DNA of 64,000 bases from Scardovia inopinata JCM 12537. Lineage in GTDB: Bacteria; Actinomycetota; Actinomycetes; Actinomycetales; Bifidobacteriaceae. Shown here piece by piece: positions 1-64,000 of this stretch. Location: positions 310,001 through 374,000 of the forward strand of contig NZ_AP012334.1 of assembly GCF_001042695.1 (NCBI RefSeq). Direction: 5' to 3'. The notes below the pieces were generated by a model. That model saw nothing but the letters and a program-made list of their open reading frames with translations. It made no database searches and was not told where the DNA came from. The number at the start of each line of letters is the position of its first letter. Position 1 is the stretch's first letter. Made by a program: the position numbers and the translations under genes.

Positions 1-1827
1 CCCCGGGGCGGATGGCCGGTCTTGCCGCACAAGCTTGATGAGATTGTTGAAACACAAGGCAATCTGGAGCAGGATATTACTGCTCTTGATACGGTTCTTG
101 CATCCACTCCTGAGAAGGCAGGACTGGAACGGGTTGATTTTGCTGCTTTGGAGGAGCGTCTGCGTGGTCTTTTCGAGGATCATCGTGCCCTGGATACTTT
201 GCCTGAGCGGGCCAGTCTGCTGAAAGAATGTGATGCCTTAGGCTTGTCTGAGCTCATCTCTGATTTCCGGCAGCGTGAGCTGGAACCGCAGTCCGCTCCT
301 GCTGAGCTTCTCCTGTCATGGTGGACGACAGTTTTTGAAGATATTGTTAGGTCGTCCTCAGTTATATCCAATCAAGATGGAGCCACTCTGTCCTCTGTGT
401 CCGAACGGTTTATGCAGGTCGATACCGAGCATGTGCGGAGCATAGGGGATATGGTCAACCAGGAACTGACTAAACGGCTGTCGGAAATCCTGTATTCGCG
501 TACCCAGGATGCGAATGAGCTTCATACCCTTCTGGCAAGCAAAAATACAGTCAGCGTTCAACGCCTGCAAGAAGAATTTGGCGATATAGTAAGCGCAGCT
601 AAACCTATTATGGTTGCTACTCCTGCTGCTCTTGCTAGCTCCGCTCCCTTGAAGAAACTGGCTGATATTGCCATTATTGATGCTGCGGCTCATATTCACC
701 CCCTTGAGTTGCTGAGTGTTTTAGCCAGAACGCAAACGGTCATTGTTCTGGCGCATACGCCAACCGTTTCCTCTGCTTCGGTAAAGTCTCTGATATCGCT
801 GCTTCCCTCTATAGCTGGACATGGTAAAAGCAGCGCTCGCGATCTGCGGCTTAATGCTTTTCTGCGCAATAATGGTTACGGCAATGATGTTCCCGCTCTG
901 GCTACCGACCAGGCCAGGGGAGCGGTCTCGTATCATTTCGTTGCTGCTAATGGTCTGTCTTCCGCAACAACGGGGGCTGTGGAAAGCACTGGGCGGGAGA
1001 TCGATGCCGTTGCTGATCTTGTTGAGCAGCACTTTAAGAAGTTAGGCCAGGTTCCTGTTCAGTATCGGTTAGTGGTAGTATGTCTGACCGATACTCAGCG
1101 CATCCGTTTGGGAGCCGAGCTGAAAGCCCGAAGTGCAGGCAATGAGGACCTGCGTAACTTCATGAAACACATGCAGGTTATTGATATTGACCATGTGGCC
1201 GGCGTCAGTGCTACCGATGTTATATTGTCTGTCAGTTTTGGCAAGAATAACCAGGGCGTACTCCTGCAGCAGTTTGGTGCTCTGGAACGTCCCAGAGGCA
1301 ATACTATGCTTTTGGACGCGCTAGCCATGGCTGAACACAACCTCGATATTGTGGCGACTTTTAAGGCTTCGGATATGAATCCTGAGCGGATACACCAGGA
1401 CGGTCCTCTCCTGCTTAAGCGTCTTCTGACCTGGGCTCAGGGACTTTCTGATGCTGATATTGCCGACTATGCTCTGCCTGCGGAACACAAAGATGATGCA
1501 CAGGCCCTCCTTCCTGACCTGGCCCGCCGCATTCGGCAACGGGGTTTGAAGGTGTGTATGAACTATGGATATAATCACGGAGACCGCATCCCCCTGGTAG
1601 TTGGCTTACCTGATAAGCCTTATACTCTGGCTGTTTGCACCGATGACAGGAATTTCATGTCGATAGCCTCTACCAGGCAGAGGCATCGCTTTAAGGTGGA
1701 AAACCTCCAGATGTTGGGATGGTCGGTGATGTATGTATGGAGTGTAGGCATGTTTGTTGATCCGGATAAGGAAGTCGACCGTATTGTGGCCTATCTCGCT
1801 AATGCTTATGACGAGAGGCTGTCCTGA
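1..1827 (+). CDS. C-terminal part of a degenerate SF1 helicase-like protein with a C-terminal REase-like domain (partial, left edge)
   Basis: The frame is open from base 1, so the 5' end lies outside the window; the first in-window start-like codon is TTG 22. About 600 residues are visible. The fold order resembles large actinobacterial DNA helicases that end in a restriction-endonuclease-like (MTES_1575-type) domain: a Walker B-like strand (IAIIDAAAH), a motif III-like strand (IVLAHTPT), a motif V-like segment (VAGVSATDVILSVS), and a C-terminal module with TRQRHRF and LGWSVMYVWSVG. The usual catalytic residues are missing: DEA(S)Q reads DAAAH, the motif VI arginine is absent, and the nuclease D and E positions read P and C. 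Enzymatic function is therefore doubtful. It overlaps the next gene by one base (TGATG), so the two are probably translationally coupled. The family call is an inference from motifs. Confidence 0.6.
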   Translation, partial: PRGGWPVLPHKLDEIVETQGNLEQDITALDTVLASTPEKAGLERVDFAALEERLRGLFEDHRALDTLPERASLLKECDALGLSELISDFRQRELEPQSAPAELLLSWWTTVFEDIVRSSSVISNQDGATLSSVSERFMQVDTEHVRSIGDMVNQELTKRLSEILYSRTQDANELHTLLASKNTVSVQRLQEEFGDIVSAAKPIMVATPAALASSAPLKKLADIAIIDAAAHIHPLELLSVLARTQTVIVLAHTPTVSSASVKSLISLLPSIAGHGKSSARDLRLNAFLRNNGYGNDVPALATDQARGAVSYHFVAANGLSSATTGAVESTGREIDAVADLVEQHFKKLGQVPVQYRLVVVCLTDTQRIRLGAELKARSAGNEDLRNFMKHMQVIDIDHVAGVSATDVILSVSFGKNNQGVLLQQFGALERPRGNTMLLDALAMAEHNLDIVATFKASDMNPERIHQDGPLLLKRLLTWAQGLSDADIADYALPAEHKDDAQALLPDLARRIRQRGLKVCMNYGYNHGDRIPLVVGLPDKPYTLAVCTDDRNFMSIASTRQRHRFKVENLQMLGWSVMYVWSVGMFVDPDKEVDRIVAYLANAYDERLS

Positions 1828-2108
1828 TGGAGGAATCTTATTCAGCTTTATCTCAGCCATCTGAACCGACGGCTTCCCGTGAGCCGATCTCTTCCGAGCA
1901 TGATCTGTCTGTCCCGAAACCGCCCGCGGGCAAGAGACGCGCTCATAAGCGGGTAGTTCGCAGGGGTACCGAATGGTTTGACGCTGACGGTATTAAGCTT
2001 GATCCCTCAGACCAGCTTGCGGCTAGAAGGAGTGAAGCTGATGAGGAAGAAAGAATCCTCAATGAGCTTCCTCCTCACTGGGGTATTTTTGATGCGGAGA
2101 AGAAATAA
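1827..2108 (+). CDS. Small charged hypothetical protein, 93 aa
   Basis: The start codon overlaps the stop of the helicase-like gene (TGATG), which points to translational coupling and a shared role. The protein has no signal peptide or membrane segment. It has a Ser/Pro-rich N-terminus, a basic stretch (KRRAHKRVVRRG) near residues 36-47, then an acidic C-terminal half with the ending PPHWGIFDAEKK. I do not recognise a named domain. The basic-then-acidic layout could suit nucleic acid or protein binding, but that is a guess. Its reality is supported by the overlap and by an intact frame in a gene-dense stretch. Confidence 0.6.
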   Translation: MEESYSALSQPSEPTASREPISSEHDLSVPKPPAGKRRAHKRVVRRGTEWFDADGIKLDPSDQLAARRSEADEEERILNELPPHWGIFDAEKK

Positions 2109-2129
2109 GCTCACCTCCTGGCGGCTAAT

Positions 2130-3026
2130 CTAATCACGGATATTGGTCACAATCAAGGGCGGTGGGTCATCAGCCTGGACAATGATTAAAGCACTGGCAA
2201 CAGGCAAAGCTACGGTTATTGTTGCCGGTTTCTCTTCGCTTCCAGTTAGGGAAAGTCCGGGTCGGCTGCTGCTGTTGACACTGAGAATCACTGCATTGTG
2301 AGCAATAAGGCAGCCCTGGTCCCTGTACTCGGAGTTCTCCGATGGCTCATTGTTATGTCTATTGTTATGCCGGCAGGGACTGCTGCTGATCAAATCTACT
2401 TTCTGACCAGCTCTTAAGATTGCTGAGGTACTGGCTGGGGAGATAGTCAAAGTGGTGTAATCTTTTGGATACGTGGGAGCAGAAGACAGTCCTGCTGGCA
2501 GGATTGGATCCCCTTTGTTGAAGGAAATTCGGGCAATCTTGCCCACCGCTTCTGATTCTGACCGGACGGTAGTCCCAGTCAGTGAGTTGGTCCTTTGAAA
2601 AGAGAGAACCAGGTCAGATGAATCAATTGTGCTCCCGGCCGAGATACTGTGTTTAGCCGTAATGACCGAAGCCTGAGCCTGGAAGGCTGCCAGATACTGC
2701 AGACTAGACCAGACAAAGAGGCCCGACAAGATGGCAAGCAGAATACGGCGTAAGAGGAGTCGCTGTCTGCGTCTGATGGGGGCAGGAATTTCTCTGTCGC
2801 CTGAAGATAATGATGCCGGCAGCCATGATGATCGGTATGTACTGGCCCGTCGCCTGGCTGGGGCTTTGGGCTTTGCTAGCCGTCGCGGACGATACTGCCT
2901 GTCATTGTGATGATGGGCAGGTGGGTGCTGTTTGAAGGAAGAAGAGGACGCAGGTACAGGGCTATCCTCTGGCATTAATACTCTTCCATTTCTTCCGTTG
3001 GGTACAGTGTGCGGTGATAGAGTCAT
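2130..3026 (-). CDS. SAF-domain membrane-anchored protein (CpaB/RcpC-like), 298 aa
   Basis: A long basic, Pro/Ser-rich cytoplasmic N-terminus (residues 1-94) is followed by one transmembrane helix (about 95-115, LLAILSGLFVWSSLQYLAAF) and an extracytoplasmic SAF domain (about 121-185), recognisable from ISAGSTIDSSDL, VGKIARISFNKGDPI and the following hydrophobic strands. SAF domains occur in CpaB/RcpC pilus assembly proteins and in FlgA. No pilus genes are nearby, so the link to Flp pili is only by family. The gene converges with the small hypothetical gene on its left. ATG 3026 lies just inside AT-rich upstream DNA with only a weak GGTGAT site. Confidence 0.7.
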   Translation of the reverse strand: MTLSPHTVPNGRNGRVLMPEDSPVPASSSSFKQHPPAHHHNDRQYRPRRLAKPKAPARRRASTYRSSWLPASLSSGDREIPAPIRRRQRLLLRRILLAILSGLFVWSSLQYLAAFQAQASVITAKHSISAGSTIDSSDLVLSFQRTNSLTGTTVRSESEAVGKIARISFNKGDPILPAGLSSAPTYPKDYTTLTISPASTSAILRAGQKVDLISSSPCRHNNRHNNEPSENSEYRDQGCLIAHNAVILSVNSSSRPGLSLTGSEEKPATITVALPVASALIIVQADDPPPLIVTNIRD

Positions 3027-3090
3027 ATCACCGTTATAGATTAAAAAACCTGCCGAAGTAAAACGAAAAAGAACTTGTGGTCAAACGTGA

Positions 3091-3115
3091 GACACGCCTT
3101 AGTTTGAGGCGTGTC
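3091..3115 (-). terminator. Stem-loop between fmdB-like and SAF genes
   Basis: Perfect 9-bp inverted repeat, GACACGCCT (3091-3099) and AGGCGTGTC (3107-3115), with a 7-base loop. It lies downstream of the leftward zinc-ribbon gene and upstream of the leftward SAF gene. There is no good U-run directly after it on the minus strand, so it could be a weak terminator or an operator instead. Confidence 0.4.
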
Positions 3116-3149
3116 GTGATGTGAATAAGTATGTGGAAAACTCTGCGGT

Positions 3150-3193
3150 CTTGTGTATCCCTGGGTACCCTTATGTATCCTTGTGTATCCCTG
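3150..3193. repeat. Short tandem repeats, CTTGTGTATCCCTG type
   Basis: The 14-base unit CTTGTGTATCCCTG occurs at 3150-3163 and again at 3180-3193, with a shortened variant (CTTATGTATCC) at 3170-3180 between them. They sit in the roughly 250-base gap between the SAF gene and the fmdB-like gene. Function unknown; they may be slippage products or binding sites. Confidence 0.7.
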
Positions 3194-3273
3194 TCTATAA
3201 GTCCTGTTCTGGGTTCAGTCTTTTCCCGATCTGTTCTTCGATGGTGTATCTGACTCTTCGTCCGCGACAGCGC

Positions 3274-3483
3274 TTATTTTTTACTGCCTGACTTGGTCGA
3301 GCCAGATCTTCCGTCTGTTCTGTAGAAACCACTGCCCTTAAAACTAATGGGAACTGCTGAATAAACCTGGTGAACCTGTTTTTGGCCGCATTGAGGGCAA
3401 ACTGTCAGCGGTGCATCGGTAAAAGAACGTACCTGGGTGAAATCGTACCCGCAGTTCTTGCAGCGGTAATGATAAGTCGGCAT
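3274..3483 (-). CDS. FmdB-family zinc ribbon protein, 69 aa
   Basis: A short protein with the classic FmdB/CxxC layout: MPTYHYRCKNCGYDF at the N-terminus and CPQCG about 20 residues later, giving a four-cysteine zinc ribbon in residues 7-35. The C-terminus is Gly/Ser/Lys rich (FKGSGFYRTDGR then SGSTKSGSKK), as usual for actinobacterial members. The family is described as putative regulatory protein FmdB, but its molecular role is mostly unknown. It lies in the same orientation as the formyl-THF cyclo-ligase gene upstream (160-base gap). Confidence 0.9.
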   Translation of the reverse strand: MPTYHYRCKNCGYDFTQVRSFTDAPLTVCPQCGQKQVHQVYSAVPISFKGSGFYRTDGRSGSTKSGSKK

Positions 3484-3643
3484 AGTACCTCGTTAAATCT
3501 GTACAGTCAGGCTCGCATGACAATGTCATCAAAGCTAAGCCTCCAATGAATACCTAACCTATCCTAGTAAACCCTTGGACTGTTGCCTTGGACTGTTGCC
3601 TCGCAGAGCAAAAAACCGGTATCGTTTGCATCCGTAAACTTTT

Positions 3644-4393
3644 TCAAATTCCAGACCCCAGCCAAACCCACTTATCTGGCAGGAGAGCGGCTGTCAGGGC
3701 TATATCCCAGGAATCATGGGGGATAGATTGGGGGATGGATTGAGGGAGAGACTCTCCTTTGCCCAAGAACTCTTCTGGCCATACGACTCCAGCCAGAATT
3801 GCTGATGGACTGGCATAGGTCAGAGCGCGGTCGTACCAGCCAGCCCCGCGTCCGATCCGGTAACCTGCTTGATCAATAGCAAAGGAGGGGACAAAAATTA
3901 GATCCGCCTGACTGAGCTTTTGCGCCGAAAGAATGCCTCCGGAAGGATCGTCCGGCAGATGGGACAGCGTGCTTCTGTGAATAATCTCCCCTTCTGCATA
4001 GGCCCCCCAAGCTAATCCTCGTCCATCCTTGCCTAATCTGGGAACTATAACTGATGCCCCTAAACGCAAGAATAAGTCCATAGCTGGCCGCAGATCAATC
4101 TCTCCAGGCATAGGGAGAAAACCGGCAACAGTCAGATGATGCGTACTCTTTTTCTGACAATAAAGTTTTGTCTGTTCCTGAAGTTTCGGTTTCCGTCGCT
4201 GTGATTGCTGAAGCAGGGTAAAAGGCAACGAATCAGGATCAGCCTTACTGCATATACTATTCTGAACGGTGAGCGCCAGTTTCTGTCCAGCCCGCCAGCA
4301 GTCCTGTCTGTTCACAGATTCCCTTCTGTGGGAGGCCCACAATCTCACATCTTTCTTGGTTGCGAAGGTAATGCCGTCAGACTTGCTGGTCAT
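3644..4393 (-). CDS. 5-formyltetrahydrofolate cyclo-ligase, 249 aa
   Basis: Converts 5-formyl-THF to 5,10-methenyl-THF using ATP, returning the storage or inhibitor form of folate to the one-carbon pool. The diagnostic features are the central PMPGEIDLRP segment, the substrate strand DLIFVPSFAID, and the glycine-rich GRGAGWYDRAL loop in the C-terminal part, equivalent to the family GxGxGYYDR motif. The Lys/Arg-rich N-terminus (KKDVRLWASHRRE) is also typical. It is slightly longer than the usual 180-220 aa. Its start codon lies only 22 bases from the start of the divergent acetyltransferase gene, so the two promoters must overlap the coding sequences. Confidence 0.9.
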   Translation of the reverse strand: MTSKSDGITFATKKDVRLWASHRRESVNRQDCWRAGQKLALTVQNSICSKADPDSLPFTLLQQSQRRKPKLQEQTKLYCQKKSTHHLTVAGFLPMPGEIDLRPAMDLFLRLGASVIVPRLGKDGRGLAWGAYAEGEIIHRSTLSHLPDDPSGGILSAQKLSQADLIFVPSFAIDQAGYRIGRGAGWYDRALTYASPSAILAGVVWPEEFLGKGESLPQSIPQSIPHDSWDIALTAALLPDKWVWLGSGI

Positions 4394-4415
4394 GATTTGA
4401 GCTTACCATACTAAT

Positions 4416-5240
4416 ATGTCAGGCTTTTTTCGGGATCTGTTTGCTCCCAAGCGGCGCGGTCTGGTTGATGACAGTCATTTTATACTTCCTGATGCCATCG
4501 GTCCCATACAGGGGGGTGTGCTCAGCCGCTATTATGCGCGGGGTGGCGTGAATATGGACCAGAAGAATCCACCACATGTACAAAATGGCAATTCCCAAAA
4601 CAACGGCCCTGCTGGAGGCTTAGAATCTGTTCCCACATCTGGTTCCACACCTGTCCCTACACCTACTGATTCCCTGATTCTGCGGCCAATGCAGATGGAT
4701 TTCCAGGATGAATGGACTAATTTACGGTGGAGGAATGACGACTGGCTTAAACCTTGGGAATCCGATAATCCCTTGAAAAATCAGGAAAGCAGAGAGAGCG
4801 CTGGTCTTACTTTTAATGCTTGGATTATGAATATTCGCAAAACGGAAGCAGCCGGAACTGGCAGTATTTTTGCAATTTTTCACCGGGGAGTGATGATTGG
4901 ACAAATTTCGCTGGGGGCTATGGTGTATGGATCAATCAGATCCGGGATTATTGGCTACTGGATAGATCAGGGTCAGGCCGGACACGGGTATATTCCCCGG
5001 GCAGCCGCCCAACTCTGTGACTGGGCATTCTTTGATGAAACAGGCCCCCGCCTGCATCGGATTGAGATCGATATGATACCGGATAATTTCCGATCTGTTC
5101 GGGTCGCTCAAAAACTGGGGTTTACTGAGGAAGGCTTGCGCAGACGTTATATGTATATTAATGGACAGTGGACAGATCACCGAATTTTTTCTCTCTTATC
5201 TGATGAATTTCCGCATAAGATCTGCGACAGACTAAACTGA
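4416..5240 (+). CDS. RimJ/RimL-type GNAT N-acetyltransferase, 274 aa
   Basis: The C-terminal half (about residues 88-270) is a GNAT domain of the RimJ/RimL type: LILRPMQ at the start, TNLRWRNDDWLKPWE, IGYWIDQGQAGHGYI as the acetyl-CoA loop, RIEIDMIPDNFRSVRVAQKLGF as the family signature region (split here by its own variation), and EEGLRRRYMYINGQWTDHRIFSLL at the end, of which short parts are diagnostic. Substrate is probably a protein N-terminus or a small amine and cannot be fixed from sequence. An N-terminal extension of about 85 residues includes a low-complexity Asn/Pro/Thr linker. The start is 22 bases from the divergent folate gene and has no clear Shine-Dalgarno site, so translation may be leaderless; a later ATG at 4554 is possible. 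Confidence 0.85.
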   Translation: MSGFFRDLFAPKRRGLVDDSHFILPDAIGPIQGGVLSRYYARGGVNMDQKNPPHVQNGNSQNNGPAGGLESVPTSGSTPVPTPTDSLILRPMQMDFQDEWTNLRWRNDDWLKPWESDNPLKNQESRESAGLTFNAWIMNIRKTEAAGTGSIFAIFHRGVMIGQISLGAMVYGSIRSGIIGYWIDQGQAGHGYIPRAAAQLCDWAFFDETGPRLHRIEIDMIPDNFRSVRVAQKLGFTEEGLRRRYMYINGQWTDHRIFSLLSDEFPHKICDRLN

Positions 5241-5274
5241 AGAAATGACAAGTGTGTGATTTACCCTTAGAGGT

Positions 5275-6375
5275 ATGGACATTGGATCGATGAGCAGCAT
5301 AGTTTTTGCCCTTGTCATCCTGGTTGCGCTTTTTGCCCTGATCCCTCTGCTTACCAAGAGGGGAATGATGAACGCTGCCCGGCATGATGAGGACCGCTAT
5401 TCCTCATCCCTCCACCTTGTTGAGCTTGACCCGCAAACAGATGAGCCAGTTAAGCAGAAAACGTCACATACAACGGATCCAGGCAGGGATCCAGGCAAGA
5501 AAGACAATACTATGAGTCAGTCTCCCTCAGTTTCCACGATGAACGGGGCCGCACGTTCCACCGTGCAGGATCATATTGATAGGGTGCGCAATGAGCGTCG
5601 TAAAGCTATTCGCCGTCGTCGCCTGGTTGTTCTTTCTCTTCTGCTTCTGGGAGTCGCTCTCATTCTGCTTAGCCTGTTCACTCCAATTAGCCCTTGGTAT
5701 GCGGCAATTCCGGCAGTACTCCTGATTGCTGTTCTTGCCCTTGGCGCCAGAGCAACAGCCCGGGCCAGAAAATGGGAAAGAACAATCCGCAGGGCTTTTC
5801 CTCGGGGTACCGGGGGGAGCGCGGATAAGGTTTCCTCTCCCTCAAGGCAGAACCATCATGGTAGTAGCAGAGCTGGCAGCAGCCATCGATCCGGAAACAA
5901 TGACCGTTTTCATGCCGACCGCTCCCTAATCGATTCTCTGGCCCAGGTCGAAGATCCCGCCGATAAAACAGGAACCATGAGCAGGGTAGAGATTCAAGAG
6001 ACATTGACCTTGGCCATTCGGGAGCAGGCGGCGGCTGTTCGCGGCCGTGCTCAAAGGAGAATGCAGGCGCTGCAGGAAAAGCAGGCTGTGGCTGACACTA
6101 CTACTCCCGTCAGCAGCAGGGAGATTGTTTCCCATCGTCAGGTTTCTCAGGCTGTTCCCCCCGCTAATCCTCCAGCTATTCCTTCTTCCGATATGGCAGC
6201 GGGCTGGAGTCGAGCAGAAGGCGGAGATGAGCCGTCCGAGACTCTTGGAGCTGATATCGATGCCATTCTCAGCCGTCGCCTTTCTGACTCTGGAGAATTT
6301 AACTCTGGAGAATTTAACTCTGAAGAGTTTGCAGAGAATCGTGAATCCTCCCAGCCTGTACATTCAGCCGAATAA
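5275..6375 (+). CDS. Bitopic/polytopic membrane protein of unknown function, 366 aa
   Basis: A hydrophobic helix lies at the very N-terminus (about residues 6-24, IVFALVILVALFALIPLL). A polar stretch follows, then a basic segment (RNERRKAIRRRRL), two hydrophobic helices in residues about 119-165 (VVLSLLLLGVALILLSLF and YAAIPAVLLIAVLALGA), and a long polar cytoplasmic tail rich in Arg, Ser and Gln. The tail ends with tandem copies of SGEFN. No enzyme motif is seen. Such small membrane proteins with basic tails are common next to housekeeping genes in bifidobacteria. ATG 5275 has a cramped Shine-Dalgarno site; ATG 5290 is an alternative start. It follows the acetyltransferase gene by 34 bases and may be co-transcribed with it. 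Confidence 0.65.
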   Translation: MDIGSMSSIVFALVILVALFALIPLLTKRGMMNAARHDEDRYSSSLHLVELDPQTDEPVKQKTSHTTDPGRDPGKKDNTMSQSPSVSTMNGAARSTVQDHIDRVRNERRKAIRRRRLVVLSLLLLGVALILLSLFTPISPWYAAIPAVLLIAVLALGARATARARKWERTIRRAFPRGTGGSADKVSSPSRQNHHGSSRAGSSHRSGNNDRFHADRSLIDSLAQVEDPADKTGTMSRVEIQETLTLAIREQAAAVRGRAQRRMQALQEKQAVADTTTPVSSREIVSHRQVSQAVPPANPPAIPSSDMAAGWSRAEGGDEPSETLGADIDAILSRRLSDSGEFNSGEFNSEEFAENRESSQPVHSAE

Positions 6376-6439
6376 GCCAGAATTGCATAGTGTGCTATAC
6401 GGCGTTTCCTCAATATTTGTAACGCTTTTAGCTTAGCAT

Positions 6440-6466
6440 TTAGCACTCTTGTTGGCTGAGTGCTAA
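6440..6466 (+). promoter_or_regulatory. CIRCE element (HrcA operator)
   Basis: Perfect match to TTAGCACTC-N9-GAGTGCTAA: left arm 6440-6448, right arm 6458-6466. CIRCE is bound by the HrcA repressor, which controls chaperonin genes in response to heat and protein misfolding. A promoter, TTGGCT (6452-6457) with an 18-base spacer and TATGAT (6476-6481), overlaps it, so bound HrcA would block RNA polymerase. Confidence 0.95.
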
Positions 6467-6572
6467 CCTCCACGCTATGATAGTAAGTAGCGTTCTGTGC
6501 GGATGGGTGTTCGTCAGCTGCTCACCTGCCCGTGCGCTGAAAGTCGAAACACTTGTGGAAAGGATGGTTATA

Positions 6573-6866
6573 GTGGCAATAGCACTCAAACCATTGGAAG
6601 ATAAGATTATTATCAAGCAGGCTCCGGCAGAGACCACAACAGCATCTGGATTGGTTATTCCGGACACTGCTAAGGAAAAGCCTCAGCAGGGTGAAGTCCT
6701 GGCCGTTGGCCCCGGTCGCCGTGATGATAAGGGCGAGAGGGTTCCCATGGATGTTAAAGAAGGGGACCGCGTTCTTTACTCCAAGTATGGCGGCACTGAA
6801 GTTACTTACAAAGGTGAAGACTATTTGATTGTTTCTGCTCGCGATATTTTGGCAACCCTTCAGTAG
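6573..6866 (+). CDS. groES: Co-chaperonin GroES (10 kDa), 97 aa
   Basis: GroES forms the heptameric lid of the GroEL folding chamber. All family marks are present: [11 protein letters not shown] at the N-terminus, a mobile loop around [21 protein letters not shown] (quoted here only as a position, residues about 17-36), [30 protein letters not shown], and [12 protein letters not shown] at the end. GTG 6573 is chosen because GGAAAGG (6557-6563) lies 9 bases upstream; an in-frame ATG at 6564 is too close to that site. groEL is not adjacent, as is normal in bifidobacteria. Control is by the CIRCE element about 105 bases upstream. Confidence 0.93.
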
Positions 6867-6941
6867 GAACAGCAATTTTGTTCTTGCAGCAGGTCTTATG
6901 GGTATACTGAGTGTATTCTGAGACGGTTGTAGCAGGACTAT

Positions 6942-6988
6942 AAGGCTGGAGTTTTGATTCTTGAAGTCGGGACTCCAGCCTTTTATTA
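6942..6988 (+). terminator. Rho-independent terminator after groES
   Basis: Perfect 11-bp stem AAGGCTGGAGT (6942-6952) and ACTCCAGCCTT (6972-6982) with a 19-base loop, followed by a T-rich tract (TTATTATTTTTATT). It lies 75 bases after the groES stop codon. Confidence 0.9.
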
Positions 6989-7113
6989 TTTTTATTAGTT
7001 TTATTATTTTCTATCTGACTGTCTTTCTGGACCCCCTACCATATCTTAAATTTTTAAATTATGCAATAATAGACCTTTCTATGTATATACATGTTATGTA
7101 CTAGACTGGCTAT

Positions 7114-8208
7114 ATGGTTACCGAATTCAAACATAGAGCAATAATTGATACGATTCCCAGCTACGTTCAGGGCAAGCCAGCTCCCCGAATCAGCGGTCTG
7201 ACTCCCTATAAGCTGTCCAGCAACGAAAATCCCTACCCGCCCTTGCCTGGTGTTCAGAAAGTTCTGGAGGAGGGTCCGCTGCAGCATTTTAACCGGTATC
7301 CTGATATGAGAGGGACGGCGATTTGTCAGCGGATTGCAGATTTATACAAGGTCAAGCTGGAGAATGTAGTCCTGGGGGCAGGATCCACTGAAATTATCAC
7401 CCAGCTGATCAACATTGTGGCCGGCCCAGGCGATGAGATTGTTTATCCCTGGCGCAGCTTTGAAGCCTATCCCATCATTGTGGCTAATGCCGGTGCTGTC
7501 AGTGTGCAGGTGCCTCTGACGGCCGATTGCAGACACGACATCGATGCTATGATTGCTGCTCTGACTGACCGTACTCGCTTGGTTATTGTCAACAATCCCA
7601 ATAATCCCACTGCAACTTCGGTTTCCCGCCAGGAGGTGGAGAAACTGATGGCCGCAGTTCCTCCCGACGTCCTGGTCTTGATGGATGAGGCATATTTTCA
7701 ATTCAATCAGGATCCGGACCGGAGCATCGCCCGCCAGGTCTGGGATCGTTATCCCAACATGGTCATTGCGCAGACTTTCTCCAAGGCTTATGGCTTGGCT
7801 GGTTTGAGGATTGGCTATGGGATTGCCCGACCGGAAATCGCCGATGCCATGATGAAAGCTGCCTTGCCTTTCGCCGTGTCTGATTTAGCTCAAACAGCCG
7901 CTTTGACAAGCCTCGATTTGGAAGATGAACTCATGGACAGGGTTAAGCTTATTGTCTCTGAGAGAGACCGTCTTATGAATGCCCTGAGAGAGCAAGGATG
8001 GACGACCATTCCTCAGTCTCAGGCTAACTATTTCTGGCTGCCATTAGGACCGAAGACAGATCAGGCATATGAGCGATTCCGTCAGCAGGCCCTGGCTGTG
8101 CGCGCTTTCAGCGGAGATGGGATCCGGGTATCGGTTGGTTTGCCTGAAGCTAACGACAGAGTACTTGCCCTCTGCCAGGAATTGTATAATGATGGTTTTG
8201 AAGCTTGA
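7114..8208 (+). CDS. hisC: Histidinol-phosphate/aromatic aminotransferase (HisC/Pat type), 364 aa
   Basis: A class I/II PLP-dependent aminotransferase of the HisC group, which transfers an amino group from glutamate to imidazole acetol-phosphate or, for the closely related Pat enzymes, to phenylpyruvate. Visible motifs: KLSSNENPYPP near the N-terminus, LGAGSTEII (phosphate-binding), NNPNNPTAT, VLMDEAYFQF (PLP pyridine Asp), TFSKAYGLAGLRIGYG with Lys224 as the Schiff-base lysine, and RDRL then GIRVSVGLPEAN with the carboxylate Arg. Length is normal. No other his genes are nearby, so a Pat-like role in phenylalanine formation is as likely as histidine synthesis. No clear Shine-Dalgarno site precedes ATG 7114. 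Confidence 0.85.
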   Translation: MVTEFKHRAIIDTIPSYVQGKPAPRISGLTPYKLSSNENPYPPLPGVQKVLEEGPLQHFNRYPDMRGTAICQRIADLYKVKLENVVLGAGSTEIITQLINIVAGPGDEIVYPWRSFEAYPIIVANAGAVSVQVPLTADCRHDIDAMIAALTDRTRLVIVNNPNNPTATSVSRQEVEKLMAAVPPDVLVLMDEAYFQFNQDPDRSIARQVWDRYPNMVIAQTFSKAYGLAGLRIGYGIARPEIADAMMKAALPFAVSDLAQTAALTSLDLEDELMDRVKLIVSERDRLMNALREQGWTTIPQSQANYFWLPLGPKTDQAYERFRQQALAVRAFSGDGIRVSVGLPEANDRVLALCQELYNDGFEA

Positions 8209-8394
8209 TACTACAGGTTTATTACCGTTTTATTATCGGTTTAGATAGGTTCGATTAGGATCGAGCCCTTGTCTTCGCTTCCGTATCTTCACAAGAATTT
8301 AAAAAAAATTTTGATGGATACGGCATGTTGCACTTGCATATCGCTAAAAAAAGTGGCAGACTAGCAAAGTTGCCTTTGCGGGAGCAAGAGCAAT

Positions 8395-8477
8395 GGCGGA
8401 TTTCCCAAGCGGTCAAAGGGAGCTGACTGTAAATCAGCCGCTACTTAGCTTCAGTGGTTCGAATCCACTATCCGCCA
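8395..8477 (+). tRNA. tRNA-Tyr (GTA)
   Basis: Acceptor stem GGCGGAT/ATCCGCC, discriminator A8477, long variable arm as expected for tRNA-Tyr, anticodon stem GCTGA/TCAGC with loop CTGTAAA, and anticodon GTA at 8429-8431. The T arm contains GGTTCGAATCC. CCA is not encoded. Confidence 0.95.
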
Positions 8478-8478
8478 C

Positions 8479-8550
<72 letters not shown>

Positions 8551-8554
8551 CTCT

Positions 8555-8628
8555 GGCGGGATAGCTCAGCTGGCTAGAGCGTACGACTCATAATCGTAAG
8601 GTCAGGAGTTCGAGTCTCCTTCTCGCTA
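8555..8628 (+). tRNA. tRNA-Met (CAT), elongator type
   Basis: Acceptor stem GGCGGGA/TCTCGCT (two G-U pairs), discriminator A8628, anticodon stem TACGA/TCGTA, anticodon CAT at 8589-8591. It directly precedes rpmG. A CAT anticodon could also be a lysidine-modified tRNA-Ile, but the sequence fits elongator Met better. Confidence 0.9.
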
Positions 8629-8709
8629 CGAGGAAAATCGTTTGTGCTCGTCCATAGGACACTATACTTTAGTGTGCTTGGAAGAATAATACATAATGAA
8701 AGGTGAACA

Positions 8710-8880
8710 ATGGCAAAGAAGAGTGCCGCAATTCGTCCTGGCATTACGCTGGCCTGCACCGTCTGCAAGGAACGCAACTACATTACAACCAAAAATCGCC
8801 GTAATACCCCGGATCGTCTTGAGCTGAAGAAGTTCTGCTCCCGTTGTGGCAAGCAGACACTTCACCGTGAGACTCGGTAA
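8710..8880 (+). CDS. rpmG: Ribosomal protein L33, 56 aa
   Basis: The translated sequence has the L33 layout: [10 protein letters not shown] at the start, CTVC and CSRC pairs that bind zinc, [21 protein letters not shown] in between (residue positions about 23-43), and KQTLHRETR at the end. It is the zinc-binding (C+) form. GAAAGGTG lies upstream of ATG 8710. It follows three tRNA genes, a common arrangement in actinobacteria, and is ended by a strong terminator at about 9000. Confidence 0.95.
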
Positions 8881-8996
8881 GATAAGCCTCTGACTATCTC
8901 CCGCCTGTCTTTGAAAGGATAGGCGGAATCTATAAGATATAAAGGTAAATTTATCACGATAGATTAAAGATAACGTTAGTAAGCATAAAGAGCGTA

Positions 8997-9025
8997 AAGG
9001 CCCGGTAGAAACCGGGCCTTTTTGT
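8997..9025 (+). terminator. Rho-independent terminator after rpmG
   Basis: Perfect 10-bp stem AAGGCCCGGT (8997-9006) and ACCGGGCCTT (9011-9020) with a 4-base loop and a T5 tail. An A-rich left flank may let it also stop leftward transcription from the dehydrogenase gene. Confidence 0.95.
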
Positions 9026-9049
9026 GTTCTAATAAGCTTTTAGTAGCTT

Positions 9050-10093
9050 TTAGTCGCTGACAACAACCAGAGACTTTATGGCTTCTCGCTTTGCCATGGC
9101 CTGATAAGCCTGATCGATCTGGTCCAGGGAGAAACTCTGGGTGAAGACCTTCCCGGGATTAATCCGGCCGTCCAAAACTGCCTGCAGAAGTCCATTCTTA
9201 ACATATGTTGTAACCGAGGCAGGGCCTCCGGCAATAATGGTATTGCGGTTAAACAGAGCACCAGAATCCAGCACTGCATTGTGGGGAAGCCCAACCCGGC
9301 CGACTGCCGCACCGGGGCGGCCAACTTTGGTTGCGGTATCAGTCGATTGTGCTGTTCCAACGCATTCCAGAACGGCATCTGCACCATTTCCATCAGTAAG
9401 TTCCATGACTTTAGCCACAGCTTCATCTCCGCGTTCGGGGACAATATCGGTGGCACCAAACTCCCGAGCCAGCTTTTGGCGGTCTTCGTGCCTGCTCATA
9501 GCAATGATGTGACCAGCCCCCATCATTTTGGCAGAAATCACTCCGCATAGTCCAACAGCACCATCACCCATAACAACAACTGTGTCGCCAGGCTGCACAC
9601 GGGAAACGCGAGCTGCGTGATATCCGGTGGCCATTACATCGGATAGAGTCAGCAGGGAAGCGAGCATCCCCTCACTATAATCTTCCGGCTTCCCCGGTAT
9701 TTTGATCAAAGCCCACTGCCCATGCTGGAAGCGGATAAATTCTGCTTGGCACCCGTTGCTGAAATTATCTGTATGACTCTGGCAGTCGCCGTCGAATCCT
9801 GCACGACAAGCGGCGCAGTGCCCACAGCCATGGGTAAAGGGGGCAATAACGAAATCTTCCTTTTTTACGGTTGTGATGGCTGATCCTGTTTGTTCAACCA
9901 CTCCTATTGCTTCATGACCGGTGTTAACTGAGCCGGGCTTCTTGTTGTCGTCTCCCCGGTATGCCCACAGATCAGAACCGCATACGCATGCTCTGACAAC
10001 CCGAATAATAACATCGTCATCTGCTGTAATTTCTGGTTTGGAAACATCGCCGATGGCAACCTTGCCTTTTTCTACGAATACAGTTGATTTCAT
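9050..10093 (-). CDS. Zinc-dependent alcohol dehydrogenase (MDR family), 347 aa
   Basis: A medium-chain dehydrogenase/reductase that oxidises an alcohol or polyol, or reduces an aldehyde, with NAD(P). Catalytic zinc ligands are in CVCGSDLWAYRG (residues about 37-48) and GHEAIGVVE. The structural zinc site is CGHCAACRAGFDGDC (about 91-105). The Rossmann motif is VVMGDGAVGLCGV (about 172-184). The start has AGGAG 8 bases upstream of ATG 10093. It is transcribed divergently from the sugar transporter operon about 940 bases away and ends facing the rpmG terminator. The substrate cannot be told from sequence. Confidence 0.88.
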   Translation of the reverse strand: MKSTVFVEKGKVAIGDVSKPEITADDDVIIRVVRACVCGSDLWAYRGDDNKKPGSVNTGHEAIGVVEQTGSAITTVKKEDFVIAPFTHGCGHCAACRAGFDGDCQSHTDNFSNGCQAEFIRFQHGQWALIKIPGKPEDYSEGMLASLLTLSDVMATGYHAARVSRVQPGDTVVVMGDGAVGLCGVISAKMMGAGHIIAMSRHEDRQKLAREFGATDIVPERGDEAVAKVMELTDGNGADAVLECVGTAQSTDTATKVGRPGAAVGRVGLPHNAVLDSGALFNRNTIIAGGPASVTTYVKNGLLQAVLDGRINPGKVFTQSFSLDQIDQAYQAMAKREAIKSLVVVSD

Positions 10094-10388
10094 TGTGAGA
10101 TCTCCTGACTGTTTATCTGTATGGATTTAAGGACTGTGGTTTACGAGGTGCAGTAAAGCCCTGCGCATGTTTCATATCTCGCAGTTGCTTGCTTGCTCAT
10201 CTGCTCACCACTCACTGCCTTTACTCCAAGTTTAGCAATTATTTTTGTGGCCTGATTCTGATTTTTTTATCAGAGATAATGTTTTTTATTGGCAATAATG
10301 TCTATCTACGGTCTATTTTTAATTAACTTGCCTTAGTAATTCGCAGACAAAGGGGAAAAAGAAAAGGGAAGAAAAAGGAAAAAGAAAG

Positions 10389-10413
10389 AAGCCCGGTCGT
10401 AGCCGGGCTTTTT
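10389..10413 (+). terminator. Orphan hairpin terminator
   Basis: Stem AAGCCCGG (10389-10396) and CCGGGCTT (10403-10410), loop TCGTAG, T5 tail. It lies 300 bases upstream of the dehydrogenase start with no rightward gene before it, and the A-rich left flank means it could work on either strand. It may insulate the dehydrogenase promoter or end an unannotated short transcript. Confidence 0.75.
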
Positions 10414-10921
10414 CAGAGAAGGAGAGAGAAGAAAGGTTCAGTTATAAGGATTCAGTTATCAAGGAGATTATCCCTGGCCGGTGAAGATGAAGATTTGCTC
10501 CGTCTTTGTGCCGGTAGTTATTATTAAAGACCGATAAGCTTGGCGCCTGTCCGGTGTGTCGCTGAGTACTGTCTGAGAAAGCTGAGATTTTGCTTAATCT
10601 GTACTTTGATATATCTGAAGCAATGGATCATAGGAGATCATGGAGGTTCGCAGGGAAGTATGAGGCATAGGGGAGGCATAAGAATGGTAAGGTAAGGATC
10701 GATAGATCACGATGACCAAAGTAAGGGTGTATGCAGCAGATTGCATATGCAGCATGACGGGAAGTTCCTGGCGCATGTACGCCGCCCTTAGAAGAAGTAA
10801 AATAATTTCTTGTCAAACTTTCCCTTCGAAGGTCGAAGTGAGTGATAGAGACCGGACGAATACGGCGTAGTAAACTGATGTTAGAAGAATAAAGGCGACA
10901 CGCCAGGAACAATTTGCACAT

Positions 10922-10941
10922 ATGGTACAACGGTGTATCAT
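10922..10941. promoter_or_regulatory. Imperfect palindromic operator, LacI type
   Basis: ATGGTACAA-CG-GTGTATCAT is a near-palindrome with the central CG typical of LacI-family operators. It shares the GGTAC/GTGTA core with the perfect site whose centre is 27 bases downstream. Confidence 0.6.
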
Positions 10942-10947
10942 GAAGGT

Positions 10948-10969
10948 ATTGGTACACAGGTGTACCAAT
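10948..10969. promoter_or_regulatory. Perfect palindromic operator, LacI type
   Basis: ATTGGTACAC-AG-GTGTACCAAT: perfect 10-base arms about a 2-base centre, 68 bases before the binding-protein start. The probable ligand-responsive regulator is the LacI protein encoded at the end of this operon. Confidence 0.75.
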
Positions 10970-11036
10970 GCAGAATAAAGGGATTCCGCTTTGATAATCC
11001 CTCTGCTTATAAAGTTGGCATGGCCAAGGAGATAAA

Positions 11037-12392
11037 ATGTCACGAATAAGAAAAGCCTTAGCACTGGTTGTTTCTGCTTGCGCTTTAATGGGAACTGCTG
11101 CCTGCGGGAGCTCTGGTTCTGCCACGGTTTCTCAGTCTGACCTTAAAAATGCGAAAGGTCAGATTGTTTTTTGGGGCTGGGACACCGGTAATACTATGAA
11201 ATCCCTTATTTCTGCTTTTGAAAAAAAGAATCCGGGAATTACAGTTAAATTCAACAATACAGGCAAAGCGGAAGATACGGCCACTGGTTTATCAAATGCT
11301 ATTGCCGCTGGTAAGGGTGCGCCTGATGTGGTCATGTTGGAAGATCCAACGGTGACGCAATTTGCTGTTACCAATGATTTGGTTGATTTGTCCTCTTTGG
11401 GGGCTCAAAAATACAAAAATGATTTTACGCCTGGACCGTGGAACAAGCTGCAATACAATAATAAACCTTATGCTTTGCCGATTGACTCCGGCCCTGAGTG
11501 CTTCTTTTATAATAAGGCCATTTTTGATAAGGCTGGGGTAGACGCCAGCAAGATCAAAACGTGGGATGATTATTATCAGGCTGCAAAGAAAATCCGGAAA
11601 ATTGGCTCCTATATTACCAACTCGTCAGGAGCCAGTGGTGATTACCAACCCTTTACTGCTCAAATCTGGCAGGCAGGTGCCAAACCATGGGTAGTAAATG
11701 GTGATAAGATCACCATTAATATGACGCATGATGCTGGCATGAAACGATATATTAATCTGCGTCAGAAGCTGATTGATCAGGATCTGATAGATACCAAAAC
11801 TGCAAACTGGACTGATGATTGGAATCGCGGTCTCAACGATGGGACTATTGCATCATTAACTATTGGAGCATGGATGCCTATCAACCTTATTACTTCCGCT
11901 CCCAATCAAAAAGGTAATTGGAGGGTTGGTACTCTTCCTCAGTGGAAGGAGGGAGACACTGTTTCAGCCGAAGATGGTGGATCAGCTCTGGCTATTCCTT
12001 CTCAATCTAAGAACAAGGCAGCAGCATATAAATTCATTGAGTATTTGACGCATGGTGAAGGTGCTCAAACTATGGCTGATACTGGTACTTTCCCTAGCTT
12101 GAAGAGAATTCTCAATTCTTCGTCTTTCACAGATCCTTCTACAGCTGCAAATAAGAAGACCAATGCCTATTTTGGCGGGCAAAATGTTAACAAGGCTCTG
12201 TCTCAGGCTGCCCAGCGTCCAGTAAAGCCCTTTCAATATCTTCCCTTCAATGCCTATGCCCAGACTGTTTACGGAGATGATATTGCACCCGCCTACACCA
12301 AGAAAATCACAGTGGAGCAGGCAATGAATTCTTATGCTAAGAATCTGGCCAAGCATGGCAAGGAACAGGGTTATACAGTAACAGTTAAGTAA
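11037..12392 (+). CDS. Sugar ABC transporter solute-binding lipoprotein, 451 aa
   Basis: Captures an oligosaccharide outside the membrane and delivers it to the two permeases encoded next. The N-terminus is a lipoprotein signal: basic RIRK, hydrophobic core, lipobox LMGTAAC with Cys23 as the lipidated residue. The mature part shows the group 1 binding-protein fold (QIVFWGWDTGNT, KGAPDVVMLEDP, YALPIDSGPECFFYNK, GSALAIPSQSKNK). AAGGAG (11026-11031) lies 5 bases before the ATG. The gene order binding protein, permease, permease, GH42, LacI is like the gos galactooligosaccharide locus of bifidobacteria, so a galactooligosaccharide is the likely ligand. Confidence 0.93.
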   Translation: MSRIRKALALVVSACALMGTAACGSSGSATVSQSDLKNAKGQIVFWGWDTGNTMKSLISAFEKKNPGITVKFNNTGKAEDTATGLSNAIAAGKGAPDVVMLEDPTVTQFAVTNDLVDLSSLGAQKYKNDFTPGPWNKLQYNNKPYALPIDSGPECFFYNKAIFDKAGVDASKIKTWDDYYQAAKKIRKIGSYITNSSGASGDYQPFTAQIWQAGAKPWVVNGDKITINMTHDAGMKRYINLRQKLIDQDLIDTKTANWTDDWNRGLNDGTIASLTIGAWMPINLITSAPNQKGNWRVGTLPQWKEGDTVSAEDGGSALAIPSQSKNKAAAYKFIEYLTHGEGAQTMADTGTFPSLKRILNSSSFTDPSTAANKKTNAYFGGQNVNKALSQAAQRPVKPFQYLPFNAYAQTVYGDDIAPAYTKKITVEQAMNSYAKNLAKHGKEQGYTVTVK

Positions 12393-12442
12393 TCCGGAAC
12401 CGGTTGAGTAGGTCGCCGCGTTCAGCATACAAGGAAAGCATC

Positions 12443-13372
12443 ATGACATCACTACATGAAGAGTCTGCCAAAATACAGATAGAAGAGACAATACCTGTCA
12501 ACAAGCATAGGCCGGATTGGCGGGGATGGAAATTTATGTGGCCTTTTGCGCTGGTTTTCATTTTCGTTTTTATCATTCCGATTTTTTATGCTATTTATAT
12601 TTCCCTTTTTCAAAAGAGGATGATAGGCGGAACCCGGTTTGTGGGATTCAGCAATTACGCTGATTTGCTGCATGATCCCTTATTCTGGGGATCTGTGGGC
12701 AGGGTAGCCCTCTTTACTCTTATTCAGGTGCCTGTGATGCTTTTCCTTGCTGCGGCTATGGCTTTGGCTCTTGATTCCATGAAGTTGCATGGAATGAAGT
12801 TCTTCCGAATATCTACCTTCCTTCCCTATGCGGTTCCTGCTGTGGTGTCCACTATGGTATGGGGATTTATGTATGGGGCTAAATATGGGCTAGTGGGATC
12901 TCTCAACAATTTTTTAGGCACCCATATTGATGTTCTGCAGCCTAAAGTACTTTTGGCTGCCATAGGAAATATCAATACCTGGGAATTTACCGGCTACAAT
13001 ATGCTTATTTTCTATTCGTCATTATCCACTATTCCTCACTCGCTCTACGAGGCTGCCGCTATTGACGGAGCAAGTGAGTGGAGTATTATTCGACGAATTA
13101 AGCTCCCGGAGCTACGTGGTTCTCTTGCTATTACCGTAATTTTCTCTATTATTGGCTCCTTCCAGCTCTTTAATGAGCCTTCTGTTCTGAAGAATATGGT
13201 TCCTGGCAACACTATTGCCACCTACTACACCCCCAATATGTATGCCTATAATTTGTCTTTCACTGCCAATCAAAGCAACTATGCGGCTGCCCTTGCCATA
13301 GTTATGGCAATCATCACTATGGCCATTGCTTATATAGTGCAGCTGAAGAGTATGAAAGAACAGATGAAGTAA
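12443..13372 (+). CDS. Sugar ABC transporter permease (MalF type), 309 aa
   Basis: Inner-membrane subunit with six predicted hydrophobic segments, beginning at MWPFALVFIFVFIIPIF. The ATPase-docking EAA loop reads EAAAIDGASEWSIIRRIKL (about residues 210-230). ATG 12443 is chosen because AAGGAAAG lies 5 bases upstream; an upstream in-frame TTG (12404) would add 13 residues with no site. It is 50 bases after the binding-protein gene. No ATPase gene is present in the locus, so a shared MsiK-like ATPase encoded elsewhere is likely. Confidence 0.93.
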   Translation: MTSLHEESAKIQIEETIPVNKHRPDWRGWKFMWPFALVFIFVFIIPIFYAIYISLFQKRMIGGTRFVGFSNYADLLHDPLFWGSVGRVALFTLIQVPVMLFLAAAMALALDSMKLHGMKFFRISTFLPYAVPAVVSTMVWGFMYGAKYGLVGSLNNFLGTHIDVLQPKVLLAAIGNINTWEFTGYNMLIFYSSLSTIPHSLYEAAAIDGASEWSIIRRIKLPELRGSLAITVIFSIIGSFQLFNEPSVLKNMVPGNTIATYYTPNMYAYNLSFTANQSNYAAALAIVMAIITMAIAYIVQLKSMKEQMK

Positions 13373-13418
13373 TAAAGAATTAAAAGGAAACAGGATAATC
13401 AATTCAGGAGCAGTTACG

Positions 13419-14378
13419 ATGGATAATTATGAAAAAGAAGCCCTTAGGGCAGAGAAAGTACGGGAGCAGAGGGTACGCAGAGACGAGAAGGCGGAACGCA
13501 GGAGAGCTGCAAAAAATGGATTTTCTAATCCGGTTAATCCAACCAGGAGTATCGGTCTTACTATAGTGTGTGCGCTCTTTGCCCTCTACTGCCTTTTTCC
13601 CTTCTTCTATCTTTTAGTTAATTCAACAAAAACACAGGCGGACTTTACCTCTACTTTTGGGTTGGGTCTTGGTCATAGTTTTGCTCTCTGGGAAAATATA
13701 CAAACTGTTTTTGCCTATCAGGGAGGGATTTTTGGCCGTTGGTTCCTGAATACAATTATCTATGTTCTCCTTGGCGCTGGTGGAGCAACCTTGTTGGCGA
13801 TTATGGGCGGATACGCTTTAGCTAAATTTCGTTTTCCCGGAAGAAAAATTTGCTTTGCTGTGATTATTGGGGCAATTTCTGTTCCTGGGATAGCTCTGGC
13901 TGTTCCTCAGTTCCTCCTTTTCGCCCAACTAGGGCTGACAAATACACCTTGGGCCATGATAATTCCCAGTTTGGTCAGTACTTTTGGCCTCTATTTAATG
14001 TGGATTTTTTCTGATCAGGCAGTCCCTGATGAGCTATTAGAAGCAGCCCGTGTTGACGGAGCAGGAGAAATGAGGACTTTCTTCCAGATTTCTCTGCCAT
14101 TGTTGGCTCCAGGAATTGTGACAACAGCTTTATTTACCATTGTGGCAACATGGAATAATTATTTTCTTCCTTTAATCATGATCAAAGATGCTAATTGGTA
14201 TCCATTGACTATAGGCCTTAATCAGTGGAAGGATCAGGCGGGAACCGCCGGTGGGCAGGCAATTCAAAACCTGGTAATTACCGGGAGTTTGATTACTATT
14301 ATCCCTCTGGTTATTGCTTTCCTTCTTTTGCAGCGTTACTGGCAGGCAGGTCTTGCTGCCGGAGCTGTCAAGGAATAA
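13419..14378 (+). CDS. Sugar ABC transporter permease (MalG type), 319 aa
   Basis: Second permease of the heterodimer. A charged cytoplasmic N-terminus (KEALRAEKVREQRVRRDEK) precedes six hydrophobic segments, starting with IGLTIVCALFALYCLFPFF. The EAA loop reads EAARVDGAGEMRTFFQISL. CAGGAG lies 10 bases upstream of the ATG. It follows the first permease by 46 bases and precedes the GH42 gene by 38 bases, so it belongs to the same operon. Confidence 0.93.
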   Translation: MDNYEKEALRAEKVREQRVRRDEKAERRRAAKNGFSNPVNPTRSIGLTIVCALFALYCLFPFFYLLVNSTKTQADFTSTFGLGLGHSFALWENIQTVFAYQGGIFGRWFLNTIIYVLLGAGGATLLAIMGGYALAKFRFPGRKICFAVIIGAISVPGIALAVPQFLLFAQLGLTNTPWAMIIPSLVSTFGLYLMWIFSDQAVPDELLEAARVDGAGEMRTFFQISLPLLAPGIVTTALFTIVATWNNYFLPLIMIKDANWYPLTIGLNQWKDQAGTAGGQAIQNLVITGSLITIIPLVIAFLLLQRYWQAGLAAGAVKE

Positions 14379-14416
14379 GAAGAAATAGAAATCTACTGAA
14401 TTTTCAGAGGAGAATC

Positions 14417-16714
14417 ATGTCTAGCTCTCATATACCACTGTCGTCTACGGATCTGCCTACACCAGAGTATCATTGCACGGACTGCAATTTTCGTTCTTCC
14501 TACTCATCCCCATCCCCCCAGTCCTCACGCAGGCTGTGGCCCAACCTGATTTGCGATAAGTCGCGCGAAGTAAAAAGCATTGCTTACGGAGGGGATTATA
14601 ATCCAGATCAATGGCCTGAAGAATCATGGGATGAAGATATTCGGCTGATGGTTAAGGCAGGAATTAATACTGTTGCCGTAGGTGTCTTCAGCTGGGGTAG
14701 AATTCAGCCAGCTGAGGATGAATGGGATCTTGATTGGCTGGACACCGTTATTGACAAGCTGGGTTCTGCCGGGATCTCTGTCGATTTGGGTACAGCTACT
14801 GCTTCAGCCCCCTTATGGTTATATGAAAAATATCCTCAGATCCTGCCCGTCCAAAAAGATGGAATTGTAGTAGGCCCCGGTTCCCGGCAATCCTGGAGAC
14901 CGGAAAGCATGATTTATCGAAAATTTGCTTTAGAACTTTGCCGTCGGCTAGCAGAACGGTATGGAGACAATCCCACCGTCACAGCCTGGCATGTGGGAAA
15001 TGAGTATGGATGGAATAACCGGCTTGATTATTCAGATGATGCTTTACGGGGTTTCAGGCTCTGGTGCAGGGAAAAATATGGGTCAGTGAGCAGATTGAAT
15101 GAGGCCTGGGGGACGGCTGTCTGGTCTCAGCAGGTGGCAAATTTTGATCAGATCCTTTTGCCTTATCATATGGGTGATGATTCCATGGTTAATCCTGCTC
15201 AGGAACTGGATTTTCAACGTTATAGTTCGGATGCCCTACTGGCATTTTATAGGGCAGAAAGGAATTGTATTACAGAAATTTGCCCAGAGAAGCCTTGCAC
15301 CACGAATTTTATGATCTCCACTGATCAATGTGCTATGAATTATGCACGGTGGAGTAAGGAAGTTGATTTTGTTTCCAACGATCATTATTTCTTTCCTGGC
15401 CCTGATCATGTAGATGAGCTGCTTTGCTCTGACAGTCTGGTGCGCTCTCTGTCTGATGGGGGTCCCTGGTATTTGATGGAGCACTCACCGTCAGCAGTTC
15501 AATGGAGGGGGGAGAACGCCCGTAAACAGGGTCAACAGCTAACCCGTGATGCCCTAGCCCATATTGCTATGGGGGCAGACGCTATCAATTTCTTCCAGTT
15601 TCGGCAGTCGCAGAGTGGGGCCGAGGCGTTCCATAGTGGAATGGTTCCACACGCTGGGGAAAATTCTTCAGTTTTCCGACAGATATGTGATCTGGGGAAA
15701 GTTTTAGAATGCTTATCAGCCGCAGACTTGACAGATACCCGGCTTGTTTCTTCCCCGGTTGCCATAATTTTTGATGCAGACAGTGAATGGGCCAGCCATC
15801 TGAACACGCTTCCCAGCAGACGGCTTAGTCATTGGAAAGATGTGCTTGCTTGGCACCAAGCTTTTGCAGATCGAGGTATTAATGCCGATATTATTACCTT
15901 TTCTTCTGATTTACACCCTTATAAGATTCTTGTTCTTCCCACCGTACTTGCACTGTCCGATCAGGATTCAGAGCGAATCAAGGCGTTTGCTCAGGAAGGA
16001 GGAACTGTCATCATCAACCATGCGACTGGTTTATTCAATCGGAATATGCAGGTAGGACTGGGAGGGTATCCCTCCAGTCTAAGAGACCTTGTGGGAGTAA
16101 GAGTAGAAGAGTTCAATATATCTGATTCCCTTCCTGGTGGGAGGCATTCTGTAGTAAAGCTTGCTTCTGCGTACACGATGGAATCTTCCTATTGGCAAAG
16201 TATTATTGCTGGACCGGAAGATCTTGATTCATCTATAGAAGTTCTAGCCCGTTATTCTGGCTCCGAAGCGGACTATTGGGGGCTGTCGGGGCTTCCTGCA
16301 ATTACCAGAAAACCGTATGGCCGGGGCTGTGCTTACTATCTGGGTTGTGACCTTGGCAGGCAGGCATTGTCGTTATTCTTGTTGAGGGAGATAAATGAAG
16401 GTTTTCTCAATCCCGCAGGTTTTCTGGAAAAGAATGACCGCGACGAGGTAGAGGAGTTAGCTGCTGATTATGGGCAAGCTCAGACGCATGATTCAGAAGA
16501 ATCCGCTGGATTTGTGCATTTGGTTCGACGAGGGAGCAGGAAAACTTTTCATTTTTATTTTAATCGTGGCCGCCGTTCCGTTCAGCTGAATCTTCCAGCC
16601 GGTACAATCCTTGCATGCGATAAAGCCACTGCTATCAGTATTCAAGAGCATTCTTCACCAGAGCAGTCAGCAGTTTTGGGGCCAAACGGGTTTGTAGTTT
16701 TGCTGAATTCCTGA
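14417..16714 (+). CDS. GH42 beta-galactosidase, 765 aa
   Basis: Releases terminal beta-galactose from galactooligosaccharides, probably in the cytoplasm after uptake by the adjacent transporter, because no signal peptide is present. The GH42 hallmarks are GGDYNPDQWPEESW, FSWGRIQPAE, the acid/base in HVGNEYGW (Glu196), and the nucleophile in LMEHSPSAVQWR (Glu355). The beta-trimerisation domain follows (VAIIFDADSEWAS, HPYKILVLP). AGAGGAGAATC precedes ATG 14417. Compared with typical members of about 690 aa, it carries a Ser/Pro-rich N-terminal extension of about 55 residues. Neighbours suggest the equivalent of gosG. Confidence 0.93.
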   Translation: MSSSHIPLSSTDLPTPEYHCTDCNFRSSYSSPSPQSSRRLWPNLICDKSREVKSIAYGGDYNPDQWPEESWDEDIRLMVKAGINTVAVGVFSWGRIQPAEDEWDLDWLDTVIDKLGSAGISVDLGTATASAPLWLYEKYPQILPVQKDGIVVGPGSRQSWRPESMIYRKFALELCRRLAERYGDNPTVTAWHVGNEYGWNNRLDYSDDALRGFRLWCREKYGSVSRLNEAWGTAVWSQQVANFDQILLPYHMGDDSMVNPAQELDFQRYSSDALLAFYRAERNCITEICPEKPCTTNFMISTDQCAMNYARWSKEVDFVSNDHYFFPGPDHVDELLCSDSLVRSLSDGGPWYLMEHSPSAVQWRGENARKQGQQLTRDALAHIAMGADAINFFQFRQSQSGAEAFHSGMVPHAGENSSVFRQICDLGKVLECLSAADLTDTRLVSSPVAIIFDADSEWASHLNTLPSRRLSHWKDVLAWHQAFADRGINADIITFSSDLHPYKILVLPTVLALSDQDSERIKAFAQEGGTVIINHATGLFNRNMQVGLGGYPSSLRDLVGVRVEEFNISDSLPGGRHSVVKLASAYTMESSYWQSIIAGPEDLDSSIEVLARYSGSEADYWGLSGLPAITRKPYGRGCAYYLGCDLGRQALSLFLLREINEGFLNPAGFLEKNDRDEVEELAADYGQAQTHDSEESAGFVHLVRRGSRKTFHFYFNRGRRSVQLNLPAGTILACDKATAISIQEHSSPEQSAVLGPNGFVVLLNS

Positions 16715-16840
16715 AGGAGAACCAGTCCTTGGTAGAAATGGTCTTCTCTGGAAACTGGTAACAATTGTTCTTCCCAGGTCTCTTTAAAATAAGGATAAGA
16801 ATCTTACGAGAAAGATTCCTTACGAAACTGCGGTGGCTCT

Positions 16841-17899
16841 ATGGACAATAAGATAACAAGAGGCAGACGCGTTACCTTGCGTGACGTTGCCGATCGGGCA
16901 GGGGTATCACTGAAAACCGCCTCGAATGTTATTAATAAAACCGGCCGGATGACGGATGACACCAGGCAGAAGGTGCAAGATGCCATAAGAGAATTAGGAT
17001 ACCAGATTAATGTTGCTGCACGGAATTTGAGCCGCAATAAGACTGGTTTTATTATGTTGGCTGTCCCCTCCCTGACTCCTCCCTACCTGGCTGAGCTGGC
17101 AAATAGAACTATCGATGCAGCAAGGCTGCATAATTATTCAGTATATGCAACAACTTATGCAGAAGGATCGGCCCGAGGGGCAAGAGCCCTTCTCAAGTCT
17201 TTTAATCCCACCATTTGCGATGGCATGATTCTGTCCATGAGTGAAATGGAAGATTTTTCTCAGGATGATCTGGAGGTCTCCTATCCTCTGGTAACCCTGG
17301 GGGCCCGCACTACTTGGGGATTAGCTGATCATGTTGCTCCTGATGATGTTGATGCTGCAGCTCAGGCAACTCGCTACCTGATCGAGCGGGGAAGCCAACA
17401 CCTGGCTGTAATAGGGAGTCGGCAGGATTTTGATCGTGACAGTCTTATGAAGGCTGTTGAGGGCAATGCCCAGCTTCGTCTGCGCGGGATAATTGAAGAG
17501 TGCCAGCGCTCGCAGGTCTTTTTAGACCCTCGCCTCATTGGAAACACGGGTTATGACTGGACAATTGGTTCCGGTGCCCGTGTAACTCAGAGACTTATCG
17601 CCAGCGGTTTGCCCTTCGATGGTATTGTTGCTCTGAATGATCAGCTCGCCATTGGTGCCCTTTTTGCTTTGCGGGAGAAGGGCATTGACGTTCCTGGTCA
17701 GGTCCAGGTGATTGGTTTCGATAATATTGAGGAAGCTGCTTATCTGCAGATTCCTCTTACTTCTATGGACTCCCGGCTAACCTGGACGGCTCCCACAGCA
17801 GTAAATCGTCTACTGGAACGGATTAACACCGGAAATCTTGTCCCTGAAAATTTCACTGCTCAGTCTTCGGTAGTTGCGAGGAGCACTACCCGCAACTGA
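16841..17899 (+). CDS. LacI-family transcriptional regulator, 352 aa
   Basis: The N-terminal helix-turn-helix and hinge are clear: VTLRDVADRAGVSLKTASNV and INKTGRM, then LGYQINVAARNLSRNKTG. The periplasmic-binding-like ligand domain follows (IGFDNIEEAAYLQIPLTSM near the end). It most likely represses the transporter/GH42 operon until a galactooligosaccharide is bound, acting on the palindromes at 10922-10969. It is 126 bases after the GH42 gene. No strong Shine-Dalgarno site is visible before ATG 16841. Confidence 0.92.
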   Translation: MDNKITRGRRVTLRDVADRAGVSLKTASNVINKTGRMTDDTRQKVQDAIRELGYQINVAARNLSRNKTGFIMLAVPSLTPPYLAELANRTIDAARLHNYSVYATTYAEGSARGARALLKSFNPTICDGMILSMSEMEDFSQDDLEVSYPLVTLGARTTWGLADHVAPDDVDAAAQATRYLIERGSQHLAVIGSRQDFDRDSLMKAVEGNAQLRLRGIIEECQRSQVFLDPRLIGNTGYDWTIGSGARVTQRLIASGLPFDGIVALNDQLAIGALFALREKGIDVPGQVQVIGFDNIEEAAYLQIPLTSMDSRLTWTAPTAVNRLLERINTGNLVPENFTAQSSVVARSTTRN

Positions 17900-17901
17900 A
17901 G

Positions 17902-18378
17902 TTATTTCTTCAGACTCATAACATATACCTGGCAGGGATTTTCCGGACTCCACAGATCGCGGAAAACCTCAAAATCCTTGAAACCTAGGCTTTGATAAAA
18001 AAGATTTGTTTTATCATAGACCTGGTATTTTCCCTGCTCAACCGTCTTAACCTGCAGAAATGAGTAGCCTTTCCTTGCTGCCCACTGCTGAGCCTGTTCA
18101 CACAGCTGCCGGCCGATGCCCCGCCGATGGTACTGTTTGAGCACCCCCATAACTGCTATCTGGACGGTGTCTTTCCCCGTTTTAGACAGGCAGAGAACGC
18201 CTGCCAACCGGTTCTCTGCGGGGAAAGCAGCGAAACAGGTCTGAGAAGCGCTGTCTTGTATATATTCTTCCCGAGCTTGTGGTATGCCAAACCATTCAGG
18301 CAGATCTTCGAGAATTGTTCGGACAGCTTCCTGTTTTTCTCCAGGATCTGTCAATTCTCGGATGTGGATGTGTCCCAT
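17902..18378 (-). CDS. GNAT-family N-acetyltransferase, 158 aa
   Basis: A single GNAT domain: a central acetyl-CoA site VLKQYHRRGIGRQLCEQA (residues about 83-100), and a C-terminal NLFYQSLGFKDFEVF. The substrate is unknown. The frame converges with the LacI gene, with only 2 bases between the stop codons. Upstream ACCCTCCTG on the plus strand reads CAGGAGGGT on the coding strand, a strong site for ATG 18378. Confidence 0.88.
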   Translation of the reverse strand: MGHIHIRELTDPGEKQEAVRTILEDLPEWFGIPQAREEYIQDSASQTCFAAFPAENRLAGVLCLSKTGKDTVQIAVMGVLKQYHRRGIGRQLCEQAQQWAARKGYSFLQVKTVEQGKYQVYDKTNLFYQSLGFKDFEVFRDLWSPENPCQVYVMSLKK

Positions 18379-18459
18379 GCTTACCCTCCTGTCTGATGCC
18401 CCGCATCGTCTCAGGGTCGTTTTACGGCATAATTATCATAATTATTGAAATTATCATAA

Positions 18460-19071
18460 TTATTCAGACTGGTTCTGCGAATTCTTCAAAGCCTTGCTAA
18501 AGGATTTCTCTGTATATGTTTTAGTGATGACTGTTTGCCCGTCCTGAGTTTTAATATTCAGCTGCAGCTTGATGTGAGTCAGCTTGGTCTCTTTTTCAAT
18601 CTGCTTGACGATCTGTGCTCCAATGGTAGCGTACTGATCAGTGAAAAGATCCTTCTTTGCTTTGAGATTTTTCTTGACAGTTTCCGTGCTTTCACCGCCA
18701 AAGAGTGAGTTATTCAAAGTGACGGTCATGACCACGGTCTTATCTTTGGAGGTCATGGTTACCGATCCATTTTTTCCCATCTGTTTGTTGGCGGTATCAA
18801 TTTGCTGGGTCATCTTTGCTGAGGACAGATATCGTGCAAGGATGCGTACTTCCGCAGCTTTTTTCTGAGCCTCTGATGGGCTCGAGGTCGAAGTTTGAGG
18901 GCTGACAGACTGAGACGTAGTCTTTGGCGCAGAGACAGATCCGTTCCCGCATGCCCCTAAGCTCAGCCCCACACCTAGTCCCAAGCTCAAAGAGAGGATA
19001 ACTGTCAGACCAGTTTTTGTTAAACCTGTTCTGCCTGCAGCTTTCCGGCTGATCTGATACTTATGCTGCAT
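18460..19071 (-). CDS. Secreted lipoprotein of unknown function (DUF4854-like), 203 aa
   Basis: The N-terminus is a lipoprotein signal: basic residues, a hydrophobic core and lipobox LSLGAC with Cys41 as the lipidated residue. A Ser/Thr/Pro-rich linker is followed by a soluble domain (YLSSAKMTQQIDTANKQM, KDKTVVMTVTLNNSLFGG, IKTQDGQTVITKTYTEKSF) that resembles small DUF4854 lipoproteins. That domain call is tentative. GGAG 6 bases before ATG 19071 decides this start; an ATG four codons earlier lacks a site. Function unknown. Confidence 0.75.
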   Translation of the reverse strand: MQHKYQISRKAAGRTGLTKTGLTVILSLSLGLGVGLSLGACGNGSVSAPKTTSQSVSPQTSTSSPSEAQKKAAEVRILARYLSSAKMTQQIDTANKQMGKNGSVTMTSKDKTVVMTVTLNNSLFGGESTETVKKNLKAKKDLFTDQYATIGAQIVKQIEKETKLTHIKLQLNIKTQDGQTVITKTYTEKSFSKALKNSQNQSE

Positions 19072-19368
19072 AAAAATCTCCAATCATCAATTGCTGCTTA
19101 TCAGTATTGTACCAGGCAGATACTGACCGGAAAAGCTGGCCTGAGGCTGAGCGATAGGATAGTCTCTAGTCTCTCTGCCGAATCTTTCCTGCCTTAAACT
19201 GCTATGTGAGGTTTCCTGTGGTTTTTCCTTGAGCGTTCTTTTCAGGCTTTTCCTGAGTCTTTCTTCCAATCCTTTTCGTATGGTGAAAAAGATACGATAG
19301 GACCAGATTGTACTGAAAAGCTGAAGCCGCTGCCTCGCTGGAGCGCACCGTGACAGGGGAGTATAATT

Positions 19369-20595
19369 ATGAAAAACGCTGATGAAGGTCAAACTCCTTC
19401 TTTCGCTGACATCACCACCATACATATTGGGGGGCGAATCAAAAAATTTATTCAGCCCCGTAGCCGGGCAGACCTGATTTCAGCCTTAATTGATGCTGAC
19501 TCGACCGGTCAGCCTTTGTGCGTGATCGGGGGCGGATCCAACATGCTGGTTAGCGACAGCGATTTCGAGGGGACAGTAATCCGTGATGCCCGCCGTTCTG
19601 TGTCGATTCTAGACGAGGCCACACCGGCTGAGCCTGGTAAGCCTAAAATTGTTCATGTGGAAGCGGAAGCTGGGGTCAATTGGGATGATTTTGTATCTTA
19701 TACGGTCAGAATGGGCCTGGCTGGAGTTGAAGGGCTGTCGGGGATTCCTGGAACTGTAGGGGCCAGTGTTGTTCAGAATATTGGCGCTTACGGTCAAGAG
19801 GTGGCAACCAGCGTTGACAGCGTTCAGGTCTGGGACCGGCAGGATAAGAAAGTCCGTAATTTTGTTGGGACTGATTTGAGTTTTGGATACCGCACGTCTC
19901 TATTGAAAAAGACCATGTACCGTGACCAGGCTGAAGGAACCAACCAAAGAATTCCTTCCCCCTATTTTCCCACTCCCCAATACGTGGTTTTATCGGTCAC
20001 TTTTGCCCTGACTCATAGCCAAACTGGGGTTGTGGGCATGTCTCAGCTGGCTAAGGCTCTGGGGGTTGATCTGGGTGAGCGCATGGGGACTCAGGAGATT
20101 CGCAACACTGTGCTGTCAATCCGTGCGTCCAAGGGTATGGTGGAGGACCCTGCCCGTTACAGAAATCCTTGGATGCGGGGGACTAAGATGACTGAAAATC
20201 TGGGTGATTCTGGTTCTGAGTTCGAACCTGATTCAGCCCTGGTCCACGACCAGTGGAGTTGCGGGAGTTTCTTTGTCAACCCTGTCATTCCAGCTAAACT
20301 CGCTGATTCCCAGCTTCCAGCAGATGCCCCCCGCTTCCCTGCTGCTTTGCCTGATGGGGGGGCTGGCATCAAGACGTCTGCTGCCTGGCTGATCGACCAT
20401 GCCGGATTTCATAAGGGCTTCACTCTCAACGGGAGGGCTGCCGTATCAAGCCGACACACCTTGGCTTTGACCAACAGGGGTAAGGCCTCATCGAAAGATA
20501 TGGTCGAGCTTGCTCAAACCATTCAGGAAGAGGTTCGTAAAAACTTTGGGATTGACCTGGTCCCGGAGCCTGTTTTTGTGGGTTTTTCTGATTAG
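19369..20595 (+). CDS. murB: UDP-N-acetylenolpyruvoylglucosamine reductase, 408 aa
   Basis: Second committed step of peptidoglycan precursor synthesis: NADPH- and FAD-dependent reduction of UDP-GlcNAc-enolpyruvate to UDP-MurNAc. FAD-binding motifs VIGGGSNMLVSDSDF and GLSGIPGTVGASVVQNIGAYG are present. The catalytic Ser is in WSCGSFFVNP and the catalytic Glu in PEPVFVGF at the C-terminus. CAGGGGAG precedes the ATG. It is longer than average because of inserts in the middle, as in other actinobacterial (type I) forms. Flanked by lipoprotein genes on the other strand. Confidence 0.95.
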   Translation: MKNADEGQTPSFADITTIHIGGRIKKFIQPRSRADLISALIDADSTGQPLCVIGGGSNMLVSDSDFEGTVIRDARRSVSILDEATPAEPGKPKIVHVEAEAGVNWDDFVSYTVRMGLAGVEGLSGIPGTVGASVVQNIGAYGQEVATSVDSVQVWDRQDKKVRNFVGTDLSFGYRTSLLKKTMYRDQAEGTNQRIPSPYFPTPQYVVLSVTFALTHSQTGVVGMSQLAKALGVDLGERMGTQEIRNTVLSIRASKGMVEDPARYRNPWMRGTKMTENLGDSGSEFEPDSALVHDQWSCGSFFVNPVIPAKLADSQLPADAPRFPAALPDGGAGIKTSAAWLIDHAGFHKGFTLNGRAAVSSRHTLALTNRGKASSKDMVELAQTIQEEVRKNFGIDLVPEPVFVGFSD

Positions 20596-20611
20596 TATCC
20601 TGCTCATCCTG

Positions 20612-21377
20612 CTATTCTGTAAGATTGGTTCCACCCCATTCAATGACGGTGAATCCTTTGTGGACAAAGGGCTTAATGGTTTGCTGTGGAACTGATATAG
20701 GCTGCTCCAGCCGTTTATATGCCATGAAAACGCGCAGGATGCTGTCTGGCTTAGGGCTGATTTTCAGTACGGCTGAATCTGTATATGCTTTGGATTGGAA
20801 AGAAATAAGATTATAAGGATTGTTCTGCATCTGCGGCAGCCAGAAGGTGATAAAATCGTTGCGTTGCTTGGAATCCAGCCCTATGGTGGACAGGGTTTTC
20901 TCCAGGAACGAGGCTGTATCTTTTCCCTTAATTACGAAGCCATGACTCATATCATAATGGGTCTTGCTAAGTCCCTCCCAAAAGAGGTAGGAGTAGGTTT
21001 TGTTAGATTTATCAACCAATGTGCCATCTGGATGTGCCGTCACCTTCCAACCACTTCCTGCGTCATAGGCCGGATAAGTGGTAGTTAGCGTTCCCTTGAA
21101 TTTCAGTTTAACTGTGACTTCGGTAGTTTTAGCGGGGTAGAGATAGATGGCTGGTTTTCTTTGCTCTAGGTGCTTCGACACCGCAGGATCCCAGACTGGC
21201 AGCTAATGGAATGCATAAAAATAAACATAAAAGTCGAAAGAACTGTGCTCTGATTTGTGAAATAGATATTGGCAAAAATCCTGATTTTTTGGCCATAGCT
21301 GCTAATTTATTTGCAGATTTATTTGCAGAGTTTGTTGGATTGGTGTAGGTAACTCTGGCTTCTAATTGGTCGATCAT
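20612..21377 (-). pseudogene. Frameshifted secreted lipoprotein gene
   Basis: Two overlapping minus-strand frames encode the two halves of one protein. The first (21377-21129) has a signal and lipobox SLGSC with Cys65. The second (21181-20612) continues with KPAIYLYPAKTTEVTVKL, LKFKGTLTTTYPAYD and EQPISVPQQTIKPF. Removing one A from the minus-strand A4 run (plus-strand T 21155-21158) joins them as ...RAKKPAIYLYP. The joined product would be a lipoprotein of about 235 aa with a KPxIYLYP domain seen in other secreted Gram-positive proteins. It could be a true pseudogene, a phase-variable gene, or a sequencing error. Confidence 0.8.
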
Positions 21378-21515
21378 CGATTATGTCCTTTCTCTCCTGT
21401 CGGCCGTGACAGATGAAAATGAGATTTTATTTATTATATCATAGAAAAGAATATGCGAAGTATCGTATAAAAGATGAAAGAGGGAAGCGCTCTATCTTAC
21501 GAATGCTTACGAATG

Positions 21516-21600
21516 TGGTATACTGCCACTTGTGTGGGAGTCCCTGAGCGACCAGCCATAGGACTGGAATATAAGTCTCAGGCGCTGCTCCCGCACATCA
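21516..21600 (+). ncRNA. Candidate structured small RNA with its own promoter
   Basis: An extended -10 (TGG then TATACT, 21516-21524) is followed 8 bases later by a nested stem: GTGTGGGAG (21532-21540) with CTCCCGCAC (21588-21596), CCTGAG (21543-21548) with CTCAGG (21577-21582), and CCAG (21552-21555) with CTGG (21564-21567). The first base of the stem coincides with the predicted transcription start. There is no SRP, tRNA, tmRNA or RNase P signature, and no U-run terminator. Identity unknown. Confidence 0.45.
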
Positions 21601-21899
21601 TTATTTACATCAGTATTTATATATTTGTGCTTAATACTGTTAGGTGTAGTTGTATATCCAAATCCTTGAAATCAGTGAAGTCTGAATTGTACTTCAGCCA
21701 AATGCAAGTGAAATCGAGGTAGAAAACTCTGCTTCGACACACTCTTTATATTTTTCACCAAGTGCGGTAAACTAAAAACCAGTGATCAGACCAGAGCCAA
21801 CCAGGGCTTTGCAGGCTGGCCACAAGCCATAGCCAAGGCAAGCTGGTAGGTAGGCTGGGTGGGCTGGTCAGGAATATACATTCCAGAATTGGGGGAATT
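21601..21899 (+). other. Leader region of fdxA
   Basis: About 300 bases without a gene. It contains an AT-rich stretch, a hairpin GAAGTctgaattgtACTTC near 21675, and a repetitive segment of GGCTGG/CCAGCC-like blocks (21785-21875) that could fold on itself. A promoter for fdxA must lie here, but no strong -35/-10 pair stands out. Confidence 0.4.
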
Positions 21900-22235
21900 A
21901 TGGCATATGTCATTGCTGAACCGTGCGTGGATGTGAAAGATAAGGCATGCGTGGAAGAATGCCCAGTCGATTGCATTTACGAGGGCCCTCGAACTTTGTA
22001 TATTAACCCAAATGAATGTGTAGACTGCGGTGCCTGTGAGCCTGTCTGCCCGACTGAGGCCATTTTCTATGAAGATGATCTGCCGGATGATTGGGCATGG
22101 TATAAGGATGCTGCGGTTAATTTTTTCAATGAAGTTGGCGACCAGGGTGGGGCCCAGGCTTTCGGTCCGATTGATCACGATGAACCTACCGTTGCCAAAC
22201 TTCCGGCAGACATTAATGCCGATTGGGACGAATAA
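21900..22235 (+). CDS. fdxA: 7Fe ferredoxin FdxA, 111 aa
   Basis: A small electron carrier with one [3Fe-4S] and one [4Fe-4S] cluster. The cysteine pattern is in [19 protein letters not shown] (residues 9-27) and [17 protein letters not shown] (residues about 40-56), with the acidic C-terminal tail ([16 protein letters not shown]) typical of actinobacterial FdxA. GGGGGA lies 4-5 bases before the ATG. Ended by a clear terminator at 22264-22293. Confidence 0.96.
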
Positions 22236-22263
22236 ACAACGAGAAATAAGAAGGCTCTTCTAA

Positions 22264-22293
22264 GAAGGTTTTTCTAAGAAAAATCTTCGTTTT
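22264..22293 (+). terminator. Rho-independent terminator after fdxA
   Basis: An 11-bp stem GAAGGTTTTTC (22264-22274) and GAAAAATCTTC (22278-22288), with one G-U pair and a 3-base loop, followed by GTTTT. It lies between the converging fdxA and dinB genes. Confidence 0.8.
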
Positions 22294-22382
22294 CCATCTG
22301 CGCTTGCGGGTGTACCGGATGTACCGGATGCACCACGCTGTGGGTAGTGCTCCGGTATGGGGTTTACTCGATCTATGAACTT

Positions 22383-23774
22383 CTAAATTCCCAGATTCGC
22401 CGAATGCTTTCCATATTTTTTGCGGATTTCATCTATGATGGGTTCAATGTTTTTGCGCGCTTTTGCAGCCTGGCTGGCAGTGCGCGCATGATTGGTCGGC
22501 GATTCGATTGTGGATGCTTTCGCCGATGTTATTTTTGATGTTTTTGTTGTTTCTTTGGTCTCGGGCGAGTTTTTTGCGTTCTCTTTTGCGCTTTCGCTGT
22601 CAATCGAATTCTCATTTTCCAGAATTTGATCAAAGGAAGGCTGGTAAGAGGCTGAGCTGGCGCTGGAGAAGTGAGAAGTGCTGACACCCGCCAGGCGAAT
22701 CATGGCAGGCAAAATCAGATCACCGGCTTGCGGTTGCTCTACCTTCATCAGCCGGGCCAGGAGTTCCTTTGCTACGGGGTACAGTTGAGCTTCGGAATTC
22801 ATGGGTTCCTGCACAGTCAATGACTTGGAAATGTGCGACAGGTTTGCCAGCCGCAGCTTAACTGTGACCGTCCGAGCGTAGAGTCTGCGGCTGCGCAGGG
22901 TAGTGGCAACGTCATCGCAGCACCTGCGTAGGAGGGCTGTTACTTGTTTCCATGACCGGGTATCTTCTGCAAACGTTCGCTCAGCTCCAATAGATTTATC
23001 CGAGGCAGAAGTGACGACTTTTGGTGATCCCCAACCGTGGGAGGCCTGGTAGAGATGTCTTGCCTGAGCAGGTGAGTGCAGGGCAGCGGTTAAATCAGAC
23101 AGACTCATGGCAGAAAGCTGCTTCACGGTGGTGATCCCCCAATTGGTCAGGATTTTTTCTGTCGATGGCCCAACTCCAGGGATAGACCGGACCGGCATCA
23201 TCTGAATGAATTCAGCCTGACGAGCCAGGGGAATCAGCAGCATACCGTTTGGCTTGGCATTGGTTGAAGCCAGCTTTGCAATCAGCTTGTTGGAGGCAAT
23301 TCCCACAGAACAGGTGACTCCAATCTGGTCGTGAACGGTCTGCCTAATCCAGGCACCAATCTTTCGCGGATCCTTCCACTGAAGAAGAGCCCCGGAAACA
23401 TCCATGTAACATTCATCAACAGACACAGGTTCAATCTGGTCGGTAATCTGATGAAAAATCTCAAAAACCTGATGGCTCATGGATCGGTAATAAGCCATGT
23501 CTACGGGCAGAAAAATCCCTTGAGGGCACAGCCGATGGGCAGTTGCAGCCGGCATGGCAGAGTTAACGCCGAATTTGCGGGCTTCATAGCTGGCGGCTGA
23601 AACGACTGCACGATGGCCAGTTCCAATAATGACCGGTTTACCCCGCAATTCAGGGTGGCGCACGATTTCGCAGGAGGCATAAAAAGCATCCATATCGATG
23701 TGGAGTATGGTACATCCGTGAAAATCGTTGCCCCAGCTGTGCTTGGCTGCTGCAAGGCGGGGTGCGGTACTCAT
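22383..23774 (-). CDS. dinB: DNA polymerase IV (Y family), 463 aa
   Basis: Error-prone translesion polymerase. Catalytic carboxylates are in ILHIDMDAFYASCE and PVSVDECYMDVSG (residues about 24-37 and 117-129). The helix-hairpin-helix thumb reads RSIPGVGPSTEKILTNWGI. The little finger domain contains KSIGAERTFAED. The C-terminal 90 residues are a Ser/Lys/Glu-rich linker ending in IIDEIRKKYGKHS, a conserved tail in relatives. No LexA-type box was found upstream. A perfect 14-base tandem duplication lies immediately before the start. Confidence 0.95.
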   Translation of the reverse strand: MSTAPRLAAAKHSWGNDFHGCTILHIDMDAFYASCEIVRHPELRGKPVIIGTGHRAVVSAASYEARKFGVNSAMPAATAHRLCPQGIFLPVDMAYYRSMSHQVFEIFHQITDQIEPVSVDECYMDVSGALLQWKDPRKIGAWIRQTVHDQIGVTCSVGIASNKLIAKLASTNAKPNGMLLIPLARQAEFIQMMPVRSIPGVGPSTEKILTNWGITTVKQLSAMSLSDLTAALHSPAQARHLYQASHGWGSPKVVTSASDKSIGAERTFAEDTRSWKQVTALLRRCCDDVATTLRSRRLYARTVTVKLRLANLSHISKSLTVQEPMNSEAQLYPVAKELLARLMKVEQPQAGDLILPAMIRLAGVSTSHFSSASSASYQPSFDQILENENSIDSESAKENAKNSPETKETTKTSKITSAKASTIESPTNHARTASQAAKARKNIEPIIDEIRKKYGKHSANLGI

Positions 23775-23785
23775 ATTTTTATTTT

Positions 23786-23813
23786 AAGGCATTCTATCGA
23801 AGGCATTCTATCG
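23786..23813. repeat. 14-bp tandem duplication in the dinB leader
   Basis: AAGGCATTCTATCG occurs twice back to back (23786-23799, 23800-23813), 12 bases upstream of the dinB start codon. It may alter the mRNA leader or spacing to a promoter. Confidence 0.9.
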
Positions 23814-24007
23814 GGGGAAAGTAAATGGCAGGACCGGAAGGGGAGATACAAAAAGAATAATGGCTGAATGATGCGAAATCCTGTTTTCCATCTGACATCC
23901 CGAGCCTATCGGCAAAACACATATTTGTATTATTCTACAAAAAACACGCTTATTTTTTATATAATTTTATAAAGCAAAATCGTTGAAATAGTAGTAGTTT
24001 AAGAGCT

Positions 24008-25084
24008 ATGCCACATAGTAGACGCCGGGAATGGAATTGTTCTGAACATATAAGAGTGATTTTTCTTGATACTGTCGATTCTACGAATGACTATGCGTAT
24101 CAGTCCCTGTCTGGAGAAAATCGTTTCTTATCCGGATCGGCAAAAAACCTTGTGGCAATCGTTTCTGGCGAGCAGACGAAGGGCAAAGGCAGACTGGGAC
24201 GATCGTGGGTCTCTGTCCCGGGGGAATCCCTTACCGTCTCTTTTATTGGTTCTGTTCCCTCTTCACTCATACAGTCAGATCTCGCCGGTTGGCTGACAGC
24301 AGTTGCCGGAGTAGCGGCTGCCAGTTGCATCCAGGATTATGTGGACCAGGCTTGCCGTGCATCTAAAAACTCTCAGCTGGTTGATAAGGGCGAAGGGGGA
24401 GGCCCGGTCATCGGTTTGAAATGGCCGAATGATATTTATGCGCAAGGGAAGAAGCTGGGAGGAATTTTGATTCGCTTGGCAACTGACCGGCCGTTGAGCG
24501 TCGGGGGAGTCAAGAGGGCCGGGGAAGATGGCAGCGAAGATCTTTCCTCATCTGAACAAGCTGATCTGCGGGTTCCAGTCATTATGGGCCTGGGCTTGAA
24601 TCTTGCTATTCCTCACATCCGATTCCAGGAAGCGGGGCTGCAGGCCATATCTTTAGTTGATCTACTTGACCAGTCTAGCCTGCCCAACCAGTCTAGCCTG
24701 CCCAATCAGCATGGAACTCCCAACCAGTCTGGAGCTCCTGATCAATCGGATGTAGCCAATGAATTACTGATCCGTATTGGGGGAAAAATATCGGATCTTT
24801 TGGATGCTTTTAGCAAAAATCCAGAACAAACCTGTCGGAAATTAGCCAAACAAATGCAGGAGAAAGATATCGTGTCGGGCAGACGGGTAGAAGTCTCCAC
24901 AGCCTCAGGCCAGGTGATTGAGGGAGTATGCCGGGGGATTGGCCCTGATGCTTCTTTGATTGTTGAGCTTGATGATGGCAGTTTGAGACATATCGACTGG
25001 GGAGATGCCCAGCTGGAAGACGTACCGACTGGTGATTCTCAAGCAGTAGAGGCGCGATCTGTGGAAATCGTTGAAAATAGGTAG
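24008..25084 (+). CDS. birA: Biotin-[acetyl-CoA carboxylase] ligase, 358 aa
   Basis: Attaches biotin to the BCCP domain encoded by the next gene. Motifs: VDSTNDYAY, SGEQTKGKGRLGRSWVS (biotinyl-AMP loop), GLKWPNDIYAQGKKLGGILI (catalytic lysine region), LGLNLAI, and a C-terminal SH3-like domain (VSGRRVEVSTASGQVIEGVC). There is no N-terminal helix-turn-helix, so it is a class I, non-repressor form. An insertion near residues 222-245 consists of tandem NQSSLP-like units that lengthen the loop before the last helix. The next gene starts 17 bases after its stop. Confidence 0.93.
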   Translation: MPHSRRREWNCSEHIRVIFLDTVDSTNDYAYQSLSGENRFLSGSAKNLVAIVSGEQTKGKGRLGRSWVSVPGESLTVSFIGSVPSSLIQSDLAGWLTAVAGVAAASCIQDYVDQACRASKNSQLVDKGEGGGPVIGLKWPNDIYAQGKKLGGILIRLATDRPLSVGGVKRAGEDGSEDLSSSEQADLRVPVIMGLGLNLAIPHIRFQEAGLQAISLVDLLDQSSLPNQSSLPNQHGTPNQSGAPDQSDVANELLIRIGGKISDLLDAFSKNPEQTCRKLAKQMQEKDIVSGRRVEVSTASGQVIEGVCRGIGPDASLIVELDDGSLRHIDWGDAQLEDVPTGDSQAVEARSVEIVENR

Positions 25085-25101
25085 GAAATAATCGAGGAAG
25101 T

Positions 25102-27021
25102 ATGCATAAATTATTGATTGCCAACCGGTCAGAGATTGCCCTCCGTGTAATCCGTACAGCTAAAGAGATGGGGATTGAAACCGTAGCTATCTATTCCGAG
25201 CCTGACCGGACCGCTCCCTATGTTGACCAGGCGTCAGAGGCTTATTATCTACCTGGAGACACCTATAACGAGACTTATCTCAATCAAGATGCCATTCTTG
25301 ACATAGCCCGCCGCAGCGGGGCAGACGCTATTCACCCCGGGTATGGATTCCTGTCGGAGTCTGATTCCTTCGCATCAGCTGTTCAGGATGCTGGCCTGAT
25401 ATGGGTAGGCCCTAACCCGCAGGTTTTGGAGGATCTGGGAGATAAAATCAGCGCCAGACGGGTGGCCCGTGTCGCTCAGGTTCCTCCTGTTCCTGGAATC
25501 AGTGAGCCAGTGGATAATGTTCATACTCTGGTAACTTTTGCTACTGATTATGGATATCCAGTCATGATGAAGAGGACAGACGGGGGCGGAGGTCGCGGAA
25601 TTACAGTGATTCGCGATGAGGATGAGCTCCGGGCGTTTTATAGTGCTCACGATTCTCTCCAGGGCAGTGATTTAAGTAAATATTTTATTGAGAAGTTTGT
25701 TCCCCGTGCCAGACATGTGGAAACTCAGTGCGGTCGTGATTCTCAGGGGAATTTTACTGTCTATTCCACCCGCGACTGCTCGGTTCAGCGCCGCAATCAA
25801 AAGCTGATAGAGGAGGCTCCTGCTCCCTTTATAAATGAGAAGGTGGAGGCCAAGCTCAAGACATACTCCCGCAGACTATTTGATTCAGTAGGCTATGTGG
25901 GCTTAGGAACGTGCGAATTTATGGTTACACCCACCAGTGATGTCTATTTTCTGGAGGTTAACCCCCGTCTGCAGGTTGAGCACACAGTTTCCGAAGAGGT
26001 TTGCGGAATCGATCTGGTACGTGAACAGCTGAATATAGCTGACGGAGGCAGTCTTATACCTGCTGGTCAGCCCAGAGGACATAGTTTTGAGCTCAGAATC
26101 ACCAGTGAGGATCCTGATAAAAATTTGACTCCTGGGTCCGGAACTATTGACCACCTGCGTTTCCCCTCGGGGCCGGGAATCAGGATCGATTTTGGCGTCC
26201 AGGAGGGGAACACGGTTTCTCCGAAGTTTGATTCCATGATGGGCAAGATCGTGATTACTGCCCGCACCCGGCAGGAGGCAGTGGCACGGGTCCTCAGGGC
26301 CTTGGATGAATTTGAAATTACCGGTATAACCACTCCCTGCAGCTTATACAGGCAGATTTTCCAGGACGAGGATTTTACAGCCCCGGATGGCAAATTTACC
26401 GTTACTACTCGCTGGTTGGAGCATAAGTATTTGAGCAAGAATCCAGCTTCCAGCAAGGCTGGAATTCCTCAGAGTCTTACCCAGATACCTTCATCTGGGC
26501 AGATTCTGGGCAATGTCGCTCCTCAATCTTTCACAATTGAGGTTAATGGCAAACGGGTCCGTCTAAATGTGCCTAATGATTTTGTCAGCCTCCTGACTCA
26601 GGGACGGATCCGCCAGCAGCGTCGGGCTGCCCAGCCTTTGCGCGGCAATGGTTTGAGTACGGCACAAACTCAGTCTGAGGATACATCTTTAGCAGACAGC
26701 CATGGGCAGATCAGCGCTCCCATGCAGGCTGTGGTCACCAGAGTTAATGTTGCCACCAAGCAAAAGGTTGCTAAAGGTGATCTTTTGGTGGTTCTTGAAT
26801 CTATGAAAATGGAAAACTATGTGTATGCTCCCTTGTCTGGCATAATCACCGACATCATGGTGGGGCCTTCCGACAGCGTGGATGCAGGGGATCCGCTGGT
26901 GATTATCAGCCAGGAGGAAGGACATTCTCAGTCTATAGAGGAGGAGAAGGCAAACTCTCAGCCTGCGGAAAAGGCAGATGAACAAGCTGATGGGCAGGAA
27001 GAAAAAGGAGGCAGATCATGA
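25102..27021 (+). CDS. accC: Acyl-CoA carboxylase alpha subunit: biotin carboxylase and BCCP, 639 aa
   Basis: Carboxylates biotin with ATP and bicarbonate and carries it on its own BCCP domain. The biotin carboxylase part (1-450) shows KLLIANRSEIALRVIRTA, GYGFLSESDSFA, MMKRTDGGGGRGI and EVNPRLQVEHTVSEE. The BCCP part at the C-terminus has LESMKMENYVYAPLSG with Lys569 as the biotinylation site. A Glu/Gln-rich tail follows. This two-domain architecture is the actinobacterial AccA3 type. It overlaps the beta-subunit gene by 4 bases (ATGA) and follows birA, so the three genes work together to make malonyl-CoA. Confidence 0.95.
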   Translation: MHKLLIANRSEIALRVIRTAKEMGIETVAIYSEPDRTAPYVDQASEAYYLPGDTYNETYLNQDAILDIARRSGADAIHPGYGFLSESDSFASAVQDAGLIWVGPNPQVLEDLGDKISARRVARVAQVPPVPGISEPVDNVHTLVTFATDYGYPVMMKRTDGGGGRGITVIRDEDELRAFYSAHDSLQGSDLSKYFIEKFVPRARHVETQCGRDSQGNFTVYSTRDCSVQRRNQKLIEEAPAPFINEKVEAKLKTYSRRLFDSVGYVGLGTCEFMVTPTSDVYFLEVNPRLQVEHTVSEEVCGIDLVREQLNIADGGSLIPAGQPRGHSFELRITSEDPDKNLTPGSGTIDHLRFPSGPGIRIDFGVQEGNTVSPKFDSMMGKIVITARTRQEAVARVLRALDEFEITGITTPCSLYRQIFQDEDFTAPDGKFTVTTRWLEHKYLSKNPASSKAGIPQSLTQIPSSGQILGNVAPQSFTIEVNGKRVRLNVPNDFVSLLTQGRIRQQRRAAQPLRGNGLSTAQTQSEDTSLADSHGQISAPMQAVVTRVNVATKQKVAKGDLLVVLESMKMENYVYAPLSGIITDIMVGPSDSVDAGDPLVIISQEEGHSQSIEEEKANSQPAEKADEQADGQEEKGGRS

Positions 27022-28709
27022 CTCTTGACCAGGCATCAGCTCAAGCGGTGAGTCAGACAGCAGAGCCAACAGGAAACAGCAAAGAATCCGACCAGGCGAG
27101 CCAGACTGGGATTCAGCTTCCCCTACCGGCAATGGCATCATCATCCGTTATTACTACAGCTGGCCATCAGCCCATCAGGGCTGAAATTGTTCATGCGGCC
27201 GCTTTGGCTACGGCTGCAGAGCAGAAAGCCCGGGACCGTCAGCATCCTAAAGGTAAATATACGGCCAGGGAGCGTCTGGATCTGCTTTTTGACGACGGTA
27301 CCTTTCATGAGATTGGCCGCTTCAGCGGGGGCAATATTAACAAGGATATTCCCGGGTCAGCCGTGGTCACCGGCTTTGGGCAGATAATGGGACGAACTGT
27401 TGGCGTGTATGCGCAGGATTTCTCTGTTCGCGGCGGCACCATGGGCCAGGCCGAGGGAGAGAAAATTTGCCACCTCATGGATATGGCGCTGGAGTTGGCG
27501 GTGCCCGTGGTGTCCATTATCGATTCTGGCGGAGCCCGCATCCAGGAGGGGGTTGAAGCCCTGACTCAGTATGGGCGGATCTTTAAAAAGACCTGCCAGG
27601 CCTCAGGCTTTATTCCTCAAATCTCCCTGATTCTGGGTCCCTGCGCCGGTGGGGCAGTTTACTGCCCAGCTTTGACTGACATAGTCATCATGACCAAGGA
27701 AAATTCCTACATGTTTGTGACTGGCCCCGATGTGGTTAAGGCAGCAACCGGAGAGCACATTTCCATGGATGATTTGGGGGGAGGCCAGATCCACAATCAG
27801 GTCTCTGGAGTAGCTCACTATCTAGGAGAAAACGAAGCTGATGCCATAGATTACGCAAGGACTATCCTGGCTTATTTGCCATCCAGCTGCCAGGATAAGC
27901 CTCCGTCCTATGCCTATGCTCAGGGAAGAGCAGAAGATATTGCTGCCCAGCGTATTGGCCATATTGTTCCTGAAAATGACCGTCAGCCTTACGATGTAGT
28001 AGAAGTCATCCGCTGCATTGTTGACTACGGGGAATTTGTGCAGGTCCATGAACTTTTTGCTCAGAGTGTTGTAGCTGGATTTGCCTGTATCAATGGCCGC
28101 AGTGTGGGAATTGTTGCTAATCAACCTTGCGTAAGGGCAGGAAGCCTGGATGTGGAGTCCTCGGAGAAGGTGGCTCGTTTCGTCCGCCTGTGTGATGCCT
28201 TCAACCTGCCTGTGGTTACCCTGGTAGATGTGCCTGGCTACAAGCCGGGCAGCGACCAGGAACATGCAGGAATTATCCGCAGGGGAGCCAAGGTCATTTA
28301 TGCCTATGCCAGCGCTCAGGTTCCCCTGGTTACGGTTATTCTTCGCAAAGCCTTTGGCGGTGCTTACATTGTCATGGGGTCCAAGGCTATGGGGGCAGAT
28401 ATCAACCTGGCCTGGCCTAATTCTCAGATTGCCGTACTTGGCGCTCAGGGAGCTGTCAATATTATCCACCGTAAAGAATTGCGCCGGGCTGCTGATGACG
28501 GGCAGGATGTGGCTGCTCTGAGGTCAAAATTGATTGAAGACTATGAGAAAACTACGGTTAACGCCAATCTTTCTTTGGAAATTGGCCAGATTGACAGCAT
28601 GATTGATCCGGAAGATACCAGAGATGCCATCTCTCACTCCCTGGAACTGCTGAAAGATAAAAAAGCTCCGCCCAAATACCCGAGGAGGCATGGAAATCAG
28701 CCTTTGTAA
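27018..28709 (+). CDS. accD: Acyl-CoA carboxylase beta subunit (carboxyltransferase), 563 aa
   Basis: Transfers the carboxyl group from biotin to acetyl-CoA (possibly also propionyl-CoA). The double crotonase-like fold is visible from KYTARERLDLLFDDGTFHEIG, SIIDSGGARIQEGV, GPCAGGAVYCPALTD, DVPGYKPGSDQEH and RKAFGGAYIVMGSKAMGADI; parts are quoted only as landmarks. An N-terminal low-complexity region of about 60 residues (Ser/Gln-rich) is unusual and may come from an upstream start choice, though the ATGA overlap with the alpha-subunit gene supports it. It precedes fas by 188 bases. Confidence 0.95.
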   Translation: MTLDQASAQAVSQTAEPTGNSKESDQASQTGIQLPLPAMASSSVITTAGHQPIRAEIVHAAALATAAEQKARDRQHPKGKYTARERLDLLFDDGTFHEIGRFSGGNINKDIPGSAVVTGFGQIMGRTVGVYAQDFSVRGGTMGQAEGEKICHLMDMALELAVPVVSIIDSGGARIQEGVEALTQYGRIFKKTCQASGFIPQISLILGPCAGGAVYCPALTDIVIMTKENSYMFVTGPDVVKAATGEHISMDDLGGGQIHNQVSGVAHYLGENEADAIDYARTILAYLPSSCQDKPPSYAYAQGRAEDIAAQRIGHIVPENDRQPYDVVEVIRCIVDYGEFVQVHELFAQSVVAGFACINGRSVGIVANQPCVRAGSLDVESSEKVARFVRLCDAFNLPVVTLVDVPGYKPGSDQEHAGIIRRGAKVIYAYASAQVPLVTVILRKAFGGAYIVMGSKAMGADINLAWPNSQIAVLGAQGAVNIIHRKELRRAADDGQDVAALRSKLIEDYEKTTVNANLSLEIGQIDSMIDPEDTRDAISHSLELLKDKKAPPKYPRRHGNQPL

Positions 28710-28837
28710 TTTCCGAAAAATCAGAAACTGCCGGCAAACCCCCAAAACCACTCTAGATATAAAAATAGTTATAAATATGAAAATCAGCGATCAACAAGAC
28801 ATGAAACACATAAAAATAGATCCGTAAAGTAAGCTGA

Positions 28838-28860
28838 AAACTCAAAACTCAAAACTCAGA
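28838..28860. repeat. Three AAAACTC direct repeats before fas
   Basis: AAAACTC occurs three times in tandem in an A-rich leader (28838-28860), 38 bases upstream of the fas start codon. The surrounding 188-base gap has no gene. Confidence 0.65.
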
Positions 28861-28897
28861 ATAAAACATCAATAAATATACAAGAAAAAGGTATACA

Positions 28898-31800
28898 ATG
28901 GATAACTCCTTCTTCTCCTCTATGACTGATCAGGCCCACGCTTTCCTCTTTGCCGGCCAATCCACTCCTTGGGCTGCCGCGCTCAACGATGTGAAAAACA
29001 ATGAAGAAGTCATGGAACAGCTGAAAAAGTATGATTCTTCTTCTCAGACTCTTCTCCAACCTGTTGCCACCGATCTCCTGACCATCTACGGCCATCGCCT
29101 GGATCTTTTCTCTTATGCGTCCAGCAGCCTGGTCCTGGGCCAGGCCAAATATGCCGAGGCCAGCGTTCCCGGAGTTGTTCTGGCCCAGCTGGCTGCCCTT
29201 CTGGACTCCCGTGCCCTGGGTATGCCTTTTGATGCTCATACTTTTGTTTCTTATGCCGGGCATTCTCAAGGACTTCTCTCCATTGACGCTGTCAAAGTTC
29301 TGGTAGAACAGGCGGGAGGAAGAATCAGCCAGGATCAGGCCGATGATCAAATTGCTGCTATTCTTGCCATCGCCCGCCTGATTGGGGCTGCAGGAAGCAA
29401 GGTAAGCCAGGAAAATGGCATTGTTCCCGGTAATCAGTCTTCCCCAATGCTGGCTGTTAAAGGTGCTACCAGCAGGCAGCTTCAGGTGCTCATCTCCAGG
29501 ATTCCTCAGACTAAAGGAGAGCTGACCATTGGGGTGAAGAATTCCCGCGACAATTATGTGGTGTCCGGCTATCCCCAGGATTTGGCTAAGCTGACCGCAA
29601 CCATTGAAGCCGAGCATAAGCACCAGCAGAAGCTGCGCGATCAGAAAGTTCGCGGCGGCAGCGTATTTAACCCCACAGTGGAGTATCTGGAAGTATCTAT
29701 ACCTTTCCATTCACAGGTTCTGGCTCCGGCTGTTGATTTAGTTCAGCAATGGGCTCTTTCTTGCGGTCTTGATGGAGATCTGGCCCAGCGTCTGGCTCAA
29801 GGTGTGCTGGTGGATCCAGTTGACTGGGATCAGCAGATCGGTCAGATCGTTGCGGATTTTGAAGAGTGGAAGGGGAAAAATCCTCAGGGAACAGTCGAAA
29901 CAGACCCCGCGAATTTTGGGAAGACAGGTTCCGGGGACGACAGGCGGCTCTGGTTTATTGATTACGGGCCTGGCCTGGTTGCTCACAAGCTGACCGAAGC
30001 CCTGGTTGAAGGAAAGGGAATTGGTATTGTCAGCGCGGCTGATTCCGATAAGCGCCTTGATTTGGCCACTCCTGGCAAGACTTATGAGTCTGGTCAGGAC
30101 TGGTCCCAGTTTGCCCCTCACCTGGTTCACACAGCAGCCGGCGACAAGGTCAGCACAGCCTTTACCCGTCTGACTGGCCGCTCTTCCATTATGGTTGCTG
30201 CAATGACTCCTACTACGGTGGAGCCTGATCTGCCTGCGGCTGCGGCTAATGCCGGGTATTGGGCCGAGCTTGCAGGAGGCGGCCAGGTCACTGAGGAAGT
30301 GTTCGATCAGAATGTTGTCCGTCTGAAAGAGCTCCTGGATGAAGGTACATCGGTAGAATTCAACGCCATGTTTATGGACCGCTACCTGTGGAATCTGCAG
30401 TTCGGTAGCAAGCACATTGTTCCCAAGGCTCGGGTTTCCGGCGCTCCTATTGATGGGGTCATTGTTTCTGCCGGTGTACCTGAAGTGGATGAGGCTCTGA
30501 CTCTGATCAGCCGCCTGCACGAGGATGGTTTCCCCTATGTGGTCTTTAAGCCAGGAACCGTAGCTCAGATTAAGCAGGTGCTGACCATAGCAAAGCAGGC
30601 GGCAGAGAGCACCATTATTATGGAGGTGGAAGGCGGTTCCGCAGGTGGCCATCACTCCTGGGAAAGCCTGGACGATCTTCTAATTTCCACTTATGCCCAG
30701 ATTCGCCAGATGGCAAATGTGGTTTTGGTTGCCGGCGGCGGTATTGGCACTCCTGATCGGGCTGCTGATTATATTTCAGGCCAGTGGTCTCAACGGTATG
30801 ATCTGCCCAAGATGCCGGTTGACGGTGTCATGGTAGGTACAGCCTTGATGACAGCCAAGGAAGCTCACACCAGTCCTCAGGTTAAGAAATTCTTGGTGGA
30901 AACCCCTGGGATTACAGCTGACCGCCCTTCAGATGATCCTTTTGCTCCCCTGGGGGAGAGCTGGGTCCCCAGTGGAGGTGTTGCTGGGGGCATGTCTTCC
31001 GGTTTGAGTCATCTGCATGCTGATATTTATGAGATTGAGAATGCTTCTGCCCGGGCCGGCCGTCTTCTGGTTGCCATGGAGAAGAATCCTCAGGAAATCC
31101 CTGCGCACAAGCAGGAAATTATTGAGGCCCTGGACCAAACAGCCAAGCCTTATTTTGGCGATCTGGAGGATATGACCTATTATCAGTGGGCACAGCGCTT
31201 CATTGAGCTGACTTATCCCTGGGCAGATACTACTTTCGGACTGCGGTATCAGCACCTGCTCCACCGGATTGAAGCCCGTGTCTGCCAGCAGGACAGGGGG
31301 CAGTTCCAGTCTGTACTGTCTGACCAGCAGATCGTAGAAGAGCCTCAGCAGGCCCTGGATGCCCTCGCTCAGGCATATCCTGCGGCTCAAGAGCTGCGGG
31401 TATCGCCAACCGATGCGGCCTGGTTCCCTCAACTGTCTCAGGAATATCCCAAGCCTCTGCCTTTCGTTCCTGTGATCGACGGAGACCTGCTGCGCTGGTG
31501 GGGCCGCGATCAGCTCTGGCAGTCAGAAGATGACCGCTACAGTGCCGATTCTGTCCGCATTATTCCGGGACCCCTGTCTGTGGCAGGAATCACTACTATG
31601 GATGAGCCTGTAGTTGACATTCTGACCCGTTTTGATCAGGCTGTAACCGACCGAGTTCGCCAGGAAGATCAGGCTACCGGATATTCTCCTGAAACCAGCA
31701 TATCTGTCAGATCTGGTTCTGCCAGCGATGAAGAGTTCATCCGTCAGTCTCCTACCATTTCCTGGGTAGGGCATGTAATGGATAATCCTGCATATGGAAG

Positions 31801-34800
31801 CAGGAATGATGATCAGAATTACACCCTTGCTCCTCAGGGGAGCACGGGATCATGCCAGCTGTATGATCTGGATATTCATCTGGATACTTTCTGGGATGAC
31901 TTCCCCTCCTCTTCTGTTCAGAAAGCTCCTCATGCTGTCCGTCACATTGTTATCCCCCTGATGGTTGACCACGCTCACCCCTTCCGGATGCCAATTGTAG
32001 ATAAGGATAGGCTGAGTGCGCATATTTATACTATGCTCGAGCAAACTGCCGGCATAGGGAATACGGCTATTACCGGGGATCAGTTGACCGCCATGCCGGT
32101 TATTGATCCATCAACGGTAGACGATGATCATCCTTTCGGCCTGGCCCACAGCAGCTACACTTTCAGCTCTGATCTGGGGATGAATCACGAGTCTGTAACT
32201 GGGGGCCACCTGCCTCAGGCCCTGCAGCCTTCTGATATTGTTCCTGATGCTTTGGTCGGCCCTGTTTGGCCTGCTATTTATACTGCCCTGGGATCTGTCT
32301 ATGTAGGGAAAACCCCTATTATTGAAGGCCTGCTCAATGCTGTCCACCTGGATCATTCCATTGCCTTGAATGGTGATGAGGCTAATCTCAAATCCTACTA
32401 TGGGCAGAAAATCAATGTAGTTAGTTGGGCTGAAAATTATGCTGAATCATCAGCCGGCCGGGTGGTGACTATCCATGTGGAACACAGGGCTGAAGATGGA
32501 AAAGTTCTGGCTAATGAAACGGAGCGTTTTGCCATTCGTGGCCGGGTATATTCCTCTCAACTGCCGGTAGATGCTCCCGACTATGGCGGCATGAATATCG
32601 ACATGGTTCCTACCTCCCGCCGCTTGCTGAGAAGAGTCCGGGTTCAGGCTCCTGACAATATGACCGCCTTTGCCCGTGTCTCCGGAGATTTCAATCCTAT
32701 TCATACATCGGTGCGGGCAGCCCGTGTTTCCGGGCTCAAGGCTCCTCTGGTTCATGGAATGTGGCTGTCAGCAACGGCCCAGCATATTGTTCAGGCTTTG
32801 GACACAAAGGGTGCCTCCTATGAGTTGGCTGGCTGGACTTACACCATGTATGGGATGGTTCAGCTGTCAGATACAGTGGAGATTAGCGTGGAGCGGGTCG
32901 GCAAGGTCAGGGGAGCCGGTCTTGTTCTGGAAATAACCTGCCGGGATAATAAGGAAGTCGTCTCCCGGGCTACTGCCGTCTGCCGTCCGGCTGTTTCTGC
33001 CTATGTTTACCCAGGTCAGGGTATTCAGAAGCAGGGTATGACTCTGGATGAGCGTTCTGCTTCTCCGGCTGCTCGCCGTATATGGGAACGGGCTGATAAG
33101 CTAACCCGGTCCAAGCTGGGCTTCTCCATCCTGGCTGTGGTCAGGGATAACCCCAAGGAGCTGACAGCCAACGGGATAACCTATCGCCATCCTGAAGGTC
33201 TGCTCAACCTGACTCAGTTTACTCAGGTCGCGCTGGCCACAGTGGCCCAGGCTCAAACCGCCCGTCTGCGCGAAGCCGGCATGACCTATGAACCTGCGTA
33301 TTTTGCCGGACACTCTCTGGGTGAATACAATGCCCTGTCGGCCTTTGCTCAGATCATCCCTCTGGAAACAGAGTTGGAGCTTGTTTTCCACCGGGGTTCC
33401 ACTATGCATCATTTGATCGAGCGCGATGCTAAGGGACGGTCCAATTACCGAATGGGCGCCTTGAGACCCAATCAGTTCGGGGTGGATGACGCTCACGTCA
33501 AGGCCTATATTGATCAGGTTTCTCAGGAATCAGGAGAATTCCTGCAGATTGTGAACTATAATCTGGCAGGATCTCAGTACGCTGTGGCTGGCACTATTGC
33601 AGGTTTGAAGGCCCTGGATGTTGATTCTTCCCGGCGGGCTCAGGAAGCCGGGGGCAAAAAGCCCTTCATGCTGGTTCCTGGCATTGATGTTCCCTTCCAC
33701 TCTACCCTCCTGCGCAAGGGGGTTCCGGAGTTCCGGGAAAAGCTGGATTCACTTTTGCCCGAAAATATTGATTATCAGCGCTTGGTTGGCCGCTATATTC
33801 CTAATCTGGTTGCCCGCCCCTTTGAGTTGACTCGAGATTTTGCCCGTTCCATCCTGGAGGTAGTTCCATCTGAACGGCTGAAGGCTGTGACAGAAAATGA
33901 GGATTTGTGGAACGAGTACGCCGCTGATGAAAGCAAGCTGGGCCGTTTGCTCCTCGTTGAGCTCCTATCCTGGCAGTTTGCCTCCCCAGTCCGCTGGATT
34001 GAGACTCAGAGCCTGCTCTTCACTCCTCGCGAGCAGGGCGGTCTGGGCCTTGACACCTATGTAGAAGTTGGTTTGGGAAATTCACCAACTTTGGCTAATC
34101 TGGGGGCGAAGACCCTTCTTCTGCCTGAGTTTGATGGGGTTCAGGTGAATGTTTTCAATGTAGGCAGGGATGAAACCCGGGTTTATATGACCGATGATGA
34201 CCCGGATTCCTTGGTTCCTCAGGATGAAGATTTGGATGACAATCTGGACGATGATTCTCAGGATCAGGCTCAGAACCAAACTTCCGCTGGGTCTCAGGGT
34301 TCCCAGGCTCAGGCTGCTCCAGCAGTTCCGGCCCCTCCTGCTGCTTCCACAGTGTCAGGCCCGGTCTCCACAGAGGATATTCCTTTCACCGCTTGGGATG
34401 GGATCAGGACTCTGATCGCTTTCAGCGCCAAGATCAGGCCTGAACAGATTGGAGATCAGGACACTACAGACACCCTGACGAATGGTGTTTCTTCCCGCCG
34501 CAACCAGCTGCTGATGGATATGAGTTCTGAGCTCGCAGTTCCCAGCATAGAAGGTGCTGCCGAGGCCACTGTCAGTGCTCTCAAGCCGACAGTCATCAAG
34601 GCTGCCCCTCGCTACAAGCCCTTTGGCCACGTTCTTTCTGATGCCATCCGGGAACGTCTCCATCAGCTTTTTGGATCTGCTGGAGTTAAGCAGTCCCACA
34701 TCGCACAGCGTTTGTCTGACGCCTGGGGCTTGGGAGATGGCTGGGCTGCCTTTACCACAGCTGAGCTTCTTTTGGGCACTCGTGAAGGAGCCAGCACCCG

Positions 34801-37800
34801 TGGGGGAGATCTGGCTACCCTGCCAACCGCAGCTGTTTCCAATGTTTCTGAAGCAGATGCCCTGATTGATAAGGCAGTTCAGGATGTGGCCGCAGCTCAC
34901 GGCGTTACCATAGCCCTGCAGTCTGCTTCACCTTCTGCATCCGGCGCTATGGTCGATTCCGCTGCTCTCAAGGAGTTTGCTTCAGGAATAACCGGCGACA
35001 ATGGTCTCCTTGCTTCTACTGCTCGCTATCTGCTGGATAAGCTGGGTCTGGGAACTCCTGCCCAGCAGGGCTTTAATCCTGATGATGTGGATGCAGATGG
35101 CGGGGAGAGCGAATCCACTGATGAATCCATCATCGATGTGGTTACTGCAGAGCTGGGACCCAAGTGGCCTAAGCTGGTAGCCCCTCGCTTTGATCAGCGT
35201 AAGGCTATACTTTTGGATGATCGCTGGGCAAGCGCCAGAGAAGATCTGGCTCATCTCTACTATGAGTCTCTTGCTGCTTCACCCGATCACACTCAGCCGG
35301 CCAACTCCTCTCTGTCTTCCTTCACTGGGGCAGGGCAGGCAGTAGCTGATCAAGCTGACTGGTATGCCGATCAGGCCAATCAGGCCGGCCGTCAGGATTT
35401 GGTCCAAATTTTCCGGCAGATAAGCAAGCTGGCTGAAGATTCCAGCGTTAAGTCAGCTGATATTGCTGTAGTCACTGGAGTTTCGCAGACCTCAATAGCC
35501 GGTCAGGTTATGGCAGGATTGCTGGCTCAAGGTGCTACCGTTATTGCTGCCAGTTACAGCTTTGATCCTGACTTCATTCAATGGGCAAAAGAAACCTACC
35601 GCACTCATGCAGCAGGTTCTGCGAAGCTCTGGCTGGTGCCAGCCAACCTGTCCAGTTACAGGGATGTGGATGCGCTCGCAGCCTGGGTGGGCTCTGAGCA
35701 AAAGGAGACACACGGCGCAACAACGACTGTTATCAAACCTGCTTATGCTCCCACTCTCCTTTATCCCTTCGCTGCTCCTGCCATGTATGGAACTATGGCG
35801 GATACGGGGGAGCTCTTTGAATCGCAGGCACGGCTTATGCTGTGGGGAGTGGAGAGACTGATAGCCAAGCTGTCTCCTCTAGGCGTGGAAACTGATGTTA
35901 ATCATCAGCTGCATGTGGTTCTGCCTGGTTCTCCCAACCGGGGAACCTTGGGCGGAGACGGTGCCTACGGTGAGATCAAGAGTGCCTTGGACGCTATTGT
36001 TAACCGGTCCCGGGTTGAAAAAGACTGGTCTGCCAATGTTACTTTTGCTCATCCCCGTATCGGCTGGGTCAGAGGGACTGGTTTAATGGGAGGCAATGAT
36101 CCTCTGGTTTCTACAGTGGAAAAAATGGGTGTTCGTACGTACAGCACTGAAGAAATTGCCCAGGAGCTGATCAAGCTGTCCTCTGCTCAGTCCCGGAAGC
36201 AGGCTTTGGCCGGTCCTCTGGAAGTTGATCTGACCGGTGGTATGGGATCCGTCAGCCTCGATATGTCAGAGCTGAGGCAGGAAGCCACCCGCCAGGCCAA
36301 GGAGGAGGCCGCATCTGATCCATCGTCGACAGATGCTTCTTCTGTAACTTCAGCAGACCATACCCTCATTAAGGCTTTGCCTACTCTCCACATTCCTCAG
36401 CAGGCCTCGGTAAACCTGTCTGACTGGACAGCGGTAACCGCCCGTCCTGAAGATGAGATTGTTATCGTTTCCATAGGTGAGATGGGTCCCTGGGGTTCTG
36501 GCCGAACCCGGCATGATGCAGAGCTGGGAATCAGACCTGACGGCCAAGTCGATCTGAGCGCTGAGGGTGTGCTGGAATTAGCCTGGAATATGGGTCTGAT
36601 TTCTTGGCAGGACTCTCCTCAGCCTGGCTGGACAGATGCCGAGGGAAATCTGATTGAAGAGTCTGACATCTATGATCATTTCCATGATGAAGTCGTTGCT
36701 CGAAGTGGAATTCGTCCCTTTGACGACGGCATGGGATCTGATTATCAACATGGAACTGACGAACGGGCAGCTGAAGTTTTCCTTGACCATGATATTACTT
36801 TCAGTGTGGCCAGCGAGGAAATTGCCAAAGAATATTACGATGCAGACGAGGCCCATACTGTTATTCAGTATGATGACCAGGCTGATGAATGGCTGGTTAC
36901 CCGGACAAAGGGTGCCAGTGCCCATGTACCCAGGAGGGCAGTCATGTCCCGGCAGGTGGGAGGCCAGTTCCCTCGGGGATTTGACCCTCAAAAGTGGGGA
37001 ATTCCTGCGTCCATGGTGGGAGAGGTCGATCCCATTGCCCTCTGGAACATAGTGACTACAGTCGATGCCTTTATTTCTGCCGGATTCTCTCCGTCTGAGA
37101 TTCTTCAGGCTATTCATCCATCCAAGTTGGCATCTACGCAGGGAACTGGTTTTGGCGGCATGCACTCCATGCGTCAGCTTTATGTGAACCGTTATCTGTC
37201 TCAGCCCTATCCGACTGACATCCTCCAGGAAGCCCTGCCAAATGTGGTGGCTGCTCATGTGATGCAGTCTTACATTGGCGGTTATGGCAACATGATCCAG
37301 CCTGTGTCTGCCTGCGCCACTGCGGCTGTATCTCTGGAGGAAGGCGTTGACAAGATCCGCCTGGGCAAGGCTGATTTTGTGGTCACTGGAGCTATCGATG
37401 ATATTGGGGTGGAATCAGTTAATGGCTTTGGCGACATGAATGCTACGGCTAACTCTGATGAAATGTACGCCAAGGGTATTTCTAGCCGATTCTTCTCCCG
37501 GGCTAATGACCGTCGCCGTGGAGGCTTCTTGGAGGCTCAGGGTGGTGGAACTATCCTGATTACCAGGGGCGATTTGGCCGAAAAGCTTGGTCTGCCAGTG
37601 GCGGCTGTGGTTGCGTATGCTAATTCTTTCGCTGATGGAGCTCATACATCAATTCCCGCTCCGGGGCTGGGAGCTCTTGCTGCAGCTCAGGGTGGCCAGG
37701 ACTCTGTTCTTGCCGGTGAGTTGAGAAAACTAGGCCTGACTGTTGATGATATTACCTTGGTTTCCAAGCATGATACTTCTACTAATGCCAATGATCCCAA

Positions 37801-38389
37801 TGAATCTGAACTGCACAACACCCTGCAGCACGCCATTGGCCGCACGCCTGGCAACCCGCTGTATGTCATCTCTCAGAAGAGTCTGACCGGACATGCCAAG
37901 GGAGGGGCAGCAGTATTCCAGCTGAATGGCCTGACTCAGGTCTTTTCTACTGGTTTAATCCCGGCAAATGCTTCTCTGGATTGTGTGGATCCTGAGCTTG
38001 CAGGGGATGACCTGATGGTTTGGTTCCGTCGCCCGCTCAATATTGCCGCAGCTGGCCGAACAGTTAAGGCTGGCCTGGTGACTTCCCTGGGATTCGGCCA
38101 TGTTTCCGGCCTCGTTGCTCTGGTCCATCCTGGCGCTTTTGAGGCTGCTATTGCACAAACCGATGGTCAGGAAGCTCTGGAAACCTGGCGGGCCAGGGCT
38201 AACCAGCGTCTGGCTGACGGTAACCGTCACTTCCATGATGGCATGTTGGGGAGGGAACCCCTCTTCCAGCAGATTGAGAACCGGCGATTCCATGAGGATT
38301 CGCACACATACGATTCTCACGAAGTGGAGAAGGCTATGCTGATGAATCCTCAGGCCCGGCTTGGTGCAGATGGCTTCTACCAGGCATAA
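28898..38389 (+). CDS. fas: Type I fatty acid synthase, 3163 aa
   Basis: A single polypeptide that performs all cycles of fatty acid synthesis. Domain order and landmarks: acetyltransferase (GHSQG, Ser about 123), enoyl reductase (MVAAMTPTTVEP about 431; GGSAGGHHS about 578), hot-dog dehydratase (ARVSGDFNPIHTS about 1260), malonyl/palmitoyl transferase (VYPGQGIQKQG about 1368; GHSLGEYNAL about 1470), Pro/Ala/Gln-rich linker (about 1780-1825), ACP with NGVSSRRNQLL (phosphopantetheine Ser about 1864), ketoreductase (VVTGVSQTSIAG about 2189), and ketosynthase (VSACATAA, Cys about 2806; LTGHAKGG about 2996). This AT-ER-DH-MPT-ACP-KR-KS order is that of the corynebacterial and mycobacterial enzyme. 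acpS follows and supplies the phosphopantetheine transferase. The ATG has a weak GAAAAAGG site. Confidence 0.97.
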   Translation: MDNSFFSSMTDQAHAFLFAGQSTPWAAALNDVKNNEEVMEQLKKYDSSSQTLLQPVATDLLTIYGHRLDLFSYASSSLVLGQAKYAEASVPGVVLAQLAALLDSRALGMPFDAHTFVSYAGHSQGLLSIDAVKVLVEQAGGRISQDQADDQIAAILAIARLIGAAGSKVSQENGIVPGNQSSPMLAVKGATSRQLQVLISRIPQTKGELTIGVKNSRDNYVVSGYPQDLAKLTATIEAEHKHQQKLRDQKVRGGSVFNPTVEYLEVSIPFHSQVLAPAVDLVQQWALSCGLDGDLAQRLAQGVLVDPVDWDQQIGQIVADFEEWKGKNPQGTVETDPANFGKTGSGDDRRLWFIDYGPGLVAHKLTEALVEGKGIGIVSAADSDKRLDLATPGKTYESGQDWSQFAPHLVHTAAGDKVSTAFTRLTGRSSIMVAAMTPTTVEPDLPAAAANAGYWAELAGGGQVTEEVFDQNVVRLKELLDEGTSVEFNAMFMDRYLWNLQFGSKHIVPKARVSGAPIDGVIVSAGVPEVDEALTLISRLHEDGFPYVVFKPGTVAQIKQVLTIAKQAAESTIIMEVEGGSAGGHHSWESLDDLLISTYAQIRQMANVVLVAGGGIGTPDRAADYISGQWSQRYDLPKMPVDGVMVGTALMTAKEAHTSPQVKKFLVETPGITADRPSDDPFAPLGESWVPSGGVAGGMSSGLSHLHADIYEIENASARAGRLLVAMEKNPQEIPAHKQEIIEALDQTAKPYFGDLEDMTYYQWAQRFIELTYPWADTTFGLRYQHLLHRIEARVCQQDRGQFQSVLSDQQIVEEPQQALDALAQAYPAAQELRVSPTDAAWFPQLSQEYPKPLPFVPVIDGDLLRWWGRDQLWQSEDDRYSADSVRIIPGPLSVAGITTMDEPVVDILTRFDQAVTDRVRQEDQATGYSPETSISVRSGSASDEEFIRQSPTISWVGHVMDNPAYGSRNDDQNYTLAPQGSTGSCQLYDLDIHLDTFWDDFPSSSVQKAPHAVRHIVIPLMVDHAHPFRMPIVDKDRLSAHIYTMLEQTAGIGNTAITGDQLTAMPVIDPSTVDDDHPFGLAHSSYTFSSDLGMNHESVTGGHLPQALQPSDIVPDALVGPVWPAIYTALGSVYVGKTPIIEGLLNAVHLDHSIALNGDEANLKSYYGQKINVVSWAENYAESSAGRVVTIHVEHRAEDGKVLANETERFAIRGRVYSSQLPVDAPDYGGMNIDMVPTSRRLLRRVRVQAPDNMTAFARVSGDFNPIHTSVRAARVSGLKAPLVHGMWLSATAQHIVQALDTKGASYELAGWTYTMYGMVQLSDTVEISVERVGKVRGAGLVLEITCRDNKEVVSRATAVCRPAVSAYVYPGQGIQKQGMTLDERSASPAARRIWERADKLTRSKLGFSILAVVRDNPKELTANGITYRHPEGLLNLTQFTQVALATVAQAQTARLREAGMTYEPAYFAGHSLGEYNALSAFAQIIPLETELELVFHRGSTMHHLIERDAKGRSNYRMGALRPNQFGVDDAHVKAYIDQVSQESGEFLQIVNYNLAGSQYAVAGTIAGLKALDVDSSRRAQEAGGKKPFMLVPGIDVPFHSTLLRKGVPEFREKLDSLLPENIDYQRLVGRYIPNLVARPFELTRDFARSILEVVPSERLKAVTENEDLWNEYAADESKLGRLLLVELLSWQFASPVRWIETQSLLFTPREQGGLGLDTYVEVGLGNSPTLANLGAKTLLLPEFDGVQVNVFNVGRDETRVYMTDDDPDSLVPQDEDLDDNLDDDSQDQAQNQTSAGSQGSQAQAAPAVPAPPAASTVSGPVSTEDIPFTAWDGIRTLIAFSAKIRPEQIGDQDTTDTLTNGVSSRRNQLLMDMSSELAVPSIEGAAEATVSALKPTVIKAAPRYKPFGHVLSDAIRERLHQLFGSAGVKQSHIAQRLSDAWGLGDGWAAFTTAELLLGTREGASTRGGDLATLPTAAVSNVSEADALIDKAVQDVAAAHGVTIALQSASPSASGAMVDSAALKEFASGITGDNGLLASTARYLLDKLGLGTPAQQGFNPDDVDADGGESESTDESIIDVVTAELGPKWPKLVAPRFDQRKAILLDDRWASAREDLAHLYYESLAASPDHTQPANSSLSSFTGAGQAVADQADWYADQANQAGRQDLVQIFRQISKLAEDSSVKSADIAVVTGVSQTSIAGQVMAGLLAQGATVIAASYSFDPDFIQWAKETYRTHAAGSAKLWLVPANLSSYRDVDALAAWVGSEQKETHGATTTVIKPAYAPTLLYPFAAPAMYGTMADTGELFESQARLMLWGVERLIAKLSPLGVETDVNHQLHVVLPGSPNRGTLGGDGAYGEIKSALDAIVNRSRVEKDWSANVTFAHPRIGWVRGTGLMGGNDPLVSTVEKMGVRTYSTEEIAQELIKLSSAQSRKQALAGPLEVDLTGGMGSVSLDMSELRQEATRQAKEEAASDPSSTDASSVTSADHTLIKALPTLHIPQQASVNLSDWTAVTARPEDEIVIVSIGEMGPWGSGRTRHDAELGIRPDGQVDLSAEGVLELAWNMGLISWQDSPQPGWTDAEGNLIEESDIYDHFHDEVVARSGIRPFDDGMGSDYQHGTDERAAEVFLDHDITFSVASEEIAKEYYDADEAHTVIQYDDQADEWLVTRTKGASAHVPRRAVMSRQVGGQFPRGFDPQKWGIPASMVGEVDPIALWNIVTTVDAFISAGFSPSEILQAIHPSKLASTQGTGFGGMHSMRQLYVNRYLSQPYPTDILQEALPNVVAAHVMQSYIGGYGNMIQPVSACATAAVSLEEGVDKIRLGKADFVVTGAIDDIGVESVNGFGDMNATANSDEMYAKGISSRFFSRANDRRRGGFLEAQGGGTILITRGDLAEKLGLPVAAVVAYANSFADGAHTSIPAPGLGALAAAQGGQDSVLAGELRKLGLTVDDITLVSKHDTSTNANDPNESELHNTLQHAIGRTPGNPLYVISQKSLTGHAKGGAAVFQLNGLTQVFSTGLIPANASLDCVDPELAGDDLMVWFRRPLNIAAAGRTVKAGLVTSLGFGHVSGLVALVHPGAFEAAIAQTDGQEALETWRARANQRLADGNRHFHDGMLGREPLFQQIENRRFHEDSHTYDSHEVEKAMLMNPQARLGADGFYQA

Positions 38390-38478
38390 CTTTTTCCACA
38401 TTTTCCAGGCCTCGACAGGCAGCGCATGTCTCACAGGTATCAGTAGCCTTGCATGGCATGTCTGCTAGCTGTGATTTT

Positions 38479-38511
38479 GGGTCGGTTGTCCTTGTGACGA
38501 CCGACCCTTTT
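38479..38511 (+). terminator. Rho-independent terminator after fas
   Basis: Stem GGGTCGGT (38479-38486) with ACCGACCC (38500-38507), extended by GTC/GAC pairing in the loop, then TTTTAG. It separates fas from acpS, so acpS needs its own promoter. Confidence 0.85.
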
Positions 38512-38575
38512 AGTCAGAACACTGTCCCCCCCCATGCAATATGTCATCTGCTTCATTCCGTATATTCCAAAAAAT

Positions 38576-38591
38576 GATAATATATATACCA
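38576..38591 (+). promoter_or_regulatory. Likely promoter for a leaderless acpS message
   Basis: GATAAT (38576-38581) lies 9 bases upstream of ATG 38591, with TTCATT (38552-38557) as a weak -35 about 18 bases before. No Shine-Dalgarno sequence is present, so transcription may begin at or next to the ATG. Confidence 0.5.
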
Positions 38592-39103
38592 TGATTCAGG
38601 CAACAATTCAGGGCATTGGGCATGATGTGGTTAATATTCATGATTTTTCGACTCAATGCGGACAGAACCCGCATTTTATCCGGAATTTCTTTTCAGCCAC
38701 AGAGATCCGTCAAGCCCGACGGCGCAGTCTTGTCAAAAATGATGATCTGTCCCTTCATCTTGCTGCTCGCTGGGCTGGTAAGGAGGCCTTTATTAAAGCC
38801 TGGTGTCAGGCCTTGTCTTTTGCTGAATCTCAGGAGGAAAGGGAGCTTCCATCTCAGAATGAGAATTATCCCTACACTATCGAGAATTTTCCCTGGAAAG
38901 AAGTAGAAATTCTCGATGATGCCCACGGTGTGCCCAACCTGTATCTATCTGCTCAGATGAGGAGGAAACTGGCAGAAAGCCTGGAGATTGTGGAAGAGCA
39001 GGCAATTTTTAGTGTTTCTCTTAGCCACGATGATCCTATTGCTTCGGCAGTAGCAATTATTCAAGCTCAGCCAAGAAAAAATGAGCAGGACCCAAGCTTG
39101 TAA
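38591..39103 (+). CDS. acpS: Holo-[acyl-carrier-protein] synthase, 170 aa
   Basis: Transfers 4'-phosphopantetheine from CoA to the ACP domain of Fas. The metal-binding motif reads GIGHDVVNI (Asp about 11) and the second motif is RWAGKEAFIKAWC. A polar insertion (SQEERELPSQNENY) sits between them and the C-terminal ILDDAHGVPNLYL and FSVSLSHDDPIASA strands. ATG 38591 is preferred over an in-frame ATG at 38534, because the upstream 19 residues are unlike the family and a -10 lies just before it. Position directly after fas matches its partner role. Confidence 0.93.
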   Translation: MIQATIQGIGHDVVNIHDFSTQCGQNPHFIRNFFSATEIRQARRRSLVKNDDLSLHLAARWAGKEAFIKAWCQALSFAESQEERELPSQNENYPYTIENFPWKEVEILDDAHGVPNLYLSAQMRRKLAESLEIVEEQAIFSVSLSHDDPIASAVAIIQAQPRKNEQDPSL

Positions 39104-39132
39104 GCCTTAAGCCGCAAGCCGGGCTTAAGGCT
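39103..39132 (+). terminator. Stem-loop after acpS
   Basis: Perfect 11-bp stem AGCCTTAAGCC (39103-39113) and GGCTTAAGGCT (39122-39132) with an 8-base loop. Only a weak AT-rich tail follows, so termination may be partial. Confidence 0.55.
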
Positions 39133-39146
39133 ATAAACTTGTTTCG

Positions 39147-39243
39147 CATTCGCGAATGATTATATTAAAAAATGAAAGAGACATGTCAATTCGCGAATGG
39201 AAACGTCGTGTCCCGTTTAATTACAATCCTTTCGCAAATGCGA
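39147..39243. promoter_or_regulatory. Cluster of three TCGC/GCGA palindromes
   Basis: CATTCGCGAATG (39147-39158), ATTCGCGAAT (39189-39198) and TCGCA-AA-TGCGA (39232-39243) lie within 100 bases, just upstream of a decayed HTH gene. The spacing and shared half-site suggest operators of a phage-type repressor. Confidence 0.6.
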
Positions 39244-39266
39244 TAGCATTTATCGATGGTTAAAAA

Positions 39267-39476
39267 GATGATTTACGATCAGTCACTGACTTCACTAGAC
39301 AGATAGCCGATGGCATCAGATATTTATCTATAAAGCATAATGATACTGGTAAGAAAATTTCCCAAGATCTTAATAGATCAACCGGCTATATAAGTATAAG
39401 AATGAGTGGCTTACAGAGTTGAGACACAGATGAGCTCGACTTTTTTGCTAAACATGGCATTACGCTTCAGCTTTAG
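39267..39476 (+). pseudogene. Decayed HTH repressor-like gene
   Basis: Frame reads DDLRSVTDFTRQIADGIRYL then SIKHNDTGKKISQDLNRST, GYISIRMSGLQS, stop, DTDELDFFAKHGITLQL. The middle is a Cro/CI-like helix-turn-helix. An in-frame TGA at 39420-39422 falls where a Trp (TGG) would continue the family pattern, and no start codon with a ribosome site is present. It is a remnant of a mobile element. Confidence 0.65.
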
Positions 39477-39620
39477 ACATGTTAGATGAGATACGTCAGA
39501 GACAAAATAGTAAAATACAATCTTATGTTCTTGTTGCTGATAGGGATCTGAATAAACTTCTTGGAGCGTAAATACCTGATGAATGACAAGTTATCAATTG
39601 ATAATCAAGGAGAATAGAAA

Positions 39621-40346
39621 ATGAGAATCATAGACAAAGCTATCAAACGTATAAAATTAAGTTTTCATAATAATACACAGCAAACCTCAAAGATAAATAC
39701 GCTGCCCAATAATGCTAAACTTCAAACGTTGAGCATGGAAGCGGACACAATTATCTTTGACACAGAAACAACAGGAAATTTTTCTGATCAAAGAATCATT
39801 GAGATAGGAGGACTTTTCCTTAGAAAAGGTGTACCGATAGGCGAGTGGCAGCAACTTATCAACCCGGGTGTGAATATTACCCATTTTTCACAACATTTAT
39901 CAGGCATTAATGATGCAATGATTGCTAATGAGCCACCAGCAAGCACTGTAATACCATGGTTTATTAACTCTATTCAAAACCTTACCATTGTAGGGTACAA
40001 TGTTAACTTTGATATTAATGCTCTCAATGAGGAAGCAAATAGGCTTGGAATGAGTGGAATATCTGTAAGCAATGTTATTGATGTTATTGATATTGCACGT
40101 CAATCGTTACCAAATTCGCCAAGTTATTCACTCGAACAAGTTGCTATATTACTTAATGTTAGTGATACTGAAAAGCATCGTGCATTAGATGATGCCATAC
40201 TCACATGGAAGTGTTGGCAAAAAATGGAAAGCATGAATAATAAACAAATTATTCTTTCACAAGAACAGGTAACGACAGTATCACAACGTAATAGCAAAAT
40301 ACGAAATGATAAAAACAAAGCATGTTCTTTTAAGCAGGTATCTTGA
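39621..40346 (+). CDS. DEDDh 3'-5' exonuclease (DnaQ-like), 241 aa
   Basis: A DNA or RNA 3'-5' exonuclease domain of the DNA polymerase III epsilon type. Exo I is IIFDTETTG (Asp47, Glu49), Exo II contains GYNVNFDINALN, and Exo III is EKHRALDDAILT. AAGGAG lies 6 bases before the ATG. The base composition is clearly more AT-rich than the surrounding core genes. The frame ends in a lysine-rich tail; the following domain continues in another frame (see next entry), so the original gene was probably longer. Role could be phage defence, repair or simply mobile-element baggage. Confidence 0.85.
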   Translation: MRIIDKAIKRIKLSFHNNTQQTSKINTLPNNAKLQTLSMEADTIIFDTETTGNFSDQRIIEIGGLFLRKGVPIGEWQQLINPGVNITHFSQHLSGINDAMIANEPPASTVIPWFINSIQNLTIVGYNVNFDINALNEEANRLGMSGISVSNVIDVIDIARQSLPNSPSYSLEQVAILLNVSDTEKHRALDDAILTWKCWQKMESMNNKQIILSQEQVTTVSQRNSKIRNDKNKACSFKQVS

Positions 40347-40710
40347 TAATTCAAGTGATCCAATAAATCAGAAACCTTCAGGTAGAGAGATTATATCTTA
40401 TGACAGGGGTGAAAATCTAACAGGGTGGAAAAATCACCAGGAGATATTGGCTCATTATGGTTATGATGATTGGCTGTGGGTATATGTTATACCAGGTGTT
40501 ATTAAACGAGGTAAGTATAAGGGTGAGCCTACTTATGATGTTTATCTTGATGGTGAGCTGATTGGAAATTTGACGTCGACTATATACTAGTATCATCAAG
40601 GGCAGGTTCCGCCTGAAGGTGCAGTTATGATTGCCCGTATTAGAGATTCTGCAAATGATAAGAGTCTAGGAAGATATCAAGTGAGATTACAAATGCCAGA
40701 GCGGAACTAG
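40306..40710 (+). pseudogene. Detached C-terminal domain (HIRAN-like) of the exonuclease
   Basis: Overlaps the end of the exonuclease frame. It reads SGREIISYDRGENLTGW, LWVYVIPGVIKRGKYKG, TYDVYLDGELIGNLTSTIY, TAG stop (40588-40590), YHQGQVPPEGAVMIARI, GRYQVRLQMPERN, TAG. Deleting one A from the A5 run at 40311-40315 joins it to the exonuclease. The fold hints (WVYV strand, VYLDGELIGNL, ARIRD) look like a HIRAN-type domain, but that is tentative. Frameshift plus amber codon mean it is not translated as one protein. Confidence 0.7.
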
Positions 40711-40764
40711 TAATAATTATTATTATGGTTACTGTTGATAGTCTTTACAGTACGGCTGACAGCA

Positions 40765-40905
40765 GTGAAACTCGTCAACCCGACAGAGTATAAGATGACT
40801 GCCAGGGCGTATGAGAATAATAAATGGCAGATGGCAGTAGCATTAAATATTACAAGCCAGGTTCTTACAGATTATGAGACTCTTCTCGCAAGTAAAAGGC
40901 TTTAA
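40765..40905 (+). pseudogene. Possible gene remnant, 46 codons
   Basis: A short frame that starts with GTG and ends with TYETLLASKRL-like residues (KLVNPTEYKMTARAYENNK, WQMAVALNITSQV, LTDYETLLASKRL). It looks protein-like and sits in the same frame as the detached exonuclease domain. It may be a fragment of a further gene lost from the island. No homology can be assigned. Confidence 0.35.
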
Positions 40906-40944
40906 ACGTCTCTCCCATTTTTCAGTGAAGTACCCTAAAATAAA

Positions 40945-41442
40945 CTATCCTAATACTGGCGGTGCAGGAGTGTCTGGGATGCAGAATCGGTAATCAACAG
41001 ACCGTTCATCATCACCATCTATCATTGCTGTCCACTTATATTGCCCAGAAGCTAAAGGAATACCAGTACCAAAATCTATAACTGTATGATATTGCGATGT
41101 TAAAAATTTTTTTGTACCAAGGTCAAGATTTGTTGACTCAGTATCTAAAGTAATAACATTTGCTACTCGTAATGGTTGAGGCCCAGTAGCGCCAGGGATT
41201 TCAACAATCTTATCATTACTATCACGAAGTGAATATTCAATTGTCATTTCAATGGGACAATATTTACCTGGAACTGCGAAAATAAAAATAACAGAAAATC
41301 TGCTAGTAACAGGTGCTCCCTGTACTGGATAGAATAATATATTAATACCTTCTCCAAGAATATTCATTTTCCCAGATGAATCATTACTAGCATAATCTGC
41401 CATGAGAATCTTGATTGTGGCATTTTGCGAGGCAATACTCAT
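40945..41442 (-). CDS. Unknown protein, DUF6941-like, 165 aa, third gene of the hicAB module
   Basis: A soluble beta-rich protein with no signal peptide or membrane segment. Landmarks are IKILMADYASNDSSGKMN at the N-terminus, INILGEGINILFYPV (written approximately, residues 26-40), RFSVIFIFAVPGKYCPIEM, and RSVDYRFCIPDTPAPP at the end. The layout, including a first strand followed by GKMNILGEGIN, resembles DUF6941 proteins of unknown function. Its ATG overlaps the stop of hicB by one base (TAATG), which ties its translation to the toxin-antitoxin genes. It could be a third partner, a guard, or a passenger; function unknown. Confidence 0.6.
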   Translation of the reverse strand: MSIASQNATIKILMADYASNDSSGKMNILGEGINILFYPVQGAPVTSRFSVIFIFAVPGKYCPIEMTIEYSLRDSNDKIVEIPGATGPQPLRVANVITLDTESTNLDLGTKKFLTSQYHTVIDFGTGIPLASGQYKWTAMIDGDDERSVDYRFCIPDTPAPPVLG

Positions 41443-41780
41443 TATGCTCCAATTAATTGCGAATCATGGCACACACGATTTAAAGTATCGCCTGTTTGTG
41501 GTGTTGAAACAAAAAATGGTTGTTTGCGATCTTCTTTTTGTTGAGGGACAACAAAACTCATAGTATTGCTCTGAAGCAGGGGAACACCATTATCAAGAGA
41601 CTCATGAACATCATACTTTTCATTCATTTTCTGTTCCTTAGCGAACATGGAAATACCTTCTTGTGCCAGCTTATGAACATCATTGAAAGTATCACTGCTA
41701 GCAGTATATCCTGGCATATCAGGAGATTCTACCCACCAAATACCATCTTCATGGTGAAAGATTAATTTAATAACTGCCAT
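41442..41780 (-). CDS. hicB: HicB-like antitoxin, 112 aa
   Basis: The partial RNase H fold domain of HicB is visible: MAVIKLIFHHEDGIWWVES, PDMPGYTASSDTFNDV, HKLAQEGISMFAKEQ (a helix). It should bind and block the HicA RNase encoded just upstream (8-base gap). The C-terminal 40 residues contain no ribbon-helix-helix or helix-turn-helix that I recognise, unlike most HicB repressors. GGGGCATT is the best ribosome site before ATG 41780. Autoregulation is therefore uncertain. Confidence 0.75.
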   Translation of the reverse strand: MAVIKLIFHHEDGIWWVESPDMPGYTASSDTFNDVHKLAQEGISMFAKEQKMNEKYDVHESLDNGVPLLQSNTMSFVVPQQKEDRKQPFFVSTPQTGDTLNRVCHDSQLIGA

Positions 41781-41788
41781 AATGCCCC

Positions 41789-42028
41789 TTATTTTTGGTT
41801 AAGAATATTTTTTATTTCATCCTCGGTTAAGCCAATATCTTTTTTAAGAATTTTCTTAACTAAACCGGGTGGTATTTCTTTAGTATGTAATGCTAAGGTT
41901 AACGATGGATGTTCCGGTGATGATAAATGTCGATGTGAACCAGTCCTTTGCCTTATTTCTTTATATCCAAGATCTTGAAGAATCTTGCTTAATTTTTTAG
42001 GATTCATAGAGGGGTAATTAATTGTCAT
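41789..42028 (-). CDS. hicA: HicA-like mRNA interferase toxin, 79 aa
   Basis: A dsRBD-fold RNase of the HicA family, which cleaves mRNA to slow growth. The catalytic His lies in GSHRHLSS (His32), followed by EHPSLTLALHTKEIPPGLVK, and the N-terminal KKLSKILQDLGYKEIR fits the first helix and strand. GGAGG 6 bases upstream decides ATG 42028; a longer form starting at 42061 lacks a good site. It is the first gene of the hicA-hicB-unknown operon. Confidence 0.85.
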   Translation of the reverse strand: MTINYPSMNPKKLSKILQDLGYKEIRQRTGSHRHLSSPEHPSLTLALHTKEIPPGLVKKILKKDIGLTEDEIKNILNQK

Positions 42029-42061
42029 ACTATTCCTCCATGTAACATTCTTCATACCCAT

Positions 42062-42530
42062 TAAATCATAGTTTTCTGATTTATGGAAATCTCACTATAT
42101 GTCATGTCGTTTTAAATAAGATAAGAAAAATCATAATCATTGTGTAGTAAGGAGTTTATTGATAATGTGGATTATTTGTTCTAATGGTAGGCTGATAAGA
42201 ATCTGATCGCGTTCTTCCTCCGGTAAGGGCGTATGCAAGCGGTGAGACTGTTTTTACTATCATCTGCTGCTGGTGGGGGGTGTCCTGCCGGTTAGCAAAC
42301 TGTCGAGTGTGTGCATGACGTGCTACTGGTGATGTTCCCGTATGATCGTCTGCTCATAGTTTTCTGCCGTTTAATAGGATGTTGGGTATTTTCTTCTGGC
42401 TTGTTTACTGTACCTAACATTTTACCCAACAATTATATCACGTTTCAGCACGTTTCAGCATGAAAACTAGCATGGTAGGGTAGTGGATATTAATCGGCAG
42501 GAAACCTAGCATACAAGCCAAAAACCGCAT
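42062..42530. other. AT-rich intergenic region upstream of hicA
   Basis: No convincing gene. It contains a 9-bp inverted repeat TGTTGGGTA (42380-42388) with TACCCAACA (42423-42431), a near copy TACCTAACAT between them, and a tandem CACGTTTCAG pair at 42440-42459. An AAATCA/TGATTT inverted repeat near hicA (42066-42090) may be its operator. Confidence 0.45.
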
Positions 42531-42562
42531 AAAAAAAGAGCTCCGCTAGTATACCTAGCAGA
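42531..42562 (-). terminator. Terminator for tRNA-Ser
   Basis: On the minus strand the stem CTCTGCTAGG/CTAGCGGAG has one mismatch and a TATA loop, and is followed by T7. It lies just 3' of tRNA-Ser. Confidence 0.8.
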
Positions 42563-42571
42563 GCCTAGAAG

Positions 42572-42658
42572 CGGAGACAGAGGGATTCGAACCCTCGAAC
42601 CGCTTACGCAGTTAACACCTTAGCAGGGTGCCCCTTTCGGCCACTCAGGCATGTCTCC
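42572..42658 (-). tRNA. tRNA-Ser (GCT)
   Basis: Acceptor stem GGAGACA/TGTCTCC, discriminator G (42572), anticodon loop CTGCTAA with GCT at 42624-42622, and the long variable arm of class II tRNAs. The T arm contains GGTTCGAATCC. Its 3' end faces the accessory island. Confidence 0.95.
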
Positions 42659-42953
42659 AATGCTGCACAGAGGTTGTTCCTCTGCATTCATTAAAAAATG
42701 GCAACGTAAGTAGTTTATGAAACTACATGGACGAACGTGACTGTCGAGTCTTGTCTTAACATATCTTCTTTCACATTCAGGCAGGGAAAGCTTCCTTTTA
42801 GCAAAACGTTGCAGGCAGCCGCTATAATTCCTTAGGTTGTCGAACAGGTACAAGAACTGTGCAGACAGAAAATTTGTCAAGGAGTCTGCCCGTATTGTAC
42901 AGGTTATAGATTAGTGGCTGTTGATTTAGTTTTGTTGCGAGGAACTGGAAACT

Positions 42954-44126
42954 GTGAAAATCATTACTCTTGCCCCACATGCCGATGGCTCGGTTGAGTG
43001 GCCTCTTTTGGATAAGGAAAAACGGTCTGTGGTGACCATCGGCAGTTTCGATGGAGTACACAAGGGGCATCAGGCCATTATCTCCCGAGTCGCTGATTTA
43101 GCCCGCCAGCAAGGCAGTTTCTCGGTAATCATTATGTTCGACCCCCGCCCTTCTTATGTTCATGCCCGGGAAAAAGCACGAATAGCTGGGCAGGGCCAGG
43201 ATTCGACCGCCAGCCGGGACGATCAGGCTCTGTCCAGCGTGAGCCAGCGGTGTGAATGGATTGAAGGCATGGGAGTGGATTATCTGATAATCGTGACCTA
43301 TACCCTTCCTTTTGCCAATCAAACCTATGTCAATTTCCTAGGTCAGCTGGTGGGCAAACTGGGTATGCGAACCCTGGTTTTGGGCCATGACGCTCGTCTG
43401 GGCCGGGGGCTTGCGGGAGATATGAAGGCTATGAAGAATCTGGCTTCTGCTACCGGTGTTTTCGAGGTTGAATCCGTTGACGACCAAGGGCAGGAGGACG
43501 TATGGATTCCCCAAAAGATTGTCTACGAGGTTCCTCAGGGGCATGGTGAGCCTGCCGATCCTTTGGAGGGTATGACCAAGTCTGAACGCCGTGCTTGGAC
43601 TAAAAAGCATGGGATGAAACGGGCCCGTCGCTGGAGTTCATCATTCGTGCGTTATGCCTTGTCTACCGGCCGTATGGGGGATGCCGCCTCTGTCTTGAGC
43701 CGATTTCCTCAGATCCGCGGCCTTGTTGTACATGGCGAACAGCGCGGACGGACCCTGGGATATCCCACAGCTAACCTGGGCGGCCTGATTGAAGGTTTTA
43801 TTCCAGTAGATGGGGTTTATGCCGGCTTTGTGACTGATCAGGATGATTCAAATCCTCATCGAATACCCGCCGCAATTTCCATTGGGACTAAGGAAACGTT
43901 TGTTGATGAGATCGGTCAGGAACATCTGAAAAGAGTCGTGGAATCTTACCTGGTGGATCAGGACGGCATTGATATTTATAATCACCATATTAAGGTTGAA
44001 TTTGGTCTTTATATGCGGCCTCAAGTCCGTTTTAAGGATGCTCAGGCTCTGGTTGACCAGCTGAAGAACGATGAAAAGGAGACCAGGACTTGGGCAGAAT
44101 CATACCTTAGTCAGAAAGCCGCCTAG
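42954..44126 (+). CDS. ribF: Bifunctional riboflavin kinase/FAD synthetase, 390 aa
   Basis: Makes FMN from riboflavin and FAD from FMN. The N-terminal adenylyltransferase domain has VTIGSFDGVHKGHQAII (HxGH-like) and VLGHDARLGRG. The C-terminal kinase domain has GLVVHGEQRGRTLGYPTANLGG (the family GRxLGFPTAN) and DGVYAGFV. An insertion near residues 185-235 (TKSERRAWTKKHGMKRARRW) makes it longer than the common 310 aa and contains basic residues. GTG 42954 starts with GAGG upstream. The tRNA-Ser gene is divergent. Confidence 0.94.
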   Translation: MKIITLAPHADGSVEWPLLDKEKRSVVTIGSFDGVHKGHQAIISRVADLARQQGSFSVIIMFDPRPSYVHAREKARIAGQGQDSTASRDDQALSSVSQRCEWIEGMGVDYLIIVTYTLPFANQTYVNFLGQLVGKLGMRTLVLGHDARLGRGLAGDMKAMKNLASATGVFEVESVDDQGQEDVWIPQKIVYEVPQGHGEPADPLEGMTKSERRAWTKKHGMKRARRWSSSFVRYALSTGRMGDAASVLSRFPQIRGLVVHGEQRGRTLGYPTANLGGLIEGFIPVDGVYAGFVTDQDDSNPHRIPAAISIGTKETFVDEIGQEHLKRVVESYLVDQDGIDIYNHHIKVEFGLYMRPQVRFKDAQALVDQLKNDEKETRTWAESYLSQKAA

Positions 44127-44286
44127 AAAGCCGCCTGACAAACCTATAGATAAGCGAAGCTATAAATCTTCCAGCAGGGTCTACCACCTTTTGCCGGGAT
44201 TCGCCGAGACTGCCGAGATTGCCGGATGTGCCAGGATCTCTGGATTCGCCAGATCTACCAGGTCTGGTTGAGAATCCGGCAAAACT

Positions 44287-45429
44287 CTAGTTGAAGATCC
44301 GGCGAATGGCGTAGTTGCCGCCGGGGAAGCCCCAAGAAATAGGGGTTACCTGGGTGCCGCGGGAAGGGTTCAGGGCGTTGATAATCTTGCCATTTCCAAT
44401 ATAAATAGCGGCGTGGCTTCCATTAGCCAGAATATCTCCTGGCTTGGCTTGTGCCAAAGAGGGGACTGCGGTTCCTGCCCCTGCCTGAGCGCCGGAGGAA
44501 TGGGGGAGTCCTACTCCAAAGCGGGCATAAACCCACATCACCATACCAGAGCAATCCCAGCCTGCCGGAGTAGATCCTCCCCAGCGATAGGGAGCGCGGC
44601 CTGCATAGCTGACAGCCAGAGCAGCTACCTTAGCCCCGGTACCGGAGCCGGTCACTGTGCTGGGAGTTGTAATACTTGGTACTGTAGCTTGCTGGGTGGT
44701 AGTTGTTCTTGTAGAACGAGTAGCTGTATTCCCAGTCTGGCTGTTTGTGGTAGTCCTTGTGTTCCCGTTAGTTGTGCCAGCCTGATTGGCATTCTCAGCT
44801 GCATCTGCTGCCGCTTGGCTGGATTTGACAGACGTGGCCGCCGAGCTTAGGGCAACACCAGCTGAATTAAGATCAGCCGTACTGGTTTCAGTATTCTTCA
44901 GGCGATCAGCAGCTGTATTCAGAGCTGATTTCAAACTTGCCTTTTTAGCAGAATCAGCCTTGGGCGAAGAATTATAAATAGTTGTGGCTGTGCTGACCAA
45001 AGATTCGAGATTGGTACGGGCAGTCTGCTGATCTTTAGTAGGAGAGTAAGGAACGTGGGTGTTGGAGCTGTTGTCGCTCAAGGACCAGGAAGCGTTCTTG
45101 GCTGTGGTAACAGAGCTTGACTCATCCAGAAGCTCGTTCCTGTCTGTAGAACGGGAAACTGATGAACTGGAAGAAGCGTCAGCGCTCAAAATTCCATTGT
45201 TGGAGGCAATAGCTGGGGCAGTAGACCCTGCCAGCGCTGCCAAAACCGCAATACTAGGCACAATGGTTCCCAGACGAAGGGCTTTGGCATGGGAGGGCAC
45301 AGAAAGAACACTCTTAGCTGAGGAGGAAGATTGGCCCCTGAGTGAGGCAAAGAATCCTGTATGTTCTGGTGCGTGGCGACCTTTAGACAAAACGCAATCC
45401 TTACTGTTGACTTCATGTGTTTTCTCCAT
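44287..45429 (-). CDS. Secreted NlpC/P60 peptidoglycan hydrolase, 380 aa
   Basis: Likely cell-wall endopeptidase. A signal segment (about residues 52-76, IVPSIAVLAALAGSTAPAIAS) precedes a long Ser/Thr/Ala-rich, partly coiled-coil region. The C-terminal NlpC/P60 domain has YRWGGSTPAGWDCSGMV with the catalytic Cys, GDILANGSHAAIYIG with the catalytic His, and IINALNPSRG. ATG 45429 is chosen because the preceding 16 codons (from 45477) have no ribosome site; neither start is strong. It lies divergent from the methionine transporter genes with a 300-base gap. Confidence 0.9.
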   Translation of the reverse strand: MEKTHEVNSKDCVLSKGRHAPEHTGFFASLRGQSSSSAKSVLSVPSHAKALRLGTIVPSIAVLAALAGSTAPAIASNNGILSADASSSSSVSRSTDRNELLDESSSVTTAKNASWSLSDNSSNTHVPYSPTKDQQTARTNLESLVSTATTIYNSSPKADSAKKASLKSALNTAADRLKNTETSTADLNSAGVALSSAATSVKSSQAAADAAENANQAGTTNGNTRTTTNSQTGNTATRSTRTTTTQQATVPSITTPSTVTGSGTGAKVAALAVSYAGRAPYRWGGSTPAGWDCSGMVMWVYARFGVGLPHSSGAQAGAGTAVPSLAQAKPGDILANGSHAAIYIGNGKIINALNPSRGTQVTPISWGFPGGNYAIRRIFN

Positions 45430-45757
45430 AATATCGACACACCAGAACAAAGGCCAGAAAAATAAGAATTTATGCATTTATTTTTCTCTGAGCTAGAAGC
45501 CCTGAGATGGTAACTAGCCTGAAAAGCCCTCTAAAATCAAGGGAATTGGAAGCAGTAATAAATAACACGTATAAGTTGATTATGAGTTTTTGCTTATGTA
45601 TGAGAATTTATGTTTTATGGTAGTAACCGTGCGCTGTTCAGATTAGGGGAATTGGCAGGATCGGACAGACCATGCTCTCAAAATTTGTAGCCAGGCGCAA
45701 AAGTAATAGAAACATACAGATAGACAATACAGATAGAATTGAAAGGCAGGAATAAGT
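45430..45757. other. Divergent promoter region between NlpC/P60 gene and metQ
   Basis: About 330 bases without a gene. It contains two copies of GGGAATTGG (near 45540 and 45645) and an AT-rich centre. I could not match it to a SAM, c-di-AMP or other known riboswitch. Confidence 0.4.
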
Positions 45758-46789
45758 ATGTCAGCTCCAGATCAGGAACCTCAGGAAGGTCAGGCAGATC
45801 AAACACCATTGTCATCTCAGGCTGCATCATCAGCGGAACCAGTCAGAGTCAATCACAGGCTTCGTAACCTGCTGATTGCCGGCATTCTTGTTATAGCAGT
45901 GGTTCTGGCTGCTTTCTTTGGCATTCGGGTAAGCAGGAGTGGCCATGAATCAGCAGCTAAGGGATCGAAATCCAACCCTGTTCTTATTGGCGTTGTCGGT
46001 GCTAATAATGAGCAGTGGAAAGTTTTCAAAGCAGAAGCTCAAAAAGAGGGAATCTATGTTGAGTTGAAGAATTTTACCGATTACACATCGGAGAACCCTG
46101 CCCTTGCTCAGGGGAGCTTGGATTTAAATGAGTTCCAGCATATTCTTTATCTGGCAAACTACAACGTCAAGAATAACCAGAATCTGCAGCCTATTGGAGG
46201 CACGGCAGTCTTCCCCCTGGGCCTCTACTCCAAGAATTACAAAAAGGTGAGCCAGATTCCGGCCGGTTCTACCATTGCCATTCCTAATGATGAAACAAAT
46301 CAGGCTCGGGCTCTAGGGGTTCTCAAGAGCGCCGGTTTAATCACGCTCAAGGGCGGCTGGACTGCTTTCAGCTCTCCGAACGATGTAGACACAGCCAAAT
46401 CCAAGGTCAAGGTTAAGGCTGTGGAGGCTGCTAAGGTGGCTAATTCCCTCAGCGATCCGTCTATAGCTGCCGGAGTGGTAAATAATGACTACGTCAAGGA
46501 CGCAGGAATAAATCCGACAGATGCCATTTACCAGGACAGTGCCGCATCCGAATCTTCCAAACCCTACATCAACGTATGGGTCGCCCGCAAGGCCGATGCT
46601 AAGAATCCTCTGTACCTGAAGCTGGTGAAGATTTTCCACAAGAAAACTGTCACTGACGCTTTGATGAGGCAGTCCGGCAATCAGGGCACCCTTAATTACG
46701 ATTCAGCCGCAGACCTGCAAAAGATCCTTAGCACTGTGGAAAAGCAGGCCCGACAGGCAGGAGAGCAAGAAACAGCAGGCAAAAAGTAG
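45758..46789 (+). CDS. metQ: Methionine ABC transporter binding protein (MetQ/NlpA family), 343 aa
   Basis: Captures methionine (or a related amino acid) for the MetNI importer. The mature domain has IGVVGANNEQWKVFKAEA, FTDYTSENPALAQGSLDLN, FQHILYLANYN, IPNDETNQARAL and KPYINVWVAR (positions 70-300). Unlike most NlpA proteins it has no lipobox; instead one transmembrane helix (about 37-56) follows a charged N-terminus, so it is anchored by that helix. The ATPase gene follows 71 bases later. GGCAGGAATAAGT precedes the ATG. Confidence 0.92.
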   Translation: MSAPDQEPQEGQADQTPLSSQAASSAEPVRVNHRLRNLLIAGILVIAVVLAAFFGIRVSRSGHESAAKGSKSNPVLIGVVGANNEQWKVFKAEAQKEGIYVELKNFTDYTSENPALAQGSLDLNEFQHILYLANYNVKNNQNLQPIGGTAVFPLGLYSKNYKKVSQIPAGSTIAIPNDETNQARALGVLKSAGLITLKGGWTAFSSPNDVDTAKSKVKVKAVEAAKVANSLSDPSIAAGVVNNDYVKDAGINPTDAIYQDSAASESSKPYINVWVARKADAKNPLYLKLVKIFHKKTVTDALMRQSGNQGTLNYDSAADLQKILSTVEKQARQAGEQETAGKK

Positions 46790-46860
46790 GGAACGAAGCA
46801 CAGACCATAAAGGCAGACCATGCTGTACATACGGTAAGTACAGAGCGAAAGGATAAAGCA

Positions 46861-48108
46861 GTGGCAGCTGATAGGACAGATCAGATTGGCAGTGACTCAG
46901 ATAAAAGGGACATTATTGTTTTTGACCATGTGACCAAAAAATTCCCCGGTACCGGCAGGAAAGATCCTTCTCACCTGGCAGTTGATGATATTTCCTTTAC
47001 TGTCAGGAAGGGCGAGATCTTTGGCATCATAGGCTATTCTGGCGCGGGAAAATCCACACTGATCCGTCTGATCAATCAGCTGGAACGTCCCAGTCAGGGG
47101 AAGGTGCAGGTTTTTGGACAGGAAGTCACTGCTTTATCTGAGTCAAAGATGCGGCCTATTCGTCAGAAGATCGGAATGGTTTTTCAACAGTTCAATCTTT
47201 TTGCCTCCAAGACTGTTGCCGGAAATATTGAGTATCCCCTCATTCAGGATCAGTGGAGGAAGGATTACCGTCAGGCTCGGGTAGCTGAATTGCTGGATTT
47301 TGTGGGGCTGACCAATCAGTCCAGGAAATATCCCAGCCAACTTTCAGGCGGACAAAAACAGCGTGTAGGCATTGCCCGGGCCCTGGCCACTCATCCTGAT
47401 ATTCTCCTGGCGGATGAGGCCACCAGCGCTTTGGACCCGCAGACTACCGGGGAAGTTCTGGAGTTGCTCCAAAGAGCTAATCATGATTTTGGGGTTACTA
47501 TTGTTCTCATTACTCATCAAATGGATGTAGTCACCCGCATTGCTGACCGGGTTCTGGTTATGAGCCAGGGCAAGGCAGTAGAAGAAGGACCGCTGTACCG
47601 GGTTTTTGCTCATCCCCGGCAAAAGATTACCCGAGATTTTGTAGCGACAGCTATCAACTCCATTCCCAGCCAGGAAGAAGTTGCCAAGCTTCGGTCCCAT
47701 CTTTCCGACAGAGAAGACAGACTGGTTACCGTTATTATGCGGAACCCTGATCCTTCCCTGGAAATCACGCCTTCCGGGCAGAGGATTTCTTCCATGCTTA
47801 CCCACAGGGGAATTACCAATACCATTCTGGTTGGGGGAGTTCAGGAAGTAGCCCAAAAATCTCTGGGTGCTTTCACCTATATTTTCCACAGCGATGATGG
47901 GAAGCTGGACACATACATTCAGCAGCTTCGTTTGGCTAACTGCATTGTTGATTTTGGCAGCTTAGATAATCCTATTGATTATGACCAGGCCCTGGCTGCT
48001 TATGAGCATAATGAAGAGGACAGGCTGCAGGCTGTCCGCAATCAGAATTGGCAGTTGAATTATGATCAGTACGTGGAAGAGAAATCAACAAATCAGGAAG
48101 GAGAATAA
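46861..48108 (+). CDS. metN: Methionine ABC transporter ATPase, 415 aa
   Basis: Powers methionine import. Walker A is GYSGAGKSTLI, Q-loop FQQFNLF, signature LSGGQKQRVGIARAL, Walker B ILLADEATSALD, switch His in LITHQMD. A C-terminal NIL regulatory domain (about 290-370) is present, as usual for MetN, where it senses intracellular methionine. The start is a GTG with AAAGG upstream. It overlaps no gene; metI starts 2 bases after its stop. Confidence 0.95.
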   Translation: MAADRTDQIGSDSDKRDIIVFDHVTKKFPGTGRKDPSHLAVDDISFTVRKGEIFGIIGYSGAGKSTLIRLINQLERPSQGKVQVFGQEVTALSESKMRPIRQKIGMVFQQFNLFASKTVAGNIEYPLIQDQWRKDYRQARVAELLDFVGLTNQSRKYPSQLSGGQKQRVGIARALATHPDILLADEATSALDPQTTGEVLELLQRANHDFGVTIVLITHQMDVVTRIADRVLVMSQGKAVEEGPLYRVFAHPRQKITRDFVATAINSIPSQEEVAKLRSHLSDREDRLVTVIMRNPDPSLEITPSGQRISSMLTHRGITNTILVGGVQEVAQKSLGAFTYIFHSDDGKLDTYIQQLRLANCIVDFGSLDNPIDYDQALAAYEHNEEDRLQAVRNQNWQLNYDQYVEEKSTNQEGE

Positions 48109-48110
48109 AG

Positions 48111-48818
48111 ATGGGACTGACAGGTATAGTTTCTGCCGCTGCCAACGAAAAATGGTTGGATTTTACCTCTTATATACATGACGGGTCTTTAGGCACTGCG
48201 ATTGCGGAAACACTGGAGATGGTTTTTCTGACCCTGCTCATCGGCGGTATTCTGGGACTGATTTTGGGAGTAGTTCTCTGGGGAACCAGGCCAGGCAATC
48301 TTTTTGGCAATGCTGTTGTCTATAAAATACTGGACGTTATTATTAATTTGATCAGGCCTATACCTTTTATCATCTTTCTCGCTGCCATGCAGCCGGTAAC
48401 TATTGCCGTCATCGGTACCTCTATTGGAACGGCTGCCGCCATGTTCCCCATGATTATCATGTGTACTGTAGCCTCATCCCGCCTGGTGGAACAAAACCTA
48501 GTATCCACTGATCCGGGTGTAATTGAGGCAGCCCGATCTATGGGAGTGTCCAAATTTGGCATTATTACTACGGTCTTGATTCCTGAATCCCTGGCTCCTC
48601 TGATTCTGGCCTATGCCTTCCTCTTTATTTCAGTTTTAGACATGTCAGCTATGGCCGGTTACATTGGCGGCGGCGGAATCGGTAATTTTGCCATCGCATA
48701 CGGTTATCAGAAATTCAACCCTTATGTAACCTGGGCGGCTGTCATTATCATGATTATTCTGGTTCAGATTGTGCAGGGGATTGCCAACGCCTTTGCTAAG
48801 CGTCTTCTCAGGCGGTAA
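48111..48818 (+). CDS. metI: Methionine ABC transporter permease, 235 aa
   Basis: Five-helix permease. The membrane segments include MVFLTLLIGGILGLILGVVLW and the coupling loop reads EAARSMGVSKFGIITTVLIPE (the EAA motif). The C-terminal half has SAMAGYIGGGGIGNFAIAYGY, a typical MetI feature. AGGAGAATAAAG lies before the ATG. Third gene of the metQ-metN-metI operon. Confidence 0.95.
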   Translation: MGLTGIVSAAANEKWLDFTSYIHDGSLGTAIAETLEMVFLTLLIGGILGLILGVVLWGTRPGNLFGNAVVYKILDVIINLIRPIPFIIFLAAMQPVTIAVIGTSIGTAAAMFPMIIMCTVASSRLVEQNLVSTDPGVIEAARSMGVSKFGIITTVLIPESLAPLILAYAFLFISVLDMSAMAGYIGGGGIGNFAIAYGYQKFNPYVTWAAVIIMIILVQIVQGIANAFAKRLLRR

Positions 48819-48915
48819 GGTATGCTGGCGGTGATGAGGAGGTGAATTCACGGCGGCAGCCGGCGGAAGGCGGGGATAAGTAAAGAGTAGTCGGCGCAGC
48901 CGGAGTCGGACCGGA

Positions 48916-48944
48916 TTGTACTCGTTTATCCCCTGTGGCATAAT
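48916..48944 (+). promoter_or_regulatory. Promoter of efp
   Basis: TTGTAC (48916-48921), 17-base spacer, CATAAT (48939-48944); both elements are near consensus. The efp start codon is 55 bases downstream, with GAGGG at 48988-48992 as its ribosome site. Confidence 0.75.
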
Positions 48945-48998
48945 TAATGAGAATTTTACTAGCAGAAATCCAACAGGAAAATTTTTTGAGGGTTAATT

Positions 48999-49562
48999 AT
49001 GGCGCAAACGTCAAATGATATTAAGAACGGATCCGTTATCAATCTGGACGGCAAACTGTGGAAAGTCATTAAGTTTCAGCATGTGAAGCCGGGTAAGGGG
49101 CCTGCTTTTGTTCGCACGACCATGCAGGAAGTGCTAACCGGAAAGATTGTTGATAAGACCTTTAATGCCGGCGTCAAACTGGACTTTGAAACTGTTGACA
49201 ACAGGAATCTTCAGTATTCCTATCGTGACGGAGACAACTTTGTTTTCATGGATATGCAGACCTATGATCAGATTTTCATTCCTGAGACCTTAGTTGGTGA
49301 TCAGCAGAAGTTCCTTCTGGAAGGTACGGACTGCATCGTTTCTTTCCATGATGATGAGCCCCTGGCAGTGGAACTGCCCGCTTCCGTTATTCTGACTGTT
49401 TCTCACACTGAACCTGGTCTCCAGGGCAATCGGTCATCTGCTGGCACTAAGCCGGCAACTGTTGAAACCGGTGCAGAGATTCAGGTCCCCCTGTTCATCT
49501 CCGAAGGGGAAAAGGTCAAGGTAGATACCCGCGACGGTTCCTACCTGGGCCGCGAAAACTAA
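48999..49562 (+). CDS. efp: Elongation factor P, 187 aa
   Basis: Relieves ribosome stalling at polyproline. The three domains are visible: N-terminal KOW-like ([26 protein letters not shown]), OB II ([19 protein letters not shown]), and OB III ([33 protein letters not shown]). The loop tip reads KPGKGP, the actinobacterial form that works with an unmodified lysine. nusB starts 14 bases later. Confidence 0.96.
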
Positions 49563-49576
49563 GAGTTGTCGGTTTT

Positions 49577-50107
49577 ATGGCACGGTCTACTGCGCGTAAA
49601 CGCGCTCTTAATACTTTGTATGAGGCAGACGAGAAGGGACAGGAAATCCTGCCCCTTCTTGATGAACGTCTGGCTTTTCCCGGGGCCCAGACCCCCTTGC
49701 CTGCTTACGCTCAGGATATTATCCGCGGAGTTGCCTCTCATAGGCGAACTATTGACAGGGCTATCAATGAGCATTCCACAGGTTGGGATGTGAAGCGGAT
49801 GCATGTACTGGACCGCAATATTGCCCGTATTGCCGCCTGGGAAATTGTCTATAATGATGAAGTCCTGGCCAAGGTAGCCATTGATGAGGCTCTGGGACTG
49901 GCTAAAATATACAGTGACGGAGAAGCTCCTAATTTTCTTCATGGACTTCTCAGCGCCATTGAACGTGACGCTGAGTCCATCCGAACTGAGGAACAGGAAT
50001 GGCAGGAATACAGGGCTTCGTTGGCAGCTCAGGCTGAGGAGGCCGACGCTGGCGAAACATCCGAATCGCCGGACTCGCCTCAAACTCCTAAGAATTCAGC
50101 CGAATAG
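49577..50107 (+). CDS. nusB: Transcription antitermination factor NusB, 176 aa
   Basis: Binds boxA RNA with S10 to keep polymerase processive on rRNA operons. RSTARKRALNTLYEAD at the N-terminus, RMHVLDRNIARIAAWEI, and KVAIDEALGLAKIYSDGEAPNFL then HGLLSAI are the family blocks. An acidic Glu/Ala-rich tail of about 30 residues follows. It is 14 bases after efp, a common pair in actinobacteria. Confidence 0.94.
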   Translation: MARSTARKRALNTLYEADEKGQEILPLLDERLAFPGAQTPLPAYAQDIIRGVASHRRTIDRAINEHSTGWDVKRMHVLDRNIARIAAWEIVYNDEVLAKVAIDEALGLAKIYSDGEAPNFLHGLLSAIERDAESIRTEEQEWQEYRASLAAQAEEADAGETSESPDSPQTPKNSAE

Positions 50108-50153
50108 TGTTTTGTGACCCCCTTTACTGTTGAAAGTCACTACAATAGAAAGT

Positions 50154-51221
50154 ATGGCTACATCATCCGGTACTTTGTCGACTGATCCCATCAGACAGGA
50201 ATTTGGTTTTCGGCTCAGTGACTCTATGAAGAGGCATGGGCACATCTGTGTTGGTATAGATCCTCACCGCAAAAATCTGTGGGACTGGGGCTATTCTGTT
50301 GATCCTCAGGGTGCTGAGCTTTTTGCTATGCGTATGCTTCAGGCGGCTGAAGGCAGGGCTGCAGCTGTTAAATTTATGATGCCCATGTTTGAACGTTATG
50401 GGTCAAAGGGAATTGCTGCCTTGGAGCGTGCTCTGTATGCAGCCCATCAGATGGGCTTGATCACCATAGTGGATTGCATGAGGGGAGGTCTGTCAACCAC
50501 CCTGTCATCTATAGCCGATGCCTATCTTAAATCCGGCGGTCCCCTCTATACCGATGCTATAACCCTTATTCCATACTATGGTTTTCATTCCTTGAATGGT
50601 TTGATTGAAGATGCCCTCAACCGGGGGCACGGGGTTTTTATTGCCTCCCTCACCTCGAACCCTGAAGCTTCCAACCTGCAGACTGCCATTCGCCAGAGGG
50701 GTGAGTACAAGGGTCATACAGTGGCTTATGGGGTTGCTCAGGGGGCTCAGAACTATAATAAGGGCTTCTCTGGCATGGGATCTGTAGGTCTTGTTATTGG
50801 AGCGACTGTTGGCCGGCAGATGGATATTAATGGAATTGATCCTTCTGCTTTCACCGGTCCTATCCTCTCTCCTGGTTATGGCTGGCAGGGAGCCCGGGGC
50901 AAGGACCTGGAGGTCGTTTTTGCCGGTACTCATCATAATGTTCTGGTTACAGCTGCCCGGGCCATCGCTGCTTATGGGCCTGATATTTCATCGCTGAAGA
51001 AGAAGATTGATGAGTACAAGGCAGATATTCAGCGGTCTTTCGATGATATGGATGCCAGAATTGAAAAAGGGGAGACAGTTGGCCAGATTGTCCAGGATCT
51101 GTCTGACGACGGCAGTACCGCAGTCGAGGCTCCTAATTCGGCTGCGGCTTCTAATCCCACTGACAACAATACTGATTCCAATACTGATTCTTCAAACACC
51201 AGTGCACATGGAGGAAAATGA
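50154..51221 (+). CDS. PyrF-like (OMP decarboxylase superfamily) protein lacking the catalytic lysine, 355 aa
   Basis: Sequence and length fit type 2 orotidine-5'-phosphate decarboxylase: CVGIDPH, AAAVKFMMPMFERYGSKG, SLTSNPEAS, VAYGVAQGAQNYNK, ILSPGYGWQGARGKD, and VTAARAIAAYGPD. However, the catalytic block that should read D-x-K-x-x-D is D107-C-M109-R-G-G112, so the essential lysine and second aspartate are Met and Gly. It is therefore probably not an active decarboxylase. ATG 50154 is chosen; a TTG at 50130 would add 8 residues. It overlaps gmk by 4 bases. Its tail is Asn/Thr/Ser rich. Confidence 0.8.
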   Translation: MATSSGTLSTDPIRQEFGFRLSDSMKRHGHICVGIDPHRKNLWDWGYSVDPQGAELFAMRMLQAAEGRAAAVKFMMPMFERYGSKGIAALERALYAAHQMGLITIVDCMRGGLSTTLSSIADAYLKSGGPLYTDAITLIPYYGFHSLNGLIEDALNRGHGVFIASLTSNPEASNLQTAIRQRGEYKGHTVAYGVAQGAQNYNKGFSGMGSVGLVIGATVGRQMDINGIDPSAFTGPILSPGYGWQGARGKDLEVVFAGTHHNVLVTAARAIAAYGPDISSLKKKIDEYKADIQRSFDDMDARIEKGETVGQIVQDLSDDGSTAVEAPNSAAASNPTDNNTDSNTDSSNTSAHGGK

Positions 51222-51865
51222 TATCTGACAATACTGATACCCGCGAGATTGATACCTCTGAGATTGATACCTCTGAGACTGACCATGGTGCTCAACGCCG
51301 CTTGGTAATTTTGGCTGGTCCTACTGCCGTAGGTAAGGGAACAGTGGAAAAAGCCGTGAGGGCTGCGCATCCTCAGCTGTGGATTTCTGTCTCTGCTACC
51401 ACTCGCCAGCCTCGGCCAGGAGAGACAGATGGGGTAGACTACCATTTTGTATCTACAGAGGAATTCGAACGGATGGAGCGCGAGGGCCAGCTCCTGGAAT
51501 TTGCCCTGGTTCACGGAACAGACTACTACGGAACTCCCCTTAAACCGGTCTTAGAGCACTTGAAAAAGAATCTTCCATCTTTGCTGGAGATCGATGTTCA
51601 GGGAGTTCATCGGGTGAAGGCACGGGCCAAGGAATTGGGTCTTAACCCAGTGTATGTTTTTCTTGCCCCGCCCAGTTTTGATGATCTAAAGAAGCGGCTT
51701 CAGCAGAGGCACACGGAAACTCCGGACCAGCAGGAGCGCCGGTTGGAAACAGCCAGGAAAGAGCTGGCCCAGGAAGGCGAATTTGACATTGTTATTGTTA
51801 ATGATCAGGTAGATAAAGCAGCCCGGGCTCTCTGGGATGTTATTGAAGGCGAGTATCAAGTTTAG
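51218..51865 (+). CDS. gmk: Guanylate kinase, 215 aa
   Basis: Phosphorylates GMP to GDP. P-loop GPTAVGKGTVEK, GMP-binding SVSATTRQPRPGETDGVDYHFVS (landmarks only), LLEIDVQGVHRVK, and LQQRHTETPDQQERRL. The N-terminus has a 15-base in-frame repeat (EIDTS, twice) just after the start that is not needed for the fold. The start overlaps the pyrF-like stop by 4 bases (ATGA). Its 3' end overlaps the PucR gene end by 26 bases. Confidence 0.95.
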   Translation: MISDNTDTREIDTSEIDTSETDHGAQRRLVILAGPTAVGKGTVEKAVRAAHPQLWISVSATTRQPRPGETDGVDYHFVSTEEFERMEREGQLLEFALVHGTDYYGTPLKPVLEHLKKNLPSLLEIDVQGVHRVKARAKELGLNPVYVFLAPPSFDDLKKRLQQRHTETPDQQERRLETARKELAQEGEFDIVIVNDQVDKAARALWDVIEGEYQV

Positions 51866-53123
51866 GAACAGAATCCACAGTATCTGCCGCATCTTCCTGA
51901 CTTTCCCTGTAACGGCCGATTTTTAAGGCAATGCGGAGAGAATAAGCCTCGTCAGGATTCATGGGGTCCCACCCGGTCAGCTCAGTTGCCCGTCTCAGAC
52001 GGTAACGAACTGTATTAGGATGAATAACCAGATCTTGCGCTGTTCTATCCAGAGAGCTGTTTTTCAAGAGAAAATGTTCCACAGTGGGAAGGATCTCATT
52101 CCTCTTACCAGAATTCTTCAGAATCTTATAGATGTTGTATAGCTGATCTGAAGCGACTGAATCCCCAAAAAGTACCCGATCGGCAACAATATCATCGGCG
52201 TAGAGAGGGTGGGGAGGGTCGATTTCCATGACACTGGCAAAAAAGCCGTTGTACGCAGCTCTTAGGCTATGAGAAGCTCCTGTATACCCCTGCGCTCGCG
52301 GTCCTACGCACAGGCAGGCTGACTCACAGAAGAGGGGGGTGATGGTGTGAAGAATGGTCTCAAAATTTTCATCGCTGGGTCCGCCTACTACAACGGTAAA
52401 AATGGAATTAGAATGAGAACCCATAATTACCTCAGCACCTAAATTTTGAACTGCCAGGTGAGCCTGGGCCTGGTGAAACCCAGCCTTCATCTCTGAATGA
52501 GTATCAGCTTTGATTCTGCCTACTGCTGCAAAGAAAATGGTTGAGTCATCCCAGTCGTAGGCGCTCATGCGGGACTGCAGGGACAGGTCCAGGTTTCCTG
52601 ACAGCAGCGCATTGAGTGCCAAACTTTCCTCGCGAGCCATCCACCTGCTGCGAGTTTCAGCGACTTCGGCATACACACTGGCCGCTGAGAAGGAAACTTC
52701 ACGGGAATAGTAGAGAGCGGCTTCGTAATAGTCGCGTTCTTTCCCCTTTGGGGCGACAATATCAATATTTTCGGTAATAATGTCTACCACAATTCTGGTG
52801 GCTTCCAGCACATTAGCCAGGCTGATAGCCCGGGCGGTTTCAATGGGTGCTATGGAGAAGAGATGATCGGCGCTGATTTTCTCCCTCTTCTCTATAGGCT
52901 CAGGTAAATTAGCCCAGTCCAAATAATCGTTGATTGCCGAAAGAATAATGATATCCAGGAATTCTCTTTCCTGATTTCCCAGAACGGGATACCAGTGCGC
53001 AAGCTTATTCATCCGGTTTTTGCTCATGAGTAAGAGCTTTTGGGCTAATTTAGTCAGATGCTCGTCATCTGCAGTGCCTGATTGGTGTACAGATTGGTTG
53101 GTTCTCGTTGTGGTCTGTGTCAT
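51840..53123 (-). CDS. PucR-family transcriptional regulator (C-terminal HTH), 427 aa
   Basis: A large single-chain regulator. The C-terminal helix-turn-helix is clear: SLDRTAQDLVIHPNTVRYRL then RRATELTGWDP (about 370-400). The central part (EVIMGSHSNSIFTVVVGGP, ACLCVGPRAQGYTGASHSLR) resembles the CdaR/PucR GGDEF-like domain. The N-terminal part is helical and may sense a metabolite. In Streptomyces a PucR-type protein, FasR, controls fatty acid genes, so a lipid link is possible but unproven here. ATG 53123 is chosen because GGAG is 6 bases upstream; an upstream GTG (53150) has no site. Multiple TGTAG motifs lie in its upstream region. Confidence 0.85.
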   Translation of the reverse strand: MTQTTTRTNQSVHQSGTADDEHLTKLAQKLLLMSKNRMNKLAHWYPVLGNQEREFLDIIILSAINDYLDWANLPEPIEKREKISADHLFSIAPIETARAISLANVLEATRIVVDIITENIDIVAPKGKERDYYEAALYYSREVSFSAASVYAEVAETRSRWMAREESLALNALLSGNLDLSLQSRMSAYDWDDSTIFFAAVGRIKADTHSEMKAGFHQAQAHLAVQNLGAEVIMGSHSNSIFTVVVGGPSDENFETILHTITPLFCESACLCVGPRAQGYTGASHSLRAAYNGFFASVMEIDPPHPLYADDIVADRVLFGDSVASDQLYNIYKILKNSGKRNEILPTVEHFLLKNSSLDRTAQDLVIHPNTVRYRLRRATELTGWDPMNPDEAYSLRIALKIGRYRESQEDAADTVDSVPKLDTRLQ

Positions 53124-53153
53124 CTTGCTCCGTTCATTGCTGGTAGGCACTCA

Positions 53154-53339
53154 CTACAGTGCAGAAACTATTAATTTGTAGAAATCTACAAAAGTCCTTT
53201 CTCTTATAGACTTATTCTTATTGTTCTACAGTATTACTAGGTGAGGAAATTCACTACAGAAGCGGATTTTTAGTTGGCAATATTGAGATAATGCACAAAA
53301 TTGTGCATATTTATCGTTATAATAAATTTAATTTTGTAG
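53154..53339. promoter_or_regulatory. Operator cluster upstream of the PucR gene
   Basis: Two perfect 8-AA-8 palindromes, TTTGTAGA-AA-TCTACAAA (53175-53192) and ATGCACAA-AA-TTGTGCAT (53291-53308), lie in the AT-rich gap. CTACA/TGTAG pentamers occur at 53154, 53177, 53186, 53226, 53254 and 53335. They probably regulate the PucR gene, perhaps by its own product. Confidence 0.7.
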
Positions 53340-53365
53340 ATTTTAACATATTTGCTAATTAGTAG

Positions 53366-54553
53366 CTAACGGTCTTTGCAGGGCAGAAAAGCATATAAAA
53401 GCCATTGGCCCCCTTCTCTGCTCCAGCTAAGAGAACCTCCCAGGCTTGTGATCAGCTGCCGGTGCATGGTCAGTCCCTTCCCTGAAATCTCAGGCTCAGG
53501 CAGAGCTACGGTTTCGTGGGCATCGTTTAGCTGGCGGATTTGGACCCCCTGCTCGTCAAAAGTCACAAATAAATCGAAGGAGTGAGGCCCTGGCACTGCA
53601 TGCCTCTGAATGTTTGTAAATATTTCTGCCAGCAGTGATTGAAGAGCGTCGTATGTTTCTTTCCGGAATGACGGCTCCAGCTCTGTAATCTGAATATTTC
53701 CCTTATATCCCAGCTTCGCATGATGTGCCTGCAGGCAAGCAAGATAGGTTTTTAAATCATTGCCGCATGGTGGTTTTTCACTATTGTCCGATTCTTTTTG
53801 CGAATCTGTGTGAGAAAGGAGGGAAATAATTTCGTGGATATGGCGAAAAGCGTCATCTGTCCGTGAAGCCACTAACTGCCAATCAGATACAGACCGGTCG
53901 GTGTGGTTAATCTCTGGTCCTCCTTTGTCGCCGGTAATGTGACTATTTGCCAGAAGAGAAATATCAGAGAGAGCGTTTGTCAGGGAGTCATGAAGGCGAA
54001 TGGCAAATTTATTGCGTGTTTCCAGATTTTTGAGTCTTTCCAGGTCGAGTAACTCTCTGCTCCTGCGCTGCTGAGCTGCAATTGCTTCCTGATGCTGTTT
54101 AAGAGCAATGCCGGAAAGGAAACAAGTTATGCACAGAATGACTGCTGTAATCCAGTATATAAATTCCCATCTTTGAGTAATCAACTCGATGCCGCTGTGA
54201 GCCAGAACAGTTGCAGCAAGGGCAAAAGCTGATTCGGCCAGAGAGCACATGTAGGCAAGAATTCCCAGGGCAACCATTTCTGCAGACAGAAGGAATGGCT
54301 GGTTATTGCCTTCAGCAAAAGGTGCCATACAGGCCAGGACCAGAATTATCCATGAAGCCTGTCTGGGGAAAGCAGGAAGGAATAAAAGAGCAAGAAAATA
54401 ACAAGGATAGAGGCACCAGAAAATGATATACGGTGATGCAATTTGTATAATTTCAATGACGGAAAGAATGATTGACAGGATAGATAAAGTGATAACCCAA
54501 TTATGCTGTGTATATTTTTCAATAAATATTGTTTTGAAATGATGCATAGTCAT
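53366..54553 (-). CDS. Sensor histidine kinase (HisKA_3 type), 395 aa
   Basis: Autophosphorylates and passes phosphate to the response regulator encoded upstream in the same operon. Residues 18-150 hold five or six hydrophobic segments with little extracellular sequence, so sensing is likely within the membrane. The phosphoacceptor is in RLHDSLTNALSDIS (His188). The N-box reads LLAEIFTNIQRHA. The G box is unusual: where DNGxG is expected I read LNDAHETV. Overlap with the regulator gene is 4 bases (ATGA). Confidence 0.88.
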   Translation of the reverse strand: MTMHHFKTIFIEKYTQHNWVITLSILSIILSVIEIIQIASPYIIFWCLYPCYFLALLFLPAFPRQASWIILVLACMAPFAEGNNQPFLLSAEMVALGILAYMCSLAESAFALAATVLAHSGIELITQRWEFIYWITAVILCITCFLSGIALKQHQEAIAAQQRRSRELLDLERLKNLETRNKFAIRLHDSLTNALSDISLLANSHITGDKGGPEINHTDRSVSDWQLVASRTDDAFRHIHEIISLLSHTDSQKESDNSEKPPCGNDLKTYLACLQAHHAKLGYKGNIQITELEPSFRKETYDALQSLLAEIFTNIQRHAVPGPHSFDLFVTFDEQGVQIRQLNDAHETVALPEPEISGKGLTMHRQLITSLGGSLSWSREGGQWLLYAFLPCKDR

Positions 54554-55218
54554 AGAGGGAAATCCCCTTGTTTGTAGGATAGCCAGGCAGCAATAAGAGC
54601 CCTATTATTTGGTGCTTTCAACTTGTCTGCAGCATGTAACAAATGAGTACGGACCGTAGTACGACTGATATCAAGCTGATCGGCAATAGCAGACATCGGT
54701 ATGCCCTGTGACCACAGATCAACAACTTCTGCTTCACGCGGAGACAAATCACTTGCTTGATTCTCTTTTAATAAGTGGAAAGCCTGCGAAGCCGTGAGGA
54801 AGTGTTCATTCTTATTATCTGCGAAACTACAGGGTAGGGGCCTTCCTGAGGAAACTGATTCTATCGCCCTTGCTATTTCCTGCAGACTGTTTTTATGAAT
54901 CAGGCCCTGAGCTCCTGAATAATAGGCAGGACGCATGAAACGATCAATGGGAAACGAGCTCATCATAATAATGGTGGTCGTAAAATTTTCTTGACGAATT
55001 TCTTTGCAAACAGTCAAACCATTGATGTCTGTCATGGAAATATCTGCCAGGAGTACAGAAGGCGGGTGGTGAGAAGTGCATAATTTTATTGCTGAAGAAC
55101 CTGAGTCGACTGGTTTAAGAATTTCAAACTTATCAAGAATTTTTTGTAATCCGGCAGAAAGTATTGCTAAGGCGAGATGATCGTTATCCATAATCAGGAT
55201 TGTCTTGTTAAGACTCAT
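54550..55218 (-). CDS. NarL/LuxR-type response regulator, 222 aa
   Basis: The receiver domain has DND at the N-terminus (residues 11-13), the phosphorylation Asp in LLADISMTDINGL (Asp59), and the switch lysine in LIHKNS (about Lys109). The LuxR/NarL helix-turn-helix follows: LSPREAEVVDLWSQGIP, MSAIADQLDISRTTVRTHLL. It is the first gene of the pair and lies divergent from the peptide and ABC exporter genes. It should act on the palindrome at 55294-55315. ATG 55218 has only a weak AAAGGA site. Confidence 0.92.
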   Translation of the reverse strand: MSLNKTILIMDNDHLALAILSAGLQKILDKFEILKPVDSGSSAIKLCTSHHPPSVLLADISMTDINGLTVCKEIRQENFTTTIIMMSSFPIDRFMRPAYYSGAQGLIHKNSLQEIARAIESVSSGRPLPCSFADNKNEHFLTASQAFHLLKENQASDLSPREAEVVDLWSQGIPMSAIADQLDISRTTVRTHLLHAADKLKAPNNRALIAAWLSYKQGDFPL

Positions 55219-55293
55219 ATCAGTAGATTCCTTTTAATTCGCGTCCTTAGCCATACTGCTTATTCTACTCAGCAAGAAGATAAGAAGAGTGCG

Positions 55294-55315
55294 TTATCCT
55301 CACTTTTGAGGATAA
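55294..55315. promoter_or_regulatory. Perfect palindrome, probable response regulator site
   Basis: TTATCCTCA-CTTT-TGAGGATAA, 9-base arms and 4-base centre, in the divergent region between the response regulator and the peptide gene. Its centre lies about 49 bases upstream of the predicted start for the -10 TATACT at 55342-55347. Confidence 0.65.
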
Positions 55316-55398
55316 AGATATACATAAAAAATAATCCTAGTTATACTACAAGAACATGCTGTAAGGCGTGAAAGTATTCATTTATGAAAGGAGATGAA

Positions 55399-55461
55399 AT
55401 GAACGTACAAGTACAACGTGTCCCAATTGATGCTGCTCACGTTTCATGGGCTGTATTTTAG
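55399..55461 (+). CDS. 20-residue peptide, possible signal or exported peptide
   Basis: A complete 20-codon frame starting with ATG 55399 and ending with TAG. The best Shine-Dalgarno site in the area, AAAGGAG (55387-55393), is 5 bases before the ATG. The product starts MNVQVQRVPIDAA and ends with the hydrophobic HVSWAVF; it has no Cys and no signal peptide. It is flanked by a divergent two-component system and a downstream ABC exporter. This layout suits a peptide pheromone, a small RiPP precursor, or a translated leader. It matches no family I recognise. A start at 55384 in frame would add five residues. Confidence 0.55.
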   Translation: MNVQVQRVPIDAAHVSWAVF

Positions 55462-55567
55462 GGATTACTAAAATAATAAGTTCTAGATTTCCTATGAAGT
55501 GGAAATGGAAACTATCACGACTGGGAGATCTTTAATTATTATAACGATAGAAAAAGAATGTGAAATA

Positions 55568-56533
55568 ATGGCAACGAGAGCTACAAGCCTGAATAATTTA
55601 TCTGTTTCATCTCTGTATAAACGTTATAGAGGTAGTAAAAAATATGCTTTGGAGGATGTCACTTTTTCGCTTTCCCCAGGTACCATAACAGGGGTTCTGG
55701 GCCATAATGGAGCTGGTAAATCTACACTTTTGGGCTCGATTGTAGGCAGTGTAAAAGTATCTTCCGGCAGGGTTGACTATGGTGGTGAAAATCTCACTGA
55801 GTCTCCCCGACGTGCAAGAGAGATATGCGCTTTTATGCCGCAGTCATATGTTCCTCTGACGGGGGTTACTCCTGCAGAAGCATTAAGCTGTGTGACCGGT
55901 ATGAGGGGACTGCCTTCTTCCAGAGGGGAAGCCTATGTGCACGAGTTTATGGAAGCTCTCGATATTTCTGAATACATGGATATCCCTGGCGACAAGCTGT
56001 CTGGAGGGTGCCACAGGCTGGTGTCTCTGGGAATGGCGGTTGTCCAGCACTCCAAAGTAATTCTCCTGGACGAACCTACCAATGATGTGGATCCCATTCG
56101 CAGAAAGTTGTTGTGGACTTTGCTCAGGCAGCTTGCAGATCAGGGGAGTTCTATACTTGTTGTTACTCATAACCTTGAAGAAATACAGGCAGTTGCAGAT
56201 ACTCTTCTCGTGTTTGATCAAGGCCATTTATTGGTAAACTCAACTCCGCAGGATTTTGCTGCCTTATCTGAACTGACTTATTTTACGGTCAATGGGAATT
56301 ATCCTCGTGAACGACTGCTTCGTTTGCCCTTGGTGAATATTCAGCATAACGGGAATGATATGGTTCTCAGCTGTCCCAAGAGCGAGGGAGGAATAATAAT
56401 GCAGCATTTAGCTGAGGCCTTCAGAGAAGACAAATCGCTGACTTTCTCTGTCTCTCAAGGAACCATTCAAGAAGCTTATGAACAGCTTGTCGGGAAAGAA
56501 ACCGAAAGTAATATAAATAAATTAATGGTATAA
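55568..56533 (+). CDS. ABC transporter ATPase (ABC-2 exporter), 321 aa
   Basis: Walker A is LGHNGAGKSTLL, signature LSGGCHRLVSLGMA, Walker B VILLDEPTNDVD, switch VVTHNLEE. The C-terminal third (residues 220-320) is less conserved. It pairs with the permease that starts 18 bases later. The family serves peptide, lantibiotic and drug export or immunity. ATG 55568 is chosen because the ABC fold begins soon after it; a frame from GTG 55499 adds 23 residues without ribosome site support. The 106-base gap after the peptide includes a weak ATTTCC/GGAAAT hairpin. Confidence 0.9.
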   Translation: MATRATSLNNLSVSSLYKRYRGSKKYALEDVTFSLSPGTITGVLGHNGAGKSTLLGSIVGSVKVSSGRVDYGGENLTESPRRAREICAFMPQSYVPLTGVTPAEALSCVTGMRGLPSSRGEAYVHEFMEALDISEYMDIPGDKLSGGCHRLVSLGMAVVQHSKVILLDEPTNDVDPIRRKLLWTLLRQLADQGSSILVVTHNLEEIQAVADTLLVFDQGHLLVNSTPQDFAALSELTYFTVNGNYPRERLLRLPLVNIQHNGNDMVLSCPKSEGGIIMQHLAEAFREDKSLTFSVSQGTIQEAYEQLVGKETESNINKLMV

Positions 56534-56551
56534 ATTGAAGGGAGATGTGCA

Positions 56552-57283
56552 ATGCGGTTAATGAGAAGTTGGTCACTGACCAGATGGAGTTTTCTTAGGC
56601 ATAGGTTTCTTTTTGTGTCTTTCACTCTTTTGCAGACTATGTTTGCCCTGGCGATCGTTTACGGGCTGACCATTATGATTGACATGACCGGAAGTAATTC
56701 TATGGCAGACATCAATACCGGGGTATGGCAGCTTTGTCTTATAACTATTGGCTGTAATCTTGCTCCTCAGATGATGGCAGGCTCTATAGAGGAAGGTTTT
56801 ATGGAGTATCAAAGGAATCTGCCGGTATCCAGACTGGGAATTCTCCTATCTGATTGGGTTATTTGGACACTGGTTTCTGCACCAGGAGTTGTGGTGGCAA
56901 TTTTGGCTGGATGGCTGAGGTTCCGTCTTGTTCCTCATCATATTTTTCTTCTTGCAGTGGCCCTGATCTGCTGTATGATCAGCAACCTTGCCTTTGGTTA
57001 TACAGTTGCTTTATGGTTTTCCAAAGATACAGTAACGATTCTAGGCCAGGCCATCATGTTCATAGCAATGCTTTTCTCCCCTATTCTTTATTCGGCGGAT
57101 AAGCTTCCCCCGGCGATTGTGAAATTTCATAACTGTCTTCCTTTTGTTCCTATGCATAGGATTATTAGTGCACTCGCTTTTCCGGAAACGGGAACTGTTC
57201 AGAGAATGGACTGCCTGATTGTTGCCCTCTGGTTCCTGCTCTGCTTCTCTATTTGCATGGCCGGACTGTACAGGAGAAAATGA
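56552..57283 (+). CDS. ABC-2 type permease, 243 aa
   Basis: Six hydrophobic segments, from LFVSFTLLQTMFALAIVYGL and CLITIGCNLAPQMMAG to IVALWFLLCFSICMAGLY, with the loops expected for ABC-2 exporters (EYQRNLPVSRLGIL, which is the typical interface helix). AGGGAGATG lies before the ATG. Together with the preceding ATPase it makes a two-gene exporter. Cargo unknown; the neighbouring 20-residue peptide is a candidate. Confidence 0.88.
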   Translation: MRLMRSWSLTRWSFLRHRFLFVSFTLLQTMFALAIVYGLTIMIDMTGSNSMADINTGVWQLCLITIGCNLAPQMMAGSIEEGFMEYQRNLPVSRLGILLSDWVIWTLVSAPGVVVAILAGWLRFRLVPHHIFLLAVALICCMISNLAFGYTVALWFSKDTVTILGQAIMFIAMLFSPILYSADKLPPAIVKFHNCLPFVPMHRIISALAFPETGTVQRMDCLIVALWFLLCFSICMAGLYRRK

Positions 57284-57413
57284 AGGCCGTGTGTGCCTGT
57301 GACTGTGACTATTCTCTGACTACGGGCAGCTGCCTTGTATCTTTACCGTGATATGCTTTTCTGTTCCGGAAGGAAAGATGACCGGACTGGAAAATTGAGG
57401 CAAAGGGGCGGCT

Positions 57414-60400
57414 GTGGGTATAAAAGTCACTCAGGGGCAGGCATATCAGGATGCTTATGCCCTGATTCAGGATGCCTGCTCCCGGCAGCCGGGAAGCGAA
57501 TCAGGACAAGCTCTGGTAATTTATGGCCCTCCCAACAGTTCAAAAACCAGCCTTGCTCTGAGGCTTTCCCTGGATGCGCTGAAAATTCTCAGCAGTCAGG
57601 AGGGAAGGGGACAGCAGGAACGGTTAGCAGTGTCCTCCCGTCACGCCCAGTCTGTGGCCCTGGTCACGTCAACAGGCCGACATACCAAGGAAGCCAACCA
57701 AGTTCTCCTGGATAACATTGCTGTTTCTGCTAAACCCAGAATTGCTCAGACTATCAATGCTTTAGCCTTTGGTCTGCTGTCTGCTGTTCGTTCCAGCCAG
57801 GGTCTTACTCCTCCCAAGTACCTGGATGCGGCGGATCAGGATGCTCTTCTGCACCATCTCATGGAGGTACATAAATCACATGCGCAGAGTGGCGATTTAT
57901 GCTCTACCTGCATGCTTTTGCAGGAATTTCTGAAGGAAACATCCTACCAGTCAGGAGTGCAGGCAGACGGTTTTGGTGACTTTGCTGATTCTGTGAGTCC
58001 AACAGACGCAAATTTAGCCTACACGGATTCCGGCCAAACAACGAGTGACCTTTTTTCCCGCCAGCTTAATGATGATTTTGCTGATGCTCTCCGCTCTCTT
58101 TTTGCCCGTATGAATGAAGTCGGTGCTCATCATGGAGTCCAGAAAACGATTGTGAATTTGGCTGGAAACGGCTCCAATCTGCGCCTGCGCTATGCTTGGG
58201 AAGTGGCTTTTGCCCTCAGACAGGAGTATGCCCAGGCAGTGGAAGAGTTAAATGAGCGCCGGGGAAAATTCAATGTTGACAGCTCCTATCTGCTGATTCA
58301 AGCTCAGCGATCTCTGATGCGCCTGCAGGAAGCTGGTCAGTTGGATAGGATTCAACAGTTTCTTCCTCAGGTCGTGATTGTGGATGACGCCCAGGATTTA
58401 ACCCTGGCAGCTGCCGCCTTCCTGGGGCAGCTACAGGCGTCTGGGGCCAGCCTGATTCTGCTAACATGTCCGGATGAGGCTGCCCAAACCTTCCGTGGCT
58501 CGTATCCTGAATACTTGAGCACAATCCTTAAAAAAGAGCCCTTCTTTGCTCAAGAACAGACTCTGACCACTCCCTCTGTCGGCGGCAGCCAGTCCAACCG
58601 GTCTCTTGATGCCCTGGCGGCAGCCATCAGCTTGTCTATCATCTCGCCAGTGCAGTTGGAGGAATCAGTGGCATCCAGACCCTGGAAAATAAGCAGGGAT
58701 CCTGACTGCCCTCTTCCTGTGCCGGATTCCTCTTTTGCTGCTTTGTGGTACCCAACAGCTGAAGATGAAAGTCAGGCTGTTATTGATTCTCTCATGGAAC
58801 GGCATCTGGGCCGGGACAAAATCCCCTATGACAATATGGCCATTATTGCCCATGACAGTGCAGACGTTGATACTTATGCGGCCGCCCTTAGGCAGAGGGG
58901 AGTTGCTGCCCGTGTGACCCAGGTGGGAACCCCGCTGGCTCAAAGTCCGGCAGTCAATGGTTTGTTTTCCATGATTCGTCTTTGCCAGATTAGCAAAAAG
59001 CCTATGGAAGAACAATTGTCTGCACTTTCCCTGAACCGTTTGTCACGTCGGGTGCAGTCTCTGGCAACTGCTCTCCTGGATGGACCGTATGCCTATGCGG
59101 CTGGATCTTCTGGAAGAAAAATTCGGGCTGGATCGGTGTGTACTGTGCTTACTGCTGTCAGTGATATGGTGAATTTCGCCAGTCATAGCCGGCAGGCTGG
59201 GACAGATAGCACTGCTTTAAGCCATGAGACTCATGAGACTTCAGAGCGCCAGACATCTGATTACCGTCAGGCTGATCTTGTCTCGAATCCCTTGGACTGG
59301 ATACAGGAGCAAGTAAAAACCTTGTCTGATTTATCCAATCAATTGGCACCGATTCGAGCGCAAAAACAGTCTTCTCTGGGGTACACAGCCTTGTCTGAAA
59401 CTGTCGACCCCAGCAGCTCCTCAGAGACCTCCGTGGATTCTGACCCTTCCCTTCTTTTGCTGATTTTGCTAACAACAGGGCAGAAAGAATTCACAGCCCT
59501 CTCTTCCTTTATTCGCAATACCAGCAGTCGTACAGCCAAGCACAGTTGCAGTGATTTCCTTGATTTAATTGACCGCTGCAGAAGAATTTCCCTGAATCCA
59601 CGCCTGAGAGTGATAGATATTGTGCAGTCAGCTTGGACTCAATCCGGTCAGGCAGATCGGTGGAAAAATCTGGCCCGGCAGTCGGAAGAACAGACTGCCA
59701 GAGCCGGAGCCAATGAGTGGCTGGACACTTTGGTTCGTCTCTTTACTGAGGCTGAGGCTACGCAGAAGTCTCTAACCTCGATCGATGATTTCATGGATCA
59801 CGTCAGTGGACAGGACATTGCTGCCGACTCCCTGGCAAGGAAAGCTCCTGTAGAGAACGCGGTCACCGTCTTAACTCCGGCTGCAGCTGCCGGAGAACAC
59901 TGGGATTATGTCTGGCTGGTTCACGTTCAGGATGGGATCTGGCCTAATCTGACCCTGCGTGATCAGCTTTTTGCTGCTGATGATTTGACTGATGCCATGC
60001 TTCAAGGGCGAATTTTTGAGCAGGATCAGCGCTACAGGGAGCATGTTTCTGCTGTTTTACAGAATGAAAAGAAGAGTTTCCTTATTGCCGTTACCAGAGC
60101 CAGGAAGGCTTTGTCCATCAGCGCTGTAGCCAACGACAAGGACAGCCCGTCGGATTTCTTTGCAGTCTATATGCCACAAGGAATCGTCCCTGCCCACAGA
60201 TCAGAAAGTTCCCAAAGAAGCGAAAAGGCAGGGTCAGAAGCCGACAGTGTGTCCTATCCGGTCTCTGATTGTCCAGTTTCTGATCGCGGCCTGGTGGCCC
60301 GCGCTCGCAGTTTGGTTTCTGCCGAGCTGGCACAGCGTCTTGTCTCCGGTGCTTCTGGCGCTCCTGGTGCTCCTGGCACCAGCCCCGTTCAGACGGCCGG

Positions 60401-62126
60401 CAAGACGGATAAAAGGGACGATCATCAGGATCAGGCTGACAGCCAAGTTTCCTATCAGAATTTATCTGCCAGGTCTCAGGATGCTGTAGATTGCCTGGCC
60501 CTTCTTGCCCGGGATGGTCTTGATATAGCCCAGCCGGATCATTGGGCTTTTTATCAGGACAAAGCCAATCCTATGCAGCAGAATCAGGATCTACCTGACA
60601 AATCAGCCCAGAGCAATCGGACAATCACCCTGTCTCCCTCAGCTGTAGATGCCGCCTGGGATTGCCCTATTTGTTATCTTTTGGACCGCAAACTCCACGG
60701 TCCTTCGGATTCCTCCTTAGCTACCAGCTATGGAACCCTCATTCATGCCGTCGCCCAGGAAGCGACAGAACAAGGCTTGGACCTGCTGTACGGACAGGAA
60801 TACGCCCAGGCTGCTGACAGCAAACAGCAGGAAATCCTGGTCAGTCTGACGGGCAAGCTGAAGGAAATATACGGGCAGAAAAAAATAGAAATCGATACCA
60901 GCATCATGACTGAAGATGTGTACAGGGCTGTAAGGAATGACTCTCAAACCGACCTGGTTCTTCAGCGTTTGGCTTTTTATTTCCTGGAATCCCAACGGCA
61001 TGATTATGCTCAGGCCGGCGGCAAAACGGGGCTGGATTTCACTCCTCCTATGGGGACTTTGGTCAAGACTCAGGCAGAATATGAGTTCAGCTCCCATTTC
61101 ACTATGGAAGACATTCGGTACGCTTATAACAGGATTGATGAGGCTGCTCCGGTCAGTCAAACAACCTTCTTCCATATGATGGATCAGCTGGCAGGAGGCT
61201 TTCCCCAGGAGATTAGCCAGGATGATTTCTATCACTGTGTCATAGCCCTTAAAGGAAGCATCGATCGGTTGGAAACACGACGTTTCAACCAGAATGGCCA
61301 GATTAAGGAGTATCAGCGGATTATTGACTATAAAACCGGTCGCAGTCTTAAGGCTTCCAGTACATTTACTGATCTGCAGTTGGCCTGCTACCAGCTGGGA
61401 CTCATCTTTGAAGATCCCTGTGAAGATCCTAAGCAGTCAGGGAATTCTGAGGAGGATAGTGCCCGCCGGGCAGCTAACAGAACTGACGCTGACCGTCAGC
61501 TTCTTTTCGGTCAGGCTCCCCAGATTTCTGAGGCCAGTCTTTTTACCCTGATGACCTCGCCTTTGCCAGCTGCCCGCGGAAAAGAAGTGATAGGGGACCA
61601 GGGAGTCTTGGATGTGGCTGCAAGTCGGTCAGCCACATCGCTAATTCCTGAGCTTTATTATCAAAGTCCTTTGTTTGAGCAGGGCCATATTACTTCCTGG
61701 CAGGGAACATCTGTCAAGGGGAAGAAGACTTTCTCCCTGAGCGGTGGGCCGGCCAGGCCCTACCTGACCAACTGGGACAAACTGTTTACCAGTAATCAGC
61801 GTAATCCTGTCAGCCTGGTTCGTCCCAGCTCGGCCAGCGACCAGGAGTGGGAGCGAATCAAGCGGGAACAGTCCATCAGCCACCCTGATAAATCCTATGC
61901 TAACCACAGCAGCAATGGACCGGCCACTACCTGGGCCCTGTCTATGATATCGAGGATTTTCTTTGCCGCTTCCCTGTCTTTGACAGATTCTGTCCATCTT
62001 GGTGCTCTGGTACCTAATAAGGATCATCTTGCATACTGCAGGTATAAGGATGGTTCAGCCGGTCATCAGACCCTCTGCCCCTTGTGCGCAGCAGAGATGG
62101 AGACAGTTATGAGAAGGGATAGGTGA
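57414..62126 (+). CDS. adnA: AdnA-like helicase-nuclease subunit with degenerate motor, 1570 aa
   Basis: First subunit of a heterodimeric DNA end-resection machine for double-strand break repair. N-terminal UvrD-like domains are recognisable but the motor motifs are altered: motif I reads GPPNSSKT (38-45) with Ser for the last Gly, motif II reads VDDAQD (323-328) rather than DEAQD, and the next motif reads CPDEAAQTFRGS. The C-terminal PD-(D/E)XK nuclease is intact: GSIDRLE, then IIDYKTG (Asp1305, Lys1307) and DLQLACYQLG. Cysteines in CPICYL and, at the end, YCRY and CPLC could bind a Fe-S cluster. GTG 57414 has AAAGGGG 5-6 bases upstream. The long inserts (QAD-rich, 590-680) are low complexity. 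Confidence 0.88.
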   Translation: MGIKVTQGQAYQDAYALIQDACSRQPGSESGQALVIYGPPNSSKTSLALRLSLDALKILSSQEGRGQQERLAVSSRHAQSVALVTSTGRHTKEANQVLLDNIAVSAKPRIAQTINALAFGLLSAVRSSQGLTPPKYLDAADQDALLHHLMEVHKSHAQSGDLCSTCMLLQEFLKETSYQSGVQADGFGDFADSVSPTDANLAYTDSGQTTSDLFSRQLNDDFADALRSLFARMNEVGAHHGVQKTIVNLAGNGSNLRLRYAWEVAFALRQEYAQAVEELNERRGKFNVDSSYLLIQAQRSLMRLQEAGQLDRIQQFLPQVVIVDDAQDLTLAAAAFLGQLQASGASLILLTCPDEAAQTFRGSYPEYLSTILKKEPFFAQEQTLTTPSVGGSQSNRSLDALAAAISLSIISPVQLEESVASRPWKISRDPDCPLPVPDSSFAALWYPTAEDESQAVIDSLMERHLGRDKIPYDNMAIIAHDSADVDTYAAALRQRGVAARVTQVGTPLAQSPAVNGLFSMIRLCQISKKPMEEQLSALSLNRLSRRVQSLATALLDGPYAYAAGSSGRKIRAGSVCTVLTAVSDMVNFASHSRQAGTDSTALSHETHETSERQTSDYRQADLVSNPLDWIQEQVKTLSDLSNQLAPIRAQKQSSLGYTALSETVDPSSSSETSVDSDPSLLLLILLTTGQKEFTALSSFIRNTSSRTAKHSCSDFLDLIDRCRRISLNPRLRVIDIVQSAWTQSGQADRWKNLARQSEEQTARAGANEWLDTLVRLFTEAEATQKSLTSIDDFMDHVSGQDIAADSLARKAPVENAVTVLTPAAAAGEHWDYVWLVHVQDGIWPNLTLRDQLFAADDLTDAMLQGRIFEQDQRYREHVSAVLQNEKKSFLIAVTRARKALSISAVANDKDSPSDFFAVYMPQGIVPAHRSESSQRSEKAGSEADSVSYPVSDCPVSDRGLVARARSLVSAELAQRLVSGASGAPGAPGTSPVQTAGKTDKRDDHQDQADSQVSYQNLSARSQDAVDCLALLARDGLDIAQPDHWAFYQDKANPMQQNQDLPDKSAQSNRTITLSPSAVDAAWDCPICYLLDRKLHGPSDSSLATSYGTLIHAVAQEATEQGLDLLYGQEYAQAADSKQQEILVSLTGKLKEIYGQKKIEIDTSIMTEDVYRAVRNDSQTDLVLQRLAFYFLESQRHDYAQAGGKTGLDFTPPMGTLVKTQAEYEFSSHFTMEDIRYAYNRIDEAAPVSQTTFFHMMDQLAGGFPQEISQDDFYHCVIALKGSIDRLETRRFNQNGQIKEYQRIIDYKTGRSLKASSTFTDLQLACYQLGLIFEDPCEDPKQSGNSEEDSARRAANRTDADRQLLFGQAPQISEASLFTLMTSPLPAARGKEVIGDQGVLDVAASRSATSLIPELYYQSPLFEQGHITSWQGTSVKGKKTFSLSGGPARPYLTNWDKLFTSNQRNPVSLVRPSSASDQEWERIKREQSISHPDKSYANHSSNGPATTWALSMISRIFFAASLSLTDSVHLGALVPNKDHLAYCRYKDGSAGHQTLCPLCAAEMETVMRRDR

Positions 62127-62158
62127 GATCTGTGAAGTTGCTACAGGGGGAATTATCA

Positions 62159-64000
62159 ATGCCTGCCGGATCTGAATCATCATCGGAAAGACAGACTAAG
62201 ACCGCGAAAAATAAGGCCCGGAAAGATGAGGCCAGTCAGCAGCAAAACAGGATTATTTTCGCTCCCGCCAATCAAGATTTGCTGATTGTCGCCGGGGCCG
62301 GATCAGGCAAAACTCATGCCATGACTGAAAGAATTATCACTCTTATTAAGAGGGATCACATAGATCCCAACCGGATTCTAGGGCTGACTTTTACCCGCAA
62401 AGCGGCGGCAGAACTGCTTTCCAGGGTTACCAAGGAAGTTGCCGCTGCGGCAGATCCTTATGACAGCTCAGTTGACCGGGGTTTTATGCATCCTCAGGTT
62501 TTTACCTATGATGCTTTTTTCCAGTCCATCGTCCGTCAGTACGGGGCTTTGGTAGGTATGAGCTCGGACATTGTTCCTCTGAGTCAGGCCGGTCGCTACC
62601 AGCTGGCATCTGAGGTTGTCAGCACTCATATCAGACCGTATATTGCCGATATGATTGCCGAAGACAATGACAATGATGCCTCTTCTTCGGCTTCATCCTC
62701 TTCAGGCGGTCAGGGGCAGGAAGCTGACTCTTCTCAGGCTGATGACCAGGGATCTTACGCCGCCCTCGTTAAGGATGTGCTTGCCCTCTCTGCCGAGCTG
62801 TCCAACTCTATGATCAGCCCTGATTGTCCTGGAATAAAGGAGGCTGTGGACCAGGTTAGCAGGTGGGATCAGGCTTTTCTGGATCTTGTAGACCGGTATG
62901 CAGCCCAGGCTGACTCGGAGGCTGACTCGGGGACTGGCCGGGAGGAAGATAAAAAACCGCTTGACTCCCGCCTGCTCGACATGCAGAAGGCCACCCGGCG
63001 GCGGCAGATGCTGCTGGAAATGGTCTTGGCATATGATCAGGCAAAGAAAGACCAATCTTTGGCTGAATTCAGTGACTTTACCATAGCAGCCTTTCAGTTG
63101 GCCCTGCGTTACCCTTGGATTCGGTCAGAATACAGGGAGAAATTTTCCCATGTTTTTCTTGATGAATACCAGGATACGTCCACCACGCAGGCCAAACTTC
63201 TGACCCTCCTCTTTCATGATCCTCTTCCCGGCGCTGAATCTGCACCTACCTATGTGACGGCTGTGGGGGATCCTTATCAGTCTATTTATGCCTGGCGGGG
63301 GGCCAGTCCTGGCGCATTCAGCCTTTTCCTGAAAGATTATGGGATGAAGGAGGAAGAGATCGAAAGGATGAGCTATACCTGGAGAAATCCTGCCCTGGTC
63401 CTGGATGCTGCCAACCGGCTGACCAATCCCATTCGGTCGGACCAGGCAGATCCCTTAAGGCAGGCGTCAGCTATTACCCGTCAAGAAGTATCGGTAGATC
63501 AGTTGTCTTACATTGACAGCAAAGATGATGCCACTGTGGGCCTCATGGGCTATCCTACTGTTGCCCAGGAGGCAGATGGTATTGCCCGTTTTGCACACGA
63601 GGCAATCAAGCAGGCTCATCAGCGGGTGGATGCCAGGAAGGCAGCACACGGGTTCAAGAACGAAGAAGAGTATTGGGCTGAATATGGCAAGACGCATGTG
63701 GCCCTTCTCTTGAGGGCTAAAACTCATCGAAATATTTACTGCCAGGCCCTGTCCCGCCTGGGACTGACCTATGAGATTGCCGGTGATCAGTCATTATGGG
63801 ACCGGCCGGATTCGCAGGATTTGCTGGCCCTGCTCAGCCTGGTAACCGATCATACTGATTCGGCCTCAGCCCTGAGGCTGTTGGCTACCGATAGGTTCGG
63901 CCTGTCTAAGAATGATTTGTCAGTCCTGTCTTATATGGCCCAAAGCCTGGATAATGATTATAAACGTCAGGCCCTGCAGCAGCTGACAGACCAGAAAAGA
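62159..64000 (+). CDS. adnB: AdnB-like UvrD helicase subunit (partial, right edge)
   Basis: Lead motor partner of the AdnA-like subunit. Motif I is GAGSGKTHAMTERI (from Gly46), Ia LGLTFTRKAAAEL, II FLDEYQDTSTTQAK, III VGDPYQSIYAWRGASPG, and motif IV-like MSYTWRNP. All active residues are standard. A Ser/Gln/Asp-rich insertion (residues about 180-200) follows domain 1A. ATG 62159 has CAGGGGGA 7 bases upstream; GTG 62132 is in frame but has no site. It runs 32 bases after adnA and continues past the window end, so the nuclease domain is not seen. Confidence 0.9.
   Translation, partial: MPAGSESSSERQTKTAKNKARKDEASQQQNRIIFAPANQDLLIVAGAGSGKTHAMTERIITLIKRDHIDPNRILGLTFTRKAAAELLSRVTKEVAAAADPYDSSVDRGFMHPQVFTYDAFFQSIVRQYGALVGMSSDIVPLSQAGRYQLASEVVSTHIRPYIADMIAEDNDNDASSSASSSSGGQGQEADSSQADDQGSYAALVKDVLALSAELSNSMISPDCPGIKEAVDQVSRWDQAFLDLVDRYAAQADSEADSGTGREEDKKPLDSRLLDMQKATRRRQMLLEMVLAYDQAKKDQSLAEFSDFTIAAFQLALRYPWIRSEYREKFSHVFLDEYQDTSTTQAKLLTLLFHDPLPGAESAPTYVTAVGDPYQSIYAWRGASPGAFSLFLKDYGMKEEEIERMSYTWRNPALVLDAANRLTNPIRSDQADPLRQASAITRQEVSVDQLSYIDSKDDATVGLMGYPTVAQEADGIARFAHEAIKQAHQRVDARKAAHGFKNEEEYWAEYGKTHVALLLRAKTHRNIYCQALSRLGLTYEIAGDQSLWDRPDSQDLLALLSLVTDHTDSASALRLLATDRFGLSKNDLSVLSYMAQSLDNDYKRQALQQLTDQKR

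What the first reader, a model, noticed from the sequence alone, without database searches (positions are those of the whole stretch)
55219..57283. Two-component system facing a 20-residue peptide gene and an ABC exporter
Seen: a histidine kinase/response regulator operon runs left, and a strong ribosome site (AAAGGAG) drives a 20-codon peptide gene that runs right, followed by an ABC-2 exporter. The peptide has no signal sequence, Cys or known motif and ends in a hydrophobic HVSWAVF. A perfect 9-4-9 palindrome is shared between the two sides. Known: quorum-sensing, immunity and RiPP loci often combine a peptide, a sensor kinase with many membrane helices and an exporter. Inference: this could be a new short-peptide signalling or export system in Bifidobacteriaceae.
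Basis: partly seen in the sequence, partly recalled or inferred. Interest (0 to 1): 0.75.

Follow-up and report, generated by a model that had tools for sequence, protein, structure and literature searches.

The report
Orphan RiPP peptide with sensor and pump
A 20-residue peptide gene between a sensor system and a membrane pump looks like a distant cousin of a precursor that relatives probably turn into a ring-shaped peptide, but this genome shows no ring-making enzyme, so it may be a stripped-down antibiotic-or-signal locus that kept its sensor, switch and pump.

Summary
In detail: genes, ribosome site, 20-codon ORF and perfect 9-4-9 palindrome are there. Two other genomes of the family carry the same sensor, regulator and transporter and, in the same slot, a 20-residue ORF (MDVEIERAETVEATSWWILF / ...WWILL), then a ThiF/MccB-like enzyme, a putative membrane metallopeptidase and a second ABC pair. 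A Niallia plasmid has the same order with MKKVTVRRATKVEATTWWIII. These resemble the published enterofaecin ("WWIII") ThiF RiPPs. The window peptide scores 25 against the first; the next of 765 short ORFs scores 9. No ThiF domain over cut-off, no relative of the peptidase-like protein and no second permease was found in the window genome. Two same-genus species have sensor and pump but no similar peptide. The palindrome is at this spot in 5 of 5 loci, 28-30 bases before a possible -10. Most likely this is an enzyme-less derivative: a sensor-driven immunity pump with an orphan precursor. That the unmodified peptide is a linear pheromone remains open. A leave-one-out profile did not find the peptide, so homology rests on position, length and pairwise score.

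The parts
53366..54553 (-). sensor histidine kinase; about six membrane helices (inferred from the model), DesK-like catalytic part
   Evidence: ORF; H/N/G boxes invariant in 5 aligned homologues; predicted fold and DesK as best PDB match; no Pfam hit over cut-off
54550..55218 (-). NarL/LuxR-type response regulator
   Evidence: Pfam Response_reg and GerE; 51-54% identical in 4 of 4 relatives
55294..55315 (.). palindrome TTATCCTCA-CTTT-TGAGGATAA, presumed regulator-binding site
   Evidence: TCCTCAN4TGAGGA with at most 1 mismatch at the matching place in 5 of 5 loci
55342..55347 (+). TATACT, presumed -10 element of the peptide-ABC promoter
   Evidence: 5 of 6 consensus matches; hexamers begin 29-31 bases after the palindrome in all five loci, but with only 3 of 6 matches in G001, G149, G117; listed by the promoter scan, where 4 sites were found against 1.9 expected
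55387..55393 (+). ribosome-binding site AAAGGAG
   Evidence: sequence
55399..55461 (+). orphan precursor-like peptide MNVQVQRVPIDAAHVSWAVF
   Evidence: same slot and length as MDVEIERAETVEATSWWILF in G149 and ...WWILL in G117
55499..55509 (+). GTGGAAATGGA, 11 bases shared with the ABC start of the complete G149 locus; possible deletion scar
   Evidence: as long or longer in 6 of 5000 dinucleotide shuffles; suggestive only
55568..56533 (+). ABC transporter ATPase, corresponding to ATPase 1 of the complete loci
   Evidence: Pfam ABC_tran; 48% to ATPase 1 and 29% to ATPase 2 of G149
56552..57283 (+). ABC-2 permease, corresponding to permease 1 of the complete loci
   Evidence: Pfam ABC2_membrane; 70-71% in G001/G002, 47% in G149, 37% in Niallia

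Best explanation
This is a stripped-down locus derived from an enterofaecin-type ThiF RiPP cluster. In complete relatives the short precursor would be bound by a ThiF-like enzyme, its C-terminal carboxylate adenylated and cyclised near the Trp, perhaps trimmed by the putative membrane metallopeptidase, and exported by ABC pairs; a two-component system would sense the product. In the window genome the enzyme, the peptidase-like protein and permease 2 were not found. What stays is sensor/regulator, operator, precursor-like ORF and ABC pair 1. Most likely the kinase detects a cyclic peptide of this type made by neighbours (or its membrane effect), the regulator binds the palindrome just upstream of the peptide-ABC promoter, and the induced pump gives immunity; the peptide stays unmodified, an orphan precursor. 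Shown: gene order, sequence similarity, failure to find the enzyme genes, palindrome conservation. Inferred: translation of the peptide, regulator binding and activation, immunity role of pair 1, the ligand, the chemistry in the relatives, and loss in the window rather than gain in the relatives.
For: Same order (divergent TCS | palindrome | 20-aa ORF | ... | ABC-permease) in G149 and G117, with a ThiF-like enzyme (376 aa), a putative metallopeptidase and a second ABC pair added. Same order, the palindrome not being tested there, in a Niallia taxi plasmid with a GHKL/LytTR two-component system. The peptide aligns without gaps to G149's; M1 V3 R7 A13 W17 are invariant over four sequences; score 25, next of 765 ORFs 9; 18 of 100000 letter shuffles reach 25. 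The enzyme resembles MccB and PaaA (one search agrees but rests on a poor model) and has R167, K180 and D225 in its own numbering, the residues and numbers named for EnfB in PMC12250964 (EnfB itself was not at hand to align). No ThiF domain over cut-off in G000, while 14 of 14 controls ring, 11 over the cut-off; no relative of enzyme, peptidase-like protein or permease 2 in G000, with G149 and G117 as positive controls. TCS and pump without a similar peptide in G001 and G002, as an immunity module would be. Palindrome in 5 of 5 loci where about 0.002-0.003 per 350 bases is expected from each genome's own count. Module lower in GC (0.39-0.46) than most of its flanks (0.49-0.52).
Against: A profile made without the window peptide does not pick it out of the window (E 44, 39th of 3415 segments), and against Niallia alone the similarity is weak (score 9; 1.6% of shuffles reach it). 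The 2.8e-11 is circular, since the peptide is in the profile. Core and leader depart from the family: one Trp, not two; VQRV for the (V/I)RKA-type motif. G000 has four short sub-cut-off ThiF matches (E 0.004-0.07). One genome per species was searched, so other strains may carry the enzyme. The palindrome core with at most one mismatch occurs 9-17 times per genome. An intact ORF, ribosome site and palindrome argue that the peptide may not be a mere relic. No data on expression, ligand or immunity. DesK-like kinases can sense membrane state rather than peptides (recalled).
Confidence: 0.6

Rival explanations
1. The unmodified 20-residue peptide (or a C-terminal piece) is itself a functional linear pheromone: exported by the ABC pair, sensed by the kinase, amplifying its own operon. 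The RiPP locus was converted into an enzyme-free signalling loop.
For: Intact ORF, strong ribosome site, palindrome and possible promoter while no enzyme was found in the genome; the TCS faces the peptide gene.
Against: Same-genus species keep TCS and pump without a similar peptide, so the pair can work without it; no Cys and no evident signal sequence (read from the sequence); the kinase is DesK-like by fold.
Confidence: 0.2
2. The peptide is modified after all, by an enzyme unrelated to ThiF, one missed here, or one in other strains, and the locus still makes a cyclic peptide.
For: The Trp at the fourth place from the end, as in IndA NWYFI and EnfA WWIVI, is kept; assembly completeness is 96.9% by the tool's estimate.
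Against: No ThiF domain over cut-off; no relative of the peptidase-like protein or permease 2. In G149 and G117, found by their permease, the enzyme is next to the precursor; Niallia was found by its enzyme, so it does not count here.
Confidence: 0.07
3. The ORF is a regulatory leader: ribosome movement over it controls translation or transcription of the ABC genes.
For: RNA 55354-55620 folds somewhat better than shuffles (z -2.1, 3 of 200).
Against: The similar ORFs of the relatives stand before a ThiF gene, not an ABC gene; amino acids are partly conserved; no Rfam match over threshold in 53000-58000.
Confidence: 0.06
4. Chance ORF with a chance ribosome site.
For: Short ORFs are common; the leave-one-out profile fails; no similar ORF in G001 and G002.
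Against: Score 25 against 9 for the next of 765 ORFs, right slot, right length.
Confidence: 0.04

Closest known systems
Enterofaecin-type (WWIII) ThiF RiPPs, EnfA/EnfB (Wang et al. 2024, ACS Omega; not held; known here only through review PMC12250964, section 17 read)
   Same: Short Cys-free precursor (21 residues for EnfA) ending in Trp plus three hydrophobic residues, ABC transporters, regulators. The Niallia, G149 and G117 loci also have the double Trp, the ThiF-like enzyme and two ABC pairs.
   Different: The window has no EnfB-like enzyme, one ABC pair instead of four transporter proteins, one Trp, and no clear (V/I)RKA motif (G149 and G117 have IERA, so they too depart from it); it is in an actinomycete.
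Indolylamide RiPP IndA/IndF of Streptococcus (PMC12150305, parts 1 and 2 of 3 read)
   Same: Trp at the fourth place from the C-terminus, the residue joined to the C-terminal carboxylate in IndA (core EDTTNWYFI).
   Different: Longer precursor, M16 peptidase, IndF enzyme present; none found in the window.
Microcin C (MccB) and pantocin A (PaaA)
   Same: The enzyme of the complete relatives is similar in sequence to MccB and PaaA.
   Different: Different precursors and products; enzyme not found in the window genome.
DesK/DesR two-component system
   Same: Kinase fold and NarL-type partner.
   Different: Paired with a peptide-ABC operon, not a desaturase (role of DesK/DesR recalled).

Membership tests
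Enterofaecin-type (WWIII) ThiF RiPP | ThiF-like adenylyltransferase with leader-binding domain beside the precursor | tested here: not met
   None in the locus; none over the PF00899 cut-off in the genome; no match to P0007 at E 10. A ThiF enzyme stands beside the precursor in G149, G117 and Niallia; their leader-binding domain is supported only by the PaaA match from residue 5.
Enterofaecin-type (WWIII) ThiF RiPP | precursor of about 21 residues ending WWI(I/V)I or similar | tested here: not met
   20 residues, ends SWAVF: second Trp kept, first replaced.
Enterofaecin-type (WWIII) ThiF RiPP | leader motif (V/I)RKA | tested here: not met
   Window VQRV; G149 IERA; Niallia VRRA. The V/I and R of those three line up.
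Enterofaecin-type (WWIII) ThiF RiPP | four transporter proteins | tested here: not met
   Only the pair that corresponds to pair 1; no relative of permease 2 in G000.
Enterofaecin-type (WWIII) ThiF RiPP | quorum-sensing-like regulator genes | tested here: met
   Divergent two-component system with conserved palindrome; that it senses a peptide is inferred.
Enterofaecin-type (WWIII) ThiF RiPP | cyclic or amidated product | not testable with these tools
   Needs mass spectrometry.
Indolylamide (Ind) RiPP | Trp four places from the C-terminal carboxylate | tested here: met
   W17 of 20. Weak alone: 19 of 765 ORFs have it.
Indolylamide (Ind) RiPP | IndF-like enzyme and M16 peptidase | tested here: not met
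   No ThiF domain over cut-off; no such genes in the locus; an M16 gene elsewhere was not sought.
SHP/Rgg or PapR pheromones | cytoplasmic Rgg/PlcR-type receptor next to the peptide | tested here: not met
   Neighbours are a TCS and ABC genes; the gene left of the kinase is PucR-type. An Rgg gene lies about 65 kb away.

The most novel reading that the evidence does not exclude
A RiPP locus has lost its maturation enzymes and been rewired into an enzyme-free signalling loop, in which the unmodified 20-residue former precursor is exported by its old pump and read by its old kinase.
Probability: 0.2. Interest if true: 0.75.

Novelty: new variant of a known kind. Interest (0 to 1): 0.5.

Why it matters
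If right, it extends enterofaecin-like ThiF RiPP loci to Bifidobacteriaceae and gives a graded series in one family: complete cluster (G149, G117), peptide without enzyme (window), sensor and pump alone (G001, G002). That makes it testable whether the TCS-pump pair is an immunity module against such cyclic peptides, and whether these peptides are signals, which the review read here offers only as a suggestion. No paper in the listings seen describes such loci in Bifidobacteriaceae (searches; open-licence library only).

Tried and rejected
Peptide search in 99 genomes, own included, with the single sequence: besides the window itself only three hits (E 0.075-0.43), each inside a frame of 118-800 aa, taken as chance. 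Profile search in 189 family genomes: 91 of 189 list something at E up to 5; three strong hits (G149, G117, own), then nothing better than 0.02; own, G149 and G117 are all rows of the profile, so those hits are circular and only the lack of further ones is informative. Leave-one-out profile on the window: failed. Phylum scan for the enzyme at 1e-50: 0 of 396, with no known positive in the draw, so it says little. Class scan: 11 of 394 at 1e-30, only G387 close (41%); no precursor recognised there. Genome-contig scan with the permease: 1 relative, S. wiggsiae. Viral-contig scan: none. Phages: 6 records, partial ThiF matches (28-56% of the query). Second exact palindrome core in the genome (430655) lies inside the end of an Rgg gene: probably chance. 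Enzyme model was poor (mean pLDDT 52.8); nothing is claimed from its N-terminal fold. PADLOC hits look generic (ATPase and E1 models). Scar idea kept as suggestive only.

Position of the module. Window ORFs of 100 codons or more from 40-64 kb find, in the stretches fetched beside the module of the 4 relatives (about 7-16 kb a side), only the module itself and paralogous ABC ATPases. But G001 genes 2-6 kb right of its module match window genes at 11-14 kb, the best at 79-80% identity, some 40 kb left of the window's module, so rearrangement within one region is as good a reading as a move; I no longer infer transfer from this.

Names: G002 has the contig length of Scardovia wiggsiae F0424.

Full report
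What is there. The window holds, from left to right, a histidine kinase (53366-54553, -), a NarL/LuxR-type response regulator (54550-55218, -), a perfect 9-4-9 palindrome (55294-55315), a ribosome site, a 20-codon ORF (55399-55461, +), an ABC ATPase (to 56533) and an ABC-2 permease (56552-57283). The kinase has no Pfam match over a cut-off, but its H, N and G boxes are invariant in 5 of 5 aligned homologues and its predicted fold matches DesK best.

Relatives. The permease has a match in 5 of 189 family genomes, the window's own included. G001 and G002 (same genus) have kinase, regulator, ATPase and permease but no similar peptide between them: the best-scoring ORF of 10-45 codons there scores 5 and -8. 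G149 and G117 have the same four genes and, between regulator and ATPase, a 20-residue ORF with a ribosome site (MDVEIERAETVEATSWWILF; last residue L in G117), a ThiF-family enzyme of 376 residues and a membrane protein with an HEFGH motif and only sub-cut-off Pfam matches (Peptidase_M50 at E 0.32); a second ATPase and permease follow the first. A plasmid of Niallia taxi has the same order with a GHKL/LytTR two-component system and the precursor MKKVTVRRATKVEATTWWIII; its peptidase-like protein has an HEYMH motif, no Pfam match over cut-off, and is 27% identical to that of G149 over the aligned part.

Is the window peptide homologous? Aligned without gaps to the G149 peptide it has 6 of 20 identities and several like-for-like changes. 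Its score, 25, stands alone among 765 distinct ORFs of 18-22 residues from the window and five other loci, where the next best is 9; 18 of 100000 shuffles of its letters reach 25. It sits in the same slot, after the same kind of palindrome, before the corresponding ABC genes. Against this, a profile of the other three peptides does not find it in the six-frame window (39th of 3415), and its match to the Niallia peptide alone is weak. I take homology as likely (about 0.9), on score and position together.

The enzyme was not found. No ThiF domain over the cut-off is seen in the window's genome (one contig, 96.9% complete by the tool), only four short sub-cut-off matches, while 14 of 14 control genomes ring, 11 of them over the cut-off. 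Searches with the enzyme, the peptidase-like protein and permease 2 find nothing in the window genome and do find G149 and G117. G001 has two other ThiF-like matches (2.6e-22 and 3.3e-4), not close ones. The retained ABC pair corresponds to the first pair of the complete loci (48% and 47% to G149 pair 1; 29% to ATPase 2).

The switch. TCCTCA-N4-TGAGGA with at most one mismatch lies upstream of the regulator in 5 of 5 loci (G149 and G117 are nearly the same sequence, so four independent cases at most). Such sites occur 9-17 times per genome, which gives about 0.002-0.003 expected in 350 bases. A possible -10 begins 29-31 bases after its end in all five: TATACT in the window, TATAGT in G002, and a weaker TAACCT in the other three. 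This would put the site about 50 bases before the start of transcription of the peptide-ABC operon; binding and direction of control are inferred.

What it works like. The complete loci resemble the enterofaecin (WWIII) type described in PMC12250964 section 17: a 21-residue precursor with WWIVI, an MccB-like enzyme in which R167, K180 and D225 matter, four transporter proteins and quorum-sensing-like regulators. The Trp position also equals that of IndA, where the Trp indole is joined to the C-terminal carboxylate (PMC12150305), while the review gives a macrocyclic imide for enterofaecin; which ring the Bifidobacteriaceae enzyme would make is unknown.

Verdict. The window locus is not a member of that family by test, because enzyme, double Trp, leader motif and second pump were not found, but it is best read as derived from one. 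The series complete locus, peptide without enzyme, sensor and pump alone suggests that sensor and pump are worth keeping without the product, as immunity is; the direction of change is inferred, no tree was built. The module has lower GC than most of its flanks. Its neighbours differ between species, but G001's right-hand neighbours match window genes some 40 kb from the module, so transfer is not shown. That the peptide frame, ribosome site and palindrome are intact leaves room for a second life as an unmodified pheromone (0.2).

Noticed in passing
L080:4835-5785 (G001:C1, near 421000): A second, different ThiF-family gene (317 aa; Pfam ThiF 5.1e-37) followed by transporter-like ORFs in a same-genus species: candidate RiPP locus of another type.
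   Followed up: partly
L052:5608-8073 (window genome, about 429600-432100): An Rgg regulator gene (Pfam Rgg_C 6.7e-44) followed by an MFS transporter in a Bifidobacteriaceae genome; an exact copy of the palindrome core (TCCTCAAAAATGAGGA) lies inside the end of the regulator gene. No search was made for a cognate short peptide.
   Followed up: partly
L030:4543-4819 (Priestia koreensis plasmid): Three tandem copies of a 21-codon ORF MKKIVVRKLATVTVPQLRPGT with ribosome sites just before a ThiF-like gene: likely multi-copy precursor of another ThiF RiPP.
   Followed up: no
L029:4861-4920 (Sporosarcina plasmid): 19-codon ORF MKIRKLSNKQVSKTAVEPR with a strong ribosome site before a ThiF-like gene and an ABC pair.
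   Followed up: no
L013:2084-2160 (G149): An inverted repeat (GCGGTGACG...CGTCACCGC) between precursor and enzyme gene, seen by eye; possibly an attenuator setting precursor excess.
   Followed up: no
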